Below, piece by piece: positions 1 through 64,000 of a stretch of DNA of 64,000 nucleotides. Each line of letters opens with the position of its first letter. Position 1 is the first letter of the stretch. The DNA is taken from contig NC_092574.1 in NCBI RefSeq assembly GCF_037975245.1, positions 22,757,713 to 22,821,712 of the forward strand. The letters run 5' to 3'. A program made the translations under genes and the position numbers. The notes beneath the pieces are model-generated. The model saw only the letters and a program-made list of their open reading frames with translations, ran no database searches and was not told the DNA's origin. The stretch is from Apostichopus japonicus. Taxonomy: Eukaryota > Echinodermata > Holothuroidea > Aspidochirotida > Stichopodidae.

Positions 1-2497
1 TTATGCAAGGTCTATTAAAGGGTAACTATTTTTTAAACAAGTAAATTACTGTGCAATAAACACATCCTGATGAGTGCAGGTTTTCAATACTATATACATG
101 AACATTCCTTGGTATTACAGTACTCTGTTCATTACTCATCAGCAACCTACAGTAAACTTCAAGGTCATTGCACAACCTGTACAAATCTTTGTTACCACAC
201 ACAATTGAATTTTGGATTACTACTTCATTGACAATTGTCTGTGTTGGCCACAAATATCTGCTTTGGGCTTCAAATATATCACACTTCGATATTCGATAAG
301 GTATGTGACATGTGTACCTTCCTAATGAACTTCTTGATAAATATGATTTGTGAACTGTCTGCTTCTGTTCTCAAGACTATAAGTTCCGAAATACCTGATA
401 CTTGTAGTACCCTACTCACAAAAATATTTAATGTGATACCTGCACACATGTGATCTGATAATTTACCTGACAGGTGAAGTCTTTGCCAGACAGCTTTAAA
501 CGATAGACATGCAAACATACAATAAGTTATGGAAGATTTTAACATGCTTAATTGAAAATTTAGTCAAATTTTGACCAGCTTCATTAAATAGACCAAATGT
601 ATGTATACACCACAAAAGTAGTATTGACTCCATCTACTAAGTTTGGTGAACACTCACTGAACTGAGATGAAGGGCATAATTATATCCAGCTTGACAACAC
701 TGGGCTAGCAAGATAACATAAATCACATAAATTTACTAGTTTGGTGCTGAGGCCTCTTTGGTACGGAGGACACTCTCAATAGTACATACTGTAGCATGTT
801 AATGTGTCAATCACTTAATCACCATATTATGTTGTGGTCTTATGAATGCAAAGATGTGGAGAGGCCTGGCCTAAGTGCAATTCTACCATATCATATTGCA
901 AAGTTAGCACAAAGACTGTCATGCAAAATAGACTTCCTGAAATTTTGACCAAAATTGGATGAGAGGGAGAAAAAAGTCTGGTTACACTTACATATCTCAG
1001 ACATGTGTGAACAAAGATCTGCCTGACTCCCTTCTTGTGATCAGTATGGTATCTTACCCTTCAAATTCAGTCCTAATCATTAATATCCTTCTCCAAGGAT
1101 TAAAATTATAAGTAAAAAAAGCATCATGTGTAAGGCCTACTTCTTCACTTCCACAATCACTTTACTGCATCTAAAAGTTTTTGGTATAATGTAGCCACTT
1201 TTTGACCTGAAATATTGGCTTAATGGCTTCGGACAAAGTACCGGTAAATCTACAGTTCTGGGGAATTTAATATTTTGGAGCTAAAAAATCTGCTTCAAAT
1301 TATATTAAGTAGGCTTAGTATGTCCACTTATAGTCTCAACACAAAACATACTTCAAATTAATTGTTGCTTTCAATCTGCTATTTAATATTTTGCATAATA
1401 CATGGACATTAATGAAAATGCTTGGGCAAGACTATGCATACTAACTATTAGCAGTTTATTTACTAACACTACCTGCAACATTTTTGCATGAAATGGAGTC
1501 TTGGGGTTTTTTTGGGGGGGAGGGGGCAATATTTGGTTTGCTTTCTCAGAAAAATTTGCATATCATTTGGCTAAATTACTGTAGCCTCTAGCTCAGACTG
1601 ACATTTGGGCTGAGCAGTCGCATAATGTTAAATAAAGCCTTAAGTTAAAGATATGATTTATTTGCTCCAATTATAGAAGTAGCACACTATAGCTAGGAAA
1701 GTTTTGTGATTACGTAATTGATCTGCCCTGCCACGGTCATAAATCGACCTCAGGCTCTTAAATTGGACTGCATAGCTTCTGAACACCATTAAGCTCTTAG
1801 TTTGTGTAAACACTGTGTGGAAATGTGTTCATGTCTGCAGTGTAGTTAATCATACTGCGTTCGCACAAAGACCCTCGTACAAGAAAAAAATGTGGCAGGC
1901 ATTGCAGACTATTCTGTAAAAAGAGGTCATTTTATGACCAAGGCAGGTCGATTACATAATCACGAGAAACTTTTCCATGATAGCGTGCTATAGTTGCCAT
2001 TAGTTGGGGTCTTTACAGCAGACCTTTAAAGGGCTCTACGCCTAGAACTACTTACATGCTATGTACAGTATCCCTAACCTAGGCCTCACAGATATAGTAG
2101 TAGAACTAGGGCTAACTAGTAGCTATACTACTAGTATCAACTGACCAGATAGGGCTCGATTAGTTTGTTACTATGTTAGTCATCACTCCTGGTCGGTAGG
2201 CCTAATTAAGTACGACCCTGCGTGGATGAGACATACAGGTCATTCAATACGTAGCCTAGCATATACTGACTTGAATCCTTTGCTAACTCAAGCGCAAACT
2301 TAAAATTAGCCTTTATCCAAACGTTAGGCGTACTGTGCTAGGTTTTACGTTAGGCTACTTTAACATTACGTTAACGTTAGGACTAACGTTGACTAACGGC
2401 GACCTGCACCAAGGGTTAGATTGAAAATATTGGCTCGAACTTCTTGTACATACGAGCATTTACGAAATGAATAATGCAAGAGTTTTGCTATTCTTAC
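1..2497 (-). other. Intron 1 of the neurobeachin/LRBA-like gene (partial)
   Basis: This follows the 5' splice site at the end of the exon at 2498-2671 on the minus strand, so it is read as intron. I looked for the next conserved neurobeachin exon on the minus strand and saw none, so it lies beyond the left edge. The only structure found is the inverted-repeat element at 1683-1993. Short open frames here are AT-rich and show no family resemblance. Confidence 0.6.
1683..1993. mobile_element. MITE-like element with ~68-bp terminal inverted repeats
   Basis: The left arm (1683-1750) and right arm (1924-1993) are imperfect reverse complements of about 68-70 bp, sharing blocks such as TGATTACGTAAT versus ATTACATAATCA and a CTATAG at both outer ends. 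The ~173-bp interior has no open frame. This is the architecture of a short non-autonomous DNA transposon. No target-site duplication is clear, so the superfamily is not assigned. Confidence 0.55.
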
Positions 2498-2671
2498 CAA
2501 ATTGAGAACAGTGTCAACCACATCGTTATTGGAAATTTCCCCGACTTCCATCAGGCCAATCAACACCCCAAATTTCATTTTAGTCGTACAGTTTCCAGAA
2601 GCTGGCATACTTGCAGCGAATATATCCTTCTTCTCCGTCGGTTTCTCCTCCGGTTTCGCCGCCTCCGTCAT
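2498..2671 (-). CDS. Neurobeachin/LRBA-family protein, first recognisable coding exon (partial gene)
   Basis: The exon ends at a strong 5' splice site (AATTTG|GTAAGAAT). Its last ~30 codons, with MKFGVLIGLMEVGEIS and then NDVVDTVLNL, match the conserved N-terminal start of the armadillo-like domain in neurobeachin and LRBA (human form: MKF-VL-GL--VGEVSNRDIVETV-NLL). These are very large BEACH-domain scaffolds that help vesicle trafficking and anchor PKA; the BEACH and WD40 domains would lie off the left edge. Before the conserved part is a Lys/Glu/Pro-rich leader. I chose the ATG at 2671 as start. The frame stays open another 36 bases upstream to a stop, and an AG just inside that stretch (CCAG) could be a 3' splice site, so a further 5' exon is possible. 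Whether this is NBEA or LRBA cannot be decided from one exon. Confidence 0.8.
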
Positions 2672-3430
2672 CTCGTCGGTTTTATGATCCAGCGACTCTG
2701 GAATCACAGATTATTTACAACTTTGTTTTAATCCAACGAGCCACGATGATTTATCAATGATAGGTTGTACACAATATACAATAAGAGACATGACATGCAA
2801 TGTTGATATCTATGCAAATGTACTGTGCATACGACAGTTCAGCACATCTAACACAGTAGGCTTAATGAACTTCACTAGCGTTCGTACAGTATAGTTCATA
2901 TGATCAGCCTATACTGCTGTTTGGGTGTCTGCTTCATTCGTGGCTTGACTGATGTAAAACGCCTTGATCAAGCTTAAAACTAGCAATGTGTCAAGGTACT
3001 TTTGCGAGGCACCAAGAAAATTTTCATATCCGATTTACCTATCTGAGTTCAAATTGGTAATTTATAAGGAAAGAATATTTGTTGGGGAAAGTTGGAAAAT
3101 AGGCAAACCGTATTTAATAAGAAGTAAACGTTTACCAAACAATTACATTTGATTATTTTCACGATGATAGAATTTGTATAAGCGTACGGAACTAAGAAGA
3201 CTTTGGTGACGCTAGTGAGAAAGAATCTTCGAGCAACAGAAAATCGCACACTACTCCGACAATGTATTCACTTTCGGTTTTTTTTTCTCCTTTGCGTTCA
3301 CTTTCCTTTCTTCGAAATAAAAAGTTTGTCGTCGGTTCTCCACGGTGCTGGTTTTCAAAAGAATTCTTGTATGTAATCATTGTCGCCGACGACGCACAAG
3401 TAAACTTGACATATGAAGAACTCGACCCAC

Positions 3431-3545
3431 CTTGACAGACCAGACGACATCACTAAGAGGAACAAAATACTCAGTAGAGGCAGATTCAGAATTTAATGGG
3501 GTCGTTGAAGCCGATGATCATGTAGGAGCTTGGAGCATCCTCCCC
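3431..3545. other. Exon-like block with splice signals on both strands
   Basis: On the plus strand, TTGACAG precedes and GTAAGA follows a 107-bp open stretch (3439-3545). On the minus strand the left edge is an equally good 5' splice site (GTCAAG|GTGGGT). The minus-strand reading fits a noncoding first exon of the neurobeachin-like gene, since no frame with an ATG joins correctly to the exon at 2498-2671. The plus-strand reading would need a gene for which I see no other exon. CpG is locally higher than in neighbouring DNA. Confidence 0.3.
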
Positions 3546-6500
3546 GTAAGAAACAAAAGTAATAAAAGTTTAGATGTCAAATGGTGCATTCTGACAAAGG
3601 ATTACTTAGGATTAATAAGTTAGGGTTTATGGGTAAATATTGTATAACGGAAGGACTGGGTGACTGCGTGAATTTTAAGTAAAGACTGAACAAAACAAAA
3701 CTTCGTCGCCCACTTAAGAATTTACTGATCTGAGACTTATTTCTCATATTATACAAAATATTATAGGAGCACACTATAAATTGCCAACGCTCAATTTTAT
3801 TTGCTATCTAAAGCGACAGTGTAGCCATGACAATGGTTTCGAAGAATATTTATCAGTTCAAAGCTTTGCTACATGACGAGAAGGGGATATCACGGAATCA
3901 CTATCCGACACATTGTAGGCTGCCATATTAAACCATTAGCCTATATTGTCATACCCACAGAGATCGGCTTTATCGTGGATCGTGATGATGGGTTCATATC
4001 AACCTCTTCTAACTTGGTTTGCCACTGTCAATGCGCCATCCAAACTCCCTATAACCACTCTTAAGAGTGTTTTATATCCCTTTTTGCAAAGTTCGTCCTA
4101 CTCTCTCCCGGGTTTCTTTTCCAATGGTGGAAAGCAGTGGATAAAATTACAAGATATGCCGGTTTTATATATACCTAACCATGAAAAGCATCTTCAAGAA
4201 TTCCAAAATATAGCCTATACTTTCATCTTGACTATACACTAAGAATTTCACAATTTAATTTTTTTTACAACGTCCTTTTTCATCTCCTTCTTTTTGGCTG
4301 ACTTGACAGAATACTCGTCATTGATACCCCCCCCCCCCCACCCACCCACTCCTGCCTCCCATACATATTTTTGGAATACCCTATATACCCTATTTAATTC
4401 CGAAATAACTTGCAGAAACAACTTTATGCCACATAAGTGCCAATTTTATTTTCTCCAGAGTCCAGTGAATTCTGAAGTGAAAGGCGATCCGACACAGAAA
4501 TGGAGTAATAATGCATTTTCTGTCTGATTCTCTTATATGCTCAATCAACAATAGGTCGACTCAAATAAGTTAGTGGCGCTATGCCTAAATATGGACATAT
4601 ACAAAGGAATATAATCAATACTTTCATACTAGATTCGTCAGTTTCCAAGTCTCATACAGCATAGATAGATTGAGATATGCTCAGCCCACCAAAGCTAGTG
4701 GCTTGGACTTTCAAAAGCACTTGCAAAATTTCCATACCATGATCGTTGGAGTTAAAGAATGTTAAATTCCGGCCTCTACTTTAATGAATGATATGTAGGC
4801 AACATTCCCTCACGATATTTATTGTTATGAAATTACCATTGACAGATCATTCAACTGCCCGTCTTCACCATCCCCCCCCCCTCCCCACCCAACAGTCCTC
4901 CTTCGGGCCCTGAAATCATGGCTTTGTGTATTTTCTGTTTTCGCTCCAATTATTAAAGGAAGAATTAAGGTAAAAAGAGAATTTTGATGTGTTGTTGAAC
5001 TTTTCAAACACTGCTAACAGTCCAGCTTGTATTTCTACAAACCCTTTTAAGTTGTGGGAAATGGCCTATTAAATATATGAAGATCATCAATTAATTTGGA
5101 TGGAATACTTAATCTACCACAGATGAAGTAGATTGAAATACACCGAGGAGCCAACGTCATCAACAACTAAGCTTTAAAGGTGCATTCCAGAAATTTAATA
5201 TATCTTAAAGCTGAATATCTTGAAAATAGAAGAGAAGGAATAACTATAGAAATATTGCCACAGCATTCAAATGTTCCAATTTCTTGGACTATAACAAAAT
5301 ATATATATATATTAACGTGTGAGAATGTTGGACCCATACAAGTTTATGGCTAATCCTTTGGTATCCAATCAAAGCTTATACTGTGTACAAGGAAACGTTG
5401 GAATAGTAGCCTGCTTGATTAGTAAATAAAGGAAGATGGTAATACAGTGGAGGGGGGGGGGTGGAGGGATGCGGTTGTTTATTATTTGCTTTCTTGAAGG
5501 AGAAGGGTTAAGCATGGTTCAGTAGGAGCGCTGCAGAGCTTTCTAGTTATTGTACGTATTGTGATCATACAGGGCAGATAATAGGGAATAAAAGGGAAAT
5601 ACATATATGTGAAGCAGAAATTGTCAAGGTGTTAAAACTGATATAGTAAAACCAAAATTATTGTTCAAAGGAACGACGAATTATTCAAGAAACTGAGCAA
5701 CTCTTTTGGCAAATGTTCAACTTATCGCTCACTTACGGCCTGAAGAAAGTTAATAGCTTGACACGTTTTTATAGTTGAACAAAGATGTAGGCACCAACCT
5801 CGTTACACATAAATTACAAATTACTTACCATGGTGTGTGCTCGCTTGGGGGAAACAGAGCAGTATATATGCGGCTCTGTAGGGAATCAGTAAACAGCGCC
5901 CTCTACTCTATAACCTCTTTGCTATGCTTGTGGTCGCTAGAATCTATTTTTTTTAATGACCGTGACATTCTCTTTGTTATATTGTTTTGTGGATGTTAAT
6001 GACTTGACTGAATTATACAAGTGATGAAAAAGATTTGCTTCATTTCAAATATCGATATTTCTTGAAAGAAACCATGAAAAATCGCTTATGTAGGTTGAAT
6101 GATCTGCAAAGCCCGACTTGAATTTGGTACAGAGACCTCACCTGCATGCCTTAAACTAAATCAGACAGGTAAATTATCAAGAAATATAACTAATTATATA
6201 ACTAATTCAATAATACAACGTTTTTGTGGTATTGACTTGAAATGTCACTTGCTGTACCAATATTGTGTCAAAAGGCTAGGCTCCGTTTCTTTCACCTTGA
6301 GGGGTATGGAGGGGTGCATGAATCATAAGAGTAAACAGAGAGATTAGCTACTTTGAGCCAGCTATGACTAGTGGGGAATTTTAATAGTAATATTACATGC
6401 CCATATTCCCGCCGTGACCTTCAAAACTTAAAAGTGAGACCATGTAACATTTTAGGGGTGAGGGAGGGGCTGAAATGTGATCTCTTCATAGTCTTTCTCT

Positions 6501-8385
6501 CCATGCACCTTCCCCTTCCTATGCCCCTATAACTCTTTCAATAGCAAGATTTAGAACTTTCTCACTTTGTTGTCTTGGTGACTTCAGGAAAATGTCACAA
6601 ACCTGATTTTAGCAACATCCTGACCAATCTCCTGCCCAATAGCAACATCCTGACCAATCTATTTCTTCTCAGTAAAAGGAGAAACAGCTTTACATTGCAC
6701 ATACAGTTCAGTAATATTTCAACAAGCAACATTTTGTTCTACAATCACATTCTTGGGTTCTAAGTTGATATCTGTTACCACTTGATATATTAGAGTAACT
6801 TGTATTTATGCTGCAAATGCGTCATGCAGAAAGCTTTATATTGGGAATATTGGAGCTTGCGAGGGAACAATGTAATAATTTATGCCGTAAGAAAAGACAG
6901 TAATAAATATATATGGGGCATTTACAATATCTATTGCCAAATATTACAGATTTTAAAGCTTTCAGTTGTAAAAGGATGCCACACACATGCAAACATTAAA
7001 AGTCATATACAAATATATAATTATGCCAAAGTTGGTGTATGTAAAGTACAATGAAAACCATTTGTTACATTATAGGAATTGCCTTATATAGTGATTATTA
7101 AGAATTCATTCCATGATCTGTAAACAATTTTTGAAAGCACACAATTTTAACTATTAAGTAAAATTTATATTTAATTTTTTTTTTATATTTGCAAATATTT
7201 GACATACCAGACTTGTTTGGAAGCTCTGGGGAAAATGCAAAGAAAATTAGCAGAGATAAAATATCTCAAACCTATGGCTATCATTTAAATTGATGTAATG
7301 TCTGGAGAATTTGATACCTTGAATTTGTCTAAATTCTGGACGGAAAATAATTTCCAGGCTTTGTAAGGTTACATTTTAGCATAGGTCAGATGAGCTAAAT
7401 TTTGAGGTTTACAAAGTGTAAGGACAGCTGATGCGTTTTTTACTCACAAAAGAAAATGTCATTCTATCTACATTGGAATTAAAAAATGTCTGCTTAAGAC
7501 ACAACCAAAGTAGCTCTGAAAGTTACTGTTTTAAAGTGCAACCAAGCACTGACAAACTCCTTGCTGGTAGTCTGTGAATATTACAAATGCCGTCAAGGTA
7601 TTTAGTCTGCAAATAATAAGATATTTCTGTTTTTCTTTTGGAATGTTAGATCTGAAAGATAATTTCAGGTGCTGGAAATAGAGACTAAAATGCACAGCAT
7701 AAGAAAAAAGTCAAAATTTGAATTTCGGAGTAACTGGATTTCATAAAATTTACCCTGTTTGATTAAATGTCTACAATTGCTTTTGGAAGATAAATACTGT
7801 CATATATAACCCGGCGGAAGAAATTCTAGAATGTTATTCGATGCACTTTCTCATTATTATTCCTCGATGCAATTTTAATTTTTTTTTTTTTGCAACTGTA
7901 TAGCAAAGGAAAATCCACAAATTGAACATACCTAATATTTCAATGACAATATCGTAAGAAGAAGAGAAAAGGAATGTTAGTAAAATAGTTATGAAAATAT
8001 AACAAGTAAAGCTTTGAGGACAAAGAACGAAAATTGCACAAAAAAATTTTAAGGTGAATTTCAGAACAGACAAATAGACATACAAGAAAGAACAGAAAAC
8101 AATTATTTCAGAATAGACAGAAGAGAAAAATAATAAAGAAAAGGGAACATAGAAAGAAAAAGGACGAACTGTTTGATTAAAGACAAAGACAGGTTGAAGA
8201 AGAAATGATTGACATAATTGGTGAGAAACGTTCAAATCGTAATGTCGATTGTTTCATTTAAGAAAGGCTTCGAATTGGTAGGCACAAACAACAGTGTATT
8301 AGCAACTCCTGTTCAAAATATTTGATTTAGTTTCTTCTCTCTCTTTTTTTCTTTTCTCTACTTGAAGAAACCTGTTAATCAATCA

Positions 8386-8391
8386 ACTTTT
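8386..8391 (-). promoter_or_regulatory. Candidate polyadenylation signal of the WD40 gene
   Basis: This is the first AATAAA on the minus strand downstream of the stop codon at 9266. No cleavage-site evidence is visible, and later signals could be used instead. Confidence 0.3.
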
Positions 8392-8520
8392 ATTTTGATT
8401 CTGTGAATAGTAACAAGACTACTAGGTTACATTGCACAGGGATGTACAAACTATTAGGAAACAACAGCAAAGACAGGTACATGAACATGGACTGTAAACA
8501 TAAATAAGGTTAGAGGATAT

Positions 8521-8598
8521 AAGGTAACATGAAGAAAGTAATGTTTAAGGTAACATGAAGAAGGTGATGTTTAAGGTAACATGAAGAAGTTAATGTGA
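8521..8598. repeat. Three tandem copies of a ~28-bp unit
   Basis: The unit is built on AAGGTAACATGAAGAA followed by a GTAATGTTT-like spacer, repeated three times with few changes. It lies just right of the candidate polyadenylation signal, so it may fall inside the WD40 gene's 3' UTR. Confidence 0.8.
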
Positions 8599-9265
8599 GT
8601 AAGGAATGTAAGAGAATTCAATTCCAGTATACTGTGCTATGAGAGCAATATGCAGTAGCAGCAGTGAGAATGAACATTTTTTTTGAATAAGTTATAATTT
8701 TGTTCTGGATGCTATTAATCATGAGAGAAGACCAATATCAAGTTAATTAAGTATGCATAATAATGAACTAATTACATGCATGACACCATTTTGGATTGCT
8801 TCGGGACAGCAGACTCATCTGGTGTAATAAATTGTCATGAGCGACACCAAAGTAAAAGTCTTAGTGACACGTTTTCAGATGTGTCGATAGAGAGCAGTTC
8901 CATATCAATTCATTCTGATCCTGTGTGATAATTTTGATGGATTTCATCTATAACTATACGGTATGCTAAGGTACCAGCTTATCTTTTGGATATGACGATG
9001 CATCTATGATAAACTACAAGTGATAACATTTCAAAACAAATATACCTATCTGCTCATGGCCAGAAAGGGACATTACCTTTTGGAAAGTGTGAAAACTTAT
9101 TTGATTTTTACAATGGCAATGTCTTGAATGGTGATTACCACACACTGGTATGTCCCAGAGGTCCAGCAATGTTGTCTGGTGTTAATAAATAGAATACACA
9201 ATGGTTACAGCGGTGGGATATAAGTGCAGGCATCTGGCTCACTTTTTCTTTGGATACAATAAAGC

Positions 9266-9428
9266 CTAAAACTGAATACCAAACGGATCATCCAAAACTT
9301 TATCCTTATGCTTGGTTGGAGGGGTCATGGGGGCGGGTTCGTCGTCCAGGTCAAAACATTTTAATCCTTGGTACGTATTTGGTCCTCCTCTGTCTTTGGG
9401 AGGCTTCTTTAGTTTCTCATGTCTCAGT
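9266..9428 (-). CDS. WD40 gene exon 27 (terminal coding exon)
   Basis: Begins after TTACAG and encodes the last 53 residues, rich in Lys and Pro, ending DDPFGIQF then TAG. The first base completes an Arg codon begun in exon 26. Confidence 0.9.
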
Positions 9429-12400
9429 CTGTAAGAGAACATAAAAATACAGATGATAATTAGTCATTGTCTAAAGCAAAAGCAGTTATGACAAATTTAT
9501 ACAAAAACTGAATATTTAAATTTATGTAAATTTATGTGAAGTTCATGTAAAGTTTATGTAAAGATTACTTTGAAGAGCTATTGTGGGGTTTACAGCTTAC
9601 AAGATTGCATCAAGAGTTAACTGGAACAACGGAAATCTGAAATTCGACATCAAAATAGACAGACAAAACGGCTACACGTTCAGCTTGATGAAAATAAACA
9701 AAATAAGAAGAACACAACAACACAACTTTAACAAAGTGACATGTGCATAATTTACATGAATGTATCAACAAAATCACATTTGCATAATTTACTTGAATGT
9801 TCCTTGGGGAACCTTCCTGTATGAGTTTACTACATGTGCATAATTCATATGAATGTATCAACAAATTCACATTTGCATAATTTACAAGAATGTACCTTGC
9901 AGAACCTTCCTGTATGAGTTTACTGCATTATTCAACATGTGCATAATTTACATGAATGTATCAACAAAGTCACATTTGCATAATTTACTTGAATGTTCCT
10001 TGGGGAACCTTCCTGTATGAGTTTACTACATGTGCATAATTCATATGAATGTATCAACAAATTCACATTTGCATAATTTACAAGAATGTACCTTGCAGAA
10101 CCTTCCTGTATGAGTTTACTGCATTATTCAACATGTGCATAATTTACATGAATGTATCAACAAAGTCACATTTGCATAATTCACATGACTGTTCCTTGCA
10201 GAACCTTCCTGTAATAGTTAACTGCATTAAGTTAATGGTAAGCTGCATGCAACAACAAAATTCATTATTTGGCAGTGCACTTATACAGTTAAAGCATAAC
10301 CTTTGTAAAATACTATAATTAAATGAAATCTTGCTTGCAAAGCTTGTAACAGACTTGGCCCTAATGGGAATGAGAAATGAAGCAAAGATTTCGGTTTCAT
10401 CGTGGTGATGAAATTCACATCAAGACATGGCATTCTTCATCTCGTGTTGCTATTAGCAACACAAATTTCTCTAAAAGCACTCATTAGCATAAAAGACCGT
10501 CTCAGAGTGTAAAAGATATGCGCTAAAGGTTGTTGAAAATTTGAAAGTGTTGTGGCCATTTTAACCATCTCTAGCAACTTTGGAGTCAACATTTTGTCCC
10601 TTTGAACCCACTGTTGTCTTTGTGATACTCTATGGTAATGTCAGAGGTCAGAGGCTTTTCATTCTGTGCTCACTGTTTCCATTTATCATTCACGTTTTGT
10701 TTAGGTTGCGTCTAGTTGCTCTTCTTTATTTCTGTTTGGTTAATTGAATGTACTCTCTTATCAATGATACTCTATAGTAACCACCAGAAATAGTCTGTCT
10801 TCCATTTTCTAGTGCTTAACCTTATCAAACTCCAGCAACAAACAGGCCTTGATCAGGCAGAAAAACTAAGAGAAAAAATTTGAAATAAATGTTAATAAGT
10901 CACCTTTTTCCTGTTCCCTCCCTATATGGCTTCTTCTTTATTTCTTGTGCAATCATTTCATCATTGTAAACAAAGCCACTGCTGGGACCATTTTGGCTGG
11001 GAGCATCATTCTGTGATAATCAATAGAGTCAATCAATCAATCAATCAATAGATGAATCAATGGATAAAAGAAAGAATCAATGAAAGAACAATTCAATCAA
11101 CCATGAACCAAACAATCACTTCTCGATCATCAACATATAGCAACAGCCTAGACAAAGACAAGTAGCACAAACCATTTGAAGCTCTGCATCAGGGCATTAT
11201 AAAAGCTCGGGATATTTTCCATCTTCAGAAGAAAATTAATAAATGATCACTTACGAAAATATGGAGTTACAGGAATTTTTGGGAGTGTGGATGTGGCTAT
11301 CTTACACCCTTGTAATGAGTATATTGTCACTAATGTCAAAATAAAATAAAACTGTTAGCAAACTGCTTATCCACTAGAGAGCCTGTGTCAGAGAATGTGT
11401 AAAAGTAAGTTGGTCTGACGTTTCGATCCTAGCAGGATCTTCTTCAGAGGCTAAATGTCCCTTCTGTTACTGTCACTTGTCATTTAGACTCTGAAGAAGA
11501 TCCTGCTAGGATCGAAACGTCAGGCCAACTTACTTTTACACATACTAATATGAGAAGTAGAATTATTAATAAAGTCAACCAGCAGAGAGGGATACACCTA
11601 CACTCGAGATGTACAAATACCTTTTTATTCCCGTTTACATCTTCATCTTCCCTTGCATCTTCTTCCTCCTCTTCTCGTCCAACTCCATCCTGGAGGGATT
11701 CTGCGTGAATGACATCATGTACGGATATCCTCCCATCCAGAACTGGATGATTGGGTAAGCTGAGGGGGTCTATCAGGACATCGTAGGGGACCATGGGGTG
11801 TAAGAACGTAGCTGAGTTGTATATATCCCAGGGAGTTTGCTGGCCAAGGGTGCCTTTTGAAACCAATGACAACAATAAATTAGATCCAATTGCAGCAACT
11901 ATGTAGTGAATTGTTCTACTATTCGGCACTTTCAGATTTAATCTCTATATCTGTTGTTTTGATTGCGGTTGACATGTTTTGTTAAGCGCCTATAGAGCAG
12001 CTACTTCTTGTTTCTGATGTGGCGTTATATAAATCCACTGTCTTATTTTTATTATTATTTCTTGTTAACATGATGAGCTTCAAATATGCACATTTGACAT
12101 TTAATGACATTTATGACATTTAATTAACAGTGGTGTAACTTGTATTCATATTGATTTAAAATGCCTTTAGTTGCAAATTTTTGTTAACGAACAACCTGAA
12201 ATAAGAGAACAAAATATGCATTATGGAAAATTGAAATTGAAATTTTGACTGTAGCCAAAGATACCTCTTCTTTCTCTTCGTTCTTACTCTTGGTTATGTG
12301 TGACTGCAAACTAAAGGTACATGAATATGATATTTCTAATATATTTCTAATTAATAATCTAGGAACTTACCGATATAATGACCTTCGGTAGTCCACAGCC

Positions 12401-15400
12401 TGACAGTGCAGTCATCAGATGATGTAATCATTACACTTTGTTCCTCCACTAGGTTCATACTACACAAAGAACAGAAACAATTTCTTTATTAATGTTTATC
12501 TATCGGTACCGTTCCCTAATTACAACATACTGAGAGGATTGGAAGGTTTCACAATCAGAATTACACAATTGGTGGTTATATAGCTCCATATCATTGACAA
12601 ATATTATGAAATAAGGAATCTTCAGGTATTAAAATACAAGATGCTGAAGAAAGCCATAATGAAGCACCAACATTTTCAGAGAGGGACGTATCTTTCTAAC
12701 AGATACAGACCGAGGCAGTTCTGCTTCACAATGATGAATTTGGAGAAAGAGTAACCGTTTGGAGAAGCAAATAAAATGAACAACTGCACAGATGTACTGC
12801 ATAGTTGATGTGTAATTTAAAATTACTGCAGGTAAGATACCACCGAACGAAACGATGTCTAAATTTATATGAACAACACAGCTCAACTGAAATGCAAAGT
12901 AAAAATGATGACATGGTCTGTGTATTCCAATAATTTGGTAAAATCTTCAAGGTAAAATTGACATTCATTCTCGGTATGATTACAGTGAGCTACAACTCAC
13001 ATGACAGTAAGGGAATGAACAATTACAATGCAGTAATCCCCCCCATCACCCCCCCCCTCCCCCAGCTGAGTTATTACACAATTGGAGATTTGGGATTTCA
13101 TTTCTTTAATCCTATATTTGTCTGAAACAGGTTAACAAACATGGATTTGGAAAAACAACCTTTGAGAATATGTTAATCACAATCTGAATACCTTGTTACT
13201 GTTTTCACATGCGCTCGCCAAGATCCAATCACTAAGGGAGAAGAACAATTGAGGTTGAGAAAGCAAATACAAAATGATAGAATGGTGCGCATATTGATCA
13301 ATATTCTTTACACTATAATAGACTGTGCACTACATATCTTAATGTGTTTTTCGATGTATATATTATTTGTATTCAGACATCTTGTTAGTTTCAAAAGCAC
13401 TAGAAATAACAATATACTTATTACATTTTTCTTTTTGTCTTTCAGTGATCAGGGTTACAGTTATAATTGTAAGTGATGTATAGGAAATCATACTTAACAG
13501 CTGTAGGCAAGATATGATCATGCTATGACAAATGTAGCTATCATATGGCACATCACAAATTCTTTCTTGTAGTGTGATGAGTACTGGTTCAGGTAAAAGT
13601 AGGTATTACAACAATTTGTGGAAAAGACAGGGTGGAGGCTGGAGCTAGGGAAAAATATATGTATTTTGTCCAGATGTTGTTTTAAATAAAGCAGAAAATA
13701 GTTGATTTCTTATACGTTAACTTACATGTGGGTGGTTCCTCTGCTGGTTCTTCTAAACAATAAGACTCTATATCCCAAACAGACACAAAACCTGCAGGCA
13801 GGGATGCATTAAGGAAAGGAAGGGTAAAAAGGGTAAAAATAGGATCAAATCAGATTATCGCCATTAAACATGTTGACAAAAAAAGGTGGAGAGGGGGTGA
13901 TTGTTTTTGTTTGAATGGGAAGTGGATAGTGTTTCATGTGTATGCAACTGTAAGCATTACAAGATGTGGGTTGGAGATGTAGCGGTTGGGTGGGGGGTGG
14001 GGGAGGGAGTTTGGCATGGCCCCTCATGGGTAAAAGACCAGGATGGACTTACCAAGAGCATCTCCAACAAACAGAGTAGTGTCGTCAGATGAGATCGCAA
14101 GAGAACTGATGAACGTCCTAAAGTGATGAGACTAAATAAATAAAAAAATAAAAAAGCAAATGATGATTATTTTCAAACTCAAAGAAAACCAAACTGCAAA
14201 ATCCTAGAATAGCCCATGTTTTATTGTCACACTCTTTTTCAATTTCTTTGGATCTTTGTCAGTCCCTGGAATTTTTACATAGAAGGATTAACCATTGTCA
14301 CTTGAAAATTTGTTTTGTCAATCTTAATCAGCCATTTACGTTCTCATTATGACTTCTGTCTCCATTAAACGAACAGACACTAGAGTATCCATTTTCTTTC
14401 CATTAATGTCTTTAGAAATGTTGAAAAACTTAATAAATCTAAATAATGTAACCACAACCAAACCTAAACAACATAATGCAGACCTACAACATCAAGTTTT
14501 CAGTAGTTATACCTAGCTATGCCTACCTTACATACTAGAATCAGAACCAGAATTGTCATTTATCTTGACTGTTAACACCCTTTTGGAGAATATGTAACTC
14601 CACAAGAAGTCATGTATAAAACATTGCATTACTTAATTGAAACTGCTACAAAACCAGATACATCAATAAGATACATCAACACATCAGATAAATCAATACA
14701 TCAGATAAATCAAAAATAAATAAATTAAAAAAATCAGATAAATCAATACATCAATAAATCAGATACATCAATAAGACAACTGCCTTAGATGCAGACAATA
14801 CAAGCTTCCTTGATATTTTGCTTATTGGTATCATTTTGAGGTGAAATGAAACCTTTTTCAAACTGAATAAATAACTCACACAGCTAAATCTTGCGTACAG
14901 CTCCCCACCATCGAATACTTTCCAGAAATGGATGCAACCCTTCGGTCCGCTGGCGATCAATTGGGCGGAATCCTTTATCAACCGACGGGAGGGTATGAAG
15001 AGAATTTTACCCACGCTATTATCTTCATCCACTGTGAAATGAAAGAGAGAGATGACATGAAATCAAGATAGTTATCCCCTATTCTCCCCCTCCCCTTCAA
15101 AACATTATCTCCCTACCCTTTCCACTCCTCCCCCCTCCCCCCCAAAAAGAGACAAAAACAGTAGATGTTGCATTCAAGTGTAATGACATTGCAAAATACT
15201 TAACAATTTCAATCACGTACATTAAAACATGATCATGGAAAAATAACATATTTATGACTTTCATACATATGCTGTCATGTTTAGCTAATTTACTGTTTAT
15301 CTGTTTCTCATATCTTCAGTTTTGGAGGGAATGGCTTTGTTATGGACTACAGTTGTCAGTCTCTTATCGTTTTTTGCCCCGAGTACAGCATCAACACACA

Positions 15401-18400
15401 AGACCCTAACACCAGTTTATTGCTAGGTGAAAACCATTCTCTGATTTATTTCTATGGGTAGTTTTTGTACTCAGATGAAAGAGAAAAACTGTATTGTAGT
15501 TTAAATTTGAAATGTGGTTACGAATCAAAACTGAGCGATTATAAATAATCAACAAGTCTTGGACTTACCCTCATCCTCCCTCACGTCTTGAAACTCTGGA
15601 GCCTTTATATGACAGTAACTGTGGCCGGATACCAGGTTCCACACAATGATCTCGCCATCATAACTGGAGGTCGCTAACAGGGTCGGAGGGCAAGAGGTCA
15701 CACACAATATGTCTTCTTTGTGTCCCTTTTTCTGTAAAGGCAGAGTAGAATAACTTCAATGAAATTTTTTTCTTTTTTTAAAATTTTAGTCAAGATGGGA
15801 CGTTGTTGGAAAACAACTGATCAGTAAATTTCTGACACTTCTTACAGCAGTTGGTTGAATTTGATTCATACGATTAATTATTAATTAACTGTTATCTCTC
15901 ACCTCATGTATCTACTTGTTTGCACTCAAGTATTCATTAGTCTGTACAAATGAATGATATCTTCTTGTCCCACAATGGTGCAGTCAGCTAGTAATTGTCC
16001 AGTTAATTTGAAGACAATGCCAACTTAATATTGTACCAGGGGTGGCAGAGCTGGGGAATGGGGAGGGGGTGAGGGCATGTGACTTCTAGTATTGTTTTTA
16101 ACCTCAAGAAGGCACTTTCTTAACGAATTAGATGTGATCCCATTTGGTAAGAAAAAGTACTTCTCCCATTTTCTAAACTAAACTACAAAGTGCCAATTTA
16201 TTATTTTCAAAGTGTCCTCTTGTTGCAAAGTTAAAAAAAAAATTGTTATTAAATAGTGTACTTTTGTTGAAATGTTAAGAGAGAATTTAAGAGAGAATAT
16301 GTTATAAGAAAATGCCCTTTTGCTGAAACAGTCATATCTCCCACCACCCTTCAATCTATGTTGCCCCCTCCCACATATTGAATCCTCTTCAATTGTAAAC
16401 CTTAATCTTAAATCAAATATAAGGCGGAACATGAATAAAGCCTTATCATTTTGTGATGAACTGAAACAGACATCTCGAGGTGCTGAACACCTGTGGTGAC
16501 AATATGCTGTGATATGTCTTTGTATACTGCAGGAGACCTTACATTACAAACACCAGTCATATAAAGACTGTCACATGACTTTGTGACATGTGACTGACTG
16601 TCTTGTGATTTTTGAAGACCTCTTGTGATAATCTCTAAATATATGAAGTTTAGGAAATTTTTTCCACTTTCTGTTGACATGATGTGTTAAAACAGTTTGA
16701 AAACACTTGAAAAGCATCCATCTAGACAAATGACATTTCTAAAACGGAAATAGTACTTTCCATTCCAGCGACTTATAAGACAGATGTTGCTGGATTCTTA
16801 ACTTACAACATCATCTGGCCACCTGGGCATTGGATGCTGGACGTGATGAATATTCTCCCCAGAGTCAGAGAAAATGTTAATGTGGCGATCCCATCCAACG
16901 GAAATAATGTAACGATTCTTGTTCATTTCCACGTAAGTGACATCTGTAACCTCATCACACCCTTCTTCTGTCACCCAAAAATATGCAGGAAAAAATGAGA
17001 CATGATAAACTTAGATTATAAATATGACAAAAATAAGTATTCTGGTCTATTGTACTAAGTACTATGAATGCCTAAAAATTTGTTAATAATTGCATTGTAA
17101 TTGTTTGTTGACCTCTGACCTTAAGCTGCAGCTATCTGCATTTTTCCTTTGGTAAAGGATAACAAACAGGCATCTGGCAACAAGTCTTGTTGAGGCTTGT
17201 AAATAGGTTGTAGTCTCATTTAGTTCCTTCTCTTACTAAAGGTGAGAAATCGTCAACCCAGTCTCCAATAACTATTACTACTACGTAAATGCTTAAAAAT
17301 CACCTATTTTTTTTCATAATTTATTTTGATAATAATGCAAAATGCCTGACACGAAAATAGAATTAATTCCCATAAAACGGGGCATACAACAAAAGAATAA
17401 ATCAGCATTACACCATTAGACATTAATAACTAGTGTACACAATATGCAACAGTATAATTGTGTCCATAAAATTACTGCACATGTGCCTTTACATCTCAAT
17501 TCAAGGTAATAGACAGAGCAGTTTCCATAGCAAAAAGGATGTACAAGAAAGTCAAGAAGTTCCAACTTTGTAATACTGGATTGACATGCTGACGAAACAC
17601 AGAAAGTTTGGAAGTAGTTAAACCAACAATGTCAGAAAACTGGGGTCAAATCAAATCACCTTTGACTGTTAGCTTACACATACATGGCTAAAGGAGGTAC
17701 GTTTTCCTGAACACAATGTGAAATACCCGCAAATAGCCTGTACTTGCTAATGGAAAGCAACTTTCTGAGGGCTTCTCCTACAACTTTTACACTCACCCCC
17801 TTTCTCCCCTCCACATTTTAACGTAAAATCCTAGCTGTTGTCACCAATCAGCAAAGAGTTGAACCTAAAGCCTACTATGTTTTAATTTTTGTTGTCACAT
17901 TTATTATTATTATGAAAAACACTATCCAAACAATCCATTTGCAAGGTTACAGAGTTAAAGCAAGAAGTTTAAAACATAAATTATTCATACATGTTTAGGG
18001 CTAGTTCAACTTCTTACTATACTTACAATAAAAATAACAATACTGTTATTGCCATCACAGTTAGTTACAAGAATAAACAAGTATTTTCTTACCTTTTTCT
18101 AAATTCTTCAGGCAGTGACCATTGTTGTAGTTCCATATTTTCAGTTTACCATCCCTTCCACCTGTGATTAACCTTCGACCCGAACTGTCAAAGGTCATTG
18201 TTGTTATTGCACTGTCATTGTGTGCTTGAGTAAACTCAAATACTGGATTACCTGTCTCATAGTCCCAGAGTTTTACAACCTAATTATATACAATACAAGA
18301 AATAAAAAATAAAAAATCATAACTTGGATTGCATCATCACAACCTGCTGACATTTACTTAAAAACTTTCCCTTACATTCAAGACAGTAGTTATGATGACC

Positions 18401-21400
18401 CACATTGTGTGTTATTAATTTATTCATGATTATTTTGTGTAATGTAAATGAGGGAGTTCACTCACCGACCCATCGGAAGCACTGATGATATGCTTGAAGG
18501 CCGGGTTGTAACGTGCCACTCGAACAGCTTCATTGTGTGTTAACACAATCTCAGCATGTCCATTAGCTCTGAGGATTCAAAACATCACAGACAAACATAA
18601 AAGTAGGGCTGGAACTTTACTGCAGCTAGACAGTAATGCTACAGTCAGCTAAGCTACAGTCAGTAAAGCTACAGTCAGTAAAGCTACAGTAAGTAAAGCT
18701 ACAGTCAGTTAAGCTACAGTCAGTTAAGCTACAGTCAGTAAAGCTACAGTCAGTTAAGCTACAGTCAGTTAAGCTACAGTCAGTAATGCTACAGTCAGTT
18801 AAGCTACAGTCAGTAAAGCTACAGTCAGTAAAGCTACAGTCAGTTAAGCTACAGTCAGTAATGCTACAGTCAGTTAAGCTACAGTCAGTTAAGCTACAGT
18901 CAGTAATGCTACAGTCAGTTAAGCTACAGTCAGTTAAGCTACAGTCAGTAATGCTACAGTAAGTAAAGCTACAGTCAGTTAAGCTACAGTCAGTAATGCT
19001 ACAGTCAGTTAAGCTACAGTCAGTAAAGCTACAGTCAGTAATGCTACAGTCAGTTAAGCTACAGTCAGTAAAGCTAAAGTCAGTAATGCTACAGTCAGTA
19101 AAGCTACAGTCAGTTAAGCTACAGTCAGTAAAGCTACAGTAAGTAAAGCTACAGTCAGTTAAGCTACAGTCAGTAATGCTACAGTCAGTTAAGCTACAGT
19201 CAGTAAAGCTACAGTCAGTAATGCAACAGTCAGTTAAGCTACAGTCAGTTAAGCTACAGTCAGTAATGCTACAGGCAGTTAAGCTACAGTCAGTAAAGCT
19301 ACAGTCAGTAATGCTACAGTCAGTAAAGCTACAGTCAGTTAAGCTACAGTCAGTAAAGCTACAGTAAGTAAAGCTACAGTCAGTTAAGCTACAGTCAGTA
19401 ATGCTACAGTCAGTTAAGCTACAGTCAGTAAAGCTACAGTCAGTAATGCTACAGTCAGTTAAGCTACAGTCAGTTAAGCTACAGTCAGTAATGCTACAGT
19501 CAGTTAAGCTACAGTCAGTTAAGCTACAGTCAGTAATGCTACAGTCAGTTAAGCTACAGTCAGTAAAGCTACAGTCAGTAAAGTTACAGTCAGTTAAGCT
19601 ACAGTCAGTAAAGCTACAGTCAGTAATGCTACAGTCAGTTAAGCTACAGTCAGTAATGCTACAGTCAGTAAAGCTACAGTCAGTAAAGCTACAGTCAGTT
19701 AAGCTACAGTCAGTAAAGCTACAGTCAGTAATGCTACAGTCAGTTAAGCTTCAGTCAGTAATGCTACAGTCAGTAAAGCTACAGTCAGTTAAGCTACAGT
19801 CAGTTAAGCTACAGTATTTATTCTGTTGTTAATAATGGCATGTTGTGCCTCTCAAAACCATTAGGCTTTAGGGATGCTTTACCATCGCTATGAACATTAT
19901 CTCTTCTTACAAATTAGCCAAAGAGGTTTTTAAGGACAATGTTATTAACCTAAGGGATTTCATACATGCAATAGGCAACCTAATACAAAATATACCAAAT
20001 AGGACTAATAGATTGATCTGGAACCAGAGATATTGGATTGGAGTAGGAGGCTAGTATAATGAATTTAGTGTTAAGATCTGTGAATATGAACATCTCAATA
20101 AGTGGCAATTAGCGAAACTTTGTATGAACGAGTGAGAACATAAAATGTGATATTGTAATCCAGTGGCTTGAGTCATTCAAAGGTTGTAAGTACGAAGAAA
20201 GTGTTACTCAGCAGTAACATTGACTAGTTTGTCATTTCCACTGATAACTACTTCGGATTGCCTGATTAACCATGCCGAAATTATCGAAAATTCACAAATG
20301 AATTTTGCTCAAACTTCTAACTGTTGATCTTGTCTCAATGACCAAAAAAATGTATCAGGGATAAAAACAGACAAAACCACATGTGAAAAAGTCTGGTATT
20401 GTTACCATATTATAAAGCGCATTGAGACCGTTCGTTTAATGCGCTATATAAATAAGTATTATTATTATATGTTAGGATAAAGAAATGATCCACTTCATAA
20501 TGTTAAAACAAATGACACACCCTACTGGCACTTATAAACAAAATGAAAGCCATTTAGTACATACTTAACAATCATGTCAATTTATGATTCTAATATTTTG
20601 TTGCTCCCACACACTTTTTTCATTAGTATTAATCACATTCAAATGACAAATGGAAAATGTTCAACATTGTTTTAGTTACTACTCCATTGTATTGAAGCGA
20701 ACCTTGTATATAGTCAAACTAATGAATTGCATTGGTGATGGGATTTTAGTATAGAATTTTAGTATCATCAAAAAAAGATAAAAGTTAACTAATCTAAGGC
20801 CATTTTAATCGATTTGGTTACTTACTTTGCTTTATGTGTTATCATGGCCATTAGGTCAGTGGCAATGACAAAGACTTTGGACATATTATTATAAAGGCTG
20901 GAGTGCAAATCCCCTCTGATTTTATGAGCTTTGGGACGGACGGTCAGCATGCAAACCTGGTCCTTGATGTCCCAGACCTGGCAGACCAAACAAGTTTCAT
21001 TATAGGTAAAGTAATCTATTACTAATTATTTTTAATTAAGTTAAAAAGAAAACCAGTAACATCATGTTATTATAAATCAAGTGATAGTATACCAACTTAA
21101 ATTATTGACTGTTGTCATGACGACATAGAATGACATTCTGTAATGTGCTATTTCCTTCAACACGAGTTTCTAAATTTTTTTAAATTTAGTTACGCATTTT
21201 AAAGATGTACCCATATGTTACTGCTTTAACGACTGTAAGATTGATGATTGACAGATACCATCCTTTTTTAAATGCAACAATTTGTATGTGAGTTTTATAT
21301 ATAAAAAATAAAAAAAATTTATGATCTACAGCCTTCTAAGTCTTTCTTGATACATAAACCATAAATATTAGAACTTTCATGACTGGTGAAGTTTCAATTT

Positions 21401-24400
21401 CATGGACACAATCAATTTCTGAAACATAAATCAGTAAACATCTAATCACAAACAAATGAAAAGTTTGATTCCTACATGTTTGATGCGACATCACTTTACC
21501 AAGGCTCCTTCAATAAGTTAAAGTTTCAAGTTGATTAAAATCCAGTAAAAATACATGACAGTACATATTTATAAATAGGATATGAAAGACCTACCAAAGT
21601 GAAGCAGAAGATACAGTAGATTTACATTCTGTGAACCACCTTTACTACAATAAAAATGAGCCACATCGTGTTGTTGGGTTCCTGCATACATATTTATACA
21701 ACTTTTAGAAGTCAACATTTTCAAGTTTTGACTTTAAATATGACTGTATCAGTCGAGACAGTATTGCAAGTGATATGAACATTTGCTTACTCTGTTTCTG
21801 TCGTTGGGTTCATTACTATGTACCAAACAAGCAATAAGGTGTTTTTTTCAAGTACTCCGTAGACTGACAACAGAGTGGTTTTATAAGACAAAGAGGTGCT
21901 AATAATATGCTCCACTTCGGCAGTCCATCTCAGATTAGCAATCTTCCTGAATTAATATACATTTGTCATTGATTATTCTTTAGTTTTGTGTCTACAGGGC
22001 AAATAATACCTTTATAGTCTTGTCTTGAGAAAGACTGTAAACCCTGTTCTCATCGGCAGCGATAAACAATGCAAAGATGGGGGCATTGTGTCCTCTCAGC
22101 ATGCCTGTTGGCTTACTGGAAGTAAGAAATTTAAAACAGAAGAAATGAATGATAAATAGGCCTCTAGTTTTAGTGGTTGAAATGTGATATGATTTCACAT
22201 GAAATACTGGTATATTCATATAGGGAAGAAAAACACAAAAGAAAAACAAGAATAAGGAAAAAATTAGACATTTTAGCTGTTTCACATTAATATTTAACCC
22301 ATTCATCACTCACAAAAGAGGAAATATAGGTACCCTTTTATAGAGACTTTTAAAGATCAAAGACTATATGAATATTTCCAATAGTTTTGAAAAAGTTATT
22401 GTTGACCCTTTAAGTCTTTGTTTCAAGTATCCTACTTATGTTTTGTTTGTTATTATCCGAAGCTTCCTTATTTCCCAGGATGTTAAGCAGCAATGGTAGC
22501 ATAAAACTATCCCTGATATGTAACACAGAAGCTATCTATAGATGTACAGTTTGGGAAACAAGAAAAAGCCAAAAATAAAAAAAAACAAAAGCTTTTATTA
22601 AAGCATCACATGAAAGCACAATTAAATGATATTACCATCATTAACAAGGTCTCGATCCCTGGGTTCAAGCCACTGATAAAATGTTCCAATTTCTTCCCAC
22701 TGGTAATCCAATACGGCAGTAATTCAGATTAATTACTAATTAAAATCTACTCCAAATCCAGTTTTGTGGTATTCCTATTGGGTTAATATAATCTAATATC
22801 TGTTTACATGGTTTCTCACGGATTAAGTGACTCTTAATCTTTGCGTCGGCCAGACGTCTGCTTCGATTTGGATCTAGGTTTTGTAACAGATTCAGTATAA
22901 CTAAAGTAACCTGGTTTCTCTTAATTGTTCAATTGTGGAAACCTCATCTATTCACTTGTTGGAATCAGATGTCAGATTGGCAGTGAGGTGATCATACCAC
23001 TTCTTAGAGGTAAATGAAATAAAACACCATAGTTGAAAAACTTGACCATTGCATCAATTTCATGTCTTAACACAAACCAGAAGTTTACAAATATAAATAA
23101 TGACAAAATTCACTTTTAAACAAACACATGAATGGAGAGACAAAGGCAATTAAAGCAAGAATACAAATTGTGGCTGATACTATTTCGTTACATTTACACC
23201 CGTCTCCTGTAATGGTATGATCCAATCAAGTGGGATCGTATTGATTAATGAGGTTGAGTACAGATATAACCTACAGAGGACAATGAATGAATTATCTGCA
23301 TTCCTGATCCCTTTCAAGAGAAGTGTTTATTGATTTCCCTGTCTGTCTAAATCATTCCCAATAGGTTTAAGAATTTGTTGTCACTTGAGGCACAACCAAG
23401 TGTTCACTGCCATTTCTTAGCTACACAAACTATTTACAACTGTGAAGACAAAGGGCTTTTCCTTTCCTTTCCTATTGTTACAACGGATAAAAGAAACACC
23501 CCAAGAGATGCAGGAAAACAGCCCAGAGGTTTGATTTCAAACAATAGATTAGTTTTTTGTTAACTGGTTAACAAGATCAGTGGCCTATGAGTGCCATGAG
23601 GCAACTCAAAGGTAAGGCACATTAAGAATTCATCATTTAGTAAGACGATTTACGTCATCAGAGAGCTTCAAAAGGATTCCGTCAAACAAATTTATGAGTG
23701 AAAGGTCATGTGAAGAGACACCTGCATTGGATTTCACTTTGCATGGCACACTGTCTCACTTTAATCTGTTTAAATTATATAAATCAGTCACGTTGAGCGA
23801 CACATCAGTGTTTAATGTTACTGAGTAGAGTTTTATAACTGAATTGTAACATCATCTATCCTGCCAAACATCTGCAACAATTACATTGCATCGTTGTCAA
23901 GACAGATTACTAAGACCATGAAAACTTCTCTTACTTATAAACATTATCCAAACTCTACATAGCTAGGGCCTTAAAAGTCTTCATACTAAAAGCCTAGTCC
24001 CCCATGCTTATAATCAGGGCAAAAATCATTTTCTTGTTTGAGGCAGGGTGACAACAACTTGTACAACAGCATATGCATCTTGAACCAAGTTTAACACCTT
24101 TTTTTTTCTTTCTTTCGCTGAAGAAACATTCGTTATCAAAAATGGATATATGGTGTAGGGAAACAAACCACACAAAGTAATTTGGTTACCATGACAACAC
24201 AATGCTAAAAGGTCTATTGCTTTCTACTTCTTTCTCATCCATACAAAGCTTCCAAAACAGCTGAATGTTACATTTAAAAGATAACTTATAAAACTAACTT
24301 GGAATCAGTGTAAATAAGAACATCAGTACTGCTTTCAGTTTTCTAGAAATAATCCTTACAGATTAGAGGCTCATCAATAAAAGCTGCTGGATTCTCCAGT

Positions 24401-27400
24401 CTATTTTGTTTTGCTTAACTATAACACACTCAATACAAGCAGCTTGCCTGCAATTATCCTTTACTGGATCCAAGACACAAACCCTTCCTCATAAAGCAAT
24501 CCTAAAATCCATATAAAATGACCTACCTTGGAACGTACGGATTCCATATTCTGATTAATCGATCCATCCCTCCGGTGACTATCATGTTCTTTTCCTTGGA
24601 ATAATCAAAACTTTTGACTCCTTTGTGAATTCTAAAGACTGTCTGGTCAGTGGCTAGCCGTTGCCTGGCAACAGCGTAGTTTTGCTGGGTAATTTTCAGT
24701 TTTCTCTCGGCTACCTCTGGTTGGAATGTCATCTCTCTGATTTCTTTCAGCTGTGTTTCTACATGTGTGCTACCGACAGTACAACCTGAATGTATGGGGG
24801 AAAAAACACAGTTTTCACTCAGCTAGAATGAATTTCATGAATTTTGTTTCTTGCACGTTTGGCATTCATTCAACATAAGAATCTATGCAATGATAAATTT
24901 AACTTTCTCATCCATTATTCTTTGTCACCTAATTAGTATATATCTAACCAGAAATAATTATTATCTTTTAGATAAAATTTGGACAGCCTCCAAATTGAAC
25001 ACATTTGAGAGCTAAGACTGTTGTAGAATATAAAGTAGATGTAACACAATGTGTCTACACAGACTTAAGATCTAGACAAATGCACAGGCACCCTGCGCAA
25101 GATGAACAAGGTCCACATTGCTGTTGCTGTTGCTAACATTTCAAAAATACTGTTACAGTAAATATCCAAGAAAGTGGAAATAATTTGAAAATACTAGGTC
25201 AAAAACCTTGGTGTTTACCACTAATTTACAAATCTAACAAGTTAGTCTCTGTAATGCCTCATTCCATTGCAAAAATTGTGCTGTAAACTGAAAAATAAAC
25301 TTCGCTTAAACACACTTAGCTTTATATTGCAGAGAATTTGAAAAATTAACATTTAAGAAATTGTAAAAGCACCTTGCTGACAGCCAAGGAAAGGCAAAAC
25401 ATTGGTCAACTCAAAAAAGTTGACAAAAAACAGTAATTTTTACCCAGTTATTTCCTTTCTTTGCACATTCTTGCTCTCTTCATTCTCATGGCTATACGTT
25501 ATGATAAAGAAACCATCTTTCTTTAGCGCTACATGGTATCTTGTTGATAGCTATATTTACAACTTTAAACATGCAGTATTGATCCTTGGATACATGAGAC
25601 AAACTATATCTATATAAACTATAACTTGAATCGATTATGCTTGTATACGTCGATACAATTTTGTGTTTTACTTTTAGTATGTAAAAGAGATTGACTCTCT
25701 TGCAAGATTTGACATCTGATTGTGAAATGAATCCTGGTTTTGCAGCAGCACTTACCGATGACCAAGGCTGTGTTTTCATGATTAGAGCACGACATCACCG
25801 ATCTAATTTCATCGTAATATCTCAGATCTGCAACCCAATCGTCGTGAACTTTCCAACGGAGGAATTGAGTCAGCGAAGAGTGAGCGACTTTCTCCAAGGT
25901 GACGCTCGCTATTCCGTCTGTCTTGGGCATCTTCTTCCACGTTCTGCAAGTTACAACATATTATCATACAAACTGTGACTTTCTGTTTATTGAAAATGAG
26001 AAGAACTATCTCTAATATCAGTTCAAGTAGGCTTTTTGCTAGATTTTTAATGGAGTGAATGAAGGAGGGGAAGCTAAATTTCTAATCGGATTTACTTTAC
26101 TGTTCCCTCTGAAGCCAACTTCCCACAAGCCCTGATGGGCGCTGTTGCCAGATGCCTAAGTTTTACAACATGTGTAGACCTTGCACTCTTAAAAGGTCAT
26201 CAGTATTGGCCCTAAATTCTAGCATGCTTAAAATTGCTTAGAAGTTTTCAAAAGTACTTTCTTGGAGGCTCGAATCCTCCAAATTGAGGATTATTGCAAA
26301 AGACAAATAAATGTCTCAGTGTGGATGACTATGTTTGAAGTGGCAGTAAGATGTTTGTTTAACATTTAAGCATGGGTGACCAGTATATGACTTTTTGGCA
26401 TTTTCTTTGGGAGCAATATTGATGAGCTTTCAAACTAAAGTGGAAAAGCACAAAGAAACTTCATTGAGTAGCAGAGTATAATTGTACAAGGCTAGGTATA
26501 GGGGCTCTAAACTAAGACCAGGGTGTTGTTATTCGGGCTACTCCCAGTAGCCAGTACCTTGTCAAGACACAAAGAACATATCTGCACAGCCTGTGAGGAA
26601 CTGTGATAACTGTTGACACAATGTTTATTACTTTTTTAATTTTCAGACTCCCATCTTCTGTAGATGAGGGCCACAGAGCTAGTTATTTACACACAAAAAA
26701 CTGGTGCACAACGTATACAGTGGGAATTAAATACTTATCAATTAGTTTAATTCATTCACTGACACTTTGTTCTTCAAAGAATAACTTTCCCTATTTAACC
26801 ATACTTCTTGACTTTCAAGAATCACTCAAGTTACTTCAGAAATCTTGGTAACAAGTCTTTGATTTTTTTTTCATTTTCTCCCCCCCAAAAAAAACAATTT
26901 GCCAAAACATGATCTATAAACATTCCTGACAATAACCTTAGCATTGATTGTTATATGCACATGTAACACACATGTATGAATACTATTGTCATCAATCATA
27001 ATGTTAGAACCATAAAGGAATTAATATCTGAAATGTTACCTCACCTCAATGTTTCTCCCGCTCCTTTGATTAGAATGATATTGATACATCCTTGGCTATC
27101 TCCATAAACCAACAAGCATTCATCGTACGCCGTGGAGCTGAAACATAAGACACATACAAGTCATATAAAGTGAATATATTTTATATCTCCCAGATGAAAC
27201 AATCAAAATGAAGTAAAAGCATTTTTGGGAGTGTGATAAGAATGGCCACATGGTAAGTCTGTGGTAGTATCTCTGCTTGCTATACACATACTCTGTGGGA
27301 TTAAGCATAAAACTGTAAATTAGACCATCAGTACATTTTTACAAGAACAGCAAGAATATACCTTATTTCTAATCAGGGACCAGAAGCAGATCAGATCACT

Positions 27401-30400
27401 CATGTTAACAGGTAGGTTAGGTAGGTAGGTAATATAGGTAAGTAAGATAAAGAATTACATAAGATTCTACAAGTAGGTATAGAAGGTAGGTACAACAAAG
27501 AGGTAGGTAAGATGAAAAGGTAGGTAAGATAAAGATGTAGGTAAGATAAAAGGGTAGGTAAATAGGAAGGGTAAGATAAAGAATTACATAAGACTTAACA
27601 AGTAGGTCGATAGGAATGTAGGTAGGAACAACAAAGAGGTAGGTAAGATACAGATGTAGGTAAGATGGGTAGGTAAATAGGTAGGTAACATAGTTAAGAC
27701 AAAGAATTACATAAGATTAACATGTAGGTATGATAGGTAGGTGCAAGAAAAGAGGTAAGTAAAATGAAAAGGTAGGTAAGATACAGGTGTAGATAAGATA
27801 AAAGGGTAGGTAAATAGGTAGCTGAGATACTTAAGATAAAGAATAACATAAGATTTAACAAGTAGGTATGATAGGTAGGTACAATAAAGAGGTATAGGTA
27901 AGATAAAGAGGTAGGTAAGATACAGATGTAGGTAAGATAAAAGGGTAAGTAAATAGGTAGCTAAGATAGTTAAGATAAAGAATTACATATGACTTAACAA
28001 TACATATGATAGGTAGGTACATTAAAGAGGTGGTAAAATATAGGTAAGATAATGAATTACATAAGATTTAACAAGTAGGTATAGTAGGTAGGTACATCCA
28101 AGGGTAGGTAAGATAAGCAGGGTATGATTAAGAGGTAGGCAAAGTAAAGGGGCAGGTAAGTTACATGGGTTAATATACAGAAGACAGTTATAATGGGGGA
28201 GTATGGGTTCAAGAGGTTGGGTAATGACATTCAAAGAGTTAGTATTCTGCTAATAACAGTCTGGAACAACTCTGCAAGGTTTTTGGCACTTCAAATCGAA
28301 GATTAACTCTGTTTAGAAGATATTCCTGTTGACCTTTTTTCATTAGCTTGGCCTTAATACTTTCGATACATAGCCTTTGATAAGATAAAATAAGAGTGTA
28401 AACATTGAAAACTGCTTTCATCTTCCGCAACTGTGATATGTTCACCAGATGTCATTTAATATGAGTTTGGTATTTTTAAAATTAGACCAGCTGGTGATAA
28501 TAAAGTACAGCCTCTTAAAAAAAAAACATGGCAGTGTATCGATTTCCGATTGATTTCGATGAAGTCTAGGCGTGGATACAGACAGGAAATACCGCTACCC
28601 AAGTCACAAACGGTTGCATTCCTTCACTATGAAACTTACCAATAATCAAGCTTCAATGGTGTTGTCTCTAAACTGGTGATCTGACAATAAGGTTCGTATG
28701 TGGACAATTCATAGAATTGGATCTCTCGGTCCCTGTATGTATAACAGACAACATGAAAGTCTATGACAGTAGATAAAAACAGTTCATAGAATTGGATCTC
28801 TCTGTCCCTGTATGTATCACAGACAACATGAAAGTCTATGACAGTAGATAAAAACAATTCATAGAATTGGATCTCTCGGTCCCTGTATGTATCACAGACA
28901 ACATGCAAGTCTATGACAGTAGATAAAAACAGTTCATAGAATTGGATCTCTCTGTCCCTGTATGTATAACAGACAACATGAAAGTCTATGACAGTAGATA
29001 AAAACAACTCATAGAATTGGATCTCTCTGTCCCTGTATGTATAACAGACAACATGAAAGTCTATGACAGTAGATAAAAACAACTCATAGAATTGGATCTC
29101 TCTGTCCCTGCATGTATAACACACAACATGAAGTCTATGACAGTAGATAAAAACAACTCATAGAATTGGATCTCTCTGTCCCTGCATGTATAACAGACAA
29201 CATGAAGTCTATGACAGTAGATAAAAACAGTTCATAGAATTGGATCTCTTGGTCCCTGTATGTATAACAAACAACATGAAAGTCTATGACAGTAGATAAA
29301 AACAGTTCATAGAATTGGATCTCTCTGTCCCTGTATGTATATCAGACAACATGTGAGTCTATGACAGTAGATAAAAACAACTCATAGAATTGGATCTCTC
29401 TGTCCCTGCATGTATAACAAACAACATGAAAGTCTATGACAGTAGATAAAAACAATTCATAGAATTGGATCTCTCGGTCCCTGTATGTATAACAGACAAC
29501 ATGAAAGTCTATGACAGTAGATAAAAACAACTCATAGAATTGGATCTCTCGGTCCCTGTATGTATAACAGACAACATGCAAGTCTATGACAGTAGATAAA
29601 AACAGTTCATAGAATTGGATCTCTCTGTCCCTGCATGTATAACAGACAACATGAAAGTCTATGACAGCTGATCAAACAACTCATAGAATTGGATCTCTCT
29701 GTCCCTGTATGTATAACAGACAACATGCAAGTCTATGACAGCTGATCAAACAATTCATAGAATTGGATCTCTCGGTCCCTGCATGTATAACAAACAACAT
29801 GTGAGTCTATGACAGTAGATAAAAACAGTTCATAGAATTGGATCTCTCGGTCCCTGTATGTATAACAGACAACATGCAAGTCTATGACAGTAGATAAAAA
29901 CAATTCATAGAATTGGATCTCTCTGTCCCTGTATTACATACATACATACATACACACACACATACATACATTGAAGATATTTATATAGTGCTTTCCCCCT
30001 TGAAAAGGGGCAAAGTGCTTTACAAGAACACAATACAACAAACAACATGCAAGTTTATGACAGTAGATAAACTTGTCATGAAATATGTTTTGTAAAATAT
30101 CAAGTTATCATTTTTCAAGACTTCTGCTGCTCACTTCTACTGAAGACTAACAATATGTATCAGCTGTGACATAAAGAGGATGATGGTTAAAAATTGAATG
30201 TTAGTTTATACCTTCAGCATGATGTAAATGTCACTTCTACTTAAAAACTATTAATACTCAGGGATGGGTCCAGGGAGGGGGGCCAGGCAGGCCCTCTGCT
30301 TTGAAAAAAATGTTAGCACTAAAAGTTTGGTGAAAACATTTCTTGTCAAAACAAAGTACAGAGTGAAAAAAAAAGGTTCATGCTTTGTTGTTACTAATAT

Positions 30401-33400
30401 TATCTTATGTACCGGTATTCACTAATGATACCGCACCCCCCCCCCACCCCACCCTCCCATTTTCACTGAAATCTTGGATCCATCAATGACCTTCTCTTAA
30501 AAATCTCTCTTTGTACATATTCAAATACAGATGATGATTCCTTGCTACTGATAATTCCCATGGTAAAAATTTCACAGGTTTTGTTTGATCATCAAATACC
30601 AAGGTTCTCTTGGAGGCAATATTTTTCCAGACCAGTTGCAATAGCCTTGAGTTCACAAAAGCGAAGAAAGCTCATATTTATATTTATTAGTAAAGGACAT
30701 AAATGCATGTGACTTCATGCCGTCATTTTACACTGTGATGGCAATGACTACTTCTGATAAAATGAATGGAGAGGAATGACAAATATCTTGTGTTATAAGC
30801 ACACAATATCACTGACCCTGTCCCCAAAATAATTTTATTATACTGAGGCATGAGCACCAAGTCTGTCACCCATTTCGGTTTCTGACGAGTAGCATTTTGC
30901 TCTGCCTGGAAGATAAAAAAGGGAGAAAAGTGTAAATAAAAAATAAGAAGAACATACAAATCCTGTAACACTACCTAGCCAACCCCCTCCCCTTTTACCC
31001 CACTACGAAGCAATGCCCTGTCCGCTCCCCTTTATCTCAATACCTAGCAAACTCCTCTCCCCTCCCCTTTATCCCACTACCTAGCCAACCCCTTCCCACC
31101 CCTTTACCCCATTACCTAGCAACCCCCTCTCCTTTATCCCACTACCTAGCCACCCGCTCCCTCCCCTTTACCCCACTACCTAGCAACCCCCTCTCCTTTA
31201 TCCCACTACCTAGCCAACCCCCTCCCTCCCATTTACCCCACTACCTAGCAACCCCTCTCCTTCATCCCACTACCTAGCCAACCCCTCTCCCCTCCCATTT
31301 ATGCCAACCCTCACCAATTGTCTGACATAATACAACAGCATTGGCAAACAATATGTGCTACACCCCTTGCTGCCACCAGTCAGTCACAGGCCTACATCAG
31401 AAATGAATGCCCGCACATGTACAACATATTTAGCCTAAATTGACCTATGTGAATGGGGTCACTGAATATTCAAAAAAGGTTCACTTCAATCATACATGCC
31501 AATTATTTTTGCAAACAATTGTTGGACAAACTGTTGGAAAGGCTTTAGTTTAATATAGCTTCATCTACTATTGGGCTGGGAATACAAAATTGTTTGATTT
31601 ATCATAGGAAAAGAAACCCCTTGTCAACCCTCCAAATTGCCATATCTAATTATGACCATTTTACAATTCCAGCGGAGAGTCTACACATTTTCATAAAGTG
31701 TGTCATAATTAATAATTGGTACCATGCAGTAATAGCTACCTAGACTATACCTATTATTGTCTGCTGATGTGCATTTGGAAACATGCTAGAGCTTGTTACC
31801 AAAATTCTGAAATTATAGATGTTGATTCTGTAAAGGTCCAGGCCTCGAAATTCTGGCTATTTACTGGCGAAGTGCCAGAGGATTTAACCGTTTGCCAGTA
31901 GAAAAAAAGGGCAGTGATATGTTTCTCCCAGTAGACATTAAGAACAAACACTTGATGAGTTAGTTAACAATGGTCATTCAATGAATCGTTGAGATTTCCA
32001 TGCCTAACATAAGCCCGGTAGTACTGCTTATTTTTGTCAGGTTTGCTTATAGTAGTTGTACCAGAGGTCTTTGTCTTAAACTCCAGAAGTTACACAGTTG
32101 GATTTATATTCGGCATAACTTTTTTTCTAATAGGGTTGTGAATTAATGGAACCGTTTTGCCTGAGAAAGTTGTGCTTGCAAGTAATGTGAATGGACAAGT
32201 ACTTTCAGCATTGTAATCGGGTCTGATTTTTGGTGTCTTCAGGGTTTTTTCCTCTCCCGTAAGGTCCTTGATAGGGACTTGAGTGTCCCTCCTGATCCTT
32301 TTTTTTTCTTACTATCAGCAAGTATTGTTGGTCTGTTTCTCGTAAGCCTGTTTTAAAGACTGATCCGTGTTGTAATTCAGGAATATGCTAGTGGAAACTT
32401 GATTCTAAGTAAGTTCCTGAGTAAGCTGTTAAAATTGATAATTCTTGGTCTGTAAGTTACTGGGAAGCGACTCACCATTAAACTCTTGTATCTTTTCAGT
32501 TCCATTCCACCACTCCAAAATGCCACTGTACCATCCTAAAAACAGACAATTTATAAACAATTAATACACATTTGACATATATAGGCAAAAGAGAAAGGAA
32601 ACACATACAGTATGGTGACAGAGTGCTGTACAGTAACTAAGCAATGGTTTGAGAGTAAACAGCTTCTTATCAACCTCATAATGTTATCAATTTTGGGTCT
32701 GTGTTACATTACTATTTTATATTAGCTAAGAGTTATCAACATTGGTATTTTTTTTAAATGTCTGACAGAAATGAGATCTAAGGATTTATAAAATGTCATG
32801 TGTGAAATCTCACAAGTAAACACAGACATTTTTTTTTAACTTTGTGATCAAATGCATGTGTTCAAATGAACCATTCAAAACTTACCATATTTTTGATGTG
32901 TTGTAGCTAGGTTTAATAATAGCAATAGCAATTTAATAATTTTGAGTTACGCCACATGTAGGCTATATGAAGGTTGGCTATATTACACTATATATATGGT
33001 AGGCTATGAAAGAGCAAGTAGTTACAGTATGGGCATATCAAAAGAGCAGCAAGTCTGCATCCATACAAACAACACAGACGTGTAGTATGAGTACAACAGC
33101 TTGAGTACAAATAGTATGAGTATGAGTACCAGGATTGAAGCCAGAGTAGGAGTACTTAATTTTACAGTAGAGAGTATTAGACTTGTAGTGATTCCTAGTA
33201 CTAATACTTGACTTAGTAGCAGAGTTTCCTGTACTTGTACCCACCACAATGCACAGATTTATATTCGTAATCGTACTCGTTGCATCTGAAAATCATCTAT
33301 ACTACTTCTACTACAAAATTAGGTACTTGTAATCGTGCTTATAGCCTTGTACTCATACTGATACCAAGGGAGTTCTGCTTGTATTGGTATTCCTGCTGTA

Positions 33401-36400
33401 GCCTGGAGTGTATACTATATTCCAAAACACCCTGACAACGAGTATGTCCACAAATCCATTAGGGCAATTAGAAGTACAGGCATGTGGTTAGAATACAAGA
33501 ACGAGTAGAGCCTCAACTAAAGGTCTAAAACAACAACAGCAACTACATAAACAAAACAAGGACTGTCAAGTTAGGAAACAAACTAAACAACAAAACCTTC
33601 AATATCACAATAAACTCCTTTGTCCTTTGCTACGACAGACTTTGTTTTTGAATTAATCTGAGTAGACTCACTTGACTGGCCGTGACACAAGTACCATCTG
33701 ACATGTTTGTTATCTTGAGTATTGTTTCTCGATGTGGGGAGTTCAGGATCGTTGCAGGGGTGTGAAGTTCAACTTGTTTCATTCGAAGGTAAGCCTCTTC
33801 TTTCTCTTCATATTCCAACTGCATGTAGGTACAAAACTGGTCCTGTCAAACGAAGAAGAAGAAGGGGAAAAATAAAGGGGAAAAAAAAATACCCAGTGAA
33901 GAAAGTGTGGCAGAAAAAGACATTAAAGTGGTTTAGCCCTAAAGCATTGTACTTGTAGGTACTCAAGTTGGTGGTACTCTAGTATAAGGCTAAGTTACCT
34001 AAAGGCTTAGTTCTTCCTCGCCATCAGTGATATCTTAATCATAGGTTAGCATGGGACAATTGATTGACATTTCTAGAACTACTTTCATGAAACCGAGTAA
34101 CCCACGACTAGCAGCCACAACATGTTGTATCAAGAACCAGTGCAAGTGATCTTATTATGTAATTGTCGAGTCAACTATCGAGCACTTTGCATTTCCAATT
34201 AATCAAGTGATCAACCAAGGGTAAGAAGAGAAGGGAAACTCTGTCAAGTCACACTTGGAAGGAACACACACTTAACGGGGAATCAAAGGCAAACTTGAAA
34301 AGGAATAAGTGATGGTTTCATGAACAGCTACCTGGACGAGGTTTATTAGTTGACGCATGCACCCAGATGAAAGCAAACAAATTTATATATGCAGTGAAAA
34401 CTATGTAAGGCTGTACAAGCAATTGAGTAACTTACCCATCCAATCTCACCATCAGAACTGGAATCAATTTTCATAAATAGCTCTGTGATTTCTTCATCAT
34501 TCTAAAATGCCAAAGATACAGAGATAATTATGCTGACGAGTAATGCCGGAGGGTAATGGCATTTGGGCAGAGGCACATGAAATATCTTCAATCTCAAAGC
34601 GTATTGAAGATAATGTCCTCATTCCTCGTCTAATACAATTATCATTACATTGTGCCAAGAAACTGCTTGATAATATTGACAAGCCCCCCCTCCCCCTCCC
34701 CTCACTCACACCTCAAAACATTGTAGACCAATGGTATAAACAGATGAGGGAGTCCCCACCAAATGTAGATCATTGTATCTATATTAATTAACAATTAACA
34801 CTGCAAAGAAATGAGATTCTTTAGAAATATTTTATACATTTGAGGGTGCACCCTTCATAAGACCTCCCCTTTCATAACAGATAATTTTACTACATTTGCC
34901 CCCAGATGAATCCATCCCACCTGTGGGCTAGTATAAATCATTCTGGGTGTCTAGATATTAGGATATCATCTGCCAGGCAGCTGTGGCAAAATGTCGTCGA
35001 AACATCTGGGAATTTATGAGAGGCAAAAATAACAGGATTGGCTTGATAAATAAGAGGCCCGTCAAAACCTTCCCATCTCTGTTTAATCCAAGCAGGATAT
35101 ATATTACTAGCCAGTGTAATATACATATTATATATAATTAATAATTGAAGACAAGCAAAATACTCCATTGATTGAAATATGATTTAAAATGTCAGCTATC
35201 TCTACTTCGTCTTGGTCACCTTATTAAAATGGCACGAGCCTGGTTCTTTGTAACATTTGACAATAGGTGTTGATATCGTGTAAGTTTTCTTTTTTTGACT
35301 TGCTGAGTTTTACACAGTTAAAGAAGGGTTAATATTGGTAAAAGTGATATTCCATCTATGTGAAGTAAGATACCAACACCTTACATTATGTTGTGGTATT
35401 GCTACATTGCCATTAAGCTCCATTTTTGATATCGCCTGACTTTCGTACCATAAATTACAATAAATGCTTATTCATACAACAATACCGCTGGGTGACAAAT
35501 GAAGCTATCATGGTTACAGTACCTTCATCTTTAGCTCCAGAGAATTTCGAAGAACTCTCTTGAATTCTTCTAAGTCAAGAGTCATCATCGCATCCTTATC
35601 AGGGGCCTGTCATGAAAAAGAAAAAAATACAAAATTAGAAATAAAATGGGAAAAAACAAACAAACCTGGAAGATAAAAGGAATGAATATAAAGCCGTCTT
35701 TCACATCAAATTTATCTCTTACCAATTTTACAACTTATTTAAAAATATATATATATATCCAGTGAGGCTGTGTGATATTTACAATGATCATCTAATTGTA
35801 TAATGTACAGGCTACAAATATTGAACACTTTAAACAAGTTGATGCTATAATTAATTACTATTTAAATTTTAGCATAGTATAAAATTCTATCAATTTTCTT
35901 CATTTCTACCAAAAATCCATTACAAAATAAAAATTATTTATAAAGTAAAAAAAAAAAAAAAAATCATCACTCCCTAACATCAATGTTCAAAACAAAGCAC
36001 ATCACTGACAATTACCCATTGTGTAATTGTCAAGAACCCCCCCCCCCAACCCCATTAACTAATCCCCTTGATGACCCTTTCCGCAAACTAGTAATCACTA
36101 ACTTATTAATTACATGAAATTGTACCTTGGAGTTGGCATCATGCTCAATCAAGAACTTCTCCTTTCCAATGGTAACCACTTACTAATAAAAGCAATGACA
36201 TTTTAAATTGCAAAACCTTCAAATTTTGACAGAATCCTACAAAATCAGTTTTCAATTTTACCTGAAATGACTTTTTTAACTTGAAGAGATGCTCCAGGTT
36301 TATCTTCTCCTCAATCTGTAATGAAACGAAATAAAAACTAATTAACAAAAAAAAAAAAAATAGTATTTCTGAAACTGAAAACAATGAAAAAACAAATCTA

Positions 36401-39400
36401 ACTTAAGAACTTTCACTTCAGTGAACTACAACTGTGAATCAGAGGAAAAAAGAAGTAAAATGAAGAAAAATGAGTTGAACTGTTTCCAAGTATTGTGCTC
36501 ACCTAAGTCACCTAGTTATCCTTACCTAAGTCAACCCACCTCATACTCATCTAATGCCATGTAGCCATGTTTAAATCTAAGTCACTTAATCAATGATAAC
36601 AAAGTCAAGTACATACCTCATTCTCACCTGGGCCTTCTAGTCATGTTTATCTTAGTCACCTAGTCAACCCACCTCATACCCATCTAATGCCATGTAGCCA
36701 TGTTTAAATCTGAGTCACCTAATCAATGATAACAAAGTTAATTATATACCTCATTCTCACCTGGGCCTTCAAGTCATGTTTACCTTAGTCACCTAGTCAT
36801 CCTTTACCTAAGTCGTCTACTTCAGTCCTTCTCAACAAGGCCATCTAGTCATGTTCATCTGAAGCAGCTGGTCATCTTCATGTTTCTCAGTCATAATACA
36901 TATAAGTATTACAATGGCATAACGCACAATCAGATTACAAGTTTTCCAGCAGAAACATACAACTTTTCAAGGATCAACTAATCATGGTCAGAAAATCTTT
37001 TTTTTTCTTTTTAATCTATTTTCTTTTCCAATTTATTATTGAAAACAACATCCTTGAATGGACTAGCCTAAACAAAAGGGGGGGGGGGGGTATTTATTAA
37101 TTTTCAAGATGTGCAGATACACAAGAGCTGTTTTGGAAAACCAAGGAAAAGCCTTAGTAGGATCAAACAAGAATAAGAGGCAAACCAGCTCTGTAAAGAA
37201 TGGTTTGAATCCAAGTGACATAAACAACTGCTCAAGGGCTTCCGAGAGATTACTCTCAAAGGGTGGGGTTGTTGTTCAGGGATTAAGGCTTAAGGTTACA
37301 GAGCATTAAGTGGATCAATGAACTTTTATATTCATTGTGTTCCTGACTAGAACAGATGAAACCTGTAAGCTATATATATATAAAGGTTTCCCTTTATTGT
37401 ACTTTACAAGCACAGATGACTTTTAATGATATCCTTCCATAATTGATCTGTCCAGACCCTACAAACTAATTCACTGAGTATGGTGCATGTAATGATGCAT
37501 TTTGGTGTTTGCTTCGTATCTTCAGAAGCTAATAACTTGTGAAGCGGGTCAAATTTTGATTGGTTGTCCTGTTGTCCAAATTTCCGACAACCACAGTCAT
37601 CTTTGGACGTTTGGATTGCCTTGTAACTAAACAACCCCAAATAAGCAAAATGATAAATTGGTAGCACCCTCCATCCCTTCGGGAATTTACCAAAATAAAA
37701 CAAAAATAGTGGGGCTATGAACCACCTGAAGGGGAGTTACACTGATCCAAAACTGTTATTCTATTTAACATAAATACTATACACATTTCCTACGTTGTAT
37801 GTTCATATCTGTCATTCTTTGTTATTTTTGCTATATTTCTTTGGACAATGAATTTTGAAAATATTGGATTTCAAAGAAGGGTATACAACATACCAAATGG
37901 CCCCATATTAAACAGCTTTACACCAGTTCAGTACCTGTAGGGAAAATTTCCTAAACTTATCCAAACTTTTACCAGAATCTTTCTAGGCAAATGTTGGTTA
38001 TTAGTCGTATGGCTTAGGCTAAAATGAATTTGCATTTCAGACATAATGCTCACCCTATTAATCAGGATGCATGGTCCGCCAACATGAAAGACAATTACTA
38101 TTTAGGAAAACACAGGTATATCAAACCTTCTACGGTACTTTGAATTTTCAACTCTTTCAACGAGAGCCTTTGAACCAAAGATCTAAAAACTCTTTGTATC
38201 CAAAGATCAAATATTTCCAATACAAACTTATCTTGCAACAACATCTCTTTCTCATGTACTATAAGAGCAAAAGTTGGTAGTACACAAACCATCAGTTGAA
38301 TAAGCACACATGGGAACCATCAAAATCTCTTCTCAAACTCAAATTGCTTCTTTAAAACTTGTCATAAAACAGAGGTAACCATAGTTCTATAAATTTGTGT
38401 TATATAAAATCGCAAGATTCCTTTATTTCTTTTTTGACTACTTTGACACACTACATGAAAGAATACCCGGCAAGACCTCCAATCTGTGACTCATAAATGT
38501 CTCTTTTTAAATTGATCATTGAGACCTGAAAGTACCTTGACCGTGGGACTAGACTGCAGTGTAATCCGAGCTCGACCCGCTAAAGTTTCTCTCTTCTCTG
38601 CTACACCATCCACAGCTCCAAGAGTCAATCTTCTCTGTGCTGTGGTATCTACCTGCAATATCATCAATTGAAGTCGTCATAATACTAAATATAATAATAT
38701 TTAAGAAATCATAACTTATAGTTTCAGGGTCTCCGTCTGTAAAGCAACTGTTTGATAAGACATAGTAGGGGAGTATATAGGTGAATATCTCCAAGTTGAA
38801 CACCTAACTAGATATTATATTAGACTTTTAATTGGTAGGTTAAATTTGTTCCTGTTTCTCAGGACAATAACTGATCAGAACTAAAAATGTGGATAATTAC
38901 ACCAAGTCATCTTTGAAAAGGCTTATAAATGAAACCATTGTTTGATAAGAAGTTAAAACAAAGAGAAGTGAAATTCATTTTTCAGTCATAATCACAAACA
39001 TCCACGCAGTGGTCAGTTTGGTAGATACACAAAAATAGAATTATAATTCATTACTTACCATAGTAGAGCTTTAAATATATTGAAGTTGCTTATTTGGAAA
39101 GAGACTTTCAAAATGCCCAGTTTTTAGGTGTGCATTTATCACCACAAGCTTTGTTTTACCCAGCAGGCATATATACTGCAGGTTACTGTAGGTAAGTACT
39201 ACAACAATACAACCTGTACGTTTTTATACCTACGGCATGTACAACAACCATAATTAACGAAACTAACCTGAAAATATTAACCGACTTTCTTTATCACCAG
39301 CTTTTTTTTCTGCCTGTGTTGATCAAAGGACCAAAGAGATGTTTACTCTGGTAGCAAAGTATTAAATGAGTGTTTAACAACTAGACCACAACTCAATGAA

Positions 39401-42400
39401 ATTTCTCCTGGTGTAATAATGCATACCACCTCAGTCAACACAGTTGTTTAATGTTTTAGACAAGTTTTTTTTGTTCTGTTTAGTGCCTCTCTTAGCAACG
39501 AAAATAACCTTTTATAAACAACCTTTTACCTACAGGTGAACAAAGACGTCATAAATGTTGAAATTTGATATCCAGCTTCTCAGAAAGGTACTTGGCAGAT
39601 TTATGATTGCAAGAAAGATGACACAGATATGTATTACCTATTAAAAATGGAATTTATTGGATCATTACATTCATAAATTTTATACTTCAATTTGTTGATT
39701 TCACTCACAAAACCAGAATTGATACTGGCATATGTCATTCAGGGAATCGTTTTTAGTATAAATAAACACTGTCTTGCATTTTTCAGGTTTATGAATTTTA
39801 CTTCTCATAAACAGTGAAAATTTATGAAGTTCAAAACCGACTATTTTGTTTTCCATTTTGCAATGCAATACCAGATAAATTCTTCACTTTACTTTAAAAA
39901 AAAAAATGCTACTTTAAAATAGAAGTAGAAGTTGTCATCACAAGCTAAACAGGATGATCACTAAATATTACACCAGATAGAATTGATAATTGTTCCCCTC
40001 CCCCCCTCCCTCAGTCAAAACAACAAACAATAAAGCACCTGTAGGTAAACCAGATTTCCGAACCAATAAGAATGGCACATCAGACGGTGTAAACTGATCA
40101 CTATTTACAAATTTAAAGACTGTGAGATGGGAGAGTTTGGGGGGGGGGGTGTGTGGGCGCGGGAGATAACAGAAGATGAAGAGAAAGTTAGAAAGTTTAA
40201 AATGTTATTTCAAGGGTGAACATTTCATGATGCTAGGTATTCTCCTTCTTGTTCACTTTTTTCTTTCTTTCTTTGGTTATTAATTACATTTGATGAACCT
40301 GAATAATTTCTAGAAACTTCAGCCACTTATAATAGTTACACAAACAGTCTCCCGTCTTAAAATCAAATTATTGATTTCAAATTCCATTCTATAAATTCAG
40401 ATACATTTCTAATTTTTTTTCTTATTCTTTTATCCTATAAAATAAGTTCCAGATATTAGTTAATATACAATATATTGCACAGCAGGTACATTATGTCTCA
40501 AACATTTTGATTTTGTTATGACTTACAGTGAACTCCACACTACAATTTTTTCTGGAAAGCATTTTTATTAAATTTATTCTTTTTTTACATAAAAATCAAT
40601 CTTTCATGGACATTCTAGACGAAACCCCTAAATTGTTTTATATAACCTTAATCATTTATATAACCTTGAAGAATGAAAGAGCTCACCGATACAAAATCCC
40701 TAGAGGCCTTATTTAGCCGCTAGTATTTGTTTTGTGGAAGTTCTAAGCGTTTTTAATTTCGCCCAACTTGGCCTACGATAAAACAGCCTTCACATGCAAA
40801 TTGTACTACAGATGGTATAAAACTTTAACTTTATAGTCTAAAACAGTAGATGGCACTGTTGATAAATTTTCATGCAAAGAAACAAATTCATGCGCATATG
40901 TGTATATGATGAATGACCACCTCGTACATGTATGACAACCAGCCTTGTAGCATGTTTCAAAACTTCAAATCCAAATATTGGTAGAGAAACATGAAAGAAT
41001 ACATTTCAGAAGGCAAATTCTGCATTTGCTGCAAGCATTTGAAAATGTGTTATTTAACATGTTACAGGTACCTCTGAATTGAAGCTTTTCACAACAAACT
41101 GTAATTAACTGTTCCTAAACCACGCTTGAAGACCTATGGTTACAGAAGCTTCGAATACTCTGGCTTTTATCTCTGGAACAAGTTACCAGATCACATTCGA
41201 ACATGCTCTAAACTTTCTACATTCAAAAGTCTACTTAAGACCCATCTTTTCACTTGTTCTTTTGTAAATTAATCTGCTTTCTGTGTAAAGGGCCTTGAGC
41301 AGTGACTTTGTCTACTGATTTGGCGCTATATAAGTCTCATTTATTATTATCATTATTAATGCACAGTGACCATCCTCTCTTTGGTTTACAAATTTTTAAT
41401 CTTAACAGTAAACAAACATTCATGAGTTTTCCACTCTCAAAACAAGGTCAATCTGGAAGAAAAACATGGCAGTCTTAAAATTTATGTAGGTTTATGTAGA
41501 TATCCTTTGAATAAATAAAATGATGCAAAAATAGTCAAAATCTCAGGAAAAGAGCAGTGTGTGTGTTTAATGAGATTTCATTGACTGTCATAACGCTAGA
41601 TACACTTACCATATAATTCGTGCAGGATTGAACTATTAACATTATGAACTTGAAGGATATTGAGATTGGAATAAATGTGATAAGTCCCATGTACAATTTT
41701 GTCTCATTCCTTATAGATCAGAGCTGATTGTTTGTGAGTAATACCAATCACCTCCCAAATGACTAACGGATGGAAGACTAATAAACCGTGTTACATGAAA
41801 TGACCAGAAAGGACTCCGTGAGCTTGCCAAATATATATGCTTACTTGCATATACATACACTTCAGAACTTAGTAAATTCAAACTCAAGTTTGCTGTCAAA
41901 GTAAAGGTCACACTTAAACATAAGCTTTGCTTATGATTTCTAATGACTTGTTGTAAGATTCTGTCTGCAATACAACAGAGTAACATGCATTTTAGAATGC
42001 TCTGTGCATGAGTAACCTCATGTAGCAGATCTATGCAGGGAAGGGGGGGGGAGGGAGGAAGGTGCAACCTCAAACAAAAATTCAAAAGTAGTTATTAACA
42101 CAAGTTAATTTTTAATATAGACCTAATTTCGAGGCTAACAATGCCTCAAGAATGCACCATTTGACATCTCAAGTTTCTTTCGTGGGGGGGGGGGGGACCA
42201 TGAGACCCTATACGTTGGGTGTTGGCTTCAACAACCCCAGGGCCACAACGCTAATTAATATAAAAAACCTGGTTCCGCCCATGAAAATAAATTGAAATTT
42301 TTTCTTCTGAGTAATAGTAGTTAATATTAACAGTATCAAACTATATGGTACTATACCTTGAAAAATTCATCCTCAGTTTGTCTTCCAAAGAGTCTTGATG

Positions 42401-42599
42401 ATGGTTTGGCAGCTTGACTACTGCTCCTTCCTCCTTGATCTCCCGAGGGCCCAGGGGGGTGGCCGTGACCATGAAGACCGGCTACGGCTGTTGCTGGCCT
42501 GCCCTCATCCAACCCACCACCACCCTGGACATTAGACTGAAGTTTAGCTGTAGCAGAAGCTGGTCGAATTGGCCTACCAGGCCTCCTCACTGGTGCCAT
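9266..42599 (-). CDS. WD40-repeat protein of the WDR49/WDR64 family, complete gene (27 coding exons)
   Basis: Splicing 27 minus-strand exons, each with GT/AG borders and agreeing phases, gives 3,354 nt, i.e. 1,117 residues plus stop. Residues 1-81 are Pro/Gly/Ala-rich and probably disordered. About 121-212 resemble EF-hand pairs, including a D-S-S-S-D-G-E-I-G-W-D-Q loop with Gln where Glu is usual. About 243-950 hold some 14 WD blades (for example DKTIKVWDI, DGKLKIWN, DGEIIVWNL, DCTVRLW), enough for two seven-bladed propellers. The tail (950-1117) has WDIYNSATFLHPMVPYD, a Glu/Asp-rich run and a Lys-rich end. The KSFDY-TGG-D-IWNPYV and KPTG-L-GH signatures are those of WDR49/WDR64-type proteins, which are linked to cilia and sperm; an axonemal role is inferred. 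The only weak junction is exon 3 to exon 4. Introns contain many tandem arrays. Confidence 0.88.
9735..10215. repeat. Tandem repeat with a 196-bp period (two ~98-bp halves) in the last intron
   Basis: The phrase ACATGTGCATAATTTACATG recurs at 9739, 9935 and 10131, exactly 196 bp apart. Each period splits into two similar halves ending in CTTCCTGTATGAGTTTACT. The octamer ATTTGCAT occurs five times (about 9778, 9871, 9973, 10067, 10169). Confidence 0.9.
10904..11010 (-). CDS. WD40 gene exon 26
   Basis: Flanked by ATCACAG and GTGACT. Encodes 35 residues of the C-terminal tail (NDAPSQNGPSSGF onward) and ends with two bases of an Arg codon. Confidence 0.9.
11024..11110. repeat. Degenerate (TCAA)n microsatellite
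   Basis: A short run of AATCAATCAATCAATCAAT followed by degenerate ATCAATGA units in the intron between exons 25 and 26. Confidence 0.8.
11410..11454 (-). ncRNA. Hammerhead ribozyme motif (type I, minimal), copy A
   Basis: On the minus strand: CTGAAGA, stem II GATCC/GGATC with loop TGCTA, then GAAAC and GTC. Stem I arms are TTTAGCCT and AGACCAA, with one mismatch more than the 59.3-kb copy. Stem III would be the self-complementary ACGT, so folding needs a dimer or a second strand. Confidence 0.65.
11484..11528 (+). ncRNA. Hammerhead ribozyme motif (type I, minimal), copy B, opposite strand
   Basis: Same core as copy A (CTGAAGA, GATCC-TGCTA-GGATC, GAAAC, GTC) but on the plus strand about 30 bp away. 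Stem I is TTTAGACT with AGGCCAA, partly mismatched. It would be antisense in the WD40 pre-mRNA. Confidence 0.6.
11621..11853 (-). CDS. WD40 gene exon 25
   Basis: Encodes 77 residues after the last WD blade, with WDIYNSATFLHPMVPYD and then an acidic run of Glu and Asp, ending NGNKK at GTATTTG. The 3' splice site (TTTCAAAAG) has a weak pyrimidine tract but the phase fits exon 24. Confidence 0.9.
11995..12062 (+). mobile_element. LINE 3'-tail fragment
   Basis: Carries TGGCGTTATATAAATCC followed by CTTATTTTTATTATTATT, the same ending as the LINE fragment at 41.3 kb. No coding part is visible. Confidence 0.5.
12371..12459 (-). CDS. WD40 gene exon 24
   Basis: Flanked by TGTGTAG and GTAAGT. Encodes the last WD blade core (MITSSDDCTVRLWTTEGHY). 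Confidence 0.93.
13192..13231 (-). CDS. WD40 gene exon 23 (40 nt)
   Basis: A short exon between TCTCCCTTAG and GTATTC that encodes IGSWRAHVKTVT, the start of the last blade. Its 40-nt length is needed to keep the frame between exons 22 and 24. Confidence 0.88.
13726..13791 (-). CDS. WD40 gene exon 22
   Basis: Flanked by CTGCAG and GTAAGT. Encodes FVSVWDIES followed by a Glu/Pro-rich linker. Confidence 0.93.
14053..14131 (-). CDS. WD40 gene exon 21
   Basis: Flanked by ATTTATTTAG and GTAAGT. Encodes the blade core FISSLAISSDDTTLFVGDAL. Confidence 0.92.
14640..14775. repeat. Degenerate AT-rich tandem repeat (ATCAGATAAATCAATAC-like)
   Basis: Variants of ACATCAGATAAATCAAT recur about eight times between exons 20 and 21 with irregular spacing. 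Confidence 0.7.
14880..15031 (-). CDS. WD40 gene exon 20
   Basis: Flanked by TTTCACAG and GTGAGT. Encodes an acidic start (DEDNSVGK) and a blade with LIASGPKGCIHFWKV. The alternative GT two bases earlier would break the frame with exon 21. Confidence 0.92.
15569..15731 (-). CDS. WD40 gene exon 19
   Basis: Flanked by TTTACAG and GTAAGT. A complete blade (GHKEDILCVTS to DGEIIVWNL), then an acidic linker (DVREDE). Confidence 0.95.
16807..16967 (-). CDS. WD40 gene exon 18
   Basis: Flanked by GGTGACAG and GTAAGT. Encodes the blade YIISVGWDRHINIFSDSGEN and a loop ending PRWPDDV. Confidence 0.95.
18093..18279 (-). CDS. WD40 gene exon 17
   Basis: Flanked by ATAATTAG and GTAAGA. Encodes VVKLWDYETG finishing one blade and a full second one with RLITGGRDGKLKIWNY. 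Confidence 0.95.
18466..18568 (-). CDS. WD40 gene exon 16
   Basis: Flanked by ATCCTCAG and GTGAGT. Encodes HNEAVRVARYNPAFKHIISA, a blade start. The 15-bp array begins only about 60 bp upstream of its 3' splice site. Confidence 0.95.
18631..19815. repeat. 15-bp minisatellite, about 79 copies
   Basis: The array repeats GCTACAGTCAGTWAW in three main forms ending GTTAA, GTAAA or GTAAT, plus rare variants. The forms often follow a three-unit (45-bp) order. It fills most of the intron between exons 15 and 16 near the exon 16 side. On the transcribed minus strand each unit reads TWACTGACTGTAGC, which contains a branch-point-like CTGAC and an AG. Confidence 0.97.
20408..20468 (+). mobile_element. 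LINE 3'-tail fragment
   Basis: Contains AATGCGCTATATAAATAAG followed by TATTATTATTA, the same type of ending as the LINE remnant at 41.3 kb. Confidence 0.5.
20826..20977 (-). CDS. WD40 gene exon 15
   Basis: Flanked by TCTGCCAG and GTAAGT. Begins VWDIKDQVCMLTVRP, completing the blade of exon 14, and continues into MSKVFVIATDLMAMI. Confidence 0.95.
22010..22115 (-). CDS. WD40 gene exon 14
   Basis: Flanked by TTCCAG and GTATTA. Encodes KPTGMLRGHNAPIFAL and SLSQDKTIK, the family signature after IWNPYV. Confidence 0.95.
22116..24526 (-). other. Intron 13 of the WD40 gene (2.4 kb)
   Basis: No exon or clear repeat family seen. At 22655-22675 a TGGGTTCAAGCC resembles a tRNA B box, but no A box precedes it. 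Confidence 0.6.
24527..24785 (-). CDS. WD40 gene exon 13
   Basis: The longest coding exon (259 nt), flanked by ACATTCAG and GTAGGT. Encodes a helical basic segment (AERKLKITQQNYAVARQRLA) and the diagnostic blade GVKSFDYSKEKNMIVTGG to IWNPYVP. Confidence 0.96.
25756..25943 (-). CDS. WD40 gene exon 12
   Basis: Flanked by ACTTGCAG and GTAAGT. Encodes LRWKVHDDWVADLRYYDEI and SCSNHENTALVI, a blade form typical of WDR64/WDR49 proteins. Confidence 0.95.
27045..27137 (-). CDS. WD40 gene exon 11
   Basis: Flanked by TGTTTCAG and GTGAGG. Encodes STAYDECLLVYGDSQGCINI, a blade. Confidence 0.94.
27411..28160. repeat. Degenerate minisatellite of (A)GGTAGGTA(AG)AT units with ~130-bp higher-order period
   Basis: Short units such as AGGTAGGTAAGATAAAG are grouped into blocks marked by AAGAATTACATAAGA at about 27450, 27580, 27702, 27840, 27978 and 28053. 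It lies between exons 10 and 11. On the transcribed strand it is pyrimidine-rich (TTACCTACC). Confidence 0.9.
28640..28732 (-). CDS. WD40 gene exon 10
   Basis: Flanked by TACATACAG and GTAAGT. Encodes DREIQFYELSTYEPYCQ and the start of the next blade, ending in two bases completed by exon 11 to Cys. Its first ~29 bases and its 3' splice site belong to the unit of the adjacent 75-bp array, so which copy of the acceptor is used is not fixed by sequence alone; the proximal copy gives the protein described here. Confidence 0.9.
28710..29935. repeat. 75-bp minisatellite containing a splice acceptor and exon 10 sequence (about 16 units)
   Basis: The phrase CATAGAATTGGATCTCT occurs 17 times at 73-75 bp spacing. 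On the minus strand each unit reads pyrimidine-rich lead, TACATACAG (or TGCAG), then GGACMGAGAGATCCAATTCT, which is the exon 10 start. Most units are exactly 75 bp; a few have single-base deletions (about 29130, 29205, 29665, 29740). A detached unit fragment follows at 30040-30071. Confidence 0.97.
29936..29966. repeat. (CATA)n microsatellite
   Basis: ACATACATACATACATACAC directly abuts and interrupts the last unit of the 75-bp array. Confidence 0.85.
30817..30905 (-). CDS. WD40 gene exon 9
   Basis: Flanked by ATCTTCCAG and GTCAGT. Encodes AEQNATRQKPKWVTDLVLMP and ends with GG, which needs exon 10's first G. Confidence 0.93.
30961..31315. repeat. C-rich minisatellite, alternating ~35- and ~30-bp units
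   Basis: ACTACCTAGCCAACCCCCTC and ACTACCTAGCAACCCCCTCT alternate about ten times. The transcribed minus strand is G-rich, with several GGGG and GGG runs close together. Confidence 0.92.
31833..32440 (+). repeat. Dispersed repeat family 1 (diverged copy)
   Basis: Starts GGTCCAGGCCTCGAAATTC and includes GTGCCAGAGGATTT and TTTGCCAGTAGA. The same order of blocks occurs at 56283-56625. A piece resembling repeat family 2 (32205-32310) seems embedded in it. Origin unknown. Confidence 0.65.
32476..32535 (-). CDS. WD40 gene exon 8
   Basis: Flanked by TTTTTAG and GTGAGT. Encodes DGTVAFWSGGMELKRYKSLM, finishing the first blade. Confidence 0.94.
33672..33842 (-). CDS. WD40 gene exon 7
   Basis: Flanked by TTTGACAG and GTGAGT. 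Finishes the EF-hand-like loop (DQF), then a Glu-rich helix (EYEEKEEAYLRMK) and the start of the first WD blade. Confidence 0.95.
34436..34501 (-). CDS. WD40 gene exon 6 (EF-hand loop)
   Basis: Flanked by CATTTTAG and GTAAGT. Encodes DEEITELFMKIDSSSDGEIG, a helix plus calcium-loop pattern with Asp at positions 1 and 5 and Gly at 6; position 12 (in exon 7) is Gln, so calcium binding is doubtful. Confidence 0.94.
35523..35606 (-). CDS. WD40 gene exon 5
   Basis: Flanked by CATGACAG and GTACTG. Encodes KDAMMTLDLEEFKRVLRN, a second EF-hand-like half. Confidence 0.93.
36126..36161 (-). CDS. WD40 gene exon 4 (36 nt, acceptor uncertain)
   Basis: The donor (TCCAAG|GTACAA) is clear. The only upstream AG that keeps exon 3 and exon 4 in frame is GGAAAG, giving EKFLIEHDANSK. 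The better-looking acceptor ATTAGTAAG a little upstream would put a stop or a frame change in the message. Either the weak AG is used or exon 3 has another end. Confidence 0.6.
36262..36315 (-). CDS. WD40 gene exon 3
   Basis: Flanked by CATTACAG and GTAAAA. Encodes IEEKINLEHLFKLKKSFQ, a helix leading into the EF-hand-like region. Confidence 0.88.
36532..36795. repeat. Two tandem copies of a ~133-bp unit
   Basis: CAACCCACCTCATAC at 36532 recurs at 36665, followed in both by TAATGCCATGTAGCCATG and ATGATAACAAAGT. Few differences, so the duplication is recent relative to other repeats here. Confidence 0.9.
38536..38652 (-). CDS. WD40 gene exon 2
   Basis: Flanked by ATTGCAG and GTACTT, phase 0 at both ends. 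Encodes 39 residues (TTAQRRLTLGAVDGVAEK, then GRARITLQSSPTVK), basic and without a known fold. Confidence 0.9.
38653..42356 (-). other. Intron 1 of the WD40 coding region (3.7 kb)
   Basis: No exon seen. It contains the LINE fragment at 41114-41359 and poly-G/poly-C runs near 40000, 40140 and 42040. Confidence 0.65.
41114..41359 (+). mobile_element. 5'-truncated non-LTR retrotransposon (CR1/L2-like), C-terminal end of reverse transcriptase
   Basis: The plus strand encodes the usual ORF2 ending of this LINE group, with GYRSFEYSGFYLWNKLP, a stretch with DHIRTCSKLSTFKSLLK, then THLF and a TAA stop at 41270. An 85-bp tail with TTTGGCGCTATATAAG and TTATTATTATCATTATTA follows. Only the last ~52 codons remain, so it is inactive. 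Confidence 0.8.
42357..42599 (-). CDS. WD40 gene exon 1 of the coding region (start codon)
   Basis: The ATG sits one base after a 3' splice site (TTTTGACAG|G), so a noncoding exon must lie upstream. 81 codons: MAPVRRPGRPIRPASA, then Gly-, Pro- and His-rich sequence, ending TEDEFFK at GTATAG. Local GC is much higher than in the flanking introns. Confidence 0.88.
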
Positions 42600-43289
42600 C
42601 CTGTCAAAAGAGATAAATTTACTACAATACTTTTTATGCTTACAAATTTGCGAATGTCTCAGTTAGCAGACTTTTTAATATTCAAATCTAATTGCTAGAC
42701 TGATACAGTTCAGTGGTAGGCCTATGATCCAACTGAAGGAGAGTTTTACTGGCCCAAAGCTAGTGATCTATTCACCAAACCTACACTATTCTGCTATGTA
42801 CAGAGTGCAAATAATTGATCATTCTTTGCTAATTTGATACATACTTTGAGACGACCAAATTTGATGTTGAGCCAACCCAAAATGTAAAGATCAGGAAAAA
42901 TCCTTATAAACATTGCCATGGGTACCGTACCATACATTCTTTCACATAAAGTCACTTCACAGGTAACACACAAGATAAGAATGTATCAGTAACACATTAA
43001 ACCACACTATTGAACGACATACAATGATCATTCTAGCCAGTGTAGAGTAGATTCAACCAACAATCCAATTCCCAATATTCTATACCCTACCAAATACATT
43101 CACCTTGTTGGATAACCAACTTGCTGGATGGACATATTTAAAGGTAAGGTTAACCACCTGGATGACATACAACATGTTTGCTATAAGGATCAAAACAATA
43201 ATTAGTGCTAATTTTGGGAAGTCTAGAACAAAAAATGTTGGAAATTCATGGCCCTTGGTGATTAGTTTAGTTTAGAAGAATAAAGGGAT

Positions 43290-43395
43290 CAGGAGGTACC
43301 CTCAAGTCCCCATCAAAGACCCTATGAATAGTAGAAGAAAAAAAACTGAAGACACAAACACTCAGAGCCGATTACAATGCTTAAAGCGCTTAAGG
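43290..43395 (-). repeat. Dispersed repeat family 2, inverted copy
   Basis: The reverse complement (TTTGTGTCTTCAG, then GGTCTTTGATGGGGACTTGA) matches 32205-32310. Both copies are fragments without coding capacity. Confidence 0.6.
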
Positions 43396-44755
43396 TGATT
43401 AATACACTATAGCCTATAGATACACAATTTTTAGTAGCAAAACATACTATCCAAGAAATGATGTTGTTGATGGCAGTCCAAATCTCTGGTGCAATTGTCA
43501 TATTCTTTATCTAAATTAATCATGAACAATAAAGATTTGAAATATATTTCTTTAAAACTGTGCCTAAGAAAATATGGCTAGCCTAGGCAAGGGCCTACTG
43601 TACTGTAGGCTAGCAGTATTTACAAGATGACAAGGAGGAAGTGGTCTCTGTTTTGTCCACAGATAACTAATAGGCCAATTCTTAGACAACATCAAATCAT
43701 TATTGCAATTTGTTGCTGTCATGATTTATTTCAGTAATGTCATTAGTTCTGTGCTGTCTGATTTTTAGCTCTTTAGCCTAAGTACTATTCAGAGAAACAG
43801 CTAATTATGCTGTGATCGCTTACAACAACAAATGTGAAGTTCATTCATGGCTCACAGACAAAGCCAACCAAGATCACTGAATAGTTTGATAGCCTGAAAT
43901 TCACATGAAAAGTATCACATTGCACTAAGTGATGAAATATGAGACTTCCACTTTGTAGTTGCTTTTTTGACATTGGAATTTTATCTTAAAGGCAATGAAG
44001 ACTCGCCCCAAACCGTGTGCCTTTCCGTTGCTTGCAAGTGTTTTTCTTGTCACTACAAATTGCAGACAGTAATGAAACGTGATACCTTGTTATCTTTTAT
44101 CTGGATCTGAGATGTCCATTGCTGCTATGTACACTGTGTTGTGGGTATTGACCGTGGCTGCATGTATTGACTGTACACTAGTGTCTAATTACCGACGGTA
44201 GCAAGCTGAGTGTGTATTTTCTGGGATTGATGGTGGTGTCTAACACTTCTGTTACACCTCATTCGAAACTAGGTCAGATTACCGGCATCAGACGTTTGTT
44301 TGTACACAAGTCTTCACTCCCTTTAAACAAAATACTTGTTTCTGGATGAGGCATGTTAAACTTGGGCATATCCTGGAACATAAAACCATGATAACACTAA
44401 AAAGATCCTCAAGTGCCAACCTCCTTGTAAACATACAGTGTGGGCTAGGCCTATAGCTAGGTACTGACCAAGTTATGTCTATGTGAATTGTGTAGAAGGG
44501 GAATCAAGATCATGTCCCAAGATATCCTGGAATAAAATATGGTCATCCTAGTCCATGCCTAACCAGGGGTTCACACGAACTATTGTTAGTACAATGATGA
44601 AACATCTTGCCCACGAGTCCATGGCCAGATCTCCAATTCCAATAACGGCATGCGGCCTTGGCGTAAGTTATGCCTAGCCTATACTGTGTGCATCAGTTAG
44701 AAACTTAATTGCTCAAGATTATCATTAAGCCTAACGTTAGGTTAGTTAGTCTTAC

Positions 44756-44990
44756 CTTCAGTTAATATGCTTTTATTTGTCCTTCGGTCATATGAGATTT
44801 GTTCATAGGGCGTTACGTTAAATAGAGTTTATATTGATACCACAGATTTGTAACAACGTCGTTTTCTACTCGGTACAAAATTATCCAAGTTAGTGCAGTG
44901 GTAGTATACGATAGATCTGAGCATGGAAAATCACGGAATCCTAAATTGATCTTGTGTTCATATTGACCAAGGACACAGTTTCCATTTTGA
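44756..44990 (-). other. Candidate 5' noncoding exon of the WD40 gene
   Basis: A good 5' splice site (CTGAAG|GTAAGAC) lies at 44754-44756 on the minus strand, the right place to feed the acceptor just before the start codon. The right boundary (transcription start) is not visible; the end given is a guess. Confidence 0.35.
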
Positions 44991-45190
44991 CTTCTCAAAC
45001 AGGTTATGCGAACTAGTTTTCACTTCCCTTGCCACATATATCCTAGTGTTTTGAAATGTTTTCTTCTTTCATCTTGGTTTGTACTCATCAGGAACCCTTT
45101 GGGTCACGTATAGGTACGATCCCACAGTAAACAGTGGTAATATCCGTGATTTTTGTCAGCACAATCAATTATAATAACAATCAGCGTCTG

Positions 45191-45204
45191 GTTGTCATGG
45201 TGAT
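45191..45204. promoter_or_regulatory. Possible RFX X-box
   Basis: GTTGTCATGGTGAT resembles the X-box palindrome RYYNYY-N-RRNRAC: the left half (GTTGTC) is perfect and the right half has two mismatches. It lies about 440 bp upstream of the candidate first-exon donor. RFX sites are common in promoters of ciliary genes. Confidence 0.3.
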
Positions 45205-48200
45205 GTTTGCACTGACTTGTACATGTCGGGCAGTAACACATGTACAGTGAGTGATTTCCGTTCGCATGCATAATGTACCTTACATCTGCTTAGTACAGTG
45301 TAAAAGGACAACATGCTGCGAACGTGCATCGATTTATTTTCTTTTGCTGGTGTTAACGAATATTTTTCATTATTAGAAATTATAGGTACAAACGTGCTCA
45401 ACATAAAAGTGTTGCAAGAAGCAATTTTTATGTAGATATGATGAGAAGGTAGCAAAACTCATTTATGAAGCATGCTGTGTGATATTTAGCAAATTGTGTT
45501 CTGCGCAACAAATGCACGTAGGCATAAACGTCACCTAGGTTTTATTTCGACATGTTTCCCGTCTTTGCTGTTTATGATGCCCCCCCCCCCCACTCTCCCT
45601 GAAATGAAGTGACGCGGTCACAAGAAAAAAATTGATAATTAGTTATATATACTGCATTATAGAAATCTTCACAAGGGGGGGGGGGGGGGTTGTGGAGTCG
45701 GCAATCAGAGCATCATCTACAGCAGGTTTCTAGACATGTGGCTTGCATGGGAATTTATTGGAATTTTTAGGGTTTGAGCATGTGGAATAAATAGTTGACC
45801 TGCAGTGCATACATGGGGGATTCCTTGGTGGATTTGACAACGGTGGGTGAGGGTTAACAACTGTGCATCATGAGGTTGTGGAGGGGGGGGTGGGGATTTC
45901 ATGAGAATGCAATATATGTGATAGGAGATGCAGCATACAGACTTTAAGGTGGGAGAGAGGACACAGATGAGGTTAAAATTCGTATTTTTCACATCTCACA
46001 GGAAGTCTTTTCACTTTTCTACTGTAGGACTTGTTAACAGATTTCACGTGGTGGACATGCCTGTGAACCAAATACATTAATGAAGGCTTTCTTGATCTAT
46101 TGTGTTACTCAGCTTCTTCAGCAATGGTGTTAATTCAAAGATATGACAATGATATTCACAGATATGCTTACACTTTCTAGAGAAAGGGGAAGGGGATGGC
46201 ACCAGGGGTATTGGTAAATATTTAACTTTCCTAAAATAATTTCCATGAGCCAATTACTTCCTATTGTTTGTTTTTAGTTCTCTATGCTTTGTAAATTTTC
46301 TTTTCGTTTAACTCAGGTAAATCCTAAGGTAGTTATATAATAAGTTATTGGTTTGGAGCATTCAACATTTTAAAACACAGAAACGTGACAAAATGAATGG
46401 ACACAAAAATAAGGTAATTAATTTTTGTTTGTTTTGTCTTTATTTTTTTTTTAAGTGAAATGTTAATCAATAGTGTAACAAGTAACATTTATTTGTTCAC
46501 TTGGTTCCAGGCAATTCAAACATTTAATAATAACATAACAACAACAGTTAATTCATACACAAAACACAAAGGACTTAACAATGATAATGTAACATCAACT
46601 TTAATGTTTGGTGTGTCCTGTCACAAGTTACTAAATATAAACTGTACTTGGGAAAAAGGAAAGAAAAAAGAAATAAACGTCACAGCCAATCTGATCACTT
46701 TGAAACTGATATTTATCTTGAAATCTTTCCTATTTCTCTTTGTAAAGTAGGAAGAAATACAACAAAACCATGAGAGAAAATTCAACCAAGCTCCACCGTC
46801 TTTAATATAACATAGTCCAACCTGCAAAATAGGCTGTCATTCCTGCAGCACTTACTTCTAACCAGTTATGCCACTATTCCAAATGATCACAGCTAATATA
46901 AACCACGTGTTTGTGATAAGCAATCTGTCAAAACCTACAATTCTTTTTAACCTCAAGAATATTCAACTCTTTTAAAGCATGACTGGAGGTGGCTAATAAA
47001 CAAAACACCACAGAGAGAAAGCTTCTTAAATTGACTAAAAACCTTTCCCCCACCCCCATGACTAGAATGAAAAACACCAACAACATTAAAAGAGACATTT
47101 AGTAGGGTGCATTGCTTAATAGGATATTCTAAACCCTGTTTGCTAGATGAGACAACCAAAGTAACATACAAACCTAAAAAAAATTTCAAGGTTAGAGATG
47201 TAAAGTGAAAAACACCAAATTTTAAGATATTAACCATTTTTTAATCATAGATTAAGAATCAATCGTTAAAGAATCCCAAGAGATTAAGAATTAATCTACC
47301 TACAAGATGCAAATGAAACTTGAAATCACCCATACTTCATAGTGTAACTTAGGTGCTTTGTTAACAAAGGCATAATCATGATGAACACAGCTAGTGAAAC
47401 AGGGACATTATACTCTTCTCATGGGTTTTTGTCATTATTTACATTATGCAAATAATTCACAGGTAACTGATAACAATGTTCTTTGCCATTTCAAGATCCT
47501 GTAATTTCAACCGACTTGGAGCATTAAGCACCAAATATGGAAACTTCAGGCATACTTGGTTCATCATCATGGGGAACATAAAATATATCATGCGACATAT
47601 CATGTGTAATATCTCCGTGGTTACAAATCCCAACAAAGCCTTGTCACATTACAAAATAGAATATTTGAAGTCAATTTTGGTGTATGCCATAGTTTGTATT
47701 CATGACTACTCATTCGGGTAAACACTTGTGCAAATTCAGTGTTTTATATCAACTGTTTATTGTTGGGTACATACATATCACTGGGTCAACGAAGTTATAA
47801 AGAGTTAAGTAAGTGTACCATGTATGTATATCTGTATGTTTTACATTGCATAATTCAACAAAGAAAATGCAGGACATGCTAATATAACAACACAAAACAA
47901 AATCAAAAGAACAAAAAAGAAAATAAATGTGTTTACCCTATGAGTTTTCTTCTTATTTAGTGGCTTTATGAAAGTTTATCCAACAGTGAGTATTCCCATA
48001 AGTAATAACAGTGGCATATTCCTGATACTCTTATAGTACTGTTCCTTTCTTTCTGACTCTCTCTCAGTGAACGCAACAGCAGACCTTACAATTTCTTTGC
48101 AGGTTAGGGAAGAAAAATAAAAAACGCTTTTGTCTTTGTGAATCGACACTGACAGATAAATAAATAGGCTCAACTGGATTTTTGGTAGATTTTTTGAAAA

Positions 48201-50599
48201 CTACCTGGAAAGTACTCAAACATTGATAAGGATTAGATACAAGCAGCAGAAAGCAGAGTGAGTAAGAAAAATTCCTCTCTGAGTTTGCATCGCTGTCCGT
48301 CGAGATGAAAAATGGTAATTTTAAGGACCACGACTACTTACGAAAAGGATCAATTAAACAGAATAAAGCAAACCGTTTAGCACAAAAATGTACAGCGGAT
48401 ATCTTACAAAACTGTACAGCCAATATCTAACAGAAACTTGATGAGATTAAAGACAGAGGACAGACTGTACACACTAATTACATATAGAACATAGACAGTT
48501 ACCACAAATGGCATCTGTAGACATAAATTTGGTATTTTCTGTGTCAAAGCTATTTGAAAAAATAAGAGATAAGTTCAGAGGTTACTTATGTTTAGCCTGT
48601 GAGAGAGGCAAATAGTCTTTAGTATGTTGTTCAAAATTTGCATACAATTAAAATATGCCAAACACATTTTTGTACCGAAAAGGAACTTGAAAACAAGAGG
48701 ATGTGATGTCATACATGCACACTGAAACCAAAAATTGTTTTTAACATCTATCTTCAAAGTAAAAAATTTCAGCCAAAATTTGAAGTTGTGCATCTATAAC
48801 ATCATATTTTAAATCCATTCAAATTAATTTTTGATTATTTAAGGACAAGAGTACAGAAGAATGGGTGTTCCATTTTTTTCCCCCATTTCAACACTATATT
48901 GCATTATTAACATGAAAATGGAACCTGTAAGAAAATCAAATAAAACCATGACCGAACTGATTCATAATTCTTCAAATTAATTGCTGTGATATTTACAAAC
49001 ACACACACCAAAAAAAATTACAAACTAAAGAATAAGGATTGATAAATCATTAAAGGCAAACATAAATATCAAGAGAAAATGGCAAATTTCAAAACCACTC
49101 CAAACTCATTTCATAGGCTGGCATCAACTGAACGTACTGACACAAAATCTTTGATATTCACCTCAATATAATATGAAAAGTTGCAACTTAAATTAAATCC
49201 CCAATTGTGCATATAATCATACAAAAATAATCAATACGTGTAAAATATCACCACAATGCCTTGGTGCACCTAATTTCCCCACAGTACAACTAATCAAAAC
49301 ACAACCCCCCCCCCTCCCCACAAAACAGTTGCTATGAGATATGGAAAGATGAAAGAAGTGAATTTGTCAAATATGATCATAATAATGATAATAATAATCA
49401 TAATAGTAATAATAATAATGATAATGACGAGTAAACGTAGCTGCCTAGAATTAGTATCTTCTATATAAATTATATCAATCCTGGTATAAATGTTACAGTT
49501 ATTAGCGTAGAAGAGTATTCAAACAATAGTTGCATTTTATTTTCAAAATTTACAAATCTCTTTCTCCAAAAAATGGTGCAATTTGGGTTAGGTTTAATAA
49601 AATATAATACCACCCAGATTCTAAGATGCAAAGTAGGTTAAGCTTTAAGTAAAGAAGGTGTACCATTACTTGACAAATTGTTGTTGTTAATAGTTACAGA
49701 TTTCACTTAAAGAGTTCAAAAGCATGTTTTTTTTTAGAATATGTCATATGTCCTGAATAATGTAAATAATGAGACACCTTGATCTAAAGTGTAGTTGTGA
49801 TCTTAGACGCAAGAACAACTGCTTTAAAGCACAAGAGAACAACTGCAAAGTTTTTCTACCCGAGTGGAAGCAATAAAAATTGCTATCTTGCTATTCATAT
49901 GGAACACATCCTAAACATTAAAGACAATCCGAACATGGTATTCTTTGACCAACCAAAAATGTATTTTAACTAACCAAGAGATGTAGAATTTGTGAAAATG
50001 TTGCATAATCATGTTTGCTTTGATAGTACAAAGAATAGAGCACGGACGTAATACGATCTACGTCATCAAGTTAAAGTAGCGAAGTCATTGAGGACACAGA
50101 AACCAACTCCTGGTTTTTTAAAGGTCATAAGAGTTGGCAATTAATATTGCTAGAAGGTCAAGTAATAATGGCTTCTCATGAACAAACTTTTACAAGCATT
50201 TTACTGACACTCCTCTAAGTATTTTCTCCTCACTGAAATATTTAATTGGCTTACTGAACACTCATTAATATCTGTGACTAATCAAAGAACTTTTGCAAAA
50301 CATTTTTGATGATGAAAGTATGATAAAATTTGAAGCCAATACTGATGACCTTCAATATGCAATGTATAAACTGACCAACTAACCCAGCCCCATACACACA
50401 CACACTTTTCTTCTAAGGGGACGTTCTGATTTTCCCTTGTTTGCAATCAAACATATCTAAGCAATGTATCACCAAGACCATCAGAATTTATTCTTTACTT
50501 TTTAATTTTCCTTAATTGAGAGGATATTTACAAAAATTGTCCTGTAACTAGTAAATTGTCAACTCACTCTATTTTTCAAATGAGACTTAGGTATTCCAT

Positions 50600-50715
50600 A
50601 TTATTTATATTTACATATATATATACACATATATATGTATATATATATATACATACATACTATATATATACATACGTATATATATACATACGTATATATA
50701 TACATATATATGCCA
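50600..50715. repeat. (TA)n/(CATA)n microsatellite
   Basis: Alternating ATATAT, CATACATAC and CATACGTATATATA blocks of about 115 bp, rich in purine-pyrimidine alternation and self-complementary. Confidence 0.9.
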
Positions 50716-51544
50716 ATAAATATAGATTTTACAAATAAAGAATTTTGCTTGAGTTTGTCTATCACTCAGAACTGCCAATCAGACGATTTGATTAATAAAG
50801 CAATTCTTTGACAAGCTGTCCAATGTTTACAAGAAATTAAAAAGTTTGTCACATTTTATGTGAAGTATTCTGCCACAGCAAACTTTCATCTGTGTTCAAT
50901 CAACATTGGAATCAGTCATAAATAGTTTTGAAAGATTAAACAGACGCTTCGATGACAGGATAGTTTGATAAACCTTGATTAACATGATCGAAAGATATTT
51001 GAAGAAGACGTGTACAAATGCTCTCTTACTTATTTAAGGTGCAAGAAATGCTTTGTTTAAGAATGGAGTAAACATTTACAAACAAATTCCCAACTTTTCA
51101 ATAACAACCTCATTAACAAAAAGCATCTACCCAAAATTGAAGGAGTAATGAAGAAACCGGACAAGAGTTTTCCCAGTATTTCAAATGTTCAATCGTGTGA
51201 AAGCACTTCATATGCTCAATGATTTATCTTAAAGCAGCAAGTTTAGCAAACCTTCAGGATAATATTCCCAACAATATTGCGACTGATCAAAGGAAGACAA
51301 TGTCTTTGATATTATTTTAACCATATGAATATTAATAGGCGAGTAAAATGTCTTTTCAAACAGGGAATAACTTGTTAACAAACTACTCATTCACTGCTAA
51401 AGATATGTTTAGCCCCTTTGCTTTCATCTTACTGCCCTTTGTTCCGTCAAATTTTACTCTATTCATTGTTTTAAGGTTCAAATCAGTTGTCCATCCATCT
51501 GTCTCTAGTTGTTAAATAAGTTCTCAATCTGTTTTTTGTTTCAG

Positions 51545-51589
51545 TTTGCCCATGAAGAAGATCCTGCTAGGATCAAAACACCAGGCCCT
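51545..51589 (+). mobile_element. Degenerate hammerhead/Penelope terminal-repeat fragment
   Basis: ATGAAGAAGATCCTGCTAGG then ATCAAAACACCAGGCCC matches the hammerhead block of the 11.4- and 59.3-kb copies, but the first core C is A, the G of GAAA is A and GTC is ACC. Stem II is intact. It should be catalytically dead. Confidence 0.7.
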
Positions 51590-52867
51590 ATATTATATCA
51601 AATTAATTTCTGTCAAATTAATGTTTTTCTGTCATTAATGTCAATCAAATTAATGTCATTCTCGAGCAATTTTTGGGCTTCCACACTTTTCCTATGAATA
51701 TGCAACAAATGTAAAAAAAAATTAAATGTCCTGTTCATTATGTAAAATAAGATTCACCAGTCAAGTGAATGGCGGAAACACTTATTATTTTTTCTTATCG
51801 AACAACATTCAAAATGTATCAAAATGAACCAAATTAGCCGCCTTAAAAACTTACAAGATTTACAAAATTTGCAAATGTCTCTCTTCTTGTTACTAGCAAA
51901 AACGATTGAAAAAAGGTTGTAATTATGAAAATAAACAAAGAGGTTAGCTTTGATCTAATTGGTTACTTGTTCCTCTATCAATATTTGGTGAAAAATGAAG
52001 TTACTTTGTCAAGAATGGTCAACTCAACTCTTCAACCTCAAATCAGTAACTTGCATGACATTAGGAAAAATTAATTCTTCTAAGGCAGCCGATCTCAATT
52101 GTTGCGAAAGAAGAAGAAGAAAAAACATATAAAATAAGGCTCCATTTTTCTTCTTTTTGAAATCTCAATTGGAGAATAAACTTAACTAAGAAAGGCTAAA
52201 TTTGCAAAACAAAATTGTACAAAAAGAATTAAATTTGTACATTTTTAATCAAGACAAATTCAGATTTTTCTGTAAAAATGACATATTCTTAAGTTTTCAG
52301 AGAAGTATTATTCAACCACACCTATAGATCTCAAAGAAAAAAATATCTTCAAATTTATTGTATCCATCCAGGTCTTCGAAGTAGGAAGAATAAATTGGTT
52401 ATGGTTGAAAGTTCTTTCAATCAACAAATATATAATCAAAGAGCAAAGTTATTTTCTTGACTTTAGAACTGGCAATTTTTATCCACTTTTCTCAAATGAA
52501 ACTGGCTCTTGTAACCCATGAGAAAAGAGATCTATTTTGATTCTACTGGCTTAATTCGTTCAATCGACAAAGACAAAAATGGAAACAAGAGCAGCAGGAT
52601 GTTAGTGTAAATGATATGTTGAAAAATATTCCAAATATTTCATACATAAGTTACGACCTTCCTGTAAAGTGAAATTCTATGCCGCGTCAGGATCTTGTGT
52701 GGACACTATCCTGTGCAAAGCTATGTGTTTGGAAAAAAAAAATTAAACAGATAATTAAAAATATTTCTAATTTGTAAATATCTTTACAATTTTGTTTTTG
52801 TGTTTTTGTTTTTTTGACCAGTGTTGTCTACAGTATATTAGCATTACCTCAAAATGTATGTATTTTA

Positions 52868-53097
52868 GATCCTCCTGCAAGCAGGAACTCGCGAAGAAGC
52901 CATCATTGGCTTATCAAAGCTGCAAGCTGACCGAAGTCAGTCTCTTACATTCATATTTATCGTCTATGATTATGAATTGTCAATTGTCAACAACTCTGTA
53001 ACTGGACGACATACATTAATCTTGGAGTGACTCAAACTCGGGACCTTATGATTGAAAGGCACGGGCTTTAACCACTGAGCTAACACTTCCTGTATAA
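52868..53097 (-). mobile_element. tRNA-derived SINE
   Basis: On the minus strand GGAAGTGTTAGCTCAGTGG has a perfect Pol III A box (TAGCTCAGTGG), followed about 30 bases on by a B-box-like GAGTTTGAGTC. The first bases pair with CACTCC at the end of the tRNA-like head. A non-tRNA body of about 150 bp follows (GCTTTGATAAGCCAATGATGG). No flanking duplication was identified. Confidence 0.65.
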
Positions 53098-53735
53098 GGT
53101 AGGATAGTTAACCACCGGCGTTAACATGACAGGTAAGGAAAGGCAAAAGAGCACAAATTTTGATAGTAGAGAAGAAAACGAAAATTTGTACAAATTGGTG
53201 TATAAATTACACAAGGTTTACTTCACCACTGATAAAAGAACATGGTCAAAATCCTGGAGAGCAGTGAAAAATGAAAAACTTTCCTAAGCAGTGAAATTAA
53301 CATATTATAATATATCCATATATATCTAAAGTTCTAGTATTACTTGGCCCAAAACTTCGGACCTCAAACATTGGCATGAAAGCACTTTGCAAAGGAGCAT
53401 GAAATCAATTTTCTGGTAACTCATAACTGGAGAATATTCACAGATAAATTCAAGTACAACGGGTATGCTTAAAGGACTAAGGGTTAAAGCTGGAGCCGGG
53501 CGGGTGGAGGCGGGGGGTAGAGGCGGGGGGTGGAGGGGGACGACTCCAGTTGCCTCCTTGTGGTGTTCATTTCCACTATACATCTCTCCATCAATTGTTT
53601 GTTTTTCATAAATACCACTCATTTTCCTGCAATGAGGTTTTTTTTTTCTCTCTTTTCTCTTCCCATTTGTAAAACGATCGAGAGAACTGCAAATATGGCA
53701 AGACAAGCACCAACGCTCGGTGTGAAAATATCCAA

Positions 53736-53845
53736 CTACACGCTGGTTTGGGGTATCAGTGGGTTCTCTTCTGTGGGCTCTGATGTCTGTTGTTGGTCTC
53801 TGTGCAACTCAACTGTAGTGGTCGTCGAAGGATTGTCAGAGTTTC
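53736..53845 (-). CDS. Unrecognised gene, last coding exon
   Basis: A strong pyrimidine tract and acceptor (CCCTTTCGTTAG) precede 35 codons and TAG. The residues are polar: NSDNPSTTTTVELHRDQQQ, then TSEPTEENPLIPQTSV. The first two bases complete a Gly codon from the exon at 55775-56042, and the phase fits exactly. The low-complexity Thr/Gln/Glu content suggests a disordered C terminus. Confidence 0.75.
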
Positions 53846-55774
53846 CTAACGAAAGGGAAAAAGAAATTGTGAAAGAGAAGTTATTTCAGTAAAACGTTGC
53901 TTGTTTGACCCGTTTGCCTGCTTTGTGACGTCTCTTTGTCATGTGGTTAAGATATGAGTATAGTATCATAACTTTATGTTCTTATAACATCGGCGATAAC
54001 TTCCGATAAGTAAAGCCCGATCGGATCCCATATTTCAACATTTCGATGGAAGATCTACCACGATATCATGATATACAAAACCAAAACTTACATTGTGTGC
54101 ACAAAAGAATCAGAACAGAGTTGTCAATAAAGTCCAAAAAAAAAAAAAAATTGGAATTTAGGGGTAAGTTTAATCCTGATATATCTCAGTCCAACAAAAC
54201 AGACGATTCTTTTTTGAAGCAGGTGGTCATCTTTCTAGATATCTAGTTTCTAGTTTTCAAGATGTCCAACTTTAAAACTTTGTGGATGTTAACAATCTTC
54301 CTTTCTCACTTCTCTTATGGATGAGATTAATTCTTCGATATTAATCGTTTATGTTGTCCTAATTTCTTAACGCTTTGTGATGTAAAACTATGTCACTCAG
54401 CTAACAGGCTGATGGAGTGAACGAGTTAAATCTGTCCCAAGAATAAACAATTTAACCAAAACATTCTACAGTCATTTAGCTGCCTTGACAATTTGCAAAG
54501 TTAATTGTTATACTCATGTGTAGCAACAACCCAATTAAACTACTCATATGGATTGCACCAAATCTACTTCTTGCACCAAAAGTTTCCAATATCCAGTACA
54601 AAATATTCGTCTCGCCTTGGACTTAGAGCTGACAAATCAATTTGTCACGAGCCTCTTGAACAAGTGTTATATCAATGAATGAATACTAGCTAACTACATG
54701 GCTTTATTGAAATTGATCAGAAATATTTGGAAACTTGCTTACAAAACCATTGTCTATAAGATCAGCCGGTACATTACAGAGTCAGCATTGACCCTAACAT
54801 TTTATTAGACCACATGAGATACAATAGATAAGATTTCTAACATGTCCTTGCCGAAAACTGACCGTGTGAAAAACATGGTGTGTTAATGTCTCCGAGCACG
54901 AGAGCATCAGCATTCTGCAACAAACAGCTATTTGCAAATGGTGAACAGAATTAAAATATTCTTTCTTTTTCTTTATTTTGTTTTGTTTATAAATAAACAC
55001 AGTTGAAAATTTGAACACTGAACTTCTAACAGAAAGGAAGGATGGAATCATTCCTATATTTTTATCATAACAACTTCAAAATAAGACCTTAACTTCCACC
55101 AAAAATCAATAGCAAACAGAGGTGCAAAGGTGGGGAAGTCTATACAACAAATATGCTTTTATTATGGTTTTCATATGTTTACAAGGTTTTCATATTTTGA
55201 CTGTTGCCAATCTCAAATGACCTTTGACCTAGCAAAAAACAATATTAAGCTGCACCTGCCACCCAACTATAAGAATTTGTTGTTTCTTTTGGAGAAGTGA
55301 AATTCAATATTTACATTAAATTTCAATTCTTTCAATAGCAAGATCATTTTACCAAAGCTTCAGTGAACAAAATTCATTGCACCTTCCCCAAGTATTGGAC
55401 AAGAGAGGTCATAATATACTGTGGCACAATATCATTTCTCCGATGAGGAAGTTACTTGACAATCCTTGATGAAGGACCTGTAGTAAAAATGACTATGACT
55501 GTACAGTGTTCATTCACAGCTAACACATGGGTTTGAGGAACAACCATGGCGAGACTTCCTCATAAACAAACATCACAATCTAGAATATCACTGGATGTGT
55601 ACACTGTGGAACTTAATTTTTTACTTCACATGACATCTGAGACTGAAAGAACATCGGTTCGTCACGAGTAGATATTGTAATCTTCCTAATCATTGTGACA
55701 TTTTCTCGACGTTTGTAATTTCAGAGCATGTATGCTGTTTCATTTTTTTCTATTAATATTTATATTTTATTTAC

Positions 55775-56042
55775 CTTCATTAGTACTAGCCTGATTTGTC
55801 TCTGCAACCTGGAAGTCATTCTCATGTGATTCTGATCCGTCTGGCGTAGACACCATGACAATCTGAACGATATTGCCACGCGGTAGAGTTATATGGTTCG
55901 TCAGAGGTATCCTTACGGTCTCTACTTCGTTATACCTGTAGTCCAGGTCGGTTGCTGGTTCATCATCCAAACCGGCTCCAAACATTAGTTGGCTAAGTTC
56001 TAGGGCGTACAATGCCTCTTCACTGAGTTGAGGTGGAAGAGT
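55775..56042 (-). CDS. Unrecognised gene, penultimate coding exon
   Basis: Flanked by TTTTCTTAG and GTAAAT. Encodes 89 residues: an acidic helix-like start (PPQLSEEALYALELSQLMFG), DDEPATDLDYRYNEVETV, then a beta-like RIPLTNHITLPRGNIVQIV and an acidic, polar end. If the donor were not used, TAA would follow after two codons; the exact phase match to the exon at 53736 argues for splicing. I do not recognise the family. Base use is higher in GC than the flanks. Confidence 0.8.
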
Positions 56043-56114
56043 CTAAGAAAAGTAGAAAACCACAATGAAAGAAATGAGGAACATCGTAATTAAGTACAAG
56101 AGTGCCCCAACAAG

Positions 56115-56176
56115 CTCAAATGCATATGCAAATGCACATGCAAATGAAATATGCAAATGAAATTATGCAAATGATA
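56115..56176. promoter_or_regulatory. Cluster of four POU octamer motifs
   Basis: ATGCAAAT occurs perfectly at 56126, 56138, 56151 and 56165, 12-14 bp apart, about 80 bp upstream of the 3' splice site of the exon at 55775-56042. It could equally be a short tandem repeat that creates octamers by chance. Confidence 0.45.
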
Positions 56177-56282
56177 TATGCAACTTCTTCAATTCTATCA
56201 TGGTATAAAAATATCAATTCTAATCTTATCACTCAACTACCGTAGATCAGATTTGTTGTGATCACATGAGAAGAAATCAATT

Positions 56283-56625
56283 CTAGGTCCAGGCCTCCAA
56301 ATTCAGATTATTAACTGACTAAATGCCAGTGGATTTTGCCATTTTGCCAGTTGACGACAAAGAGGTATTTCCATTTGTGCTGGTAGACATAAAAGACATA
56401 AGTACATGATAAGTAGGGTAACAATCATCTTTCAGAAAAACATGTGATTTTGACAATCATTATATGTCCCTTATAATATCAATCAGCAAGTATTATTCAT
56501 GCTGCTACCATTTAGCCTGTACACCTATCAGCTAATGCTTGCTATAATTCAGGAAAGTGCCGGTGGGAAATTGATTTGCATTTTTTTAAGCACTTTTCAG
56601 CAAGTCGCTAAAATTGTGACTCTAG
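56283..56625 (+). repeat. Dispersed repeat family 1 (second copy)
   Basis: Shares GGTCCAGGCCTC, ATGCCAGTGGATTT, TTTGCCAGTTGA, CTGGTAGACAT and ATAATTCAGGAAAGTGC, in the same order, with 31833-32440. No coding capacity seen. Confidence 0.65.
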
Positions 56626-57280
56626 GCCAGCTATCCGATCATTTAATCAATTACAGCAGGTTCACTTGACAAGGTATAAGTTTAAATCTGATTACCTTTT
56701 AAAAAAAAAATCAAGTTGATTGCAAGTCACATGACAAGATGAATCTGTTTCATTGTGCCCACATGACAAACATGACAACCATATATACCCCAATATAAGA
56801 TTTAGTCTTTCCCGCTCAAGTAACTGGATTCTGTAAATCCCTCACTTGTTCACTCACTCATTCACTTAACTGATTCGTAGTTATATCATGAAAGCATGTA
56901 ATATCCCTCGATCTTATTTCATTTGGATTGCAATCAATCAATCCATCAGAAAACAATTAACTTGTAGTATATTTGTTAATATGTTGTTTCATGTTGATTG
57001 CAGGATGAGATAAACCATGATTCTGGGTACATCCTAACAAATCATCAATTTACATCAAATTGAATTTCATTGACTATTAAGAGATTCATCAATTTTTTTT
57101 CTTATGGTATTCCACATGAAAATTAAGCTTGATTAGTCAAGGTTCAATTCAAATAGTGGACTTAAAAATTTGCAAACTTTGCTAATTATCTAAATCTGCT
57201 TTAAACATGTGATTAATACTGGTATGAAAAGTATCTGGTGGTACTGAATATTCAGGAAACCAAACCTGCTAATTACTCAC

Positions 57281-57301
57281 TCGCTCAGACACCTCCTTTT
57301 G
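57281..57301 (-). CDS. Unrecognised gene, candidate 21-nt microexon
   Basis: Between a good acceptor (ATATTTTTGCAG) and a strong donor (GTGAGTAAT) lie exactly seven codons, QKEVSER, phase 0 at both ends, matching the phase-0 start of the exon at 55775-56042. Flanking sequence has no other use for such paired signals. Further upstream exons were not found. Confidence 0.5.
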
Positions 57302-58132
57302 CTGCAAAAATATAGAGGGATGTCTTATTTTGATCAATTATAATCTTAGCTAATCTTTGTAGGTTTAGTAACCAAACAAAAAGGTTGATCAAATAATGTC
57401 TCTTCAAGATGAGATCATTGTGATTGCAACAATATCTCTAATCACACAATAATTAACAATATCTGCTTCCCGTATAATTTTACTGTTTTTTAACTTAAAC
57501 TTTGTATCAATCTTAAAAACACCTGGAACTGATAAGGATACAACTACCACAGTGTACATTGACTGTCACTGCTTTGTCTTACCAAAAAAAAAAAAAAAAA
57601 AATGAAAAAAAAAAAATCTGTTAAAATTTGACAATCGTTAGAAAATGTTAATGCATTTTTTATCTTCATATTTTCCACAGGAATAGGAGGCCTTTTAAAA
57701 GACACAGAGAATTCCCCCCTTTTACGTATACTGGATGTGTTAAAATTCATGAAAAACTTGTGAAACATGTCAACATTGACTGTGCCCTTTGGGTATAGCA
57801 CATTTACTGTATTCATTAAGCATGATTAACATACTACATACATGACAACAGAAGTATTTCAGAGTAAAACCTCAAATATTTCAAAGGGAAAATAAGGTTT
57901 GATTACGCTGCATATTATTAACATTGTCTGTTTACAGATAAAAAACATATGGAAGTTACTTAAGCAAATTGATTACATTAGGGATATGATGTTCATTAGC
58001 CATTCCTCTGAGTAATGTACAATGCATGTAAACAATATTGAAAAACCAGCACATAACAAAAAATCAGTGCATTTTAAATGTCAAGTTATGATGTATGCAA
58101 CCTATTACTTATCCAAGTGGGTATACTATATG

Positions 58133-58166
<34 letters not shown>

Positions 58167-59093
58167 TAGATATATATATATGTAATAAAGCATTGCAATC
58201 CTTTCAGTTTTGATGTGTGGAATTTTATGCACCATAAACATTCATTACCATTTCAATTTACACTGAACGTGGCCTAACCGATTTAAAGTTGCTACACAGT
58301 GCGATAACGTTGCTTCATATTTATAAAAATAAATGAATTGAAAGGAATTTGACTAAATCTACTATTCTGTACTTAAAATAACAGCAAAGTTTGTTGAGTT
58401 GCCAGCTTTCAGTTTTTCAAAGATATTTTTTTCCCCCCCAGACAAAAAAATGAATGTCAATTAAATATACAAACGAGAAGTTTTTACAAAAAAGTTGCCT
58501 GGAAAAGAAAAGTGGAAAAAATCATGGAATACGCAAGTATTCACTCACAGAAGTGGCGTATATATGCATTAACAATGAAGCTAGGAGGGGTGTGTTTCTG
58601 AGTTTGATCAGTTCTGATCTTGTGTCAGGTACCACCTCAAGGATAGACAGAAATTGATGATCAAACACAATTGTTTAATCATATTCACTTTTCTTAGAGG
58701 AAACAAAACCCTTGTCTAAATTCTGAATTACAAAGATTTTTTGTCAACCAAGTATTTTATTGGTGAGGTTTAAATAATCCAAACACCAGATAAAAGATAA
58801 TAATCTCCCTTAAAATTATCAACACTGGATGTATTAGTGAGATAAGCACAGCAGGTTGACAAGTAGATCAGCATTACCAGATAAGAGGCCTGTTCAATAA
58901 GACTACAGTTATCACCAAAGTATTGACAATTTTAATCAAATGCTGTCTCTCTCTCTACAAATGGTCAAAACAACATTTTTATTAAATATAATCAAAGTAT
59001 TAAAGGTAAAAAAGTCTTAACTTGAAAACACAAACAGAATATAGACACCACAGAGAATGGTACCCTTGAATTCAAAGTGAACAGCCACCGAAG
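57302..59093. other. Noncoding, probably intron of the unrecognised gene
   Basis: AT-rich, with a poly-A stretch at 57582-57616 and a (TA)n tract at 58135-58182. No exon found. Confidence 0.5.
58135..58182. repeat. (TA)n microsatellite
   Basis: About 20 TA units with a short TAGATAGA interruption. Confidence 0.92.
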
Positions 59094-59317
59094 ACTTATA
59101 CCTGGGGTGGGCAACTTACGACCCGCGGGCCACATGCGGCCCGTCAGTGATTTTTTTGCGGCCTGTGAGATGTCTCAAGAAAAAGAAGAAAAAATCAGTC
59201 TATTTTACATCATCACAAAAACGAGCTAGCTTCTTAAAATTTATCAAAATAAAATAAAACTGTTAGCAAACTGCTTATCCACTAGAGAGCCTGTGTAATA
59301 GAATGTGTAAAAGTAAG

Positions 59318-59362
59318 TTGGCCTGACGTTTCGATCCTAGCAGGATCTTCTTCAGAGGCTAA
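59318..59362 (-). ncRNA. Hammerhead ribozyme motif in the PLE 3' region
   Basis: On the element's sense strand: stem I arm TTAGCCT, core CTGAAGA, stem II GATCC-TGCTA-GGATC, core GAAAC, cleavage triplet GTC, stem I arm AGGCCAA. Stem I pairs four bases, then a mismatch and two more. Stem III is the self-complementary ACGT and has no loop, so activity would need two copies pairing. Hammerheads of this minimal type are known from PLE terminal repeats. Confidence 0.75.
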
Positions 59363-59666
59363 ATGACAAGTTACAGTAACAGAGGGGACAAAAACACGCA
59401 CAGAATACAGACAGGTTAATGAGCACGGTGAACACAATGAGATGGATGAAAGGGGATTATAAGTAGAAAGCAACAGGAGAAGAGGAGAGGAAGGAGATAA
59501 ACTGTGGAGGGACAAAGAGAGGATTAAAGGCACAGGGTAGGGAATAAACTAGAGAGGGACAAAGACAGAAAGGTGTGAAGAAAAATGGAGGGGAAGAGAG
59601 CTGTGAGAAGAAGAGTGAAAGGGGGGGGGGGGAGAAAGGGGAGAATTAGTAGGGAACAGAGGAAAG

Positions 59667-60419
59667 TTAGTCATGTCCTTCCTGAATGTTCAGCCCATGA
59701 GGTTGAATGGTACGAAGGCGTTGCATCCAGAGCCTCTCTCTGCTGATTCGTACTAGGTCAGGACGGCTACCTAAGGATTCAATCCCCTGTAGGGACATGT
59801 CGTTAATGGTATGGTTGGGAAGGTTAAAATGTTCTCCAACTGGGGTCTCAGTCTTCATGGTGTTGACTGTGGATCTGTGACCATAGAATCGCTTCTTGAG
59901 GGTGGTTTTGGTTTCGCCAACATACTGGATGCCGCAAACTCTACAAGAGATCAGATAGATGACATTGGTGATAGTGCAAGTGATGTGACCCTTAGTCTTG
60001 TGTGTGAGTTGCATGCTGTGGCTGGTGATGGAAGTGGATTCAACAATGTGGTGGCTGCAGACGATGCATCTCGAAGTACGATCACATTTGAAGGTACCAT
60101 GCTGAATGGGTGTGGGGTTAGAAGTTAGAGGTGGAACAGCAGCGCGTACAAGAAGGTCTCGTAGGTTGCGTGGTCGTCTGTAGGCGATGATGGGTTTTTC
60201 AGGGACGGCTCGTTGGAGTCTATCTGAAGTGAGGAGAATGTTGTGGTTGTTAGAGGTGATTTTCTGAAGGGGAGGAAGATTTGGGTGGAAAGTAACAACC
60301 AGGGGCAGCTTGTTGTCGCAATCTCGTCCCTTTTTGTCCTTCACTGCCAAAGTAGATGATCTGGAAAGGGAGCGGACTCTCTGAATGGCTTCACGCACCC
60401 TTCTGGCACTATGGCCCTT
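59667..60419 (-). CDS. PLE ORF, C-terminal part: GIY-YIG endonuclease
   Basis: About 250 codons, ending in TAA. The nuclease core shows VIYLISCRVCGIQYVGET, then KTTLKKRFYGHRSTVN and GEHFNLPNH, the PLE form of GIY-YIG with the Cys pair before YVGET. Upstream, FKCDRTSRCIVC holds further Cys. It continues the RT frame at 60422-62222 across a one-base frameshift, so as it stands it is a broken half. An independent ATG start is not evident. Confidence 0.9.
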   Translation of the reverse strand, partial: KGHSARRVREAIQRVRSLSRSSTLAVKDKKGRDCDNKLPLVVTFHPNLPPLQKITSNNHNILLTSDRLQRAVPEKPIIAYRRPRNLRDLLVRAAVPPLTSNPTPIQHGTFKCDRTSRCIVCSHHIVESTSITSHSMQLTHKTKGHITCTITNVIYLISCRVCGIQYVGETKTTLKKRFYGHRSTVNTMKTETPVGEHFNLPNHTINDMSLQGIESLGSRPDLVRISRERLWMQRLRTIQPHGLNIQEGHD

Positions 60420-60421
60420 CT

Positions 60422-62222
60422 GGCAATAAGGTTTTTTTCCAAAGCATCTGTATGGCGAATGAAAGAGGAATTGTTAGAGCAAATGCGACGAAGACGAAGT
60501 GCTTGACTGTAGGCAATTCCAGACTTGCAGTGACGGGGATGGCAGCTTGAAGAATGGAGATACTGGTGTGTGTCTGTGGGCTTGGTGTTTAAGTCTGTAG
60601 AGAGAGAACCGTGTTCCTTGCGAACAGTCACATCGAGAAAGTTAACCTGTTGGTGAGAGTAATCAGAGGTGAATTTGATGGTGCTGTGGAAAGAATTGAT
60701 GTGATTGATGAAGGTGAGCAGGCTATCCTCATCACTGGTCCAAATGAAGATGTCATCAATGTAGCGCCACCAGATTAGGGGACGGCAGGGAGCCGTACTG
60801 AGCATGCGTTCTTCAAGGCTAGACATAAACAGACATGCAAAGGAAGGAGCCATCCTGGTTCCCATGGCAGTCCCGTGTCTTTGAAGGTAATGCTTGTCCA
60901 TGAACGTGAAGTTGTTTTTGGTGAGAACCTGTTGCATGAGAGCTTTGATGTCAGAGATGGGTGGACAAGGGTGGACCTTCTTAGACAGGGCTGCACACGT
61001 GGCTGCGATACCTTCAGCATGAGGGATGTTAGTGTACAGAGAAGTGACGTCGAAAGTACCGATGATGGCTGTACTGGGGATTTGGTTTTTGATATCTTCA
61101 AGTTTCCTGAGGAAATCTGGAGTGTCATGGATATAAGAATTAATCTGAGGAACAAGAGGTTTGATGAAGTGGTCCACAAACAAGGATATCTTCTCGGTGG
61201 GGGACCCATTGCCCGAGATGATAGGCCTACCAGGGTTACCAGGCTTGTGAATTTTGGGCAGGAGATAAAACCTGGCTGCCTTACAGTCTGTGGGAGAAAG
61301 GAAAGAAACAGCCTTCTTAGAGATCTGGTTCCGCTGGTACATATCAGTGATGGTCTGTTTTATCTGCTGGGAGAAAATATCTGTGGGATCAGAATCAAGA
61401 AGAGTGTAAATATCACTGTTGGAGAGATGGCGCATGGCTTCCTTGATGTAATCCTGTCGATCCTGGATGACAACTGCAGAACCTTTGTCGGCTGGCTTGA
61501 TGATGATGTCACTGCGAGACATCAGTGAGGAGAGTGCTGTACGCTCATCTCTAGGAAGGTTGTCGTGTGTTCTGCGGAGAGGAGAGTTTGACTGGTTAGT
61601 CTCAGAGCTGACGACCTGTGTGTAGGCTTCTAAAACAGGGACTCTGTTCTTAGGAGGCATCCAAGAACTTTTCTTGCAGAAGGGTTCCCGTTCAGTTGGA
61701 GGATCATCTAGGAAAAACTCACGAAGGCGAATTCTGCGAAAGAAATGAGTAAGATCTTGACTCAGTTCCGCTTGGTCAAATGCTGGAGGAGTAGGACAGA
61801 AGTTGAGTCCTTTGGAGAGAAGCCTAAGGTCTGCACTGGTAAGAGTAGAAGAAGATAAGTTAACAACTGCAGTTGAGGATGGTGGTTCAGACTCAGGTGG
61901 AGTCTGGGGCCTTCTAAAACGGTTGCAAGCGGTACGTTTGCGTCTTTTCTGAAGGTCAGTCATTTTCTTATTTCTTCTTTCTGTGAGTTCAATGTTCTGC
62001 TGAGACAAACACAAGTTAATTTTGTTAGTGTACTGAGTCCATTCGTCATCGGTGCAGCACGACTGTAAATCAAGCTTCAGCCTCAGGATATCAACGTTGA
62101 GGCTATCTAAGGACAATTGGCAGTGTTTGGTGAGGATGTTGATGAGACGGATGGAGGTGCTGTGTAAGGCTCGGTTCCACTCTCTCTGGAGTCCTGGAGG
62201 GAGTGTCCCTAGTGCTGGTTGG
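60422..62222 (-). CDS. PLE ORF, N-terminal part: reverse transcriptase
   Basis: About 600 codons, open from the element's edge. RT motifs in order: FYLLPKIHKPGNPGRPIISG, FDVTSLYTNIPHAEG (catalytic Asp), GTAMGTRMAPSFACLFM, WWRYIDDIF (catalytic Asp pair) and QQVNFLDVTV. The N-terminal part is basic and helical. After about 60422 the frame runs only ~27 more codons to a stop at 60341, while similarity continues in the next frame. The likely lesion is a lost base in CCAGAAGG near 60420. Confidence 0.92.
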
Positions 62223-62744
62223 TAAAATTTATCGGCGCTAATGATGCTTAATTATCAACTGTACTGTATTGACATTATGTTTTTGTGAATACAGATTAAG
62301 TGCACACACTTATGCTTGATAGTCCTTGGAATCAAAGGTTTTGAATCAACAGCAGGTCGTTGGTGAGGTGCGGCCCAGTCAATTTTTCACTCCTTATATC
62401 TGGCCCATTCATTCAAAAAGGTTGCCCACCCCTGACTTATACCCTTGAAATGTTACCCTCGTGATACACTCTCGGCATGGTAGAGTGCAAAAGTGCTGAG
62501 GAGACAAGTAAGCAAGGAAGCAGTGTAAACTTTTTAATTACCACTACCACAGTGATATAACAAATGATGGTAAAGATATTAACAGAGATTTATCAACTTG
62601 ATCTGCTGTTAGACTTTATATTACACCCAGGGGAAAGAATAGTAGTGGAAATGAATTCATATGCCAGGTAAATCTGTAAAGATTCATTGCTACATGAAAG
62701 GTATATTGTAGTAAAAAACCAGTGTTTCTCCCATTGTCACTGCA

Positions 62745-62905
62745 TTGGTGATGCACAACTGTTTATGACAGATGAAACGAAATACAGACAAGAAGTAAGT
62801 ATATTGTACATATATTTTGTGTATAGTGGTTTGGATAATGCACAACTGTTATGACAGATGAAGTGAAATACAGACTGGGTTTATTGTACATAGTTTTGTT
62901 TATAG
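62745..62905. repeat. Two diverged copies of a ~85-bp unit
   Basis: ATGCACAACTGTTTATGACA and GATGAAACGAAATACAGAC recur as ATGCACAACTGTTATGACA and GATGAAGTGAAATACAGAC, each followed by TATTGTACATA. Confidence 0.8.
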
Positions 62906-62984
62906 TGTATTAGTGTACTAGAGTATTCCCTCTACGTTAAATGTCACTTCCCTGATTTAACTAATTGGTTATGGTTACTGAAGA

Positions 62985-64000
62985 AAAAGCAACAGAGTGG
63001 CAAATAATATCATTTAACTTCAAGGACTTTCATTACTAACAATTGATTCAATGTGCACCATAAGAAGAATGGCTGGTATGTAACAGTGTGAGATATATAA
63101 TATGTATTAAACTGCAGATAGTTGTGTTTGCAGCTTCAGCACTCTGGTAACATTAACTTATTGGCAATAGTCAAGTAAAAAATGGCAATGAAGTTACAGA
63201 TATTATCATTTAACTTCAAGGGCTTTCATTAGCAATGATGGATTATTTGTGTATCTAGAAGAACAACGGCTGGTATTCAGTATGAGATATATAATATGTA
63301 TTAAACTGTAGATGGTTGGGTGTTTGCAGCTTCAGCACTCTGGTAACATTAACTTATTGGCAATTGTCAAGTAAAAAATGGCAATGCAGTTACAGATATT
63401 ATCATTTAACTTCAAGGGCTTTCATTAGCAATGATGGATTATTTGTGTACCTAGAAGAACAACGGCTGGTATTCAGTATGAGATATATAATATGTATTAA
63501 ACTGTAGATGGTTGGGTGTTTGCAGCTTCAGTTCTATGGTTTAACTTACTGGTCAAGAAATGCAGCAAAGTTTACAAATGTTGTCTTGAACTTCCACATT
63601 TTATTTTGAATACTTCATAAATTATACCATAATGAACAATAGCTGTTAGATTTACAGTTCAATAATATGAGAACTAGCTGGTTGTAGTTTGTAGTTTGCA
63701 GCTTCAGTCCTTTCATAAATAGTAAAAGTTACAAAATATTATCATTTAATCTCAAGGACCTTTACATTCCAATTCTACTGTACAAAATTGCTGGTACATA
63801 ACAGTATCAGATATAGACAATGTACTTTCAAGTACCTTGTTATGTTTACTTGTTGTCAAACAAATGTACTTTCAAATACCTGGTTATGTTTACTTGTTGT
63901 CAACACAACAACATTAATGCATTATACTAGCTGGTAGTATGTTTACAGCTTCAGTTCTCTTGCACATTGTCATTGACTATCAGCCAACCGAGAAAAGCAA
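62985..64000. repeat. Tandem array of a ~196-bp unit, 4-5 copies of decreasing similarity
   Basis: GCAGCTTCAG marks units at about 63130, 63326 and 63522 (196 bp apart), then 63698 and 63945 with more divergence. The second and third units are nearly identical (AAGAACAACGGCTGGTATTC). The array may continue beyond the window. Confidence 0.88.

What the first reader, a model, noticed from the sequence alone, without database searches (positions are those of the whole stretch)
28640..29935. A minisatellite built from a splice acceptor plus exon 10: repeatable, in-frame exon extension
Each 75-bp unit carries TACATACAG|GGAC and the first ~29 bases of WD40-gene exon 10. Units are a multiple of three, and the minus-strand frame stays open from exon 10 through the first five or so units (to about 29124). 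Exon 9 ends in phase 2, and every copied acceptor has the same phase, so using a distal acceptor would insert 25, 50, 75 or more residues (DREIQFYELFLSTVIDFHVV-type repeats) into a WD blade without a frameshift. This is either a purely intronic expansion that the spliceosome must ignore or a source of length variation in the protein.
Basis: partly seen in the sequence, partly recalled or inferred. Interest (0 to 1): 0.78.

Follow-up and report, generated by a model that had tools for sequence, protein, structure and literature searches.

The report
Copied splice acceptors in an intron
In what looks like a sea cucumber genome, the end of an intron plus the start of the next exon has been copied 16 times in a row. 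It resembles the "mirage" repeats known from amphioxus genes, most likely leaves the protein unchanged, and offers a natural test of how cells choose among near-identical splice sites.

Summary
The array is real. On the minus strand, 16 tandem units (12 of 75 bp, 4 of 74 bp; window 28733-29928) each carry the last ~46 nt of an intron and the first 29 nt of a WD40-gene exon ("exon 10", 28640-28732). All 17 acceptors read AG|GGAC. Only the nearest five copies are in frame; farther ones shift frame or meet stops. Intron-derived bases vary without regard to codons, and splice-signal columns are not more conserved than others in four of five arrays tested. Similar arrays exist elsewhere in the genome: of 74 exon loci surveyed (61 clusters), six have an array that includes their own splice boundary, with units of 35, 53, 73, 31, 46 and 31 bp, none a multiple of three. 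The class is already described in amphioxus as "mirages", where RT-PCR is reported to suggest normal splicing (PMC3087553). Most likely this is a splice-boundary minisatellite that the spliceosome passes over, using the exon-proximal site. What I did not find in print is its presence and apparent frequency in an echinoderm (probably Apostichopus japonicus). No RNA could be examined.

The parts
28640..28732 (-). Authentic exon 10 of the WD40 gene (93 nt), acceptor at 28732/28733, donor GTAAG below 28640
   Evidence: in-frame GDREIQFYELSTYEPYCQITSLETTPLKLDY; the joined exon 9-10 peptide aligns to a Tup1 WD40 blade with no gap at the exon junction (weak, E 0.018)
28733..29928 (-). Array of 16 units (12 x 75 bp, 4 x 74 bp): 29 nt of exon-10 start plus ~46 nt of intron 3' end, each with an intact acceptor
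28733..29107 (-). Proximal five units; use of any of their acceptors would keep the frame and add 25 residues per unit
29108..29255 (-). Two adjacent 74-bp units (one T lost from ACTTTCATG) that break the reading frame
29631..29778 (-). Two adjacent 74-bp units of a second type (TTGATCAGC instead of TTTTATCTA)
29935..30040 (.). TACA microsatellite and dispersed-repeat insertion that splits the most distal unit
   Evidence: matches to 29958-30040 on other contigs
30034..30071 (-). Partial unit beyond the insertion, followed by non-array intron: distal edge of the array
   Evidence: (query 100-137 matches array units at 89-92%)
30817..30905 (-). Exon 9, ending in phase 2 (...ACAGG|GTCAGT)

Best explanation
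It is a splice-boundary minisatellite ("mirage"). A ~75-bp segment spanning the 3' end of the intron and the first 29 nt of exon 10 was tandemly duplicated (distal edge still visible), then expanded to 16 extra copies by slippage or unequal exchange. Every copy carries a pyrimidine run and an AG, so local acceptor strength does not single out the authentic copy. The spliceosome most likely uses the copy attached to the rest of exon 10 because the exon is defined across itself, from its donor and unique 3' part back to the nearest acceptor. The upstream copies are then removed with the intron. Shown: anatomy, copy number, intact acceptors, frame state, single locus found, and similar arrays elsewhere in the genome. 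Inferred: duplication mechanism, exon definition, absence of use.
For: Array anatomy and 17 intact acceptors. Pyrimidine content before the AG 0.47-0.59 in the 17 copies against 0.47-0.94 in the 12 other acceptors of the gene that I could place (13 looked for). Splice-core columns not less diverse than rotated columns: fractions 0.47 (window), 0.36 (L031), 0.63 (L025), 0.89 (L030), but 0.03 (L058). Intron-derived variants ignore codons. Only 5 of 16 copies in frame. Six of 74 surveyed exon loci have arrays including their own splice boundary, with unit lengths not divisible by 3: L025 (35 bp), L030 (53), L031 (73), L058 (31), L075 (46), L079 (31). Four of these exons were compared with solved structures and match conserved proteins up to the exon edge (PRP19, CCT-alpha, CCT-theta) or over the whole exon peptide (SKI8/WDR61 among many WD40 proteins); what the next exon joins to was not tested. 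Precedent: regular splicing reported for amphioxus globin and Adh3 genes (PMC3087553, section 16) and no aberrant mRNA for Adh and troponin C (PMC3902484 passages).
Against: Three of 4 variants in the exon-derived part are synonymous (P 0.018-0.064), which could hint at coding use, although exchange with the real exon explains it too, and the L031 array shows only 2 of 5 synonymous. The donor core of L058 is unusually conserved (fraction 0.03), one of five arrays tested; the test is weak where diversity is low. If splice choice favoured the first acceptor made, the authentic site would lose.
Confidence: 0.86

Rival explanations
1. A used set of alternative acceptors: the five proximal copies give isoforms with 25, 50, 75, 100 or 125 extra residues in a WD blade, and array length varies between individuals.
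For: Five copies open and in phase; all acceptors intact; resulting exons of 168-468 nt are ordinary sizes (lengths; the judgement is mine); the insert repeats the strand DREIQFYEL, so a blade could still close on either copy (inference).
Against: Frame lost beyond five copies; intron-derived codons unconstrained; 0 of 6 other arrays has a unit divisible by three; amphioxus precedents report regular splicing.
Confidence: 0.1
2. Distal acceptors are used often and send transcripts to nonsense-mediated decay, so array length tunes the expression of the gene.
For: 11 of 16 distal copies would give frameshift or stop; no local difference in acceptor strength.
Against: No conservation of splice columns above the rest of the unit in this array; nothing seen that would favour distal over proximal sites.
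Confidence: 0.06
3. Assembly artefact: the copy number is inflated.
For: Tandem arrays are error-prone in general.
Against: Units differ from one another (14 variable columns); two deletion types and an inserted repeat mark positions; the published assembly that fits is PacBio HiFi (PMC10344927, abstract and passages); six other loci show arrays of the same kind.
Confidence: 0.02

Closest known systems
Amphioxus 'mirages' (globins BflGb6 and BflGb9 in PMC3087553; Adh3 and troponin C as cited there or in PMC3902484; PGBD5 repeats described in PMC3902484)
   Same: Minisatellite-like tandem copies spanning an exon-intron boundary; BflGb6 has this layout (intron 3' end plus exon 5' part); many copies keep splice signals.
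   Different: Here an echinoderm; 16 extra copies against 6 and 3 units in the two BflGb6 haplotypes; 29 nt of exon; six further arrays found among 74 exon loci of the same genome, both donor and acceptor types.
Human internal tandem repeats at exon-intron boundaries (PMC2812944, abstract and passages)
   Same: Minisatellite expansion at a boundary.
   Different: There the repeats are reported to form novel introns, with transcript support, in recent segmental duplicates, on average 30-bp units repeated 4 times; here no second copy of the gene was found and there is no transcript evidence.
Intron gain by tandem duplication (Zhuo 2007, Gao and Lynch 2009; seen only as citations)
   Same: Tandem duplication of splice-site DNA.
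   Different: The unit has no good donor (five GTs, none GTRAG), so the unit alone does not supply a new intron.

Membership tests
Splice-boundary minisatellite ('mirage') | Tandem, minisatellite-like copies that span an exon-intron boundary | tested here: met
   16 units with 29 nt of exon and ~46 nt of intron
Splice-boundary minisatellite ('mirage') | Copies contain splice signals | tested here: met
   AG|GGAC in 16 of 16 array copies; core diversity 0.000
Splice-boundary minisatellite ('mirage') | Concerted turnover of units | tested here: inconclusive
   variants at columns 5, 25, 26, 52, 61, 72 are shuffled among units, mean pairwise identity 0.937; only one haplotype available
Splice-boundary minisatellite ('mirage') | Length instability between alleles | not testable with these tools
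   single assembly
Splice-boundary minisatellite ('mirage') | Regular splicing despite the copies | not testable with these tools
   no RNA data
In-frame alternative tandem acceptors | All copies keep reading frame | tested here: not met
   only acceptors 28807-29107 in frame and open; 4 of 16 units are 74 bp; one unit has TGA
In-frame alternative tandem acceptors | Added sequence under coding constraint | tested here: not met
   intron-derived part 3 of 11 variants synonymous, 2 stops (2 of 8 and 1 stop without the deletion-bearing type); the exon-derived part is 3 of 4 synonymous, which points the other way but is few
Recursive splice sites | AG|GT zero-length exon | tested here: not met
   all are AG|GG
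Intron gain by tandem duplication | Unit supplies both a donor and an acceptor | tested here: not met
   five GTs in the consensus unit (GTTTTT, GTCATA, GTTGTC, GTCTGT, GTTATA), none GTRAG

The most novel reading that the evidence does not exclude
In this sea cucumber, splice-boundary arrays are a general feature of genes (6 of 74 surveyed exon loci, plus this one), giving single introns from about 11 to about 60 extra near-identical donors or 16-20 extra acceptors. Array length differs between individuals, and a small, length-dependent share of transcripts uses array copies, so that in this WD40 gene the five in-frame acceptors add 25-residue steps to the protein.
Probability: 0.12. Interest if true: 0.78.

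Novelty: new member of a known kind. Interest (0 to 1): 0.5.

Why it matters
Experiments on splice-site choice (as I recall them) use artificial duplications of one splice site. Here a genome appears to have done this repeatedly, for both donors and acceptors, in conserved genes, with up to about 75 units in one array (62 of them with a GTRAG donor). Public RNA reads could settle whether the exon-proximal copy always wins, as exon definition predicts, or whether order of synthesis matters. If normal splicing holds, it shows how tolerant the spliceosome is to decoys; if not, it is a source of variable isoforms. It also warns that gene models in such genomes may be wrong at these boundaries.

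Tried and rejected
Recursive splicing: rejected, sites are AG|GG. Cryptic exons within units: rejected for lack of a donor in the consensus unit. Selection for open frame: the five-unit open stretch is what one would see about a third of the time given three disruptive events placed at random.

Selection on duplicated splice sites: tested by rotating the splice core around the unit in five arrays; only L058 stood out (0.03), which I treat as one low value in five tests. L075 and L079 were not in that test because they were found later. In L079 the donor has changed: none of the array copies has TGGTAAGTA and 35 read GTAGTAGCAG.

Synonymous bias of the exon-derived part: 3 of 4 in the window (P 0.018-0.064 by transition weight) but 2 of 5 in the L031 array, so no claim is made. 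In one search, three of the 11 intron-derived variants (columns 33, 37, 38) belong to units with an upstream deletion, so their codon reading is formal. In L075 I saw by eye that the unit differs from the real exon by both synonymous and conservative changes; not counted.

Retrocopy of the spliced mRNA as a fossil record of splicing: none found; the joined exon 9-10 peptide matches only the two exons (4 candidates scored). Paralogue: a 72-residue exon downstream of exon 10 matched only itself (5 candidates scored). Solved structures gave only generic WD40 matches for this gene.

Targeting of boundaries: array coverage away from exons is 7.6%, 6.1% and 14.2% in the three surveys, and 7.6% of the whole window; 6 of at most 148 boundaries lie in arrays (4%, 95% interval 1.5-8.6%), so there is no sign that arrays seek boundaries. 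Donor against acceptor bias (5 to 1) is not significant (P 0.22).

Limits of the survey. The 74 loci are the best-scoring matches of three families, not a random sample, and fall into 61 clusters at 30 kb, so several come from one gene. The kinase set includes long single-exon matches and repeated families; internal repeats in L063, L066-L069 and L071 were set aside without close study. Array-boundary overlap was judged by eye. The filter (array within 80 nt of the match) misses exons that extend further (it missed L025, found), so 6 of 74 is likely a lower bound. L030 shares only about 4 exon bases with its unit and is the weakest of the six. L012, L029 and L083 have arrays near but not including the boundary; L024, L028, L035 and L041 have repeats that I judged not to include one; L070 (10 bp x 3) was not examined.

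Full report
What is there. Each unit holds the first 29 nt of the exon and about 46 nt of the intron end. Twelve units are 75 bp and four are 74 bp. TRF scores the array 2112 with 93% matches. All 16 extra acceptors and the authentic one read AG|GGAC. A DNA search of the whole assembly with one unit finds only this array (17 matches, all here, a capped first look), and the joined exon 9-10 peptide matches only these two exons.

Edges and origin. The array ends distally with a partial unit (30034-30071), separated from the last full unit by a TACA run and a dispersed repeat; pieces of 29958-30040 match other contigs at 76-90%, and the partial unit matches array units at 89-92%. Beyond it the printed intron is not repeated. 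The simplest history is one tandem duplication of a segment straddling the boundary, later expansion, and an insertion into the most distal unit. This history is inferred.

Reading frame. Exon 9 ends in phase 2. Using acceptor 28807, 28882, 28957, 29032 or 29107 adds 25 residues per unit (DREIQFYELFLSTVIDFHVVCYTYR type) without a stop. All 11 acceptors beyond 29107 fail, because two adjacent 74-bp units shift the frame and other units carry stops. There are three disruptive events in the array (two deletion types, one TGA); the chance that all miss the nearest five units is roughly 0.32, so the open stretch needs no selection.

Tests for use of the copies. First, acceptor strength: the pyrimidine fraction before the AG is 0.47-0.59 for the 17 copies, against 0.47-0.94 for 12 other acceptors of the gene that I placed by hand; nothing local singles out the authentic copy. 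Second, variation: mean pairwise identity of the 16 units is 0.937, and diversity is the same in the exon-derived and intron-derived parts (0.058 and 0.057). Read as codons, the intron-derived part has 3 of 11 variants synonymous and 2 stops (2 of 8 and 1 stop if the three variants of a deletion-bearing type are left out); the exon-derived part has 3 of 4 synonymous. The latter is suggestive (P 0.018-0.064) but is not seen in a second acceptor array (2 of 5), and exchange with the real exon would explain it. Third, the splice core is not more conserved than other stretches of the unit in four of five arrays tested; the fifth, L058, has a fraction of 0.03. On balance this does not point to use of the copies.

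The same thing elsewhere in the genome. To learn whether this is a freak, I took exon loci from three families in the same genome without regard to repeats: the best 30 of 150 listed WD40 matches, the best 30 of 134 kinase matches and the best 14 of 57 chaperonin matches; they form 61 clusters. Six of 74 have an array that includes their own splice boundary: 3 of 30, 1 of 30 and 2 of 14. L031, an exon that I read as SKI8/WDR61 (all 32 residues align to it, among 331 matched sequences), has 20 extra acceptors in 73-bp units (two of 71) carrying 26 nt of exon, the same layout as in the window. L025, a WD40 exon (I recall it as DAW1), has a 35-bp donor array whose units contain GCTGATA|GTAAGT; with its continuation in L086 it has about 75 units, 62 of them with GTRAG. 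L030, PRP19 (aligned over 77 of 77 residues), has a 53-bp donor array that shares only about 4 exon bases; 13 of 14 units have GTRAG. L058, a protein kinase exon, has a 31-bp donor array, 14 of 15 units with GTRAG. L075, CCT-theta (42 of 42 residues), has a 46-bp donor array with about 30 nt of exon, 11 of 12 units with GT. L079, CCT-alpha, has a 31-bp donor array of 38 copies that shares about 9 exon bases; 35 copies read GTAGTAGCAG and none keeps the authentic TGGTAAGTA. None of these unit lengths is a multiple of three. In each case the authentic site is the one nearest the unique exon.

Rate. Tandem arrays cover 6-14% of the DNA around these exons, while 6 of at most 148 boundaries (4%) lie in arrays. 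Arrays therefore do not appear to seek boundaries; the genome is rich in them and boundaries are hit at or below the background rate. If the survey is representative, and with about 8 exons per gene (a value of 8.06 in the gene table of PMC10344927 that I take to be this), many genes would carry one. This extrapolation is rough.

Which animal. The mitochondrial contig reads correctly only if AAA is asparagine (STNHKDIG, GFGNWLIP; table 9 or 14), and a reading that I recognise as nad4L follows cox1; I recall this as an echinoderm trait. Size and contig number (671,581,487 bases, 35 contigs) fit the Apostichopus japonicus assembly of 671.6 Mb in 34 scaffolds and 23 chromosomes (PMC10344927, abstract and passages) plus a mitochondrial contig. 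The name is an inference. The gene is, from memory, of the 'WD repeat-containing protein on Y chromosome'/WDR64 type; the tools show only WD40.

Mechanism. I think exon definition is the likeliest reason the copies are harmless: U1 at the exon's donor and factors on its unique part pair with the closest acceptor, and for donor arrays the closest donor to the exon's acceptor wins. That the authentic site is exon-proximal in all seven arrays agrees with this, but it is partly built in, because the authentic site is recognised by its coding exon. In amphioxus, RT-PCR of such genes is reported to suggest regular splicing (PMC3087553, section 16 read; PMC3902484 passages; the original Adh3 paper was not held).

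Novelty. The class is known. [quoted passage not shown] I saw no report for sea cucumbers or other echinoderms in the listings (open-licence papers only; 20 of 38 listed, 15 of 25, 10 of 149). The new points are the phylum, the copy numbers, and the apparent frequency in one genome. The decisive test is a k-mer count in existing RNA reads.

Noticed in passing
L025 1699-3111 and L086 1-1302 (G000:C10): About 75 copies of a 35-bp unit containing an exon end and a donor (62 with GTRAG), immediately after a conserved WD40 exon: a very large donor array.
   Followed up: partly
L031, and L087 1-153 (G000:C14): Acceptor array of 73-bp units in a SKI8/WDR61-like gene, with the same layout as the window.
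   Followed up: partly
L079 315-1531 (G000:C17): Donor array of 31-bp units after a CCT-alpha exon in which the copies read GTAGTA where the authentic donor reads GTAAGTA (35 copies with GTAGTAGCAG).
   Followed up: partly
window 18631-19815: Intronic array with 15/30/45-bp periods whose minus strand is open for 374 codons (SLTDCSITDCSFTDC type); probably open only because the period is a multiple of three.
   Followed up: no
window 59667-62251 (-): Two adjacent open frames that look, from memory, like a Penelope-type retroelement (reverse transcriptase and a GIY-YIG-like end).
   Followed up: no
window 31059-31301: 64-bp C-rich array (3.7 copies) in the intron just upstream of exon 9.
   Followed up: no
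G000:C29 14745-31219 (-): A COX1 copy in collinear pieces and a second partial one about 16.1 kb away, close to the length of the mitochondrial contig C35 (16,099): C29 may be a mitochondrial concatemer or insertion.
   Followed up: no
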